The notes beneath the pieces were generated by a model. It made no database searches, was not told where the DNA came from, and saw nothing but the letters and a program-made list of their open reading frames with translations. A program made the position numbers and the translations under genes. A stretch of 64,000 nucleotides of DNA, taken from Legionella taurinensis. GTDB lineage: Bacteria > Pseudomonadota > Gammaproteobacteria > Legionellales > Legionellaceae. Location: the NCBI RefSeq assembly GCF_900452865.1, contig NZ_UGOZ01000001.1, forward strand, positions 186,001 to 250,000. Direction: 5' to 3'. Below, one piece after another: positions 1 to 64,000 of this stretch. Position 1 is the first letter of the stretch. The number at the start of each line of letters is the position of its first letter.

Positions 1-933
1 GTTTTTCCCCCAGGCAGGAATGGGCTGCTCCTGACGGTAACTGTAAGTAAACCCGGCTGTGCCTGTGCCCCAGATCGGATGGGCTAAAAATAATTTTTTG
101 GCGTACTGGTGAAATTGAAGCCTGAAACCAACAGAGGTATTTTTATTATTCCCTTCCTGGTAATTCTGCACATCATGAACCATGGCTTTAAAGCCCGTGT
201 TAAGTGCCATGCTGTGGTAGGCTACCAGCAGGGCGAAAGGTAAAATAATAATGAAATACAAGGGTATTTTACGTGTCGGGATGCGTTGCCATAAAAACAG
301 GACCAGTAAGACGGAGTAAATCACATAGCCTGTTCGGCCGGTATTAATAAACAGGGTTTGATAACTGAACAGCAGGGCCAACAGGCTGTAACTTAAACGC
401 AGCGCAGTGTTTTCATTGCTCAAGGCGAGATTGGCACTTAAAAAAGCGGCAAAAGCCATGTAAAACCCTGTCACAATGTGGTTATGAAACACCGCCCCGG
501 GATCATTGACCGGATTCATGGTTACCCAGCCTAAGGCTTTGAAAAAGGAAATAAACAAGGTAAGGGTCATTGCCGCAAGGAATGCGTGAATCCCGAGCCA
601 ACGAAGGCGCTCATTCTGAAAAGCAAGGGCGATTAAGGGGATAAATAAAAATTTGGAATACTTGTTGATGAAAATCAACTTGCTTTTTAAGTCAGCTATG
701 CCGGTGAACGCGCCTAGAAGGACTAAGGCAAACAGGAGGACGATGCCATAAAACCAGGGTTCGCCGATGATTTTGGTCAGTTGCCGGCGTATGTCGGGGC
801 TTAACAGGGCGACGACGAGGCCGCTGATTAACGCGATGGATTTTAAGGTCATGCTAAGCGGCAGGGTAAAAATACTCAAAACAAACAAAAGCGCAGCAAT
901 ACGTTGCAAATGAACTTGTTTGAAATCGAACAC
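1..933 (-). CDS. O-antigen ligase/polymerase-like membrane protein (partial)
   Basis: The frame runs off the left edge of the window, so only the N-terminal 311 codons are seen. I read it from a GTG at 933 preceded by AGGTGG three bases upstream, with an in-frame stop just before that. The product is a string of hydrophobic segments with two features of the Wzy/WaaL family: an N-T-G-R-T-G-Y stretch after a membrane segment, and H-P-I-W-G-T-G before the window edge. Family members polymerise O-antigen repeats or attach them to lipid A core in the inner membrane. Which of the two this one does cannot be told from sequence. It lies 95 bases beyond the pyk stop on the same strand, separated from it by an inverted repeat. 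Confidence 0.7.
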   Translation of the reverse strand, partial: MFDFKQVHLQRIAALLFVLSIFTLPLSMTLKSIALISGLVVALLSPDIRRQLTKIIGEPWFYGIVLLFALVLLGAFTGIADLKSKLIFINKYSKFLFIPLIALAFQNERLRWLGIHAFLAAMTLTLFISFFKALGWVTMNPVNDPGAVFHNHIVTGFYMAFAAFLSANLALSNENTALRLSYSLLALLFSYQTLFINTGRTGYVIYSVLLVLFLWQRIPTRKIPLYFIIILPFALLVAYHSMALNTGFKAMVHDVQNYQEGNNKNTSVGFRLQFHQYAKKLFLAHPIWGTGTAGFTYSYRQEQPIPAWGKN

Positions 934-955
934 ACACCACCTTTACACGGTTTAC

Positions 956-993
956 GCTAATCGAAGCGGGATCATACCATAGCTTCGATTAGC
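956..993 (-). terminator. Inverted repeat behind pyk, possible terminator
   Basis: Perfect 12-base arms, GCTAATCGAAGC at 956-967 and its complement at 982-993, flank a 14-base loop. It sits between the pyk stop and the next gene on the same strand. No T-run follows on the minus strand, so it may slow transcription or be a mobile palindrome rather than a classical terminator. The arm resembles the hairpin behind the oligopeptidase gene at 10369-10395. Confidence 0.5.
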
Positions 994-1028
994 AAAGCGA
1001 ATATGCCGGGCTCAGGCATGAATGCGCA

Positions 1029-2447
1029 TCATAGCTGAACGATTTCCATGCAGTTAGTTCCTCCCGCCTTCCCGATGGTACTGCCGCGGGTCAACAACAC
1101 ATACCCATGGGCTTTAAGCAGGGATTTGTGCTTTAGCTGATTGACGACCCAGGCATTCACTTCCTGGACAGGGATGTTGTGGTAAGGCAAGAGAATAGGA
1201 AAGACATTATTCACCAGGCACAGTTTACCCACGGTGCGTTCATTGGCTGTGACCGCATAAATGGGGACATTGCTGAATTGACGCGACATCCAGATGGCGC
1301 TGGCGCCTGATTCCGTCATGGCAATGATCGCTTTAATGGGGAAGTGATTGGCGGCGTGCATGGTCGCCATGGCAATGGCCTGATCGGCGCGGTGATAATG
1401 GCAGGTTTCTTTGTCCGCTGTGTACAAAAAGGAGGTGTGCTTTTCCGAGCTTAAGCAGATTTTTTCCATCATGGTGACCACCTTGACGGGAAATTTGCCC
1501 GTTGCCGTTTCCGCAGACAACATGACGGCATCGGTACCATCGAGGATGGCATTGGCCACATCCGACACTTCAGCCCTGGTCGGCTGCGGGTGGGTGATCA
1601 TCGATTCCATCATTTGCGTGGCGGTAATTACTACTTTATCGAGCCGTCTGGCCTGCTCAATGATGCGCTTCTGAATGGCCGGCACTTCGGCTGCACCCAC
1701 TTCCACACCCAGGTCGCCGCGTGCCACCATGACGGCATCGGCCGCATTGATGATTTCAGTGAGATTATGCAAGGCTTCGGTGCGTTCAATTTTGGCGATA
1801 ATGGGGACGTCCGGTGCGCCAAAGTCGGCCAATAACTGCCTGGCTTCCTGAATGTCATGCCTGTCTTTGACAAACGACAGCGTCAGGTAATCGATATCAA
1901 TACTGACAGCAATACGCATGTCGTCGCGATCCTTGTCAGTTAAAGCTTTAGCTGCCAGACCGCCGCCGCGGCGGTTTAAACCCTTGTTGTTTTTAAGCAC
2001 GCCGCCTTCCAGCACCTCGCAAACGATTTGCGGTGGAGCGACCGACGTGACTTTGAGTTCGATCATGCCGTCATCCAGCAGCAGCAAATCGCCAGGCCTC
2101 ACTTCATAACACAGGTTTTCATAGGCGACACTGACCCCTTGTTCATTGCCCAGAGCTTTGTTGGCGCAGTCTAAAATGAAGGATTGGCCATTGACTAACG
2201 TAATGTGGTTGTGTTCAAAACGGCCGATGCGAAGCTTGGGCCCCTGCAGATCCGCCATCACAGCAATGGGACGCTCCAGTTCAGAGGCAATGGTTTTGGC
2301 TTGTTTGATGGTATCCAGTACGCTCTTGTCAGCGTGTGAAAAATTCACGCGGAAAACATCGACCCCTGCGGCAATGATGGCGCGCAGGGTGTCGGGTTGA
2401 CTGCAGGCAGGGCCTAGGGTGGCAACGATTTTAGTTCGACGGTTCAT
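1029..2447 (-). CDS. pyk: Pyruvate kinase
   Basis: It converts phosphoenolpyruvate and ADP to pyruvate and ATP in the cytosol, the last step of glycolysis. The 472-residue protein has the family length and motifs: N-terminal [12 protein letters not shown], the lysine segment [20 protein letters not shown], and the [11 protein letters not shown] plus [12 protein letters not shown] stretch around the Mg/K site. I start at ATG 2447, which has a GGAAGAG ribosome site at the right distance. A GTG two codons upstream (2453) is possible. The start overlaps the end of pgk, so the two genes are translationally coupled at the end of a tkt-gap-pgk-pyk cluster. Confidence 0.95.
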
Positions 2448-3621
2448 GGGCACGCTCTTCCAGAATAGCTACGGCAGGTAAGGTTTTGCCTTCGAGATAT
2501 TCCAGAAAAGCTCCACCTCCTGTGGATATATAGGAAATCTGCTCATTGAGATCATACAAATCAATGGCAGCCAGGGTATCACCGCCACCGGCAATGGAAA
2601 AGGCGTTGCTGTCAGCGATGGCGATGGCAACGGCCCGGGTTCCATAAGCAAACTGCGGGAATTCAAAAACGCCGAGAGGTCCATTCCAGATAATGGTCTC
2701 TGCTTCTTCAATGATGTCGACATAATGGCTGATGGTATCCGGACCAATGTCCATGATCATGTCGTCAGTCGCGACGCCGTTTAAAGATTTGTTGAATGCC
2801 GGGCAATTGTCACTGAATGATTTGCCCACCACGACATCCGTCGGCAGGGGAATGTTGCAGCCTTTGGCTTCCGCCAGGGCCAGGACGGTACGTGCTTCAT
2901 CCAGAAGGGATTCTTCGTACAGGGACATGCCTATTTCATAGCCCTGCGCTTTTAAAAAGGTATTGACGAGACCGCCGCCCAAAATCAAATGATCGACTAA
3001 GCCCACCAATTCACGGAGCAGGGACAGTTTGGTCGATACTTTGGATCCCCCCACAATGGCCACGATGGGCTTTTTGGGATCTTTAAGCACATGTTCCAAC
3101 GCCTCAAGCTCACTCACCAGCAGAGGGCCGGCAGCCGCCACGGGGGCGTATTGCGCCACGCCATAGGTCGACGCGTGTGCACGGTGCGCTGTTCCAAAAG
3201 CATCCATGATAAAAATATCGCACAAGGCGGCCAGTTTTTTAGCCAGCACGTGATCATAGCCTGTCTCGCCGACATTGAAGCGGACATTCTCGCAGATCAC
3301 GAGTTCACCCGGCTTTACCTCTACCCCGTTGAGGTAGTCACTGACAAAGCGAACAGGGTAATCAAGATGTTGATCCAGGTAGTGTGCGACAGGCTCCAAT
3401 GAAAAACGTTTGTCAAATTTCCCTTCGTCCGGCCGTCCCAGATGGGACAGGACAATGACAGCAGCGCCCGCTTCCAGGGCGGCTTTGAGGGTAGGCAAAG
3501 CGGCTTGCAGGCGTTGATCGCTGGTAATCAGTCCATCTTTGATGGGAACGTTTAAATCTTCGCGGATTAATACCCGTTTGCCGCGCAGATCCAAATCACG
3601 CATCTTGATTAAATTCATCAT
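2431..3621 (-). CDS. pgk: Phosphoglycerate kinase
   Basis: It transfers phosphate from 1,3-bisphosphoglycerate to ADP in glycolysis and works in reverse in gluconeogenesis. The 396 residues include [10 protein letters not shown] near the N-terminus, the [10 protein letters not shown] substrate loop, the [11 protein letters not shown] hinge and the C-terminal nucleotide segment [11 protein letters not shown] followed by GGGDTLAAI. Two adjacent ATG codons (3621 and 3618) compete; the AAGGA ribosome site sits better for the second. The 3' end overlaps pyk by 17 bases and the gene begins 7 bases after the gap stop, so it is inside one operon. Confidence 0.96.
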
Positions 3622-3628
3622 CCTGTCC

Positions 3629-4621
3629 TTAACGATTCATCATGCAACTGGCGGTATCGAGCATGCGGTTAGAGAAGCCCCATTCGTTGTCATACCAGGC
3701 GACCACTTTAACCAGGTTACCCAAGACTTTGGTCTGGGTGGTATCAAACACGGCAGAGGCCGGGTAATGATTGAAATCGCAAGACACCAACGGGTCATCG
3801 CTGATGTGCAGGATGTCGCTTTTGGCACGGCGCACGATGTCATTGACTTCGCTCACTGTCGTTTCGCGCAAGGGAGTGAAGGTGAAATCAATCACGGACA
3901 CATTCAAAGTCGGAACGCGCATGGCAAAGCCATCGAGTTTGCCAGCCAGCTCCGGCAACACCAGCCCCACGGCAGCGGCAGCGCCGGTTTTGGTCGGGAT
4001 GATGGATTGGGTGGCGGAGCGGGCGCGGCGCAGGTCGTTGTGACTGCCGTCTAACAGCATCTGATCCTTGGTATAGGCATGCACGGTGTTCAACAGACCA
4101 TGATCGATGCCAATGGCATCGTGCAGCGGCTTAACCACGGGGGCTAAACAGTTGGTGGTGCAGGAGGCATTGGACACGATAATGTCAGTGGCCTGCAATG
4201 TCTGGTGGTTAACGCCGTAAACGATGGTGGCGTCGGCATTTTTACCTGGTGCAGAAATCAATACTTTTTTAGCGCCCGCGGCAACATGCTGCATGGCGGC
4301 ATCGCGGTTGGTGAAATGGCCGGTGCACTCCAGCACGATGTCCACGTTCAATTCTTTCCAGGGTAAGGCTTTGGGATCACGCTCGGCAATCACGCGGATC
4401 GGGTGGCCGTCAATCAACAGCCTGTCGCCTTCGACGCGGACTTCGCTGGCAAAACGGCCATGCGTAGAGTCATAGCGGGTCAGATGGGCTGTGGTTTCAA
4501 TCCCGGACAAATCATTGATGGCCACGACATCAAATTCATTCTGACGGCCGTACTCATAAATGGCTCGTAACACGCAACGTCCAATACGCCCATAACCATT
4601 GATAGCAATTTTTATCGTCAT
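3629..4621 (-). CDS. gap: Glyceraldehyde-3-phosphate dehydrogenase, type I
   Basis: It oxidises glyceraldehyde 3-phosphate to 1,3-bisphosphoglycerate with NAD+. The 330-residue protein has the INGYGRIGR nucleotide fold at the N-terminus, an Asp after the second strand (residues IND, NAD preference), the SNASCTTNC active site with Cys154, His181, and the PTKTGAA and RVPTLNVS substrate segments. The C-terminal PLVSCDFNH and SNRMLDT stretches also resemble erythrose-4-phosphate dehydrogenase, which often sits between tkt and pgk in gammaproteobacteria. The PTKTGAA segment favours true GAPDH. The start has GGAG at good spacing. It lies between tkt and pgk, all on the minus strand. Confidence 0.9.
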
Positions 4622-4649
4622 TTTACTTCTCCAAAATACTGACGACTCC

Positions 4650-6653
4650 TCAGGAGTCTGTTTCTAACAGGGTATTGAGCGTGTGTGACAGGTTCTCAAC
4701 GGTAATACCCAAATACGTGAAGGCCTGCGCGGCCGGGGCTGAAACGCCAAAACGGTCAATGCCGATAACCACGCCATCCAGCCCGGTAAAACGAGACCAA
4801 TCCGAGGTCGCCGCCGCTTCAATGGCAATGCGTTTACGGATAGTCTTGGGCAACACCTGTTCCCGATAGGCAGCCTCTTCGGCAAGAAAGCGCTCACAGC
4901 AGGGCATGGAGACCACTCTGACACGATGACCCTGGCTGTTGGCCTGGGTGGCGGCGGCCACAGCCAATTGGACTTCGGAACCTGTCGCTATAATTATAGC
5001 CTGAGGCTCTCCCTCGCAATCCATAAGAACGTACCCGCCGCGAGCAATATGTTCGCGGGCATCGCTTTGATGGGCTAAGGCCGGCAGGTTCTGGCGCGAC
5101 AGCAGCAACGCCGACGGGCCGGTATGATGTTCAATGGCCTGCTGCCAGGCCACCGCCGTTTCCATCAGATCGGCCGGCCGCCAGACCTGCATGTTCGGGG
5201 TATTGCGAAGCATGGATGCCTGTTCGATGGGTTGATGCGTGGGACCGTCCTCGCCCAAACCCACCGAGTCATGCGTAAACACATAAATGACGCGCTGTTT
5301 CATTAAAGCGCTTAAGCGCACGGCATTGCGTGCATAGTCGGCAAAAACGAGGAAGGTTCCGCCGTAAGGGATAAAACCGCCGTGCAGGGCGAGGCCGTTC
5401 ATGATGGCGGCCATGCCGAACTCGCGAACGCCGTAAAACAGGTAATTGCCGTTAAAATGCTCATGGGTAATGGGGCGGCTGCTGGAGCAATCCGTGTTGT
5501 TTGAGCCGGTTAAATCCGCTGAACCTCCCAATAATTCCGGCAGCAGTTTACTGAACTCTTCAAGGCAAAGCTGCGAGCTTTTGCGGGTGGCCAGCGCCTT
5601 GTCATTGAGGCGGCATTGCTCAACAAAGGCGTTGCTGACAGAGGGCCATTGATCAGGTAAATCGCCGTTGATGCGACGCAGAAATTCAAAATAATCCTGC
5701 GCATGCTGTTGCTGGTAGCTTTGGCAGCGGGCGATCCAGTCATCCTCGTCATGCTGGCCTTTTTCGCTGTGATCCCAGGCGGCATAAATCGCATCAGGAA
5801 TGACGAAAGGCGGGTGCGGCCAATGAAAGGCGTTGCGGGCCTGGACAATACCGGCAGCGCCTAAGGGCGCGCCATGTGATTTTTCGCTGCCGGCGACAGG
5901 CGACCCATAGCCAATGACCGTTTTGCAGATAATCAGACTGGGTTTTGCCGTTTCAGCACGGGCTTCAAGAATGGCCTCTTCAATGGCGGCCTCGTCATGC
6001 CCGTCAATGGGGCCGATGACTTGCCAGTGATAGGCTTTAAAGCGCATGGCCGTGTCGTCGCGAAACCAGTTCTCGACCTTGCCATCGATGGAAATGCCAT
6101 TGTCATCATAAAACACGATCAGTTTGCCAAGGCCCAAGGTGCCGGCCAGCGAGCAGGCTTCATGAGAAATGCCCTCCATCAGGCAACCATCGCCGGCAAA
6201 AGCGTAAGTGTAATGATTGACTAATTCATGCCCGGGGTGATTAAACTGTGCGGCCAGCGTCTTCTCCGCGATTGCCATGCCCACGGCATTGGCAAGCCCC
6301 TGCCCCAGCGGGCCGGTGGTGGTTTCCACGCCCGGCGTATCTTCCCGCTCCGGGTGTCCCGGCGTTTTTGAATGCAGTTGACGGAAATTTTTTAAGTCGT
6401 CGATACTGAGCTTATAACCGGTTAGATGCAGCAGCGAATAAAGCAGCATGGAGCCGTGGCCGTTGGAGAGAACGAAGCGATCCCTGTCGAACCAGTGCGG
6501 ATTCTGCGGGTTGTGCTTTAAAAATTTATGCCAGAGAACATAGGCGATGTCCGCCATGCCAAGTGGCATGCCGGGATGCCCTGACTGCGCCTGTTCCACG
6601 GCGTCGATGCTTAAGAAGCGGATGGCATTGGCCAGTTCATTTGAAAAACTCAT
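4650..6653 (-). CDS. tkt: Transketolase
   Basis: This is a thiamine diphosphate enzyme moving two-carbon ketol units between sugar phosphates and linking glycolysis to the pentose phosphate pathway. The 667 residues match family length. Visible motifs are [18 protein letters not shown] at the N-terminus, the HSKTPGHPE loop, the diphosphate motif GDGCLMEG ending in a YDDN, and the pyrimidine-domain segment [16 protein letters not shown]. It is the first gene of the minus-strand tkt-gap-pgk-pyk cluster. The roughly 300 bases upstream should hold its promoter and that of the divergent gene at 6954. Confidence 0.96.
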
Positions 6654-6953
6654 GCGCTCTCTTTAAATCGCTGATCGAAGTGGGCGTATTGTCGCTCAGA
6701 AGCCGCTAATCAGCAAGTTGCTTTCGGTGCGCTCTTGCTTAAAAAATGTGCTTAAACAGCTTGGAAGAAGTTAAAAAGCAGTTTAATCTGACTTTTTAGG
6801 ATTATTGGCCTGCATTTTGCCATGAACAAAACGGCCAGAGGGGCATGGCAAAGTGTTTTTTTATTGATGAAAATGCATTACAATGCGCAAATTTTTGCAA
6901 AAATTTCACTCAATGGACAATTTTGTGACCAGCATATTCGAACAAGGTAGTGT
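6654..6953. other. Divergent intergenic region, no gene
   Basis: These 300 bases separate tkt (minus) from the membrane protein gene (plus). I see no open frame with a ribosome site. The stretch is AT-rich with A/T runs near 6840-6910, as expected for back-to-back promoters, but I cannot fix the -10/-35 boxes. Confidence 0.6.
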
Positions 6954-8270
6954 ATGACCGCACTCATGTATCGTTTGCAAACCATGATGAAAACCCTGCC
7001 GCTATTGCCCAATCCGCATGGCGAAATCTGGCCATTCAGTGACTATTTAAACCAGCAATCGGTTTCTTTTTTCCGTCCACTGCTTAAGAAGCATCTGGTG
7101 CTTACTATTGAATACAGTGTGCTTTGCGCGCAATTGTCGTCTGACTTGCTGAGAAAAGATGCCGATCTTGATGAGATTACCGAACAGGTCGCGAGCGCCT
7201 TGATGATGTCGGAATTGCTGGCTCATCTTTACCGTTATTATCTGAATGTTCCACGTGAAGTCGAACGCTTACGCAAAGATCAGCTTTTTTATCAGAAATT
7301 GCTCAAGGCTCGCGGGTTTCAGTTCGCCACGCTAAGCGAAAAGGTCGAACCCGATACCTTCACCCAGAAAGTACGCACCGTGACCGCAAAATCCAATTGG
7401 CTCAGGCTTTTTGTGGTGCGTTCCAAGCGTTTTGTTGATGCGATTGCTCAGTTGCTTAAGCGGGCTGAAGACATTAAACCCGTCACCAAATTCGTTAATC
7501 CGGCACTCAGTTATTTATCCTGGCTGTTTTTTATTCCGCGTCTGGCCGCTAACATGCTGGTGATGGGCAAGCACTTTTATCCGAGTGATCGCTGGATGAG
7601 TAAGGAAGAGCGTGCGCTCGGTGTTTCAACCCGGTTGCAATTGCATTTCCAGCGCCGCTGGTTTGAACTAGGGAATGATTCCGTCTGGCTGATTGCCGGA
7701 TTACTGAACTGTTTTGTGCTGGTGGGGCCGCTCGCGCCGGTGGGAGCCTACATGACCACGGTGTTGTTTGCCTATGATATTCTGCTTGCGGCGATTCGGG
7801 CATCCATTGAGCTTGGCCGCCTTGAACGCCTTCGCCAGGAGCATGTGCATCGTATTGAACAGCTTGAACGGCAGGACAACCCTGCGGAAGCGGATGAAGC
7901 GCGCCGATACCTTACGCATCTCGATGCACGCATTCTGTTTGAGAAGAAACGCCTCTTGCTGAGCGTGGCTAACACAACAGTCCTGTTTTTGGCCATGGTC
8001 TTAACCGTGCCGTTTTTAGCCTCCTTCGGGCCCTTTGTACCGCTGATTGCAGGCGCTCTGCTGGTTACCATCACCATCGCCGGTTTTCTGGCGTTTTCGG
8101 CATTGGAGAAACAACGGCCTGCTGACAATGTGGCGCAACTGGGCGTGTCGCATGCGGCAGCACTGGCCCGCTTGGGGCTGTTTTCCCCTGACGTCCCGCA
8201 GAAGTCTTCTGAAACCCCTGAGCACGACGTGAACGCGCTGCCGCCGCCTGAAGGATTGGTCACCAGCTGA
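6954..8270 (+). CDS. Membrane protein with coiled segments, function unknown
   Basis: I do not recognise a named family. The 438-residue product has a helical N-terminal half rich in charged residues, then a hydrophobic pair around residues 178-200 and 240-275, a charged helical hairpin (about 285-330, likely coiled coil with many Glu/Arg), a second hydrophobic pair around residues 335-385, and a hydrophilic proline-rich tail. That predicts an integral membrane protein with a cytoplasmic coiled loop. It stands alone between tkt and the oligopeptidase gene. It could be a conserved Legionella envelope protein or a secreted substrate; nothing visible decides between these. Confidence 0.75.
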   Translation: MTALMYRLQTMMKTLPLLPNPHGEIWPFSDYLNQQSVSFFRPLLKKHLVLTIEYSVLCAQLSSDLLRKDADLDEITEQVASALMMSELLAHLYRYYLNVPREVERLRKDQLFYQKLLKARGFQFATLSEKVEPDTFTQKVRTVTAKSNWLRLFVVRSKRFVDAIAQLLKRAEDIKPVTKFVNPALSYLSWLFFIPRLAANMLVMGKHFYPSDRWMSKEERALGVSTRLQLHFQRRWFELGNDSVWLIAGLLNCFVLVGPLAPVGAYMTTVLFAYDILLAAIRASIELGRLERLRQEHVHRIEQLERQDNPAEADEARRYLTHLDARILFEKKRLLLSVANTTVLFLAMVLTVPFLASFGPFVPLIAGALLVTITIAGFLAFSALEKQRPADNVAQLGVSHAAALARLGLFSPDVPQKSSETPEHDVNALPPPEGLVTS

Positions 8271-8344
8271 ATCGCGCCGCCTGCCATGGAGCTAACGGAT
8301 TTTCAATGCTATGCTTGCCTTATTTGCTTATGAGAGAACAGGCC

Positions 8345-10357
8345 ATGGCAACCCCACAATTACCCCAATTCAGTGCGATTAAGCTCGAAACTTTTCCAGC
8401 GCAGCTTGACCAGTTGTTACAACGCCACTTAGACCAGATTGAGCAATTGCTGAATCAGACGACGTTCACCTGGGACAACCTCATGCACCCGCTTGAGGAA
8501 ATGGACGATACCCTGGAACAATTCTGGGCGCCGTTGGGCCATCTGCATGCGGTGGTTAATTCAAAGTCACTACGGGATTGTTATCAAGCCTGTTTACCCA
8601 AACTGTCGGCTTATGATTCGGCCATCGGCCAGAACCAACGGCTGTATGAAGCCATTCGTGCCATTGACCAACGTGAACTCGACGAGGCGCAGCAGAAAAT
8701 TTTAGACGACACGCTCAGGGATTTTGAATTGTCGGGCGTGGCCTTGTCCAATGAGAAAAAACAACGGTTTGAAGCCATACAAACGCGACTGTCTGAATTA
8801 TCCAATCAGTTTGACAACAACGTACTCGACGCTGGACAGGCTTTCAGCCTGCACATTAAGGATGAAAAACTGCTGCGGGGCTTGCCAGAGCATGCGATGC
8901 TGACTGCGAAGGCACTGGCTCAGGAAAAGCAGATGGACGGGTGGATGCTTAACCTCGAATTTCCCTGCTACCTGGCCGTGGTGACCTACGCCGAGGATCG
9001 CGGCCTGCGCGAAACCTTTTATCATGCCTACGTGACCCGTGCCTCGGATGAAGGGCCTAACGCCGGCCAATTTGACAATACCGCCATCATTGACGAAATC
9101 CTGGCGCTGCGGCACGAAAAAGCCGAGATGCTCGGTTTTACCAATTACGCGGAGCTGTCGCTGGCCACCAAAATGGCAGAATCGACGGAGCAGGTGGTCG
9201 ATTTTCTGCTGGATTTATCGCAACGGGCCCGTCAACAGGCGAAAGAAGAGTTCACGGAGCTTAAGACCTTTGCTGAGAACGAACACGGCATGACAACGCT
9301 TAATCCCTGGGACATTGCCTACGTGTCTGAAAAAATGCGCAAGGCCCGTTATGATTTATCGCAGGAAGAATTGCGGCCCTATTTTCCTGAGGATACGGTG
9401 ATGAAGGGCATGTTCACCATCGTCAACCGCCTTTATGGCATGCGCATGGAAATCATGAGCAACGTGGATGTCTGGCATGAGGACGTGAAGTGTTACCGAG
9501 TGATTGATGAGCACGATCTGACCCGAGGCTATGTGTATGTCGATTTGTACGCGCGCCAGCAAAAACGCGGCGGCGCCTGGATGGATTCGCTGCAGGGCCG
9601 CCGGCGTTTAGCCAATGGCCAAATTCAGCTGCCGATTGCCACCTTAACCTGCAATTTTGCCAAGGCGGCAGGCAACAAAATGGCCACGTTATCGCATGAC
9701 GAAGTGCTGACCCTGTTTCATGAGCTGGGTCATTGCCTGCACCATTTGTTAACCCGGGTGGATTACCTGGGGGCTTCGGGTATTAATGCGGTGGAATGGG
9801 ATGCGGTCGAGTTGCCGAGTCAGTTTTTTGAAAACTGGTGTTGGGAAAAGGATGCGCTTAAATTGCTGACGCGCCATGTGGAGACTCAGGAGACCTTGCC
9901 TGACAGCCTGTATGACAAGCTGTTGGCCGCGAAAAATTTCCAATCCGCCATGGGCATGATGCGCCAGCTTGAGTTCTCGTTGTTTGATTTTCGCATTCAT
10001 CATGAATACCAGGGGCATGAGCCCGGTTGGGTGTCCGCCATTTTGGCGGATGTCCGGGATCAGACCACGGTATTGCCGATTGCGCCGTACAACCGCTTCC
10101 AGCATAGCTTTTCCCATATTTTTGCCGGCGGGTATGCGGCGGGGTATTACAGTTACAAGTGGGCGGAAGTGTTGTCCAGTGATGCGTATTCCCGGTTTGA
10201 GGAAGAGGGTATTTTTAATGAGAGCACGGGGCGCAAGTTCCTGCAGGATATCCTTGAAGTCGGCGGCTCGAAAAAAGCCCGCGAAGCGTTCCACCGCTTC
10301 CGCGGAAGGGATGCAAAAATCGATGCCCTGCTGTTGCACAATGGCATTCGTACGTAG
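8345..10357 (+). CDS. prlC: Oligopeptidase A (M3 family zinc metallopeptidase)
   Basis: This is a cytosolic peptidase that degrades oligopeptides such as cleaved signal peptides. The protein has the M3 zinc motif HELGH (residues 459-463) and the third ligand glutamate about 25 residues later in VEWDAVELPSQ, followed by the conserved C-terminal HSFSHIFAGGYAAGYYSYKW stretch that shapes the substrate site. I use ATG 8345, giving 670 residues, because it sits behind an AGGCC/GAGA region and matches the usual family length; an ATG at 8306 would add 13 residues. A strong hairpin follows the stop. The alternative name is opdA. Confidence 0.92.
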   Translation: MATPQLPQFSAIKLETFPAQLDQLLQRHLDQIEQLLNQTTFTWDNLMHPLEEMDDTLEQFWAPLGHLHAVVNSKSLRDCYQACLPKLSAYDSAIGQNQRLYEAIRAIDQRELDEAQQKILDDTLRDFELSGVALSNEKKQRFEAIQTRLSELSNQFDNNVLDAGQAFSLHIKDEKLLRGLPEHAMLTAKALAQEKQMDGWMLNLEFPCYLAVVTYAEDRGLRETFYHAYVTRASDEGPNAGQFDNTAIIDEILALRHEKAEMLGFTNYAELSLATKMAESTEQVVDFLLDLSQRARQQAKEEFTELKTFAENEHGMTTLNPWDIAYVSEKMRKARYDLSQEELRPYFPEDTVMKGMFTIVNRLYGMRMEIMSNVDVWHEDVKCYRVIDEHDLTRGYVYVDLYARQQKRGGAWMDSLQGRRRLANGQIQLPIATLTCNFAKAAGNKMATLSHDEVLTLFHELGHCLHHLLTRVDYLGASGINAVEWDAVELPSQFFENWCWEKDALKLLTRHVETQETLPDSLYDKLLAAKNFQSAMGMMRQLEFSLFDFRIHHEYQGHEPGWVSAILADVRDQTTVLPIAPYNRFQHSFSHIFAGGYAAGYYSYKWAEVLSSDAYSRFEEEGIFNESTGRKFLQDILEVGGSKKAREAFHRFRGRDAKIDALLLHNGIRT

Positions 10358-10368
10358 ACAAAATTTTT

Positions 10369-10395
10369 AATCGAGGCGGGCATCCCGCTTCGATT
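10369..10395 (+). terminator. Rho-independent-type terminator of the oligopeptidase gene
   Basis: A 12-pair stem (AATCGAGGCGGG at 10369-10380 against 10384-10395, one G-T pair) with a three-base loop is followed by a T-rich run. It begins 12 bases past the stop and directly precedes the ssrA promoter. Confidence 0.75.
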
Positions 10396-10401
10396 TTATG
10401 T

Positions 10402-10407
10402 TATACT
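10402..10407 (+). promoter_or_regulatory. Likely -10 box of ssrA
   Basis: TATACT lies 15 bases before the mature tmRNA 5' end at 10423, a good sigma70 -10 match. The -35 region would fall inside the preceding terminator hairpin and is not obvious. Confidence 0.5.
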
Positions 10408-10422
10408 GTAAGTGTACAAATT

Positions 10423-10818
10423 GGGGGCGACCTGGCTTCGACGTGGGTTGCGAAACCTGAAGTGCATGCCGAGAATGAGATCTCTCGTAAATAAGGCTCA
10501 CTAAACATAAATGCAAACGATGAAAACTTTGCTGGTGGTGCTATCGCTGCCTAATCCGCTTCGATAGTGTTACCATGTGCGCTGCCATAAAACCAGCGTC
10601 CCGTTGACCGAGCCTGCTTGCCGGTATCGACTCAGCGGTCATAGAAGACAAGCTAGTGTCCTGGTCCATCCCGAATCAGGATTGCGAAATTTAGGGAATC
10701 GCTGCCGACCATCCTGCCTGTCGGAGGGGAAGCAGTTAAATGAATAGACAAGGCTACGCATGTAGAGCTGACGGCAGAGGATTTGCGGACGCGGGTTCGA
10801 TTCCCGCCGCCTCCACCA
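10423..10818 (+). ncRNA. ssrA: Transfer-messenger RNA
   Basis: tmRNA rescues stalled ribosomes and tags the unfinished protein for proteolysis. The 5' end GGGGGCG pairs with CGCCTCC at the 3' end to form the seven-pair acceptor stem, followed by discriminator A and an encoded CCA. The T-arm GGTTCGATTC is intact. The resume codon GCA at 10513 opens a reading frame coding ANDENFAGGAIAA and ending in TAA at 10552-10554, a normal hydrophobic AA-ending degradation tag. The 3' end is a known class of integration target, and here mobile DNA starts about 18 bases downstream. Confidence 0.97.
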
Positions 10819-10836
10819 TATAAACTTCTAAAATCT

Positions 10837-27788: not shown

Positions 27789-29414
27789 TTAGGGATAAGT
27801 CACCGTCAACGGATCATCAATTGCGATAGTCACCGGTTGCGTCCACGTTGGGCCTGGAGACGTATACGTCACTCCTGGCGTTGGGTTATTTCCTGGACCG
27901 CCCGGATTGTATAAGGGTAAATAGGGGGGCGTCGCTGGAATAATGACGGCGGTGATTAAACGCATGGCCGCCTCATCCCCTTTTAAAATGATGTCGAGGT
28001 AATTGTCGCGATCCGCCACATAGGCATCATTTAAGGGGAGATCGTACTTACCTAGATCCGCCAAGCCAACCACCTGAATGCTGCCCGCTGAAAAAACATA
28101 AGGGATGTTGGCTTGCGTGATGAGCGTTGGGACGCCGCCATCCACCACCTCAATTTGAAAAAAGGTTTCAAAGTCGGTAGGAAGGATGGCTGAAACGCCG
28201 TCAGGAGAAATGCCGGCGGTGGTATAGATGCGTAATCGGTATTCTGCATCGGGTCCGTACAGTGCGGTACCGCCATTCGGAAGATTACTTCTAAAGGCAA
28301 CCGGAGCATCCTGCCCTACATCGTTCATGACGCTTAATTTGGCGCCAATTAATTTAGGACCTCCACCGGGTTGGTAAGGATTGCCGCTGGATTTACTCAA
28401 ACCCACCGCACTCACCGGGCCATTGGGACCCACCAGTTTCAATGTGGTCCCATTATCCACGATCGTAACCTGAGTTGGGTAAACAGCCCCGGGTGTTCCC
28501 GGTGAGAGTCGATTGCCGAATTTGCCAAAAATGACGACACAACTGCGCTTGTTATACAAGAAGTTAGGCGTGATCGACGCCACTTCCGGCTGGACTGTTT
28601 CGCCGGTATTTAAGGTCAGGCGAAAATCAGTCGGACGTACGGAACTGGGCAACACAGGCCAACTGAAACAAATGGGCATGGCATCGGCATAATTGGTCGG
28701 ATAACCAAAGCCAAAAGCGACGTCAGACGGTGTTTGTGCCGTGGTGTAGGCGGAAAAAGGCGCACCGGGGGTTGTAATCGTCATCCAGGCGCCCCCGGCG
28801 GCGACAACGCCCGATTCATTGCCAGGGACCCCTTCAATGCCTTCAAAGCCGTAATTGGCAGACAATATTTCGGGCTGATTCCCCCATAAGTCCGCATTAA
28901 TCAATTTATCTTCCAACAGGGATTGATAAGTAATGGAGGGTGGGGGGATCACGTTAACCCGCAATAAATCATTGGCGTTGGTTACCCCGGCGCAGCTCAC
29001 GCCATCGTTCCAGCAGGCCATTAATACATTGGGGGCGCGGGCGCCACTGATGACATCGCCCACGCGCAAACCGTTGGCTGAAACCGTCAGTGTCAAGGTG
29101 CAACTGGCGTTGGGAGCCAAGGTAAACCGTGAACCGCACCCAGTCGGATTTATACTGGTATGGGGTGGCAGAGAGACAATGGTCGCATTGATGGCTGTGA
29201 GCGCGTTAGGATTGGTAATCTGATATTTTGCATGCACCGGAAAACCGATGGGCACTTCCCGGGGCAGCAGCGTGTTGGGCTGAGGTTTAATCAAAAAAGC
29301 AAGATTTTGCTGCGCGTTATTGAATGCCGCCCGCGCATAGCCATGGGTATGGATAAGCGTCAAAAGCAGAAGAATCTGTACTACAACACGATGGAAATGC
29401 TTCAAATGAGTCAT
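27789..29414 (-). CDS. Secreted protein with N-terminal beta domain, unknown function
   Basis: The 541-residue protein has a signal peptide (hydrophobic VVVQILLLLTLIH then a cleavage near GYARA). Residues about 35-150 resemble a transglutaminase-free Ig-like or choice-of-anchor domain with paired cysteines (GCGSRF, NASCTLTL, ACWNDGVSCAG). The remainder is Gly/Pro/Asn-rich beta sequence without a recognised catalytic motif, ending in a proline-rich stretch. It probably acts in the periplasm or outside. It sits 12 bases behind the outer membrane protein gene and 13 bases ahead of the membrane protein gene, so the three are likely co-transcribed. Confidence 0.65.
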   Translation of the reverse strand: MTHLKHFHRVVVQILLLLTLIHTHGYARAAFNNAQQNLAFLIKPQPNTLLPREVPIGFPVHAKYQITNPNALTAINATIVSLPPHTSINPTGCGSRFTLAPNASCTLTLTVSANGLRVGDVISGARAPNVLMACWNDGVSCAGVTNANDLLRVNVIPPPSITYQSLLEDKLINADLWGNQPEILSANYGFEGIEGVPGNESGVVAAGGAWMTITTPGAPFSAYTTAQTPSDVAFGFGYPTNYADAMPICFSWPVLPSSVRPTDFRLTLNTGETVQPEVASITPNFLYNKRSCVVIFGKFGNRLSPGTPGAVYPTQVTIVDNGTTLKLVGPNGPVSAVGLSKSSGNPYQPGGGPKLIGAKLSVMNDVGQDAPVAFRSNLPNGGTALYGPDAEYRLRIYTTAGISPDGVSAILPTDFETFFQIEVVDGGVPTLITQANIPYVFSAGSIQVVGLADLGKYDLPLNDAYVADRDNYLDIILKGDEAAMRLITAVIIPATPPYLPLYNPGGPGNNPTPGVTYTSPGPTWTQPVTIAIDDPLTVTYP

Positions 29415-29426
29415 TATCGGTACCCT

Positions 29427-30164
29427 TTATATAGACCAGCTGATCTGTGCCAAAACGGTATTCATGTGCAAATGCGATTGGCTTAAATAATTGGATACGC
29501 GGGTTTGCCGTATCACACCAGAGCCAAGGCCAACCCGTCCCAAGTCAGAAAACAGATACCCTATCCCCACGGTCACATGAGGGGCCACCAACGTATCGAT
29601 ACCTAGGCCAAGAGCATAACTTAACGACGAACGGCGATGGTTGGCATAGGTCGGTGTCACGGTGAGATACCCTGGGACTGTGGTATAGAAATGCTCCGCT
29701 CGATTGAATCCTCCCCCTATCCCCGCGGTGAGGTAGGGATAAAATCGTTGCCCCCATTGGTGTTGCAGTTTCGCGTCGACTAATAACTGCGACAGTTGAA
29801 TGGTGTATTCATAGTTGGCACTGTAGAGTGGCGGGGAAATGCCTTGTTGCAGGGTGCCCCTCACCTTCATGTCGCTGAATTGATGATAACTCAAGCCAAT
29901 GATGACGCTGTTTAGGGGATTAAGCAGGAATCGACGGCCCAGTGAAATGCCATACCGCATCGTAGACGTATCGCTATCCGGTAAATAATTAAATGTGCTG
30001 TATCCCAGTTGGAAATGAGCAGACTGACTTAATTGCTTCGTTTTGGCAGCGCCTGCATCCAATCCAAACACAAACCGTTTATCGCCTGGGTCAGCCACTC
30101 CGCTGCTGTAAAGCGTGGGCATTACTAAACAGAGGTATGAGAACAAAATTAACTGTCGTTTCAA
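29427..30164 (-). CDS. Outer membrane beta-barrel protein (opacity-like)
   Basis: The 245-residue product has a signal peptide (LILFSYLCLVMPTLYSSGVA) and alternating hydrophobic/polar strands with Gly and aromatic girdles (YLTAGIGGGFNRA, GIGYLFSDLGRV). It ends in WSI, close to the aromatic C-terminus of beta-barrel proteins. The barrel is probably eight-stranded by length. First gene of the putative envelope operon. No enzymatic role is indicated. Confidence 0.75.
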   Translation of the reverse strand: MKRQLILFSYLCLVMPTLYSSGVADPGDKRFVFGLDAGAAKTKQLSQSAHFQLGYSTFNYLPDSDTSTMRYGISLGRRFLLNPLNSVIIGLSYHQFSDMKVRGTLQQGISPPLYSANYEYTIQLSQLLVDAKLQHQWGQRFYPYLTAGIGGGFNRAEHFYTTVPGYLTVTPTYANHRRSSLSYALGLGIDTLVAPHVTVGIGYLFSDLGRVGLGSGVIRQTRVSNYLSQSHLHMNTVLAQISWSI

Positions 30165-30585
30165 TCAATGTCCTTATCAATATCAAGCCGCAATAAAAGG
30201 TAAGTTTATACAAAAATCAGCTTAAGAAATAGCTGTCACCTTTGGGCTTAATCGTTAGGCTGGGTGGCGATAATGAGTCCAGGTGACAATGAGACGCTCT
30301 AAACGGACACGCCTCAGGTTCGACCCGGGATTATCCAGGCCCTTAAGTAAAGATACACAAGTCCTCAATATCAGGTGAAAATATTTATGGAGCATTGATA
30401 TTGGAGATGAACAAGGATTAATCTTAAAATCGGTTATTACCTCTTTGCACTTAATCTTTGAATGACATTTAACCATCATATTTCTGGCAGAGCAGGAATT
30501 GAATCCAGAAAAGCCATTCTAGGTAACATCTTTAATTGATACAAAAGATTGTGCCGCAATGCGGCTGGCTCACTCCAAACATTTC
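30165..30585. other. Intergenic region, no gene seen
   Basis: Frames here are short and lack ribosome sites. The left part should contain the promoter for the operon starting at 30164; nothing else is recognised. Confidence 0.5.
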
Positions 30586-31353
30586 TCATGCAGGAACATC
30601 ATTAAAATGATAAACAATCCCTAAGTTAAACTGGCTTGTCGTTGGGTGATTGAAGATTAAGCTCCCTTCTGTCAGGCCTCGTCTATTGATGACGGGATCG
30701 GTAAAGGATTGGTAGATATTAATTACCCACTCTCCCCGAAGGCTTAGATTTTTCGAGAGGGAGGTGTTGAGGCCTAAGCCTGTTTGAAAGCCGTTTAAGT
30801 CGTGCTCGTTATTGAAAGTCGTAACAACACCTGTTGCTAACAAGGCACGTCCTTCACCACTCACTTTAAATGCGCCGTTAACGTATCCAGCACGGACATA
30901 GGCAAGTGTCGTATTGTTGATTTTAATCCCTGGCAAAATGGCAAGGCCGGCATTTCGTTTATTGCGAACATTGAATGAGGCGAAGGTAAGCCCTTCTAAA
31001 TTGATCGGGTTATCATCGAAAATCTCTGCCTTAGCCTCATTATCAGAAAAATGTAAAAACCCTTCAACGCCAAGATAGAAGGGGGAGGGGAAATGAATGG
31101 CGAAACCGGCGAATAGACCTCCGGCTATGGCTATATCTGTCAGGTGGGTTTGGCCAAAACGATTTACTAATCCTGTCGCGAAGCGAATATCGGTCAACTT
31201 GATATTGTACTTGGAGTAATCTCCCGAGAGATTTGCACCCATGTAAAAATCCTTTGAATAATGGAGGCCTAAGTCTGAAGACGAGTTCATTGTGCCAGCC
31301 AAAGCACTGGCTGTATGCACGAGTCCCAAGAGTAGAAGTCTAATGTTTTTCAT
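30586..31353 (-). CDS. Outer membrane beta-barrel protein
   Basis: The 255-residue protein has a signal peptide (IRLLLLGLVHTASALAG) and repeated amphipathic strands typical of an OmpA-like or opacity-type barrel (FYMGANLSGDYSKY, FAGFAIHFPSPFYLGVEGFL, RAGYVNGAFKVSGEGR, FNLGIVYHF near the end). The terminal strand aromatic is followed by a short DVPA tail. It stands alone; the upstream stretch divides it from the divergent EF-G gene. Confidence 0.75.
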   Translation of the reverse strand: MKNIRLLLLGLVHTASALAGTMNSSSDLGLHYSKDFYMGANLSGDYSKYNIKLTDIRFATGLVNRFGQTHLTDIAIAGGLFAGFAIHFPSPFYLGVEGFLHFSDNEAKAEIFDDNPINLEGLTFASFNVRNKRNAGLAILPGIKINNTTLAYVRAGYVNGAFKVSGEGRALLATGVVTTFNNEHDLNGFQTGLGLNTSLSKNLSLRGEWVINIYQSFTDPVINRRGLTEGSLIFNHPTTSQFNLGIVYHFNDVPA

Positions 31354-31630
31354 GAAAATCCTTTTTTAATACGCGTGAGTGCAGCTAAAATAGCATAACC
31401 TTGGATATTAAGATCATTTAAAAACAATTGACAATCCGGGTTTATAAGTTTTGGTGGAAATAAATACAAAATAACCATGATGCGTGCTAATTATTAAATA
31501 ATCGTTCGTTGGTTGTAACCGACGAGGTAAAATAATCAGAATAAATGCCGCAACTTTCTGCTGCAAATCAGGATAAAATCCTGTACAATATGTGACAATT
31601 TTTTATCCATTTAAATTTTAGAAGAGTGCT

Positions 31631-33721
31631 ATGGCTGATTTAAACCTTTACAGAAACATTGGTATCTTCGCTCACGTCGATGCTGGAAAAACCACGACTA
31701 CCGAACGTATTCTCAAACTGACCGGTAGAATCCATAAAATGGGTGAGGTTCACGAAGGTGAATCAACAACCGACTTCATGGAGCAGGAAGCCGAGCGCGG
31801 CATTACCATCCAGTCAGCAGCGGTCAGTTGCTTCTGGAAAGGCACCCGCTTCAATATTATCGATACCCCGGGCCACGTTGACTTCACGGTTGAAGTGTAT
31901 CGTTCACTGAAGGTACTCGATGGCGGTATCGGTGTATTCTGTGGTTCAGGCGGTGTTGAGCCTCAGTCAGAAACCAACTGGCGCTATGCGAACAACTCCA
32001 AAGTTGCCCGTTTGATTTTCGTCAACAAACTCGACCGTATCGGGGCAAACTTCCTGAAAGTCACCGAACAGATTAAAAAAGTCCTCGGTGCTAACCCTTT
32101 AATCATGACATTGCCTATCGGTATTGAAGAGAACTTCGTCGGTGTGGTCGATTTATTAACCCGTAAAGCCTATGTCTGGGATGAAACAGGCCAACCAGAA
32201 AATTACAGCGTAACGGATGTTCCTGCCGATATGCACGACGATGTTGAAACCTATCGTGCGCAATTGATTGAAACTGCGCTTGAGATGGACGATGAACTGC
32301 TGATGGGTTATCTCGAAGGGGTTGAGCCTTCAATCGAAGAAATCAAGCGTTGTATCCGTATTGGTACGCGTGAATTGGCCTTCTTCCCAACCTATTGCGG
32401 TTCAGCCTTTAAAAACAAAGGGATGCAGTTGTTGTTGGATGCAGTCGTTGACTACTTACCAGCTCCGCATGAAGTGAATCCACAGCCTTTGACCAACGCT
32501 GAAGGCGAGCCAAACGGTGAATTTGCTCTCGTTTCACCCGACGAGCCCTTCCGTGCTCTGGCCTTTAAAATCATGGATGACCGTTTCGGCGCCTTGACTT
32601 TCGTCCGTATTTATTCAGGAAAACTGAATAAAGGGGACACCATTCTTAATTCCTTTACCGGTAAGACAGAACGTGTCGGCCGTATGGTTGAGATGCAGGC
32701 CAATGAGCGTAATGAATTACAAAGTGCAGAAGCGGGCGACATTATCGCTATCGTCGGTATGAAAAACGTTCGCACCGGTCACACGCTTTGCGATCCAAAT
32801 CACGAGTGTACACTGGAAGCGATGGTTTTCCCTGAGCCGGTTATTTCCATTGCCGTTTCGCCTAAAGACAAAGGCTCAACCGAGAAAATGAGTATTGCCA
32901 TTGGTAAAATGGTTGCCGAAGATCCCACATTCAGAGTTGAGACGGATGAAGATTCAGGCGAAACCATTCTTCGTGGTATGGGTGAATTACACCTCGATAT
33001 TAAAGTCGATATCTTAAAGCGTACTTACGACGTGGAATTGATTGTCGGTCAGCCACAGGTGGCTTACCGTGAAACAATCACCAAATCCATTCAGGACAGC
33101 TACACCCACAAAAAACAATCCGGTGGTGCTGGTCAATACGGTAAGATTGATTATACGATTGAACCCGGCGAGCCGAACAGTGGTTTCACTTTCCTCACTT
33201 CCGTTGTGGGTGGAAACGTACCCAAGGAATTCTTCCCAGCCATTGAGAAAGGTTTCCGCTCCATGATGGGCACTGGACCTCTGGCCGGCTTCCCTGTACT
33301 GGATGTGGTCATTAACCTCACTGACGGTGCTTACCACGCCGTTGACTCATCCGCGATTGCGTTTGAAATTGCGGCCAAAGGCGCGTTTCGTCAATCCATG
33401 CCAAAAGCAGGTCCTCAGTTGCTTGAGCCCATCATGAAGGTTGACGTTTACAGTACAGAAGAAGATGTCGGTAACGTGATTGGTGACTTGAACCGTCGTC
33501 GCGGTATGATTTCCGGTCAGGAACCAAGTGCTGCCGGTGTTCGCATCAAGGCCGATGTTCCCCTTTCAGAAATGTTTGGTTACATCAGCACCCTGCGTAC
33601 CCTCACATCAGGTCGTGGTCAATTCTCCATGGAATTCTCTCACTACGCGCCTTGCCCAACCAGCGTGGCGGAAGCAGTGATTGCCAAAGAGAAAGAAAAG
33701 AAAGCCGCATTGGCCAAATAA
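31631..33721 (+). CDS. fusA: Elongation factor G, stand-alone copy
   Basis: It is a ribosomal translocase GTPase and, with RRF, a recycling factor. The 696 residues show all G motifs: [23 protein letters not shown] and NKLD, then domain II-V signatures, including [12 protein letters not shown] and the C-terminal [16 protein letters not shown]. It is not in an rpsL-rpsG-fusA-tuf operon here, and some positions differ from the usual housekeeping form (NKLDR for [14 protein letters not shown] for SETVWRQA), so it may be a second copy (EF-G2/FusB type). A ribosome site AGAAGAG precedes the ATG. Confidence 0.92.
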
Positions 33722-33737
33722 GCCTGTCGGTGTTTTT

Positions 33738-33773
33738 AAAAGCCCTGTTCAGTTTACGCTGGCAGGGCTTTTT
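33738..33773 (+). terminator. Rho-independent terminator of the EF-G gene
   Basis: AAAGCCCTG (33738-33746) pairs with CAGGGCTTT (33763-33771) and is followed by a T-run. On the opposite strand it can also serve the converging katG gene, which ends at 33793. Confidence 0.85.
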
Positions 33774-33792
33774 CATTTAACGGGTTATTCAA

Positions 33793-36307
<2,515 letters not shown>

Positions 36308-37354
36308 ATGATGGCTATAAAAATTAATATCTATTCAAAAAAAGTTAAAAAATTTGTCTATGCCGGTATCGCGTTAGCCTCTGTCTTGACACTAGGAACA
36401 GTGGGCTACTGGTTCATCGGTCAGGGTGACTACTCCCTGGTGGATTGTTTTTACATGACGTTCATTACCATCGCCACCATCGGTTACAGTGAAGTGATTG
36501 ATTTGGATAATAACGCCCTGGGGCGATTATTTACGGTTTTTATCGCACTCTCCGGCATAGGGGTTGCCACCTACATTATTACCAATCTGACTGCTTTTAT
36601 GGTGGATGTTGAAATTTCTGAAGTACTCATGAGAAAAAAAATGAATAAGCAAATTAAAAAATTAAAAAATCATTACATCGTATGTGGGGTTGAAGGGGTT
36701 GGCTTTCACATTATTAAAGAGTTGGCGGAAACAAAGCGCACGAGCGTCATCATTGACGTCAATAGAGCGCACATTGACAAATTAGTGGATGTTTTTCATG
36801 ACCAATTATTCATGATGGGCGATGCCAGCGACAGTGATGTGTTAATGGCCTGCGGCATTAACGAGGCAGTGGGCCTTTTTGCGATTACAGGGGATGACAA
36901 TGAAAACCTTGTGATAAGCCTCACGGCTAAACAGCTGAACCCTCGCCTTCGTGTCGTTGCCAATTGTCATGATCTTAAGAATGCGGAGAAAATGAAAATG
37001 GCGGGTGCTGATGCGGTGGTCTCTCCCAGTTACATCGGCGGCATGCGTATGGCATCGGAAATGATCCGTTCCACGGCGGTGTCCTTTTTAGATACCATGC
37101 TCAGGGACAGAGAAAAAAACTTACGCGTTGAAGAGTTCACCGTTCATGAGGCCTGGTTTGACCACGCCATTGGAAGTTTAAATTTCAAACAATATCCCAG
37201 CCTGCTGCTATTAGCCGTTAAAACAGAAGGGACCTGGATTTATAACCCCTCGCCTGATTATGTGCTGAAAGCAGGGGATACGTTGATTTTTATGATCACG
37301 CCGGAGGAGAGGGGGGAATTGGAGGCGGTTTTAAAAACAGATTCGCACTCTTAG
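36308..37354 (+). CDS. Two-TM potassium channel with RCK domain
   Basis: The 348-residue protein has a first membrane helix (residues about 15-35), a pore loop with the filter TIATIGYSEV, a second helix (about 78-100), then an RCK/TrkA-N Rossmann domain (GVEGVGFHIIKEL, GDASDSDVL) and a C-terminal TrkA-C domain. MthK-type channels of this layout gate K+ flow in response to ligand binding at the RCK ring. The filter reads T-I-G-Y-S instead of the common T-V-G-Y-G. The first ATG (36308) gives a short N-terminal tail; ATG 36311 is equally possible. Confidence 0.88.
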   Translation: MMAIKINIYSKKVKKFVYAGIALASVLTLGTVGYWFIGQGDYSLVDCFYMTFITIATIGYSEVIDLDNNALGRLFTVFIALSGIGVATYIITNLTAFMVDVEISEVLMRKKMNKQIKKLKNHYIVCGVEGVGFHIIKELAETKRTSVIIDVNRAHIDKLVDVFHDQLFMMGDASDSDVLMACGINEAVGLFAITGDDNENLVISLTAKQLNPRLRVVANCHDLKNAEKMKMAGADAVVSPSYIGGMRMASEMIRSTAVSFLDTMLRDREKNLRVEEFTVHEAWFDHAIGSLNFKQYPSLLLLAVKTEGTWIYNPSPDYVLKAGDTLIFMITPEERGELEAVLKTDSHS

Positions 37355-37562
37355 CAAGGTAATGATGGAGTCTGGGCTGAATTTAAATCAATCCCGTTAC
37401 TGAAGGTTTCCACTCTGTTATTGGTTGCCGGTTAACCTCTTTAAGAGAGTTGTTGAAGATAATGTTTGAGTTTTCCCCCCCATCGGTATACAATTGCACT
37501 GAAAATATTCATATTGAACAATCCCATTCAATCCCCATTTGCTCGCTACAACAGGACATTCC

Positions 37563-38834
37563 ATGAGTTTTGCATCCCTAGGCTTAATTGAGCCTTTAAC
37601 CAATGCCGTGAAGGTATTAGGCTATGACCAACCCTCCGCCATTCAGGCTAAAGCCATCCCTGAAATTTTGGTGGGCAACGATCTTTTAGCTTCCGCCCAG
37701 ACAGGAACCGGTAAAACGGCCAGTTTTGTGTTGCCCATTCTGCAAAAGACCAGCGTAAAATCGCGTGCCAGAAGTAACCGTACCAAAGTATTGATTTTAA
37801 CACCCACCCGCGAATTGGCGGCGCAGGTTCATGAGAGCATTGTGCAGTATGGCGCCAACATGTCGTTGCGTTCTGCGGTGGTCTTTGGCGGGGTAAAAAT
37901 TAATCCTCAGATGATGCGTTTGCGTGCAGGGGTTGAGCTCCTGGTGGCGACACCCGGCCGCTTGTTGGACCTGCATCAACAAAACGCTATTCACTTTGAT
38001 GAAGTGGACACCCTGGTGCTCGATGAAGCCGACCGCATGCTGGACATGGGCTTTATTCACGACATTAAGCGAATCATTAAATTATTACCGGAAAAACGCC
38101 AGAATCTGCTCTTTTCAGCCACCTTTTCCGATGAAATCCGCAAGCTGGTCAAAGGCATTCTTAATCGCCCGGTAGAAATTGAAGTGGCTCCGAGAAACGT
38201 CACGGCAGATGCCGTGAAGCAAGTCGTCCATCCGGTTGATAAAGGGCGAAAAAGCGAGTTATTAAGCCATTTGATTCACAGCAAAAAGTGGGGGCAAACC
38301 ATTGTCTTTACCCGCACCAAACATGGCGCCAATAAACTGGTCAAACAATTGCAGACCTCAAACATTCATGCCCAGGCGATTCACGGCAATAAATCACAAG
38401 CTCAGCGCACCAAAGTGCTGGCAGAATTCAAATCCGGTGAATTACACATCCTGGTGGCCACGGACATCGCGGCCCGCGGGTTGGACATCGATCAGTTGCC
38501 CTGCGTGGTTAATTATGATTTACCGCAAGTGGCGGAAGATTACGTGCACCGCATCGGCAGAACGGGACGAGCCGGCGCCTCGGGGTTGGCGGTGTCTTTA
38601 GTCAGTGCCGATGAGATTAATCAACTTCAGTCTATCCAAAAATTAATCCAATGCAAACTGCAGCGTAAGGAGGTGGAAGGCTTCGAGCCGGAACATCATT
38701 TACCCACAGAGGTCATGGCCCGTCCCCCTGTAAAAAAGCCCAATGCGCCAAGACGTCAAGGGTTGAATGCAGCCGGCAGGCAGTCGCACTACCGTCAAGG
38801 TAAACCGCGAGCAGGCGCTCGGACGAAGGCTTGA
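37563..38834 (+). CDS. rhlE: DEAD-box RNA helicase, RhlE-like
   Basis: It is an ATP-dependent RNA unwinding enzyme used in ribosome assembly or mRNA decay. Motifs occur in order: Q motif (GYDQPSAIQ), [33 protein letters not shown], and ARGLDID with HRIGRTGR. The tail after residue 370 is basic and rich in Arg, Lys, Pro and Gly, as in RhlE proteins. I start at ATG 37563, which has AGGA seven bases upstream; an earlier start at 37539 lacks a good site. Confidence 0.9.
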
Positions 38835-38873
38835 ATTCAATTGCTGTGAGCAGGATTGAATCAGTGGTTTTAC

Positions 38874-40244
38874 TTATCCTTTAGGCAAGGCTAAAAACAA
38901 TGAGCCGGCATGATTGATGGCATTCGCTTCCACGCCGGCCTGGTCGCCTTCGCCTTTATAGACATCCACATGGGCACCCACGATAGCCCCTCCTGTGTCT
39001 TGAGCTAAACACCAGGACGTTTTATTGTTGCAATGGTAAATAAAACTCATCCCCACTGGGATAACCTTGTGATCGGTGGCGCAGGAAGCATGAGGCGTCA
39101 GCGTGATGTTTTCAGAACCATAAGGGCCGCCTTCTTCTTTGGCAAAAAAGACATAGCTTTGATCGCGATTTCTCAAATTGTCGGCCTGATGAGGATGGAG
39201 ACTATCGAGGTATTGACGAATCTGCTTTTCCGAAGCGGCGCTTTGCTTGATTTTTTGCGACACATTACAGCGTAATTTAGCTTCATCATGGCATTTGGGA
39301 TCGTGGGCGCAACGCTCGATGGTCTCTAGGTTGCCGCCGCAGGTGGGATCCTGAGCGCATTGGACGATGCGGCCAAGCATGGTACGCGGCCTGCCGTTGG
39401 CTCCGGCGTAATTCACATGGAGGAATTTGCCATCCAGCACCAGGGAGCCAGAGCCTTCAACCATTAAAAAAGCCGGATCATTGGGATCTTTTACGTAGCC
39501 AATGATGTGTCTTTTGTCGAGGGCGCCGTGTTCAATTTCTTCTCGGTCGGGCACCACCGAATAGGTGCCGTTTTTATGTTTAAGACAAAATCCACGCGCC
39601 ATGTTGGTCAGAGGATCGACGCCGCACAAGGGGCCTTTTAATTTCAATCGTTTACTTTCCAGGGCGGCATTGACTACACCCGGATTGCCGTAGATAGGGT
39701 ATAAAAAGTCACCGCCCCGTTGACTGCGTGCTTCAATGGCCGCGGGGGCGTAATAAGCGGTGAACTGGAATTCCCCCTGCTTGAATCCGGCATGGTTTTC
39801 AGGCCAGCCTTCACTTTTATACCAGTCAAATTGCGTTTTAAGCGCCGAAACATAGGTTTTAAAGTTGCCATGGGCCGCTTTCGCCAGCGCGAGCATTTTT
39901 TGATTGGTACGAAGGCACCAATCCTGTCGGTTAAGTTGCCGGCCGGCAATGGTTATTCTTTGGAACTCACCGCGGCTTTTTTTGCAGTTTTTAATCTGGT
40001 GACTTAAGGCGCTAATCACTTCATCCATATTGCCCGCCAGGTTTGCAAAGGGGAGTTGCGAGGATGGAATTTTATGAAATTTAAAGCGCAGAACACCGGG
40101 CTCCCTGGCTGCCATTTTTTGCCGGGTGGTGTAGTCTGCAAACCGCCTGACATCCAGGCAGCGCTGGATTGCATCGGCTGGGAGTGCTGCGTCGGCGAGT
40201 AAACTGAACGTCATCAAGGCAAGAAATAAAACGGAACGATTCAT
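38874..40244 (-). CDS. mltA: Lytic murein transglycosylase with MltA and 3D domains
   Basis: It cleaves peptidoglycan to release anhydromuropeptides. The 456-residue protein starts with a signal peptide (MNRSVLFLALMTFSLLADA) at ATG 40244, which has AAAGGA in good position; the frame upstream to 40328 is ignored. The MltA barrel occupies about residues 90-340 and the C-terminal 3D domain shows AQDTGGAIVGAHVDVYKG, whose aspartates form the active site. No lipobox Cys is seen after the signal peptide, so it may be soluble in the periplasm rather than lipid-anchored like E. coli MltA. Confidence 0.88.
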   Translation of the reverse strand: MNRSVLFLALMTFSLLADAALPADAIQRCLDVRRFADYTTRQKMAAREPGVLRFKFHKIPSSQLPFANLAGNMDEVISALSHQIKNCKKSRGEFQRITIAGRQLNRQDWCLRTNQKMLALAKAAHGNFKTYVSALKTQFDWYKSEGWPENHAGFKQGEFQFTAYYAPAAIEARSQRGGDFLYPIYGNPGVVNAALESKRLKLKGPLCGVDPLTNMARGFCLKHKNGTYSVVPDREEIEHGALDKRHIIGYVKDPNDPAFLMVEGSGSLVLDGKFLHVNYAGANGRPRTMLGRIVQCAQDPTCGGNLETIERCAHDPKCHDEAKLRCNVSQKIKQSAASEKQIRQYLDSLHPHQADNLRNRDQSYVFFAKEEGGPYGSENITLTPHASCATDHKVIPVGMSFIYHCNNKTSWCLAQDTGGAIVGAHVDVYKGEGDQAGVEANAINHAGSLFLALPKG

Positions 40245-40777
40245 GGTGTCCTTTCGTCGGTTATCGTTGGGCGTTGCCCACTCATTGACTTTGCGATAGG
40301 GAGAGTATACCGGCTGTTGGCGGGCCATTAAAGGAAAATAAAGACCAGCGGGTTACGCACGTGTCATCCGGCTTAACCAAGCCGCTTGAATTCAGGAAGT
40401 GGCTAAGCCTTGAATTAAAAACTCACGATCCATCGCGATGATGGATTGATGGATTGCGGGTTGTTGGGGTTGCCTGCCGTGTAATGCTGGCTCATCAGGC
40501 GGCTGGCTTTGCTATCAATTGACTGCCCTGGATATGGCTTTGCAGGCACTGCGCAACGCTCTTGCTGGAGCCTTGAGCACAGAAAGCCTTATCGAAATCA
40601 TAATAGTTATTCATGGTACTGCTGTCAGGGTAACGTCGAATCAGCCGCCGCCGGAATAAGAAGGAGAAAAAAGGGGCGGCTGAGGATGACGCAACCTAGG
40701 GGGCGTGTCTCGCCCCACTTGTTGCTATAAACGCCGGCGTGCGATAATCAGACGATTCACTCCTTTTTCTGTAAGTC
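40245..40777. other. Intergenic region with a possible decayed small gene (minus strand)
   Basis: No intact gene. On the minus strand between about 40690 and 40425, three frames in succession give LLLIPAAADSTLP, then MNNYYDFDKAFCAQGSSKSV, then MSQHYTAGNPNNPQSINPSS. These join into something like a small secreted protein broken by frameshifts. It could be chance. The promoter of the Maf gene lies at the right end. Confidence 0.3.
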
Positions 40778-41365
40778 ATGCACGCATTAAACATGATTCT
40801 GGCCAGTGCCTCACCAAGACGCCGTCACCTCTTGGAAACGCATGGTTTCACTGCGCGGGTAATGCCCGCTGACATAGAAGAAATACCGCAGCCGAATGAA
40901 ACGGCGAAAGCCTACGTGACTCGTCTGGCGAAAGAGAAAGCCGAGGCTGTTTTATCGCGGATAGCAATCAACGAAGCCGATCTGATTCTGGCGGCAGATA
41001 CAACCGTGGCTTATCAGAACCACATTCTGGAAAAGCCCCGTGATGCAAACGACGCTTATACCATGCTGCAGAAACTAAGCGGTAAAACCCACGAAGTCCA
41101 TACAGGCTATGCCCTTGTTTTTTTACCCGCCAAACGCTGGATCGTTGATTGCGTAACCACCACCATTACCTTCCATACCCTGACTGAAAAGCAGATACAT
41201 CAGTATATTGATTCTGGCGATCCCTTCGATAAGGCGGGAGCGTACGGGATACAGACTGTGCGCGATACCTTTGTGAAAGAAATCAGAGGCTCTTACTACA
41301 ATGTCATGGGGCTGCCCATTGAGGACATTCTGCAAAAAATGCCCCCGCCGATCCCCAGAGTGTAA
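40778..41365 (+). CDS. maf: Maf family nucleotide pyrophosphatase
   Basis: Maf proteins hydrolyse dTTP, UTP or modified nucleoside triphosphates to monophosphates. The 195 residues include ASASPRRRHLL, AADTTVAYQ, LEKPRDANDAY, DPFDKAGAYGIQ and GSYYNVMGLPI, all conserved in the family. The pattern is closest to the YhdE (dTTP/UTP) group. The start could be Met1 (40778) or Met6 (40793); neither has a strong ribosome site. It converges on the next gene. Confidence 0.92.
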   Translation: MHALNMILASASPRRRHLLETHGFTARVMPADIEEIPQPNETAKAYVTRLAKEKAEAVLSRIAINEADLILAADTTVAYQNHILEKPRDANDAYTMLQKLSGKTHEVHTGYALVFLPAKRWIVDCVTTTITFHTLTEKQIHQYIDSGDPFDKAGAYGIQTVRDTFVKEIRGSYYNVMGLPIEDILQKMPPPIPRV

Positions 41366-41377
41366 TCGAGATGAAAA

Positions 41378-42226
41378 TCAACTGCCCAACGCCGCCATGA
41401 CAGCCTGTTTCTGTTCCCCGCTTAAGGTGGTCAACGGCAGGGTGGCTTTGCCTAATACGGAATACAACTCGTGCAGAACGCCGGTTAAGGCCAGCAGGTG
41501 ATTGGTTATCGTTCCCGTATCGGCGCGTGTTATGGGGCCTGTCAGAGAAGCGCGCGGCGATTGAGTATGGTTTAAATTGGCCAGCGTGCCTTGCATTAAG
41601 TTCAAAACAGCCCCCACCGCCACGGTTTCATCGATTCCCGCGTTGCTCAGACAGGACAAGGCCTGGCTGAACAGGGTAACCAGGTAGTTTGAAGCGAAAA
41701 CCCCGGCGGCATGATAAAGCGGCTTTTTCGTTTTATCGATGGCAAAGACAATGGCGCCTAAGGCTTGCAATTGATCAGTAAGCGCGCTGATGGCAGGCAC
41801 ATCCCCTTCCACCGCACAGTAAGTGCCGCTAAATTCGTGCACGCTGAGTGCGGGTTTAGCGAAGCTGCGCATGGGGTGGATACTGGCCGTATAACAGCCT
41901 TTTACCCGCAACGCATCGAGGGCGTTACTGGTTAACGCGCCGCTGCAATGAACGACAATGCCACCGGGTTTTAAGTCGCTTTGGCTTAAGGCGGCACTGG
42001 CGGCAGCAATACTGGAATCAGGGGTGGTGATGAAGGTCATGTCCGCCGGAGGCAGTTCTTCGATGGCAGGGCAGTATTTTCCCTGACCAATGAATTGCAA
42101 CGCTGCCCTGGCGCTGGCTTCGGTTTGATTGCAGACAAAGCCTATCTCAATCCCTTTTTGTCTGGATAACAGCCAGGCCAGGGTTTGCCCCACCCGGCCT
42201 GCACCGATGATATTGATTACCGCCAT
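41378..42226 (-). CDS. Rossmann-fold and DUF2520 domain protein
   Basis: The 282-residue protein begins with an NAD(P) Rossmann motif (INIIGAGRVGQTLAW), followed by the DUF2520 domain with HCSGAL and IHPMRSF. The family resembles ketopantoate reductase and 6-phosphogluconate dehydrogenase folds, but its substrate is not settled. The helical C-terminus (residues about 165-280) should make the dimer. It is monocistronic here. Confidence 0.85.
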   Translation of the reverse strand: MAVINIIGAGRVGQTLAWLLSRQKGIEIGFVCNQTEASARAALQFIGQGKYCPAIEELPPADMTFITTPDSSIAAASAALSQSDLKPGGIVVHCSGALTSNALDALRVKGCYTASIHPMRSFAKPALSVHEFSGTYCAVEGDVPAISALTDQLQALGAIVFAIDKTKKPLYHAAGVFASNYLVTLFSQALSCLSNAGIDETVAVGAVLNLMQGTLANLNHTQSPRASLTGPITRADTGTITNHLLALTGVLHELYSVLGKATLPLTTLSGEQKQAVMAALGS

Positions 42227-42576
42227 TTAAATCTCCGCAGGGATGTTGCCAAATTGTATCTATTTTTTGCAGTTAAACTCAACGTATTGTGATCACTGGC
42301 AGTTGACTTGCTCAATAAAAATACATAACATGATTTCAGTTCCCCAATTTTTGGCTCATATGGTTAGTTTAAATACACGAAGAATGCTAATGCGCAACCT
42401 GGACACTGTTGTCGAGGTTGGTGTGGTCTTTTTGTGAAAACGCGTTAAACAAGCAGTCCCCTCCAATACCGGTGTCCAGGTCGTCACGGTTCTACCAGCG
42501 CTTAATTCCGTCTCAAGAATGCCAGTTTCTACCCAGGCTTGCTGAGCTTTTCTTAGGGCACCGAGTGAGAATAAAG
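42227..42576. other. Divergent intergenic region
   Basis: An open frame joined in phase to the following gene begins at 42409, but its codons look non-coding and it has no ribosome site, so I leave it out. Nothing else is recognised. Confidence 0.4.
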
Positions 42577-43638
42577 ATGAAAGGAAAATTAAACTATCGC
42601 TTTTCAGATTCCGACAAGGGGTACGACTCTGCCATTGAAGAAGGCAGCGAGAAATACAGAGCCCAGGGTCGCCCCCCTTTTGGCCAGACCGCCTACAGCC
42701 GTTTTTTTGGTTCGGAAAAAGAAATCCGATTTGTGGTTAAACAACCTAAACCGATGTACTGGCGGGGGGATAAGGACGAGTTGGATGGCGAGGGACTGAT
42801 TGGCAAGTATTTAGCCCGTTATGAGGTGGAGTTAAGCAAGTGGAATCAGATTCATCCTGAGCATCCCGCCACCCTCGCTGTCAATCAGGGTATCCGGTTG
42901 ATATTACCCTGTCTGCCGGGAAAACCGCTGACGTCGATTTTGTATCAGTTTCCTTCCAATCTCAGTGAGGTACGTGATCAGCTGGCCTATTGTAAAGTTG
43001 CCCTGGCTGTTTTTAAGGAGGTCAGGCGTGTCCATGAACTGGGTTTTTGCCACGGTGATTTTAAGTGCGACAACCTGTTAATCGATCAGGCCCAAGGGGT
43101 GTACCGTGCTTACCTCATTGATTGTGATGGCCTGGTTTTAAAAAGCAGCCTGGACGGTACCTGTCCACCGGAATGGCAGATTCTTAATCACCTTCTTGAC
43201 CATTCAGGTGTGATTAAAAAAGAGGATGAGGCTGTGTTTCAGGATTACGTTGGCTTAAAGACAATTGATGCCGCGCTCACCCCAACGAAAGACATGGAGA
43301 GTGAACTAAAGGGTATCCGAGAGGAGCTATCTTACCATGGTCCAACCGTGCTTAAAGTCAGGAGTCCGGCTAAGGGGGACTATCATTATTTTGTTTATGG
43401 GCGCCTGGCGGATGGGAAATGGGGATTTACAGCGCTTGACAGAGAGATTGTGGATTCTGCCGAAATTAACGGCTTTTCCGGCAAATTGCACGGCCCTGCG
43501 GCTAATGCAATTGTTACCCATATCGAGAAGCAAAAAGGGCATGCCAGCCTGGCATTGGATTTAGCCATCAGACGCCTGGAATCGGCCATAGCCGATCTGG
43601 AACTGAGTTTAAACCTTAACGAGATTCGCCTGACTTAA
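42577..43638 (+). CDS. Protein-kinase-like protein, effector candidate
   Basis: The 353-residue protein shows the core of a kinase fold: a candidate ATP-binding lysine in IRFVVKQP, the catalytic loop HGDFKCDN (His159, Asp161, Lys163, Asn166) and a metal-binding segment LIDCDG (Asp182), both in the right order and spacing. No glycine-rich loop is obvious. After residue 220 comes an unrelated region that probably binds targets, with FVYGRLADGKWGF. Eukaryotic-like kinases are common among Legionella effectors. I start at ATG 42577, with GAGTGAG upstream. Small-molecule kinases (APH-like) share these motifs, so the substrate class is open. Confidence 0.7.
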   Translation: MKGKLNYRFSDSDKGYDSAIEEGSEKYRAQGRPPFGQTAYSRFFGSEKEIRFVVKQPKPMYWRGDKDELDGEGLIGKYLARYEVELSKWNQIHPEHPATLAVNQGIRLILPCLPGKPLTSILYQFPSNLSEVRDQLAYCKVALAVFKEVRRVHELGFCHGDFKCDNLLIDQAQGVYRAYLIDCDGLVLKSSLDGTCPPEWQILNHLLDHSGVIKKEDEAVFQDYVGLKTIDAALTPTKDMESELKGIREELSYHGPTVLKVRSPAKGDYHYFVYGRLADGKWGFTALDREIVDSAEINGFSGKLHGPAANAIVTHIEKQKGHASLALDLAIRRLESAIADLELSLNLNEIRLT

Positions 43639-43645
43639 CCTGAAG

Positions 43646-43668
43646 CCTGCTCAAAAGGGCAGGTTTAG
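43646..43668 (+). terminator. Weak hairpin behind the kinase-like gene
   Basis: CCTGC (43646-43650) pairs with GCAGG (43659-43663), followed by TTTAG. Short stem and short T-run; low strength. Confidence 0.3.
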
Positions 43669-43697
43669 CCCATGCTGTGAAGGTTAGGCCCCTTGCT

Positions 43698-44552
43698 TTA
43701 TTTGGGTCTGTCGGGCGCTGGGCTGGCAAGGCAATCGATTTTATTCTTACGATCCTCTATCTGAACAAAAAATCCGTAAGCAGGCCTTGGCTCGTTCGCG
43801 GGTTGCGTTTTGTCTAATGACGCAGAGGGTTCTTCATAGGAGTCCTCTTTAATCAGGCATTCGTCATCGAGGTAATGGCTGTCCCTGGGCAACGGTAAAA
43901 ACGATTCATCCGTCAGGTAACCTGACCCCGATGCTGGCGCTTGCTCAATGGGCTTACTGTTTGCCGCGGGACTGGATTTTAAAGAACGGCCAAAGTTCGA
44001 TAACGTAGTGCTTAAAACAGCCAATGGAGATGTCCTGATCATACTTCCCGAGTCGATGAGGGATTGGGTTTTATATTGGATAACTTTACCCGTCTGCGGG
44101 TAACTGGAATGATCTTCATAAATCAGATCCTGGTTCTGGGCAAGATGATGAAAAAAAGTAATTTCGGAGGCCATTTCCTCACGGGTGGGCGTGTAATGCC
44201 CGCTTTCATTACTGAACAGGCATAATCGCCCCTGATCAAAAATCAGATGACCGGCAGACAAGACTTTCTTGCCATTACTCAGATAGGAATGATGACCGAC
44301 CTCTCCTTCTTTAGCCGCTAAAAGGTGACCATCCAGAGTGCGTACATAGAGATAACGCCCCTGAAGTGCTTTCGTTTTGTCGTTGGAGTAGCTGAAAATG
44401 CCCTGTTGGCATTCGAGTTTAAATAATAGTTGGGCGATAAAGGGTTGAAAATAGAGGGACTGCCAGCCAAGACGTTGGGATGTCCGCTCGTTTTTTCTCT
44501 CGTTACGAAAGGCATTTTTTAATTTAATGCCTCGACTATTGCTGATGGGCAT
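43698..44552 (-). CDS. SGHY-motif protein, effector candidate
   Basis: The 284-residue protein has a central beta-rich region with VLSAGHLIFDQGRLCLFSNE followed at once by SGHYTPTREEM (residues about 98-126). I have seen this NxSGHYxP pattern in Legionella hypothetical proteins; its function is unknown. The C-terminal third is low complexity, rich in Ser, Pro, Asp and Glu (DDECLIKEDSYEEPSASLD), similar to the acidic signals of Dot/Icm substrates. No signal peptide or membrane segment. Orphan gene converging on the kinase-like gene. Confidence 0.6.
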   Translation of the reverse strand: MPISNSRGIKLKNAFRNERKNERTSQRLGWQSLYFQPFIAQLLFKLECQQGIFSYSNDKTKALQGRYLYVRTLDGHLLAAKEGEVGHHSYLSNGKKVLSAGHLIFDQGRLCLFSNESGHYTPTREEMASEITFFHHLAQNQDLIYEDHSSYPQTGKVIQYKTQSLIDSGSMIRTSPLAVLSTTLSNFGRSLKSSPAANSKPIEQAPASGSGYLTDESFLPLPRDSHYLDDECLIKEDSYEEPSASLDKTQPANEPRPAYGFFVQIEDRKNKIDCLASPAPDRPK

Positions 44553-44661
44553 AACGAATAAAGCTGGTTGAGTATGAGATCATATTAACCAGTTTTTATT
44601 AATGAAAAATTAAAGGGTGCGCCCGTGTTGCCAACTTTACAGTTTATTTTCGCAGCGAACG

Positions 44662-45015
44662 TCAGGCCATGCTTTCATTAAGCAGTGTCAAAACCTTTTC
44701 AGGCGGACGTCCAATCACTGCTTTGCCGCGGTAGGTCACAATCGGGCGTTGCATCAGGATCGGGGCTTTGTGCATGGCGGTTAAGAGTTTTTCTTTATCA
44801 CTCAGGGACAAGCCCCATTCTTTAAAAATGGTTTCTCCGCTGCGGACGAACTCTTTAAGCTCAAAATGAGCGCTCAACGCGCGCAATTGATCAAGGCTTA
44901 ACGGTCTTTTTAAGTACTCAACTATCACCGGTTTGAGGCCTTTGTCATGCAGCAGTTTTAATGTTTCCCGGGACTTCGAGCATCGGGGATTATGATAAAT
45001 CGTGATCGTTTCCAT
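44662..45015 (-). CDS. arsC: ArsC/YfgD-family reductase
   Basis: The thioredoxin-fold family includes glutaredoxin-coupled arsenate reductases. The 117-residue protein has the catalytic Cys in YHNPRCSKSRETLKLL and the conserved PILMQRPIV and IGRPPEKVL segments that hold the anion. No ars operon neighbours are present, so it may be a YfgD-like protein of general redox role. I start at METITIYH (45015), the family's usual N-terminus, not at 45048. It is divergent from the prenyltransferase gene. Confidence 0.85.
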   Translation of the reverse strand: METITIYHNPRCSKSRETLKLLHDKGLKPVIVEYLKRPLSLDQLRALSAHFELKEFVRSGETIFKEWGLSLSDKEKLLTAMHKAPILMQRPIVTYRGKAVIGRPPEKVLTLLNESMA

Positions 45016-45146
45016 GACATCGCTTTTTTTGCAGATTTGAAAAATCATAGCATGTCAGCGCATTCAAAAAATAGTGGCTATACTTAAAGTTGCCTGAGGT
45101 ATTGACTGCCTTTACCCCCCACTCACGCTTTAGGAGTGTTGTACGG

Positions 45147-45944
45147 ATGTCTAAAAAAGCGCTAACGCATATCGCCTTTATCCCTGATGGAAATGGTCGT
45201 TGGGCCAATATTCGTCAATTGCCTCGAACATGCGGGCATGACGTGGGTTACCAGACGGCACTTAAAATACTGCACCATTGTATAAAAATTAAAATTCCGT
45301 ACGTCACCCTCTTTGCGTTGAGTTATTATAACGTTATCAAACGCGGGGATGATGAACTGCAGAATATTTACAGGCATCTTCGCAGTCTCTTTAAAGACAA
45401 GGAGATCGATCTTTTTCATCGTTTAAACTGCGTTTTCAGGCCGATAGGCGATTTTTCCTGCTTGACGAAGTGCCCGGAACTGATTGATGCCATCAACTAT
45501 GCCATTGACAAAACCCGAAACAATACCGGAACGGTCATCAATATTGCGGTAGCCTATGCAGGGAGCACCGATATCGCCGATAGTATTTACGAAATCTATC
45601 GTCAGAACGACAACCATTTGCCTGAAAAAAGAGACGATTTAATTAAGGGGATTAGTCACCATTCTTCTCTGCGTTCACCGCCGGTGGATTTATTTATTCG
45701 CCTGGGGGGAGAAAAACGGCTAAGCGATTTTTGTTTCTGGCATCTGTTACAGGCTGAGTTGGAATTTTTAGACACGCTCTGGCCTGATTTCACCGTGGCG
45801 CAACTGGATAATTGTATCAAAAATTATCACAACCGCGATCGTCGTTTTGGTGAAGCGACGTCAGCCAGGATCATCCGTAAGCTTGCCAAAGAGCGGCGGC
45901 CGCAGTCTGGCAGCCGCTGCTCAAACCTCAGGAGCGATAAGTAG
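45147..45944 (+). CDS. Divergent cis-prenyltransferase (UppS family)
   Basis: UppS enzymes build undecaprenyl diphosphate, the lipid carrier for cell wall and O-antigen. The 265-residue protein keeps the essential segment PDGNGRWA (catalytic Asp), GHDVGYQTALKIL, FALSYYN and RLGGEKRLSDF, but many positions differ from housekeeping UppS: HIAFIPDGN for HVAIIMDGN, and SDFCFWHLLQAELEF for SNFLLWQ. It is also not next to cdsA or frr. I infer a paralogue making a different chain or serving a special pathway. ATG 45147 follows AGGAG. The 3' end overlaps the converging gene by 17 bases. Confidence 0.82.
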   Translation: MSKKALTHIAFIPDGNGRWANIRQLPRTCGHDVGYQTALKILHHCIKIKIPYVTLFALSYYNVIKRGDDELQNIYRHLRSLFKDKEIDLFHRLNCVFRPIGDFSCLTKCPELIDAINYAIDKTRNNTGTVINIAVAYAGSTDIADSIYEIYRQNDNHLPEKRDDLIKGISHHSSLRSPPVDLFIRLGGEKRLSDFCFWHLLQAELEFLDTLWPDFTVAQLDNCIKNYHNRDRRFGEATSARIIRKLAKERRPQSGSRCSNLRSDK

Positions 45945-46503
45945 AGCTTGGTGCTTCAGTGCCATATTCAGGTAAGGGATCGCGTTCAAGCGATGCGGGA
46001 GTTAATACGCTGACACTGAGCTTTACTTTGTCACGGAATGCACTGTTGACATCGCCATTGAGGTAATTTAATTGGTCAACACCGCCCCATCCTTTTACGG
46101 TTTGCATAAAGTCTTCACGTTCATCGAGCTCAATAAACACTTGCCGATCCGGGTCAATGAGGTAAGCATCGTCATCATCCCGATAGATAAGGTAAGCATG
46201 ATCGATGTCTTCGGATTCAAGACTCACCATCATTAATTCACCGGGTTTTAATTTCCTGATTTCTTCAAAAAAAACAGTGGGATCTTTGGAACGGATGTCG
46301 TCGCTGCCATGACGACTGTGTACGAATTGTTCAATTGGATCGTGACCATCCTGGTAGGATGGGATTTCCGTGGGTTCAGCCCCTTCAAGCAGTACCCGTG
46401 CGCCCTCAATGGCACACCATTGGCAATTGCCGGTGTTTTTGGGGACACCATTTACATCAATGGGGTTAATTTTTTTAAGTTTTTGTAATAGCTCATCTTT
46501 CAT
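45928..46503 (-). CDS. Papain-fold (Tox-PL-like) cysteine protease/deamidase candidate
   Basis: The 191-residue protein has a Cys-His-Asp pattern like the Tox-PL papain fold: NCQWCAIEGARVLLEG (Cys27 or Cys30), IDHAYLIY (His102) and YLIDPDRQ (Asp117, Gln121). Tox-PL domains occur in bacterial toxins and effectors as proteases or deamidases. The N-terminal segment and the polar C-terminal tail (ERDPLPEYGTEAPSSTY) are family-unrelated; the tail is acidic, fitting type IV secretion. Overlap of 17 bases with the converging prenyltransferase gene. No signal peptide. Confidence 0.6.
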   Translation of the reverse strand: MKDELLQKLKKINPIDVNGVPKNTGNCQWCAIEGARVLLEGAEPTEIPSYQDGHDPIEQFVHSRHGSDDIRSKDPTVFFEEIRKLKPGELMMVSLESEDIDHAYLIYRDDDDAYLIDPDRQVFIELDEREDFMQTVKGWGGVDQLNYLNGDVNSAFRDKVKLSVSVLTPASLERDPLPEYGTEAPSSTYRS

Positions 46504-46650
46504 AGCGGCCTCACTGCAATGTCCTTTTTAAGTATAGGCTTAAAAAAAGCAATGATTAGGGGGGAGGGTGCCGGATTAATGGATGAGCCGCGCGTTATTC
46601 AATTAAGCAGGAATTGGACAATGCCCAGTGGTAAACTGGGCACTTCAGGG

Positions 46651-47775
46651 TTAATTGTACCCGTTTTTAGTGGAGAGTTCGTCGCTAAAGTGCTCTTCTT
46701 TGGATGGGGTCTTTTTCCCATACACTGGACTGTTGGTGCTGCTCACTAACTCTGCCAAGGTAATTGGAGACGGATCGGAGGCAATCTCATTCGTTGTTGG
46801 GTTGGCTGATGCCTGTTCACCATCTGTTTTTTTATTTGTGAGCACAGACGCCAGCGGATTAACTGTTGGTTGTGTGGATTCTGATTTGGGCTCGTCAGGG
46901 GCATCGGCGTTTGGAAAGTCCAGTTTGTACTGATTATCATCCTGTTTCTTGTGATTAACTGCCAGGTAAATTAATGCGGCGGTAATAGCCAGGGCAATCA
47001 GTACCCCTGCACTGACAGGGAGTATGGTGGACATGATGGCGCCGAACATCACCGCGGGCAGCAGAGTACTGACACCGGTTAATGTGGCGAAGGTGACCAA
47101 TGAAATCACGGCGAGGATAGGTACGTATTTGAATCCAATGACGTTTCGATCACTGTTTGCAAGCCAGGCTGCTTTTTCTTCAACCGTATTCGACATTTCC
47201 ATGAGTCCATCTACCTGATACTTATTCAAGGAGCCTTGGAATGCTTCCCATGGTTGATGGGCTAATTGATACTCATCAGTTCCAGCCGTATAAATTTTCT
47301 TTTTTCGTCTCGCGACCACATCGGCAATAATAACAATCAGGGGGATAACAATGGCCATAACCGGCAGGACAAACAGCGCGGTCGGCACAAAAAAACCAGC
47401 AACGAGCGCCGTAATAAAAAATAAAATAGCCGCAGGAAAGGCCAGGGGGGCTACCGCGGCGATACCCCAGGCAATGCCTTGTGCCGCAGGCTTATTGGAT
47501 TGAATCATGCTGTGTTGTTGCCGCTGATGCCCGAGCATGAAATAAGGCAAGTTGCTTTTAGCCCCGAGCAGGTCATTAAAAATGCCATATCCCATGGCCA
47601 TTAAAAAAACCATCCCACCGGCAAAAAAAGCCCCGGCTATGACGGTCAGTACCAAGGGTGCGGCAAAAAAACTTAAAGCGGCAAAACCTAAAATGGCCAG
47701 GATGGAGAGGATGGAAACAATAATTCCAAATTTCAGAGAGCCTCTCAATCCACTATTGTCAATCTGTCCTATCAT
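46651..47775 (-). CDS. Multi-pass membrane protein with polar tail, effector candidate
   Basis: The 374-residue product has about six hydrophobic helices in three pairs (residues about 15-65, 100-150 and 220-275) and a hydrophilic tail of 90 residues, rich in Ser, Thr, Pro, Asp and Glu (residues about 280-374). No family is recognised. Three 11-base direct repeats resembling a PmrA box lie 36-65 bases upstream of the start, so it may be part of the PmrAB regulon together with known effectors. It could also be an inner membrane protein of unknown role. Confidence 0.65.
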   Translation of the reverse strand: MIGQIDNSGLRGSLKFGIIVSILSILAILGFAALSFFAAPLVLTVIAGAFFAGGMVFLMAMGYGIFNDLLGAKSNLPYFMLGHQRQQHSMIQSNKPAAQGIAWGIAAVAPLAFPAAILFFITALVAGFFVPTALFVLPVMAIVIPLIVIIADVVARRKKKIYTAGTDEYQLAHQPWEAFQGSLNKYQVDGLMEMSNTVEEKAAWLANSDRNVIGFKYVPILAVISLVTFATLTGVSTLLPAVMFGAIMSTILPVSAGVLIALAITAALIYLAVNHKKQDDNQYKLDFPNADAPDEPKSESTQPTVNPLASVLTNKKTDGEQASANPTTNEIASDPSPITLAELVSSTNSPVYGKKTPSKEEHFSDELSTKNGYN

Positions 47776-47808
47776 GATTTACTTCGCAAAACTGTTGAGA
47801 AAAGCTAT

Positions 47809-47840
47809 TGTATTAAGGAATACTTAAGGAATACTTAAGA
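47809..47840 (-). promoter_or_regulatory. PmrA-box-like direct repeats
   Basis: On the minus strand CTTAAGTAT occurs at 47839-47831 and 47828-47820, followed by CTTAATACA at 47817-47809, each separated by TC: three copies at 11-base spacing. The PmrA box of L. pneumophila is a tandem of cTTAATatT with a two-base spacer, the same period. It lies 34-64 bases ahead of the gene starting at 47775. Confidence 0.5.
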
Positions 47841-47918
47841 AAGTATTCATTTGGATTAAAAATTAATCATTTTGCAGAAAATAGTAAGTGCACGAGTGAA
47901 CAGTATAAGGACAACAAT

Positions 47919-48548
47919 ATGAATTCTGCCTGCCCTTTTGGCCCCAGACTTCAGGTATACTGGGACAGGCGATATGATTTTTTTCATCGCTTTGATGAGG
48001 GCATTCAGCTCGATGCCGAAGGTTTGCATACGGTTATGCCAGAACAGGCTGCCCTGGCTCAGGCGAAGCTATTTCATGAGGTTGATTGTGTTCTCGATGG
48101 TTTTTGCGGTGTTGGCGGGGCGGCGATTGCCTTGGCGCGTCTCGGCAAAAAAGTCATTGCCATCGAGCTGGATGCCCAACGACTTACTATGGCCAGGCAT
48201 AACGCCCGAATTTACGGGGTCGATGAAGCGATTACTTTTGTGCACGGGGATTTTTTTGAAGTGGCGCGCCAGTACAGCGCGGATGCCCTGCTGGTTGACC
48301 CGCCCTGGGGATGGCCCCGGTACCGTCCAACGGATCGCTTTTTGTTAGAGCATTTTGAGCCACACGGAAAAAAAGTACTTGATTTTGCCTTGTCCCGCAG
48401 TAATCAGGTCATTTTGCGGGCTCCCGTGCATTTTGATACGACCGAATTAGAGTCCTTCGCTGTCAATTACCAGTCTTACGATAACATCCTGAATGATCGG
48501 GTGATTTCAAAATCCATCCTTCTCTATCAAAAGTCATTAAAAGGTTAA
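47919..48548 (+). CDS. TGS1-like RNA cap guanine-N2 methyltransferase
   Basis: TGS1 in eukaryotes turns the m7G cap of snRNA and snoRNA into trimethylguanosine using SAM. The 209-residue protein matches the TGS1 catalytic core along its length: YWDRRYDFFHRFDEGIQLD at the N-terminus (the segment that precedes the fold in TGS1), SAM motif I DGFCGVGG (Asp60), acidic Glu83 after strand 2, HNARIYGV, GDFF (Asp111) and motif IV DPPWGWPRY, whose Trp130 stacks on m7G in TGS1. Bacterial mRNAs lack m7G caps, so a host RNA target is a fair inference. AAGGA precedes the ATG. Other N2-guanine methyltransferases are possible. Confidence 0.82.
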   Translation: MNSACPFGPRLQVYWDRRYDFFHRFDEGIQLDAEGLHTVMPEQAALAQAKLFHEVDCVLDGFCGVGGAAIALARLGKKVIAIELDAQRLTMARHNARIYGVDEAITFVHGDFFEVARQYSADALLVDPPWGWPRYRPTDRFLLEHFEPHGKKVLDFALSRSNQVILRAPVHFDTTELESFAVNYQSYDNILNDRVISKSILLYQKSLKG

Positions 48549-48557
48549 AGTCCAGGC

Positions 48558-49319
48558 TTATGATTCCAGGCCTTTGTGGGTGTCGAGCAGAGGGCATTGC
48601 CTGGCACGTTCCGCCCAGGCGTCAATAGCGCTTGGGCTCAGGAACATCAGATCGCCGTCAATGTCCTGTTGGTTTTCAAAAAACAGCTGGTCAAGAATGG
48701 TGGGTTGAAGCGGCATAAATCCCAGTTTGAAATAAAATCGCCCTGATTTGCGGGCAGAATAAAGACAAATGCGGCCTTCACATCCTAAAACCTGGCTTTG
48801 CTCAAAAATCGCCTGGATCAGGATGGTTCCCAGCGAATAATCCCCCTGCATCCTCGATTCAATGGCATTTAGGACAATGACGGACTCTGTACCATAGGCA
48901 GACGCCAAACACTCGGATTGATCGAGGACATTAAAATGCGCATGAGCGGCGACTGTCTGTTCGGGTGTAATAAGAAAATAGTAATGCATGTTAGGAAACT
49001 GCTGGGAACGGATGTGGTAAAGGGTGAGATCAACGGGGGTTCCCGTCGCCTGGTGTTTGGGTGCAACAGTGAGCCGGGTGATGGGTGTGTAATCAAACTG
49101 GCTTTGGGGGGCCGGGGGGGCGTGGTCATGATGCTTAAGCGGGTGAAGAATGACTTCATACATGTTTTTGGCGAGTGGATCAGACAATGCCAGCCGCCTG
49201 GATCCCTCAGTACCAGGAAAACAGGTTAAAATATTCTGGGGTAATTGTTTGACCTGGCATGCCAGATGCCGCTCATTCGCATGCGAGAAACTCATCCTAG
49301 TCAACGCATTACGCATCAT
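48558..49319 (-). CDS. GNAT-like acetyltransferase
   Basis: The C-terminal half has a GNAT pattern: GDYSLGTILIQAIFEQSQ (acetyl-CoA loop and helix, residues about 159-176), GCEGRICLYSARKSGRFY and FKLGFMPL. The N-terminal 100 residues are unrelated to any domain I know. Legionella has several poorly known GNAT proteins of this size; no substrate can be named. It starts at ATG 49319 or the next codon; the region upstream faces the amidase gene. Confidence 0.6.
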   Translation of the reverse strand: MMRNALTRMSFSHANERHLACQVKQLPQNILTCFPGTEGSRRLALSDPLAKNMYEVILHPLKHHDHAPPAPQSQFDYTPITRLTVAPKHQATGTPVDLTLYHIRSQQFPNMHYYFLITPEQTVAAHAHFNVLDQSECLASAYGTESVIVLNAIESRMQGDYSLGTILIQAIFEQSQVLGCEGRICLYSARKSGRFYFKLGFMPLQPTILDQLFFENQQDIDGDLMFLSPSAIDAWAERARQCPLLDTHKGLES

Positions 49320-49438
49320 TTTTTTCCCTAACTGCCAAGGGCACCCATTTCAATTATAGCATTTGCGCTACCAAGGCTTTACAAGGAAGCGGAGGCTTTG
49401 TTAGCCTGTTTGATTCATCATTGACTGTTATTGCGTTT

Positions 49439-50101
49439 ATGAAAATGACCTTATCGCTGGGCTTGCTTCTTTTCACCTTCTGTGTTCAGGCCGTCGCGTT
49501 TTCCTGCCATGAGTCTCAGCCCATTATTCAAAAACCAATCCAGTTTGATAAAGAGCGCGTTGCGTTGACGCGCGACTATCAACGGCAGCATTACGGCATT
49601 GATTCCGAGTCTATCGCCATTGAGCCTAAGATGATTGTGTTGCATTGGACGATGCTGCCGACCATGGACATTGTTTTTCGACTGTTTAATCCGCCCGCCT
49701 TGCCCAAAAATTCGCCGCGGCGTAACGAATTACCGGGGGATTTAAACGTGTCCAGTCATTTTCTGGTGGACAAAGACGGCCGCATTTATCAGCTGATGCC
49801 GGAAACCTGGATGGCTAGACACAGCATTGGCTTAAACCATTATGCCATTGGCATTGAAAATGTCGGGGGCGTCGATGGCAAGGACGACCTCACGGAAGAG
49901 CAGGTTCGTGCCAATGCGTTTCTCGTGTGTTATCTCAAAGCCAAATACCCTCAAATCGAGAACGTGATTGGCCACAATGAGTATTTAAATTATAAAAATA
50001 CGCCGTTATGGCTGGAAAAAGATCCGGATTATTATACCGATAAAACCGACCCGGGCCCCACCTTTGTCAACAGGGTAAAACAGCGCATTGCTGCTTCCTA
50101 A
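49439..50101 (+). CDS. Secreted N-acetylmuramoyl-L-alanine amidase (amidase_2)
   Basis: The enzyme cuts the bond between N-acetylmuramic acid and the stem peptide. The 220-residue product has a signal peptide (MKMTLSLGLLLFTFCVQAVA) at ATG 49439, zinc ligands in IVLHWT and IGHNEY...DPGP, and the SSHFLVDKDGRIYQL and HYAIGIENVG segments of the AmpD/PGRP fold. It is probably periplasmic or exported. Use of the TTG at 49421 would break the signal peptide. It converges with the next gene, overlapping by four bases. Confidence 0.88.
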   Translation: MKMTLSLGLLLFTFCVQAVAFSCHESQPIIQKPIQFDKERVALTRDYQRQHYGIDSESIAIEPKMIVLHWTMLPTMDIVFRLFNPPALPKNSPRRNELPGDLNVSSHFLVDKDGRIYQLMPETWMARHSIGLNHYAIGIENVGGVDGKDDLTEEQVRANAFLVCYLKAKYPQIENVIGHNEYLNYKNTPLWLEKDPDYYTDKTDPGPTFVNRVKQRIAAS

Positions 50102-51933
50102 AGGGCGCGATAGTGCAACAGGTAGTGTTTTTGCCATTGCAGCCCGTTGTCTTTTGCGATAATCCGCAGCGATTTGACGCGCTTGGCGGACAGCACAGGG
50201 TCTCTGCCAAAAAGCAAAGCGAATTCCTTGTTGTTTTCGATAAGAGGGGACAGCAGAAACCCGGATTTAGCCATGCCGGCAATCAGGCGATAGTGTTTTT
50301 TATGGCCATTGGTTAATTCAAGCTCAATCGCCAGTGCGGAGGGCTTGTACAGCCAGGTCAACAGATGCCCCAGCCAATTGGTCTTGATGTCTATCGCCGC
50401 AAAAACAGGTTTGTCTGAAGGCAGAGTGATGGTCTCCCCCAGCGTGTGCGTTTCAGTGGCAGTAAACGGCAGCGGTTTCGCGGGTTGGCGCTGTTTTTTT
50501 AAAATTAAAAAATCCTTCACTAAATAAGCAGGATAATACGCAGTGAGTAAGCCAGGCCAGGAAGCCCCGTCTTCCAGAGACGGAAGCCGTTCATCGAGAG
50601 GCTCTATTTTAAACACAATCGTATCCGGTCCTTTTTCGGCCAGATGATTTGCATTCTTAAGGGCCATGGCTTCTGAAAAAACCGAATAACTTTGAAAAAC
50701 CGGCCGCGGCGACCACTGTGCCCCGGAGGCGATTAAAAAATTCTGCTCAAATGAATAAATGTCGCTTTTTCCCGGCAAAGGAGGGAATTTCACCAGATTA
50801 GCCAGGTAATCCTTGAGTAGATAAAAATCCCTTTCCCGCCAATGCCTGTCGGCAGTATCCATTTTCAAGGCGGATAAGACATTACTGCACGTTACCCTCA
50901 AATAGGTTAAAGGAGAATAAGGGGTAAACCCCGTCAGAATATAAAACCAGGTCAATACTGCCAACAGCATCATGGGTAAGAGGCGGGTGGACTGTATCAC
51001 GGTTGGCAGCAGGAAGGCCGCCATCAGGATGGCGGTGGCTGCAATGAGTGAATGGCCGAAATGCCGGACAAATCCTGCCTTAAACGCACAGAATAAAAAC
51101 AGGGTAAACAGGGCAGTAAGAAAAACCTTGTCAATGCGTTTTAAGTCAGGTTGTCTGGCAATCAGGGCGATTAGGACCATCGCCGCGACCAGAAAGGCGA
51201 AGACTTCCCAACCATTCCCAGGCGATGCCATGGCTTCGCTGTAGCCCATGGCCAATTCGATTGACTGCCCGAGGTACATGGGCAGGTGAGCAAGGGGCTG
51301 ATTGGCCAGGCACCAAAACGCGGCCAAGGCCAGAAGCAATCCAATCCAAAGGGTTAACAGGGTTTTATGCTGTTTTTTTAAGAATAAATAAAGACTGGTG
51401 CTTAAGACAACGAGCAGGGTAAACAACAGCAGGGTTCCTTTAACGAGTATCAATAAACCCAGGGGGGCGGTTGCCAACGCCAGCAGGCTTCGCGGGGGAG
51501 CAGGGTATTTAAATACCGCTAAACCCAGGAGGAGCGGGTAAGAAAGCAGCAGGGCATCACGTGAATAAATCATCATCAGGAACAGCAACGCCAGGGCACA
51601 CCGCCATCGCCAGGCGATGCCGCTCGTTAATACCATCAATAACAGGCCGTAGCTTAAGGCAAGGTAAAGACAACCGCCATACATTAGGTAGGCGGTATCC
51701 GGGTGATACGCTTTCGTGTAAATGGCCGAATAAGGACCCAGCGTAAACACAATATCCCGCCCAAAAATCAATCCCTGGGATACGGCCTGATTAAGCGCTA
51801 ATGCCCAGGACGCATCAATGGTTAATCCCGGCATGACTGGCGAAAAGGGGATAAAAAGTGGTAAAAGCAGGAGCAGCAGCATGGCGTTAAAGCCCCAGAG
51901 GAGCCATGGTTTGTGAACTGCGGGTGAATCCAT
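50098..51933 (-). CDS. Large polytopic membrane protein, unknown function
   Basis: The 611-residue protein has 10-12 hydrophobic helices in the first 350 residues and a soluble C-terminal domain of about 250 residues. The motif DASWALALNQAVSQGLIFGRD after the first helix, with an acidic residue in the first loop, resembles GT-C glycosyltransferases that use lipid-linked sugars. This is only a suggestion. Not part of an obvious operon. Confidence 0.65.
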   Translation of the reverse strand: MDSPAVHKPWLLWGFNAMLLLLLLPLFIPFSPVMPGLTIDASWALALNQAVSQGLIFGRDIVFTLGPYSAIYTKAYHPDTAYLMYGGCLYLALSYGLLLMVLTSGIAWRWRCALALLFLMMIYSRDALLLSYPLLLGLAVFKYPAPPRSLLALATAPLGLLILVKGTLLLFTLLVVLSTSLYLFLKKQHKTLLTLWIGLLLALAAFWCLANQPLAHLPMYLGQSIELAMGYSEAMASPGNGWEVFAFLVAAMVLIALIARQPDLKRIDKVFLTALFTLFLFCAFKAGFVRHFGHSLIAATAILMAAFLLPTVIQSTRLLPMMLLAVLTWFYILTGFTPYSPLTYLRVTCSNVLSALKMDTADRHWRERDFYLLKDYLANLVKFPPLPGKSDIYSFEQNFLIASGAQWSPRPVFQSYSVFSEAMALKNANHLAEKGPDTIVFKIEPLDERLPSLEDGASWPGLLTAYYPAYLVKDFLILKKQRQPAKPLPFTATETHTLGETITLPSDKPVFAAIDIKTNWLGHLLTWLYKPSALAIELELTNGHKKHYRLIAGMAKSGFLLSPLIENNKEFALLFGRDPVLSAKRVKSLRIIAKDNGLQWQKHYLLHYRAL

Positions 51934-52096
51934 ATCCTGTCCTGAAATAGCCTTTGCAGACCTTATTATGCCAGAGATTGGCTAAAATGCTCGGTGGGAA
52001 ATGAGCTTAGCAGTTGGTTTCAACGGAGTTAAAAATTGATTATAAATCGCTGCCCACGTTAAACTAGCGCCCCTGTAAATGGTTAAGGATTTCGTT

Positions 52097-52942
52097 ATGC
52101 CCAAATTCACTGAAGCCTTGTTGGCTGCAACCTACAAGAATGGAAAACCAAGCGGTGCACTGACGGAAGTGCATGCCAAAGCGGAACATCACCGCTTTAA
52201 AAAAGACCATCTTTTTAAAGACAAGGCGATACCGAAGGCGGTGTATGCTTCTCGCCTGATTCAACATTATTTAATTATCCAAAGCCTGGAAATGCATCTT
52301 CAAGCGCTGTCTACAGCAAAAGAATCAGCCCTTAGTGCCTTTTTTATTTTATCTTACTTAAACGAACTCTGGCGAACGCCGGCCATCGAAAGGGATTTGC
52401 AGCAATTGGGTATTAATCCAAAAGAAATAAGGGCGAGTGAGGTTGCTCCTGCAACAACGAAGTACCTCGAAAAAATTGACAATGCGTCGCCGCAGGCACT
52501 ACTGACTCATTTTCTGGTGCATGTCGCTGGGTTTATGCATGGCGGTAATATCATTCTCAACAAATACATTAAACCCAGTAATGAATTGACCGATTATCAA
52601 ATTTCAACCCATCAATATGATTTTTCCGCCGCCTTCCCCCGCTTGCCGGAAAAAAGCCGTTCAACCCTGGGCCTGTACCAGGAGATGATGACGCATCTTG
52701 ACACGAAACTGGTGCTTTCATCGCATGACTATGACGAGGTTGTTAAGGAGGCCCAGTGTGTTTACGAGGCCATGACTGGGATTTATGACGATTTATGTGA
52801 GATGCATGCCCGTCAACCCCTTGTTTCAACCTCGTCAATTGCCAAGGTCGGCGTCAGTTTAATTGTTGTTGCCTGGGTATTAAAATGCCTCTTTGATTTA
52901 TTCAATCCAGTCGCCAATAGCCTGTCGGCAGCCACGCCTTAA
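52097..52942 (+). CDS. Heme-oxygenase-like protein with C-terminal membrane anchor
   Basis: The 281-residue protein resembles the heme oxygenase fold: ALTEVHAKAEHHRF near the N-terminus supplies a candidate heme-ligand His, and HVAGFMHGGNIILNKY matches the glycine-rich distal helix (GDLSGG in human HO-1). Heme oxygenases release iron from heme. The final 35 residues hold a hydrophobic helix (VGVSLIVVAWVLKCLFDLF), so the domain would be tail-anchored, as in eukaryotic HO-1 but unusual for bacterial forms. I start at ATG 52097 with TAAGGAT upstream. It might be a non-enzymatic relative. Confidence 0.65.
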   Translation: MPKFTEALLAATYKNGKPSGALTEVHAKAEHHRFKKDHLFKDKAIPKAVYASRLIQHYLIIQSLEMHLQALSTAKESALSAFFILSYLNELWRTPAIERDLQQLGINPKEIRASEVAPATTKYLEKIDNASPQALLTHFLVHVAGFMHGGNIILNKYIKPSNELTDYQISTHQYDFSAAFPRLPEKSRSTLGLYQEMMTHLDTKLVLSSHDYDEVVKEAQCVYEAMTGIYDDLCEMHARQPLVSTSSIAKVGVSLIVVAWVLKCLFDLFNPVANSLSAATP

Positions 52943-53065
52943 TGATTTTTCCCCGTGCGGTGGTTGATGCAGGCCACCCGCCCCCCTTTTTGCTGAAATC
53001 CAATCCCGCTTTAAAAGGTAGTTTTTACTGGTTTACGAAACGCGCAATCTCTCACATCATAGCGC

Positions 53066-53167
53066 CACCTGAGATGAATACATGCAGGCAGGGTTCAAGA
53101 GGAGCGTTGCAGGCATAAAAAACAATCTCAGGTGCTACTGCCTGGCAGCAATGGAATAGTGCCAGGC
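53066..53167 (+). promoter_or_regulatory. Two inverted repeats upstream of the precursor peptide gene
   Basis: CACCTGAGAT at 53066-53075 is inverted at 53125-53134, and GCCTGGCA at 53140-53147 is inverted at 53160-53167. They lie between the heme-oxygenase-like gene and the precursor peptide start. They could form leader RNA hairpins or an operator; the second ends 27 bases before the ATG. Confidence 0.45.
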
Positions 53168-53193
53168 TTCACCAACTACGAAGGAGTAATTTT

Positions 53194-53370
53194 ATGGAAA
53201 AAAACAACGAGCGAGTCCTGGCTTATTCAATGGCTAAACCATTGTCCGAAAAAGAAATGATGGAAGTGGCTGGCGGTGCGGCCAACTACACCACAAGACA
53301 CACCTTTCGCGTGACAGGAGGTACAGGGCCATCTGCTGATGTGGCTTATGATGTAAGCATCGATTGGTAA
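53194..53370 (+). CDS. Ribosomal precursor peptide with double-glycine leader
   Basis: This 58-residue frame has an excellent ribosome site (AAGGAG, seven bases before ATG). Residues 1-28 form a leader ending LSEKEMMEVAGG, the pattern cleaved by C39 peptidases after Gly28. The core (residues 29-58) is AANYTTRHTFRVTGG followed by TGPSADVAYDVSIDW, rich in Thr and Ser with three Asp, which suits ester or amide linkage by an ATP-grasp ligase. It lacks Cys, so lanthionine or sactipeptide chemistry is excluded. The neighbouring genes supply ligase, exporter and peptidase. I see no further precursor copies nearby. Confidence 0.85.
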   Translation: MEKNNERVLAYSMAKPLSEKEMMEVAGGAANYTTRHTFRVTGGTGPSADVAYDVSIDW

Positions 53371-53378
53371 CCTAACAA

Positions 53379-53402
53379 CACGGGGTCGTAAGGGGCCCCG
53401 TG
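53379..53402 (+). terminator. Intercistronic hairpin after the precursor gene
   Basis: CACGGGG (53379-53385) pairs with CCCCGTG (53396-53402), with two more inner pairs, and no T-run but an A-run follows. It is located between precursor stop and ATP-grasp start, so it likely limits read-through or protects the precursor mRNA, giving more peptide than enzyme. Confidence 0.6.
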
Positions 53403-53424
53403 AAAAAAGCGACAGGAATTTTAC

Positions 53425-54546
53425 ATGAAGTTTTTAATCTTGACGGAGCCTGACGACAGTCACGCAATGTGTGTTAAATTGGCGTTGGAAAAAACGGGGC
53501 ATGACGTTCGATTGCTTTTTACAGCCGATCTACCGACCAAACAGAAGAACTCGGTTTACATTGATAATGTCAGTTACGAATGGAAAAGCACGGATGCCGA
53601 GTTGTGTGTACGCGACAATTATTATGATGTCGTTTGGTGGCGGCGCGCACGCAAGCCTTTTCTGCCAAGGGAGGCTGTTCATCCTGACGATTACCATTTT
53701 GTCTTACGTGAAAATATTCTTTTCCATGAATCCATCACCCACAATTTGGCACCCAAAGCCTGGTGGGTTAACAGTAAAGAGGCGGCCCTGAGAGCCAATT
53801 CCAAACTCCTCCAGTTGAAATGGGCTGTCCAGTGCGGTTTAACCATTCCGTCTACCCTTTGTTCGAATGATCCTAAGGATATACGGTATTTCCTGTTGAA
53901 ACATGAAGATCAGGGGGTTATCTACAAGCCACTTTGTTCCAATGTCTGGTTTGAGGAAAGGGCGCTTAAAATTGCTTACACTGCCAAAGTGGCTTTTCTG
54001 GATTTACCCAGTAATCAATTGCTGCAACTGGCGCCGGGACTTTTTCAGAAAGAAGTCAAAAAGAAATACGAATTGCGCGTGACTTGTTTTGGCGATTACC
54101 TGGTCGCGGCCAAATTAAACTCTCAACAGCATGACGAGGGACGCATTGACTGGCGTGCCATTCCTGAGGGCCAATTAACGATCGAACCGTATTCATTGCC
54201 GACCGAAATCGAAAACAGAATCAGGCATTTGATGAAAAAAATGGGATTGGTATTTGGTTGCATCGATTTCATTGTTTCGACCGACGACCAGTATGTTTTT
54301 CTGGAAGTAAATGAGCAGGGGCAGTTTTTATGGATCGAAGACTTAAATCCTGCATTTCCCATGCTGGATCTTTTTGTCCAATTTCTGACAAATCAGTCCG
54401 TGCATTTTGTTCCAGCCAGTCAACCGCCGAGGCATTGGGTTACTGATTATGAACGCGAAGCGGGCGAGTGGATGGAGCGAAGCAGGAGACAACATGTCGA
54501 AATCAATGCATTGAAAACGAACCAGGGGCAACGACAGCATGCGTAA
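53425..54546 (+). CDS. ATP-grasp peptide ligase, RiPP maturase (graspetide-synthetase-like)
   Basis: The 373-residue protein has the MvdD/RimK-like ATP-grasp layout: an N-terminal pre-ATP-grasp domain with DVVWWRRARKPFLP, a central VIYKPL lysine for ATP binding, ELRVTCFGDYLVAAKLNSQ, and the metal-binding FLEVNEQGQFLWIE near residues 291-304. This last motif is the hallmark of ligases that close ester or amide rings between side chains in graspetides. An AGGA site precedes the ATG. It overlaps the next gene by eight bases. I infer that it modifies the peptide encoded 55 bases upstream. Confidence 0.85.
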   Translation: MKFLILTEPDDSHAMCVKLALEKTGHDVRLLFTADLPTKQKNSVYIDNVSYEWKSTDAELCVRDNYYDVVWWRRARKPFLPREAVHPDDYHFVLRENILFHESITHNLAPKAWWVNSKEAALRANSKLLQLKWAVQCGLTIPSTLCSNDPKDIRYFLLKHEDQGVIYKPLCSNVWFEERALKIAYTAKVAFLDLPSNQLLQLAPGLFQKEVKKKYELRVTCFGDYLVAAKLNSQQHDEGRIDWRAIPEGQLTIEPYSLPTEIENRIRHLMKKMGLVFGCIDFIVSTDDQYVFLEVNEQGQFLWIEDLNPAFPMLDLFVQFLTNQSVHFVPASQPPRHWVTDYEREAGEWMERSRRQHVEINALKTNQGQRQHA

Positions 54547-55579
54547 GTTATTTTGTATTTTTGGTGTTCTTTTTCCGATGGTCTTACTAGCTAAAACGAC
54601 GATTGATCTGTTTGGCGACGAGGGGAGTCAGGCCGATCGCGTACTTAAGCAATACAGTGGGCCGATACTGGCCCTGGAAGAATCATTGCATGAATTGCTA
54701 TTAAGTGATCAACTGCAGACGCATCCCGAGAAGCTTAACGAGGCGGGTAAGCGAAAAAGGGCTCTGGTTAATAAGATAAAAAAAGAGTACGGTTATGCGT
54801 ATGTTGATGTATCGACAGTCAACTATTCGAGCGATTCTGTCTACATCACCATTGAGGTGATTCGCAAAGAGCAGACTCATCGTCTTCGGTTTATTGATGA
54901 TCACAGACCCGTGAAGCACAGTGCCAGGAAAGACCTCATCCATGACATGGAGAGGTACAATGAGTTGGGTACCACCTTGTTTTTAAATGATCAATTGAAT
55001 CCCGAAAAACTGGATTGCCCCGTCTATCACTGTACCTGGGGGTTTGAGCATCCAAAATTAAAGCCTTTCTATGCTCCATTTCAACAGGGGGTCAGTGCAC
55101 AGAAATCATTAATCCTCGAGACGCTTGATGCTGATACGGATCCGGAAAGACGGGCGGCGGCTGTGTTTTTAGTCGGGCATTTTGCTAACCCTCAGGAAAT
55201 TATTGATTTGTTGCTACCGCATGTTCTGGATAAGGACAGTGGCGTTCGTAATAACGCCATGCGGGTGATAGGGACGACGTTGGCTAAATACAAGACGGCA
55301 CGTGTCAACATCGAGCCTTTCCTTCACTTGTTATCCTCGCCTTATGACACGGATAGAAACAAATCCTTGTTGGTGCTGCTGCAGGTATGTGATGCCAATC
55401 GACAAAAAATGATTCAGGAGGGCAAAGAATCCCTGTTGGCTCTGTTGGCATTAAAACAACCGAACAATCATGAGCCTGCGTATCAGATTTTGAAAAAAAT
55501 CAGCGGTAAAAACTACACTGATACCGATCTCAAATCATGGAAAGCCTGGGCTGATTCCGTTCAGGTCTCTAACCAATAG
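54539..55579 (+). CDS. Exported HEAT-repeat protein in the RiPP operon
   Basis: The 346-residue product has a signal peptide (MRKLFCIFGVLFPMVLLAKT). Residues about 30-180 are an unrecognised domain with CPVYHCTWGFEHPK, and residues about 190-330 have paired helices like HEAT repeats (RRAAAVFLVGHFANPQEIID, DSGVRNNAMRVIGTTLA, DRNKSLLVLLQVCDAN). It is expected in the periplasm. It starts within the ATP-grasp gene and precedes the HlyD gene, so it is part of the operon. It could be an immunity protein, a periplasmic chaperone or a processing partner. Confidence 0.7.
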   Translation: MRKLFCIFGVLFPMVLLAKTTIDLFGDEGSQADRVLKQYSGPILALEESLHELLLSDQLQTHPEKLNEAGKRKRALVNKIKKEYGYAYVDVSTVNYSSDSVYITIEVIRKEQTHRLRFIDDHRPVKHSARKDLIHDMERYNELGTTLFLNDQLNPEKLDCPVYHCTWGFEHPKLKPFYAPFQQGVSAQKSLILETLDADTDPERRAAAVFLVGHFANPQEIIDLLLPHVLDKDSGVRNNAMRVIGTTLAKYKTARVNIEPFLHLLSSPYDTDRNKSLLVLLQVCDANRQKMIQEGKESLLALLALKQPNNHEPAYQILKKISGKNYTDTDLKSWKAWADSVQVSNQ

Positions 55580-55595
55580 CCATTGAGTGTGTCCA

Positions 55596-56594
55596 ATGAG
55601 TCAATTATTCAGGCAGGAAGTCCTGGACTTCAAAAAAACTAAAAATTTTGGTTCGGTATTCATTAATATTCCTTTTAATGTTTATGTCCTGTCGTTTGCT
55701 ATGGCGGTCATTTTAAGCCTGATGATCCTGTTCCTGTGTGTTGCCGAGTATTCAGAAAAGTACACGGTTAATGGCTATCTGGATTACTCCAAAGGGTTCA
55801 TTCAGATCTACTCCGGCAAAAGCGGACTGATAGTAAAGGGACAGGCGAAAAGTCACCAACATGTCAATCAAGGGGATGTTTTATTTAAAATAGACACCTC
55901 TTATTCGGATGCGCCCAGTCAAAGTAAAATACTGGGCCGCATTAACCACCAAACACGGCGGCTGCGTCAGGACATCGTGCGGATAAAAAAAGAATTATTG
56001 GTTCTTAAGCCCCTGCTGGCAAAAAAATACATCTCAGCGGATGTGTATAACAACAAAAAAGACCGTCTCAGCGAGTTAAGGAATAAGAAAAATCAGCTGG
56101 AAATTGAGCGGATTCAGCATCAAAAGCGAAATGCTTACATTGTTCGGGCACCGATTAACGGCAGATTGACGGTTATTCATTACCAGGTGGGGCAGCAGGT
56201 TAGTCCTTCTGACGAGCTGGTAAAAATTATTCCAGACAACACCGATCTCATTGCTGAAATTCAGGTTCCTGTTAAACACGCCGGGTTTATGACCAAAAAT
56301 GATCCGATCACGCTTCGTTACGATGCTTATCCCTATGAGCGCTTTGGTACTTACACGGCGGTCATTAAAGACATTGATCCGGTGATTAGTCTCGATAAGA
56401 CAGCCTCCCATTCGCTGGTAACGCCTGATCCCTATTACAGGGTGCGGGCTAAGCTCGACAGTCAGAGTGTGACGGTCTATGGTCGGCAAAAGGGTTTGCA
56501 GCAGGGGATGACCTTTTCTGCTGTGATGACAGGCACACGTCGAAAAGTCTGGCAATGGATTTGGGAACCCATTGACCATTTTATGGGAAGTTAA
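55596..56594 (+). CDS. HlyD-family membrane fusion protein
   Basis: This adaptor bridges an inner-membrane ABC exporter and an outer-membrane TolC-type channel. The 332-residue protein has one N-terminal membrane helix (VYVLSFAMAVILSLMILFL, residues about 29-50), a lipoyl/barrel-sandwich domain split around a coiled coil (residues about 120-180), and YIVRAPINGRLTVIHYQVGQ. It resembles the CvaA/RaxA type serving peptide secretion. I use ATG 55596, not GTG 55587. It overlaps no gene but ends four bases before the exporter start. No TolC gene is nearby. Confidence 0.85.
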   Translation: MSQLFRQEVLDFKKTKNFGSVFINIPFNVYVLSFAMAVILSLMILFLCVAEYSEKYTVNGYLDYSKGFIQIYSGKSGLIVKGQAKSHQHVNQGDVLFKIDTSYSDAPSQSKILGRINHQTRRLRQDIVRIKKELLVLKPLLAKKYISADVYNNKKDRLSELRNKKNQLEIERIQHQKRNAYIVRAPINGRLTVIHYQVGQQVSPSDELVKIIPDNTDLIAEIQVPVKHAGFMTKNDPITLRYDAYPYERFGTYTAVIKDIDPVISLDKTASHSLVTPDPYYRVRAKLDSQSVTVYGRQKGLQQGMTFSAVMTGTRRKVWQWIWEPIDHFMGS

Positions 56595-56598
56595 GTTA

Positions 56599-58677
56599 AT
56601 GAATTCAATGCAACTCACTTTTAAATGGCAACGGCGTGCTGCGCTTCCTGTCATTATTCAGGATGAAACCGCCGAATGTGGCCACGCCTGTGTGGCGATG
56701 GTCAGCAATTATCACGGCCATGAATTGAATCTGCCTGCACTAAGGGCACTATCAAAACCGTCCAACCGGGGAACAACCTTACTGGATATGACGCGGTTAC
56801 TGACTACGCTCGGGTTTAGAACCCGTGCTTTGCGTGTGCCACTGGAAGAACTCCAGTTCGTTCAGTGCCCTGCAATTCTGCATTGGGATTTAAATCATTT
56901 TGTTGTGTTAAAAAAGGTTAAAAGAGGGCATGCGATTATTCATGATCCGGTGAGTGGCGTGAAGAAGTGCAAGATGGAGGAGCTATCCAAATCCTTTACC
57001 GGTATCGCCCTGGAAATTGAAAAAGAGGCCGACTTTAAGGCCATAAGAGATAATCAATCGTTGACGCTGACCCGTCTGGCGTCATCCATCCATGGGGTCA
57101 AAAAATTCATTACGCTGCTTCTTTTCTTTTCGGCGTTCATTGAACTGTTCAACCTGATTAATCCCCTGTTTATGCAATTTGTGACGGATAACATCATCAG
57201 TACCCACAATGCCCATAATCTGTATTTCATTGCCTGTGGGTTTGTGCTATTGGTTCTTATTCAAACATTGGCCGAATACATCCGCGGCCATGTGGTGATT
57301 TATGTCGGTAGTCACCTGACCGAGCAGTTTTCCTCGAATATTGTGCAGCATATTCTCAAATTGCCGTTGGATTTTTTTGAAAAAAGACACAAGGGCGACG
57401 TTCAGTCCCGTTTTCAATCGATTGAAGAAATTCAAAAAAAGATCAGCACCGATTTTATCAGTACGCTTTTTGACGGTTTAATGATTGCTATTAATCTGAC
57501 TGTCATGGCATTTTACAGTATTCCGTTAACCGCCATTGTGCTGGTTGCCCTGGCGTTGTACGTCCTTATCCGCCAGACCAGCTATCATTTTTTAAAAAAA
57601 CAGACTGAAACCTCCATTGCGCAGCATGCCAAAGCCTCGTCCGCTTTTCTGGAGACGCTTCATGGGATTTTACCCATCAAAGCGTTTTTAAAAGAACAGA
57701 CTCAATTCAACACTTGGCGAAACGCATTCATTGCCTCGCTGAACGCGGATATCCGGATTGCGCGGGTGAATCTCATTTACCGTATGTTCAACCAATTTCT
57801 GTTTCATATCGAACATATTATTGTCGTGTGCGCAGGCGCGTCATTGGTACTGACCAACCAATTTTCATTGGGCATGCTCATGGCTTTTCTGGCTTACCGG
57901 TTGTCTTTGGTGAATAAGGCCTCTACGTTTATTCAGAGTTTGTTTGATTACAGACTCATCGCTCTCCAGCTCCATCGTTTAAGCGACATTGTTTTTCAGG
58001 AGCCTGAAGCAATAAGTCCAGGAAAAGGTGAACTTAAATCCATCAATGGTTCACTCCGCATGCAGGACGTCACTTTTCGATATAATCCCGAAGGGGACGA
58101 CGTGATAAGCCGCCTTAATTTGGACATTAAGGCCGGAGAAAAAGTGGTCATTACTGGTCCCTCCGGTTGCGGCAAATCCACCTTATTAAAAGTAGCCATG
58201 GGGCTTTTAAACAAAACGCAGGGTGAAATTTTTATTGATGGCAAGCCCCTGCAGGAGTTCGGTATCCACAATTTAAGGCAAATGTCGGCATCAGTCATGC
58301 AGGATGATGTGCTGCTCAGTGGTTCGATACTCAATAATATTGCGTTTTTTGATGAAGCCATGGATTTGGAGCGCGTGTATGAATCGGCTAAACTTGCGTG
58401 TATCCACGAAGAAATTGAGCAATTTCCCATGGGTTATGAGACGTTAGTAGGTGACATGGGCTCTACGCTTTCGGGTGGACAAAAGCAGAGAATACTCCTG
58501 GCTCGGGCCTTGTATAAACAACCCAAAATACTCTTTCTTGATGAGGCAACCAGCCATCTGGACATTGAAAATGAAAGAAAGATAAACCAGTCGCTTAATC
58601 GGCTTGCTATAACCCAGGTCGTGATCGCTCACCGACCAGAAACGATAAAAATGGCAGACAGGGTGATCCATTTGTAA
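56599..58677 (+). CDS. ABC exporter with C39 peptidase domain
   Basis: The 692-residue protein cleaves double-glycine leaders and exports the core peptide. The C39 domain (residues 1-130) shows its catalytic residues: Gln21, Cys27 in QDETAECGHAC, His100 in DLNHFVVL and Asp116 in IIHDPVSG. A six-helix membrane domain (about 165-445) and an ATPase domain (about 480-692) follow, with GPSGCGKST, LSGGQKQR and ILFLDEATS. The peptidase appears active. It is of the CvaB/RaxB kind. Last gene of the peptide operon. Confidence 0.93.
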   Translation: MNSMQLTFKWQRRAALPVIIQDETAECGHACVAMVSNYHGHELNLPALRALSKPSNRGTTLLDMTRLLTTLGFRTRALRVPLEELQFVQCPAILHWDLNHFVVLKKVKRGHAIIHDPVSGVKKCKMEELSKSFTGIALEIEKEADFKAIRDNQSLTLTRLASSIHGVKKFITLLLFFSAFIELFNLINPLFMQFVTDNIISTHNAHNLYFIACGFVLLVLIQTLAEYIRGHVVIYVGSHLTEQFSSNIVQHILKLPLDFFEKRHKGDVQSRFQSIEEIQKKISTDFISTLFDGLMIAINLTVMAFYSIPLTAIVLVALALYVLIRQTSYHFLKKQTETSIAQHAKASSAFLETLHGILPIKAFLKEQTQFNTWRNAFIASLNADIRIARVNLIYRMFNQFLFHIEHIIVVCAGASLVLTNQFSLGMLMAFLAYRLSLVNKASTFIQSLFDYRLIALQLHRLSDIVFQEPEAISPGKGELKSINGSLRMQDVTFRYNPEGDDVISRLNLDIKAGEKVVITGPSGCGKSTLLKVAMGLLNKTQGEIFIDGKPLQEFGIHNLRQMSASVMQDDVLLSGSILNNIAFFDEAMDLERVYESAKLACIHEEIEQFPMGYETLVGDMGSTLSGGQKQRILLARALYKQPKILFLDEATSHLDIENERKINQSLNRLAITQVVIAHRPETIKMADRVIHL

Positions 58678-58689
58678 GGTAAAAAGCCA

Positions 58690-59664
58690 TTACAACCACC
58701 TTTTCCTCTTGAAGTAAAAGAATGGCAGCCAGGCTGAAATGACCATCAACAGGATGGCCAACGGGTAACCGACGTACCACTCAAGTTCCGGGATATGCTT
58801 AAAGTTCATGCCATAAATGCTGGCGATAAGCGTTGGGGGCAGAAAAAGGACGGCCGCAACGGTAAAACTCTTAATGATGTTATTCTGTTCAAGTGTAATC
58901 ATGCCCAGTGTGGCATCGTGCAGAAAGTTAAATTTGGTTGAGAGAAAGGCAGAGTAATCGCTTAACGAGTTCACATCTTTGCTAATCGTCGCCAGAATCG
59001 ATTTCATGTTGCCCGACAGTTTGATGTTTTCAGCCTGACTTAAAAAAGAAATGAGCCGAGTAAAGGACATCAGGCTTTCCCGGGCTTTGGCGCCTAAATC
59101 CCCGTAAGCGCCAATCATGGCGATGATTTGTTTATAACTGATGTCCTTGGCGGTGCCGATTCGCTCCGTTTGCCGGAAGATCAGCGCGGATGTTTTATCA
59201 AATTCGTGGCTGATTTTTTCAAGAATGTCAGCGAGTCGATCAACGGCTGCCTCAAGAAGCCCAATCAGTAAGCCTGACGACGTGGGCTTGCTGTATTGTG
59301 CCAGGCGTGACTTGAATAAACTGAATGAGTGGAGTTCAGTGTAGCGCAGGGTCATTAAAATGCGGTTGTTTAAAATAAACGTGACCACATCGGTCTGCAC
59401 TTCCGGGGATTCCGATTTAGCAACCATGGTGGCTGTCATGAACAGGGTGCCATTTTCGGCATAAAGGCGGCTCGACAATTCGATTTCTTCAACCTCGGTT
59501 TTGGTTGGAATATTAATGTTAAAAAACTCTTCAAGAAGCGTTTCCTCTTCGTAGGTTAAATCCATTAAATCAAGCCATACTGCCTGGTGAAGGCGGTGAG
59601 GATTACTCAAGTTCAATGTTTCAGCCTGTAGTCCTGATTCGGTATTAAAATGGATAATGACCAT
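58690..59664 (-). CDS. corA: CorA-family magnesium/metal transporter
   Basis: CorA forms a pentameric Mg2+/Co2+ channel. The 324-residue protein has a large soluble domain, two C-terminal helices (about 262-285 and 298-317) and the signature YGMNF with HIPEL after the first, followed by a positively charged tail (KRKRW). I start at ATG 59664 (MVIIHFNTESG), which gives the usual family length; the frame is open to 59811. It converges with the peptide exporter gene. Confidence 0.88.
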   Translation of the reverse strand: MVIIHFNTESGLQAETLNLSNPHRLHQAVWLDLMDLTYEEETLLEEFFNINIPTKTEVEEIELSSRLYAENGTLFMTATMVAKSESPEVQTDVVTFILNNRILMTLRYTELHSFSLFKSRLAQYSKPTSSGLLIGLLEAAVDRLADILEKISHEFDKTSALIFRQTERIGTAKDISYKQIIAMIGAYGDLGAKARESLMSFTRLISFLSQAENIKLSGNMKSILATISKDVNSLSDYSAFLSTKFNFLHDATLGMITLEQNNIIKSFTVAAVLFLPPTLIASIYGMNFKHIPELEWYVGYPLAILLMVISAWLPFFYFKRKRWL

Positions 59665-60010
59665 TGTTTTTTTTAAGATAAGAAAGGATGGAAATAGCAT
59701 ACGTTTATCTTTGGCGGTATACAAACCCTTTGAGCAGGATAACGCGGGTGTTGGTACACAGCCATGGGGGTGATTGCGCAGCAGTCCATTAATACCGCCT
59801 GGAACCGACAACGAATTGGCTGAAAATAATCACGCGGACATTGCCCCTGCTATCCAAACTCGAGGCAGGAATTGAGGAAATCCAGGAGTTGAGGTGAACA
59901 GGTGGAACTTACTCCGCCTGTTGCCGCGTGTGAAAGTTATGGCCTGAAGGCCAATGCCTCTGTTTTTTTCTAAAAACAGTTTAAACTCTGAGTTTTGCAA
60001 GGAATCGCCG
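59665..60010. other. Intergenic region, no gene
   Basis: Divergent between corA and the outer membrane gene. Small palindrome GGCCTGAAGGCC near 59941; nothing else stands out. Confidence 0.45.
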
Positions 60011-60901
60011 ATGCATGCAAGGATTGTGAGCTTATTGATGTTCACCCACATTGCTTTCGCTGGCCCCTGGATGACAGGGCCATTGTTAGCGCCTTCAGGG
60101 AAGACTATTCCTCCTGGCCATTTTAATATCGAGCCTTATGGCTTTTATACGGTTTATCCTCAGGATTTCAAAAACATTGAAGTCATGCCCATTATCAGTG
60201 CCGGAATTAATGAGTTTATGGATTTGCAGACATCCCTGCCGATTGACTACAGTTGGGCGCGTGGTCAACACGGCGGCGGGATTGGGGATTACAGTCTAGG
60301 GCTGGGTTTTCAGTTAATACGGCAACAGGAAAACGCCTGGTGGCCGGATGCCCGCTTTATCGTTCAGCAAGTCTTTCCCACCGGCCGCTTTGAAAATCTG
60401 CATCCTGAAAAGCAAGGCACCGATCAAACTGGCTCAGGGTCGTATCAAACCTCGCTGGCATTAACGCTGCAACGGTTATCGACGTTACCCAATGCGCATT
60501 ATCTGCGTACGAGGCTTAATTTAACAGTGACTTTACCCAGTGATGTCTCGGTGCAGGGACTCAACGTGTTTGGCGGCAGCGTCGGTACTTCGGGAACGGT
60601 GAGGCCGGGAGATAATTATGCAGCCGATCTTGCTTTTGAATACACGTTAAGCCAACATTGGGTGGCTGTATTTGAAACCCTGTACAACAACAGTTCGTCT
60701 TCCAATTTTAACGGCAACCCGGGTTTCACGCCAGGCGCGTCAGTCGGCGGTCCCGGCGGCAATAATGCGTCGTTGGCCCCTGCGCTTGAATACAATTTTA
60801 ACGCCAATGTCGGCCTTATTGGCGGTGTATGGTTTTCAGTAACGGGTCCGCATGCCGCTAAATTTGCAGCCTACACCGTCGCGATTAACTGGTTTATTTA
60901 A
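60011..60901 (+). CDS. Outer membrane beta-barrel-like protein
   Basis: The 296-residue product has a signal peptide (MHARIVSLLMFTHIAFA) from ATG 60011, with AAGGAA upstream. The body alternates strands (GDYSLGLGFQLI, TRLNLTVTLPS, FEYTLSQHWVAVFETLYNN, LIGGVWFSVTG) and ends AINWFI, as beta-barrels do. It is probably a transport or adhesion barrel. A small periplasmic cupin-like gene follows after 12 bases, in the same operon. Function unknown. Confidence 0.7.
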   Translation: MHARIVSLLMFTHIAFAGPWMTGPLLAPSGKTIPPGHFNIEPYGFYTVYPQDFKNIEVMPIISAGINEFMDLQTSLPIDYSWARGQHGGGIGDYSLGLGFQLIRQQENAWWPDARFIVQQVFPTGRFENLHPEKQGTDQTGSGSYQTSLALTLQRLSTLPNAHYLRTRLNLTVTLPSDVSVQGLNVFGGSVGTSGTVRPGDNYAADLAFEYTLSQHWVAVFETLYNNSSSSNFNGNPGFTPGASVGGPGGNNASLAPALEYNFNANVGLIGGVWFSVTGPHAAKFAAYTVAINWFI

Positions 60902-60913
60902 AACGAGGTCATC

Positions 60914-61267
60914 ATGAAAAAATGGACGGGAATTCTTTTTTTGTTGGGCAGTGCCACCGCCTTCGCGGCGCCTTGCGATACTAAGCGAGATTTATTGCTT
61001 GATAACAGCGAAACCAAAGTCTGGCGGTCAACCATTTGCCCTAACCAGCAGTTACCTTTTCATACGCATGAGCATGCCAGAGTCGCTATCCCTGCAGAGG
61101 ATGGTACGCTTAAAGTAATCTATCAATCCGGTAAAACCGAGGTGATTCAGCTTAAGAAAAATCAACCGATTTTTCTCGATAAAGCACAAGGGAAAGAAGC
61201 CCACCAGGATTTGAATACCACTCAGAACATTCTGCACATTACCGTAATCGAGCTCAGTAAGGATTAA
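60914..61267 (+). CDS. Periplasmic cupin-like protein
   Basis: The 117-residue product has a signal peptide (MKKWTGILFLLGSATAFAA) and a small cupin-type barrel with the metal-site-like segment PFHTHEHARVAIPAEDGTL. The two or three His could bind a metal. The two cysteines (APCDT and TICPN) may form a disulfide. It follows the beta-barrel gene closely and a stem-loop follows its stop. Confidence 0.7.
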   Translation: MKKWTGILFLLGSATAFAAPCDTKRDLLLDNSETKVWRSTICPNQQLPFHTHEHARVAIPAEDGTLKVIYQSGKTEVIQLKKNQPIFLDKAQGKEAHQDLNTTQNILHITVIELSKD

Positions 61268-61274
61268 TCCAGTC

Positions 61275-61307
61275 ACCGGACAAGGTGCTTGCACCCCTTG
61301 CTCCGGT
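61275..61307 (+). terminator. Stem-loop after the cupin-like gene
   Basis: ACCGGACAAGG (61275-61285) pairs with CCTTGCTCCGGT (61296-61307), leaving one bulged C. No T-run follows, so its strength as a terminator is uncertain. Confidence 0.5.
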
Positions 61308-61414
61308 TAATGGTTCTGCATGACAGGAAGGAGTATGCCAGCTGCATTTGCCGTGAATTGCAGCCATGAGCTATAATTTAGATGTGTTTATCTTTAGTCA
61401 ATTGCGAGGCTAAA

Positions 61415-62251
61415 ATGGACATTTATCAGAAGACCGCCCTCGTCAGCCGCTATTTTCAATTGCAGCAAAAATTTCACAGTTATTTTATTCTGGAAAACAC
61501 GCATCCAGCGGATGAAGAAAACATTGAAATCAGTTTAAAAGAAACGATAAATGACATTAAACAGTACATTAAGCCTCACGAAATCCATTCGTTAATCAAC
61601 CTAACCTTTGACAAGTTATTTCTAGCCAACCCCATCGAAAAATCGCGTTTTCTGGAGTTTGAAGCCAATGCAGAGCAATTGATTACCCTGCTGGCTAATC
61701 AGGAGAAGGAAACCACACGCTCAAAGGCTTTCTGGGCCAGCGTGTTATGTGGCCTGTCGATTGTGACCCTGCCGTTTATGGGCTTGATTTACAAAGGCTG
61801 GTTGAAGCACTTCTCGCAAAAACAGATTTTGCAACCGGGGAGCCTGGTTCGTAAACCGCCAACGCCTTTTCAGCCCAGGAAGCAGGCTTCCAGGGTAGAA
61901 GATAAGAAGAAAGCCGCGTCTTCGCCTGAGACCGAATGGCAAACACTGCAGCAGGTGCAGCAACTCCATTTAAAAGTCATGATTCACAACATGACGAAGG
62001 CCCGTAATATCCTCCTGCATCAGGATCCGTTTCAACTCGATGATGAGGAACTTGATTTTACTTACAAATCCCATGAGGAAGCCTGCAAAGTGTTGAGTAA
62101 AACCCCGCCTAACCGCTACACATTCGAAAGCTTGACCGGAGGCAGTTTGATTGAGGATTTTGAAAAAGCCATAGACAAATTGAACAAGGACAACCTGACA
62201 CCGGGGATGACTAAAAATGTCATGCCCATTTCTTCCCGTGCCAAACATTAA
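61415..62251 (+). CDS. Hypothetical protein with one membrane helix
   Basis: The 278-residue protein has helical ends and one hydrophobic helix (FWASVLCGLSIVTLPFMGLIY, near residues 109-129), a basic linker rich in Pro/Lys/Arg, and an acidic helical C-terminal part. I start at ATG 61415, which has GAGG nearby. No domain is recognised. It might be a Legionella-specific protein or effector; no further evidence. Confidence 0.6.
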   Translation: MDIYQKTALVSRYFQLQQKFHSYFILENTHPADEENIEISLKETINDIKQYIKPHEIHSLINLTFDKLFLANPIEKSRFLEFEANAEQLITLLANQEKETTRSKAFWASVLCGLSIVTLPFMGLIYKGWLKHFSQKQILQPGSLVRKPPTPFQPRKQASRVEDKKKAASSPETEWQTLQQVQQLHLKVMIHNMTKARNILLHQDPFQLDDEELDFTYKSHEEACKVLSKTPPNRYTFESLTGGSLIEDFEKAIDKLNKDNLTPGMTKNVMPISSRAKH

Positions 62252-62304
62252 CATCCACGCCGCAACGTATTATAGTTAGTGTCTTTCACTAACAAGGAAC
62301 TGAT

Positions 62305-63012
62305 TTGAAATTAGGCAAATTACCCGCCGTCAGACTAATCAGCGGCTTGTTCATTGGGTTGATGGTCGGGCAAGCGATGGCCGCTTTACCCACGCACGAC
62401 ATGCAGGTCTGGACTAATCTCACTGCCAACGGCCCGTTGAGTTCAAAAACGCCAAAAATCAAATACTGGCTCGAGGCGCAGCCGCGTTTTGGCGAGGATG
62501 TCTCGCGGTTGTCGCAAGTGCTGTTGCGGCCTGGTTTAGGGTATGCCTTGACGCCTACCACCAGTATCTGGGCAGGCTATGCCTGGATTTATACCACCTT
62601 GCCCTTTGCAAGCCCGTCGTTTGATGAAAACCGCACCTGGCAGCAACTGTTATGGAGCCGAAAGTTTAATTCGGTTCGTCTAGTCAGCCGTACACGGCTG
62701 GAGCAACGCTTCATTCAGCAGAATATTCACGTCGCCTGGCGTTTCCGGCAGTTTTTTAAAGCGGAAATTCCTTTGCCGAAACAACCGGCATTCTCGGGGA
62801 TTGTGAGCAACGAAGTGTTCATTCACCTGAATGATTTTAACCGTAACAACAATCAGGGGTTTGATCAGAACCGTTTTTTTGTGGGTGTCGGTAAAGAACT
62901 CACTCGTCATGTGAAAGCCGAGGCGGGCTACCTTAATCAGACAATAAGGCGCGTGAATGCCGCCGATTACAGCGGCAATTACCTGTCGTTGAATGTGTTA
63001 TGTAATTTTTAG
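62305..63012 (+). CDS. DUF2490 outer membrane protein
   Basis: The 235-residue product has a signal peptide and the DUF2490 pattern: MQVWTNLTANGPLSSK, WLEAQPRFGEDVSRLSQVLL, RPGLGYALTPTTSIWAGYAW and a C-terminal strand ending in Phe. These are predicted beta-barrels of unknown function. The start is a TTG with AAGGA seven bases upstream, an uncommon but convincing start. A separate gene for an acetyltransferase follows. Confidence 0.8.
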   Translation: MKLGKLPAVRLISGLFIGLMVGQAMAALPTHDMQVWTNLTANGPLSSKTPKIKYWLEAQPRFGEDVSRLSQVLLRPGLGYALTPTTSIWAGYAWIYTTLPFASPSFDENRTWQQLLWSRKFNSVRLVSRTRLEQRFIQQNIHVAWRFRQFFKAEIPLPKQPAFSGIVSNEVFIHLNDFNRNNNQGFDQNRFFVGVGKELTRHVKAEAGYLNQTIRRVNAADYSGNYLSLNVLCNF

Positions 63013-63055
63013 GCTGAACTCCTGGTGAAGTCAGGAGACGCAACGCGGAAGTACA

Positions 63056-63688
63056 ATGAGCAGCAATTATTTTGAAAGCCCTTTCAAAGGCATTCCTTTA
63101 AGTGAACAAGTCACCAATCCCAATATCCTTGTTGGCCGGTACAGTTATTATTCCGGTTATTACCATGGGCATTCTTTTGATGACTGTGCCCGTTATTTAA
63201 TGCCGGATGAGGACCATGTCGACAAGCTCATTATCGGCAGCTTTTGTTCTATTGGCACCGGTGCCTCGTTTATGATGGCGGGTAATCAGGGGCATCGCAT
63301 GGACTGGATCAGTACCTTTCCTTTTTTCTACACCGAGGAGTCTGTGTTTGCCAAAGCCGTGGACGGGTATCGTCCTGCTGGCGATACGGTGGTTGGCCAT
63401 GACGTGTGGATTGGTGCGGAAGCCATGATTATGCCGGGGATTCAAATCGGCCATGGCGCGATCATAGGCAGCCGTGCTGTCGTAACCCGACACGTTGAAC
63501 CGTACAGCATCGTCGCTGGCAATCCGGCGCGTCTTATCCGTAAGCGGTTTAATGAGCACGACATTCAGCGATTGCTGGAAATGGCCTGGTGGGATTGGCC
63601 GACTCCTCGTTTGTCGGAAGCCATGAAATGCTTATGTGCCAGCGACATCGACGCACTGTATACCTTCTGGCAATCCTGGCGTACTTGA
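63056..63688 (+). CDS. catB: CatB-type xenobiotic acetyltransferase
   Basis: The 210-residue left-handed beta-helix enzyme has the type B chloramphenicol acetyltransferase sequence throughout: [49 protein letters not shown] (catalytic His in the last), [14 protein letters not shown] and AGNPARLI. Such enzymes acetylate chloramphenicol or related hydroxyl compounds using acetyl-CoA. It stands alone with no resistance genes or mobile elements close by, so it looks like a resident gene. Actual antibiotic resistance is not shown. Confidence 0.9.
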
Positions 63689-63794
63689 AATGCAAAACGA
63701 ATGGTGTTAAAAACCTGACGGTGACTTTGGACGCATTTTTGGTGAATTTTTTATCAAAATGAGGTAGAATGGCATTCCTGTTCACTGGATGTCC

Positions 63795-64000
63795 ATGACA
63801 ATGACGTTAAACGGTTTAGTGTTTCTCTTTATGGTTATCAATGGTTTAATACATACCGACGTGCACACGGTTAAACTCGGGGATACGCCGGTTAAAATCG
63901 TGAAGCAGCAGGGCAAGGGAAAAACCTTTGTTCATTTGCATGAAAATGAAACCACCGCACTCATGGCGGCTCAATATTATGTCAATAAAGAGGGCGGTAC
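63795..64000 (+). CDS. Secreted protein of unknown function (partial)
   Basis: The frame starts at ATG 63795 (or 63801) and runs off the right edge. It opens with a short signal-like helix (LNGLVFLFMVINGLI) and then VHLHENETTALMAAQYYV, a motif known to me from small bacterial secreted proteins of uncharacterised type. Function unknown. Confidence 0.6.
   Translation, partial: MTMTLNGLVFLFMVINGLIHTDVHTVKLGDTPVKIVKQQGKGKTFVHLHENETTALMAAQYYVNKEGG

What the first reader, a model, noticed from the sequence alone, without database searches (positions are those of the whole stretch)
53194..58677. Undescribed ribosomal peptide system: GG-leader precursor, ATP-grasp ligase, HEAT protein, HlyD and C39 exporter
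Five genes in one direction, four of them within a few bases of each other, make a full path: 58-residue precursor with LSEKEMMEVAGG leader, MvdD/RimK-like ATP-grasp ligase, exported HEAT protein, membrane fusion protein, and ABC exporter with intact C39 triad (Cys27, His100, Asp116). Graspetides are made by such ligases, but known cores carry motifs such as TxKxPSD or TTxxxxEE, which are not present here. The operon lacks a SPASM partner and has instead an exported HEAT protein. I know of no described Legionella product of this kind.
Basis: partly seen in the sequence, partly recalled or inferred. Interest (0 to 1): 0.93.

Follow-up and report, generated by a model that had tools for sequence, protein, structure and literature searches.

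The report
Legionella graspetide operon with HEAT partner
This is a small gene set with which a Legionella very likely makes, cross-links and exports a hairpin-shaped peptide of the known graspetide class, together with an unexplained, apparently exported partner protein that usually travels with it in related bacteria.

Summary
In detail: precursor, ATP-grasp ligase, HEAT protein, HlyD and C39-ABC exporter lie where stated. The ligase groups with graspetide synthetases, not with RimK. The precursor frame is conserved. I kept 68 precursors with a common leader; 37 of their 66 distinct cores carry T-x3-T-x3-T ... D-x3-D-x3-D (shuffles 0.02 on average; other spacings 0-2). Loss of the outermost donor goes with loss of the outermost acceptor, so I predict three nested side-chain esters in a stem-loop, as in OEP6-1 and fuscimiditide; the two inner pairs vary too little to confirm this. 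The claim that no Legionella product is described fails: a 2022 paper made two triply dehydrated group 8 graspetides from Legionella pneumophila genes in E. coli; whether that ligase is an ortholog could not be tested. What seems undescribed is the HEAT protein: present in 59 of 68 family genomes with the ligase and 2 of 75 without, next after the ligase gene in 61 of 81 cases. I read it as a periplasmic partner of the product (binder, chaperone or immunity protein); that role is inference.

The parts
53194..53370 (+). graspetide precursor, 58 aa, leader of 28 aa ending in GG
   Evidence: leader shared with the other precursors; mostly synonymous codon changes
53278..53367 (+). core of 30 aa; predicted esters Thr41-Asp49 (inner), Thr37-Asp53, Thr33-Asp57 (outer), precursor numbering
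   Evidence: ladder statistics; covariation supports the outer pair only; connectivity inferred
53379..53402 (+). RNA hairpin between precursor and ligase gene, 9 pairs
   Evidence: -18.7 kcal/mol, z -2.32, 4 of 200 shuffles as good; in L044 letters differ in both arms and a stem still forms
53425..54546 (+). ATP-grasp graspetide synthetase, 373 aa
54539..55579 (+). HEAT-repeat partner protein, 346 aa, signal-peptide-like start, invariant Cys160, His164, Cys165
55587..56594 (+). HlyD-type membrane fusion protein
56599..58677 (+). C39 peptidase-ABC exporter, triad Cys27, His100, Asp116

Best explanation
The operon makes and exports a graspetide. The ATP-grasp enzyme binds the R-x-L-A-Y leader, activates core Asp side chains with ATP and joins them to Thr side chains, giving three nested esters in a stem-loop (Thr41-Asp49, Thr37-Asp53, Thr33-Asp57). 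The C39 domain of the exporter cuts after Gly-Gly and the ABC/HlyD pair exports the product. The HEAT protein, whose gene overlaps the ligase gene, goes to the periplasm and there binds the product, as chaperone, immunity protein or receptor. Shown here by sequence: the genes, their families, the ladder, the co-occurrence of HEAT and ligase. Inferred: the chemistry, the connectivity, the place and role of the HEAT protein. The target outside the cell is unknown; protease inhibition, as by microviridins, is only a precedent.
For: The ligase matches solved ATP-grasp ligases 5ig9 (E 6.7e-41), 7m4s, 7mgv, 5ig8, 9bou and 7drm (that these are microviridin and related graspetide synthetases is partly recalled). 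In a tree of 39 chosen rows it lies with MvdC, MvdD and tgmB, apart from the genome's own RimK and a second RimK-family protein (100/99), in a clade of 26 rows (99/96) with a Bradyrhizobium ligase as sister. Ladder in 37 of 66 distinct cores; 500 shuffles mean 0.022, maximum 1; reversed cores 0; spacings 2, 3, 5, 6 give 2, 0, 0, 0. Outer donor and outer acceptor covary (phi 0.62: both 44, neither 11, one only 9, of 64; next best of nine pairs 0.31). Fuscimiditide has the same spacing, Thr7-Asp18 inside and Thr3-Asp22 outside (PMC12291112, passages). L. pneumophila graspetides lose three waters. HEAT follows the ligase in 61 of 81, also in a genome of another family (L120).
Against: No product has been seen for this operon. 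The ligase is below the cut-offs of TIGR04187, MvdC and MvdD. 29 of 66 cores lack the full ladder. The two inner pairs give no support: phi -0.04 for T-4/D2 and 0.18 for T0/D1, both hardly varying, and several cores lack one side of an inner rung only (for instance L074, L075a, L057a, L070b, L072, L062, L096b). The sequences are related, the shuffles do not correct for that, and my placing of the register rewards matches and allowed loops of 5-9 only. Nine of 68 ligase genomes have no HEAT match, and L047, L052 and L136 have ligase, HlyD and C39 without HEAT beside them (their genomes have HEAT elsewhere). Fold matches of the HEAT protein are generic.
Confidence: 0.77

Rival explanations
1. 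The HEAT protein is a maturation partner of the ligase, as MirC is for MirB (rosaritide) or CorD for CorC (corallotide), and the ring formation depends on it.
For: It follows the ligase also where no HlyD or full-length C39 exporter gene was found in the 5.7-8.8 kb held downstream (L066, L079, L080, L094, L128, L134; L134 has only a weak C39-profile match 5.5 kb on). Partner proteins of graspetide enzymes exist (PMC13097080: abstract, passages, section 7).
Against: The N-terminal stretches of all 47 copies printed contain, by my reading, a hydrophobic stretch of signal-peptide type, in some behind an extension from an earlier start (no predictor was run); Ala at position 18 is kept in 85%. It should then not meet a cytoplasmic ligase. 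[quoted passage not shown] no HEAT protein is mentioned in that section, construct lists not seen).
Confidence: 0.2
2. The ligase adds residues or forms plain amides (RimK-like or similar) and makes no macrocycles.
For: Pfam gives only a weak RimK match (14.8 bits, cut-off 21).
Against: NCBIfam graspetide maturases score 170-190 bits against 32 for the rimK family; tree; a spaced Thr/Asp ladder, with Lys only 2.7% of core residues, has no reason in such a reaction.
Confidence: 0.05
3. The GG peptide is an unmodified bacteriocin or signal that only shares an operon with the ligase.
For: The precursor weakly matches two GG-leader bacteriocin models (E 0.0048 and 0.04, below cut-off).
Against: The R-x-L-A-Y motif, away from the GG site, is kept in 62 of 68 leaders, and the cores keep Thr and Asp at a spacing of four.
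Confidence: 0.05
4. The rungs are staggered or parallel and not nested.
For: No structure exists; microviridin cross-links are staggered (PMC12291112, passage); the inner pairs show no covariation.
Against: In the 11 cores that lack both T-8 and D3 the distance from T0 to the first Asp stays at 6-8, as nesting predicts and parallel pairing does not.
Confidence: 0.22

Closest known systems
Gra-7A/Gra-7B, group 8 graspetides from Legionella pneumophila (PMC9576775)
   Same: same genus name, ATP-grasp enzyme, three dehydrations each; for Gra-7A placed in the core after cutting with LahT150 (that LahT150 is a GG-type protease is recalled)
   Different: rings not assigned, cutting of Gra-7B failed; sequences not seen here, and L. 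pneumophila appears not to be held (0 of 143 family genomes matched a 16S probe), so orthology is untested; no HEAT protein in the parts read
Stem-loop graspetides OEP6-1, fuscimiditide, amycolimiditide
   Same: donors before acceptors, nested links (three, two, four), spacing of four in fuscimiditide (passages)
   Different: the latter two carry an aspartimide; no such methyltransferase matched here; Thr-to-Asp loop mostly 7-8 here (33 of the 37 cores with all six residues), 11 in fuscimiditide
Microviridin MvdC/MvdD systems
   Same: ligase homology; a C39-ABC and an HlyD gene lie beside the Nostoc pair
   Different: one ligase as a rule, other core, separate clade
Partner-dependent graspetides rosaritide and corallotide (PMC13097080)
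   Same: a co-occurring extra protein
   Different: partners of other kinds; the word HEAT does not occur in that main text

Membership tests
graspetides (class) | ATP-grasp synthetase of the MvdC/MvdD/tgmB kind | tested here: met
   below the curated cut-offs, so neither MvdC nor MvdD
graspetides (class) | short precursor beside it, leader plus core with Ser/Thr/Lys donors before Asp/Glu acceptors | tested here: met
graspetides (class) | side-chain macrolactones or macrolactams in the product | not testable with these tools
   needs mass spectrometry
graspetide group 8 of Lee et al. 2020 | ligase in the group 8 cluster, core with the group 8 motif | not tested
   motif and sequences not available (a paper looked up is not held; supplements not readable). 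Hints only: group 8 includes the L. pneumophila Gra-7 and co-occurs with NHLM-type transporters, the best NCBIfam model for this exporter, under its cut-off
microviridins | core TxKxPSD (motif as the finding gives it) | tested here: not met
   absent by reading from the window core and the other cores
graspimiditides (group 13) | isoaspartyl methyltransferase in the cluster | tested here: not met
   no such match listed for the five proteins
grasp-with-SPASM systems | radical-SAM/SPASM partner | tested here: not met
   no such match listed; TIGR04192 ligase model 96.1 bits, cut-off 230
C39 peptidase-containing exporters | C39 domain with Cys-His-Asp triad, ABC membrane and ATPase domains | tested here: met

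The most novel reading that the evidence does not exclude
A family of exported HEAT/ARM-like solenoids with an invariant Cys-His-Cys site is a dedicated periplasmic partner of graspetides: it catches the cross-linked hairpin in the periplasm, protecting the producer or delivering the peptide, and so is a new kind of component for this peptide class, present in 61 of 143 held genomes of this family and in one further lineage.
Probability: 0.38. Interest if true: 0.62.

Novelty: new variant of a known kind. Interest (0 to 1): 0.45.

Why it matters
It turns an 'unknown' operon into a concrete chemical prediction (which side chains are joined) for a peptide family whose ligase is in 68 of 143 held genomes of the window's family, and whose ligase, HEAT protein and small peptides are all still called 'hypothetical protein' in a public L. 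adelaidensis record. It also points to a co-occurring, apparently exported protein that could be a dedicated periplasmic partner for this class. What such peptides do for bacteria that live in protozoa is open.

Tried and rejected

Rows dropped: precursors were sought with the leader model in 61 of the 80 stretches held (the 19 of L120-L138 were not scanned; L120 was read by eye). The 68 kept come from 46 of the 61. Ten gave no hit; five gave only leader-like peptides without GG (L080, L084, L086, L087, L089). Also dropped: L049's first precursor (same as L048's), two truncated copies with GG (L097, L098) and an antisense chance match (L067). In one search, 3 of 84 ligase genes had too little sequence downstream to be judged.

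Full report
What is there. The window holds, on the + strand, a 58-residue peptide gene, an ATP-grasp gene, a gene for a HEAT-repeat protein with a signal-peptide-like start, an HlyD gene and a C39-ABC exporter gene. Ligase and HEAT genes overlap by 8 bases, HEAT and HlyD are 7 bases apart, and the exporter ATG follows HlyD by 4. The exporter's triad is as stated. Named records with 95% and 87% identical ligases are Legionella rubrilucens and L. erythra, so I take the window to be from a Legionella of that group. In a public record of L. adelaidensis the ligase, the HEAT protein and three small genes before them are 'hypothetical protein'; HlyD and exporter are named.

Ligase. NCBIfam gives 190, 171 and 170 bits for TIGR04187, MvdC and MvdD, under their cut-offs of 350, 425 and 475, and 32 bits for the RimK family. 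The best solved relatives are ATP-grasp ligases that I know, partly by recall, as microviridin and related synthetases. A tree of 39 chosen rows (29 ligases from window and stretches, 8 from plasmid records, 2 outgroups) separates the genome's RimK and a second RimK-family protein from 37 graspetide-type ligases (100/99). Twenty-six rows, 25 from the window's family and one from G246, form one clade (99/96), sister to a Bradyrhizobium ligase and apart from MvdC, MvdD and tgmB (several long branches, so the deep order is unsure). The first tree had two wrong outgroup frames and is void.

Distribution. The ligase is found in 57 of 139 genomes near the window (its own included), 11 of 11 of the genus and 68 of 143 of the family (in G072 and G195 only fragments). 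The HEAT protein is found in 61 of 143. Read against each other, 59 genomes have both, 9 ligase only (G003, G008, G010, G011, G022, G056, G065, G072, G079), 2 HEAT only (G012, a 40-residue fragment, and G154) and 73 neither. Of 84 ligase genes in the 80 stretches held, 81 could be judged, and 61 of these have HEAT as next family gene within 500 bp. Of the 20 others nine are the second ligase of a tandem pair whose first ligase has HEAT (L048, L049, L059, L060, L061, L064, L070, L124, L125), seven are lone ligases with no HEAT, HlyD or C39 gene found (L082, L083, L084, L086, L089, L095, L099), and four have exporter genes but no HEAT beside the ligase (L047, L052, L136; L062 with HlyD only). 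Near-identical species are counted apart. The HEAT profile matches 5 of 369 class genomes: three of the family and two of one other family, G246 and G460; in the phylum 1 of 398, the window's own. In G246 a peptide with a similar leader (ending GAG, not GG), a ligase and the HEAT gene stand in a row at a contig end (L120). In G460 no ligase was found in the 19 kb held (L121).

Precursors. A leader model from 18 precursors found by pattern found more; 68 were kept (list, exclusions under Tried and rejected). The motif R-x-L/M-A/G/S-Y/F is in 62 of 68 leaders and 42 of 68 leaders are 28 residues long. Of 66 distinct cores 37 hold three Ser/Thr spaced by four, a loop, and three Asp/Glu spaced by four. 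Five hundred shuffles give 0.022 on average and at most 1, reversed cores 0, spacings 2, 3, 5 and 6 give 2, 0, 0 and 0. The window core has Thr33, Thr37, Thr41 and Asp49, Asp53, Asp57. A second type, often in the same locus, lacks the first donor and the last acceptor. In 64 cores donor T-8 and acceptor D3 correlate at phi 0.62 (44 both, 5 donor only, 4 acceptor only, 11 neither); the next of the nine pairs is 0.31. In the 11 cores without both, the first loop keeps its length (6-8), so the lost rung is the outer one, as nested links predict. Against this: T-4/D2 (-0.04) and T0/D1 (0.18) show no covariation, since they hardly vary; in one genus D1 is lost with T0 kept in L074 and L075a and with T0 lost in L081a; the sequences are related; and my register placing allowed loops of 5-9 only. 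It is a lead, not a proof.

RNA. A 9-pair hairpin lies between precursor stop and ligase gene. In L044 both arms differ and a stem still forms. In the 75 bases after the stop, folds with z below -1.5 against mononucleotide shuffles follow 36 of 68 precursors (mean z -1.73); other spacers were not folded as control. It might set precursor above enzyme expression; that was not tested.

HEAT protein. The 47 copies contain, by my reading, a hydrophobic stretch near the N-terminus, in some behind an extension from an earlier start. In 46 copies aligned to the window's, Asp23, Gly26, Tyr96, Thr104, Cys160, His164, Cys165, Arg273, Lys275 and Gln307 are invariant, and Pro308 to His311 are kept in 91-98%. 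The model (7 sequences, pLDDT 82.4) has an N-terminal alpha/beta part and a helical solenoid; its matches are armadillo/HEAT proteins, many of them peptide binders, a common fold. As it goes with the ligase more than with the exporter (L066, L079, L080, L094, L128, L134 against L047, L052, L136), yet looks exported, I place it in the periplasm as partner of the product. Partner proteins of graspetide enzymes are reported, of other kinds (PMC13097080).

Known or new. PMC9576775 reports Gra-7A and Gra-7B of L. pneumophila, group 8, three dehydrations each in E. coli, placed in the core for precursor A; cutting of B failed and yields were too low for MS/MS. So a Legionella graspetide is already described, and its number of dehydrations fits a three-rung ladder, though its sequence was not seen here. 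Nested stem-loops are known: fuscimiditide with the same spacing of four, OEP6-1 with three links. New here, as far as could show, are the ladder with its predicted pairing for this clade and the co-occurring HEAT protein. I rate it a new variant of a known kind, of moderate interest. After checking I lowered three odds a little (best reading, novel case, interest), because the inner pairs give no support and the HEAT protein is missing in part of the loci.

Noticed in passing
L084:9130-9321, L086 near 9315, L089:7774-7965: Three genomes of the window's genus have a lone ligase preceded by a peptide with the R-V-L-A-Y leader but no GG and no Thr/Asp ladder, alike in all three; no HEAT, HlyD or C39 gene of the family was found in the stretch. 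Decayed or put to another use.
   Followed up: partly
L100 (G115): A gammaproteobacterium of another family has two ligases that group with MvdC and MvdD of Nostoc (100/100 and 100/99) and a C39-ABC gene: probably a microviridin-type cluster.
   Followed up: partly
L101 (G057:C1:186412-186993): A second, different ATP-grasp in one genome of the family, grouped with a Pedobacter ligase (100/95, but two long branches meet).
   Followed up: no
L114 (NZ_LR134435.1, L. adelaidensis 'plasmid 26'): The record carries dnaA, dnaN, recF, rpmH, rnpA, yidC and mnmE, so it looks like a piece of chromosome rather than a plasmid.
   Followed up: no
G000:C1:884349-884732 and G000:C1:1578972-1579331: Two further C39 domains in the window's genome; neighbours not examined.
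   Followed up: no
window 52079-52942: Upstream gene of 287 aa with a heme-oxygenase-like domain (37.6 bits, cut-off 23) and, by eye, a hydrophobic C-terminal stretch.
   Followed up: no
L122 (G180): HlyD and C39-ABC matches each fall into two separate frames beside an open ligase and HEAT gene.
   Followed up: no
L137 (G154) and L121 (G460): HEAT homologs without a ligase in the stretch held.
   Followed up: partly
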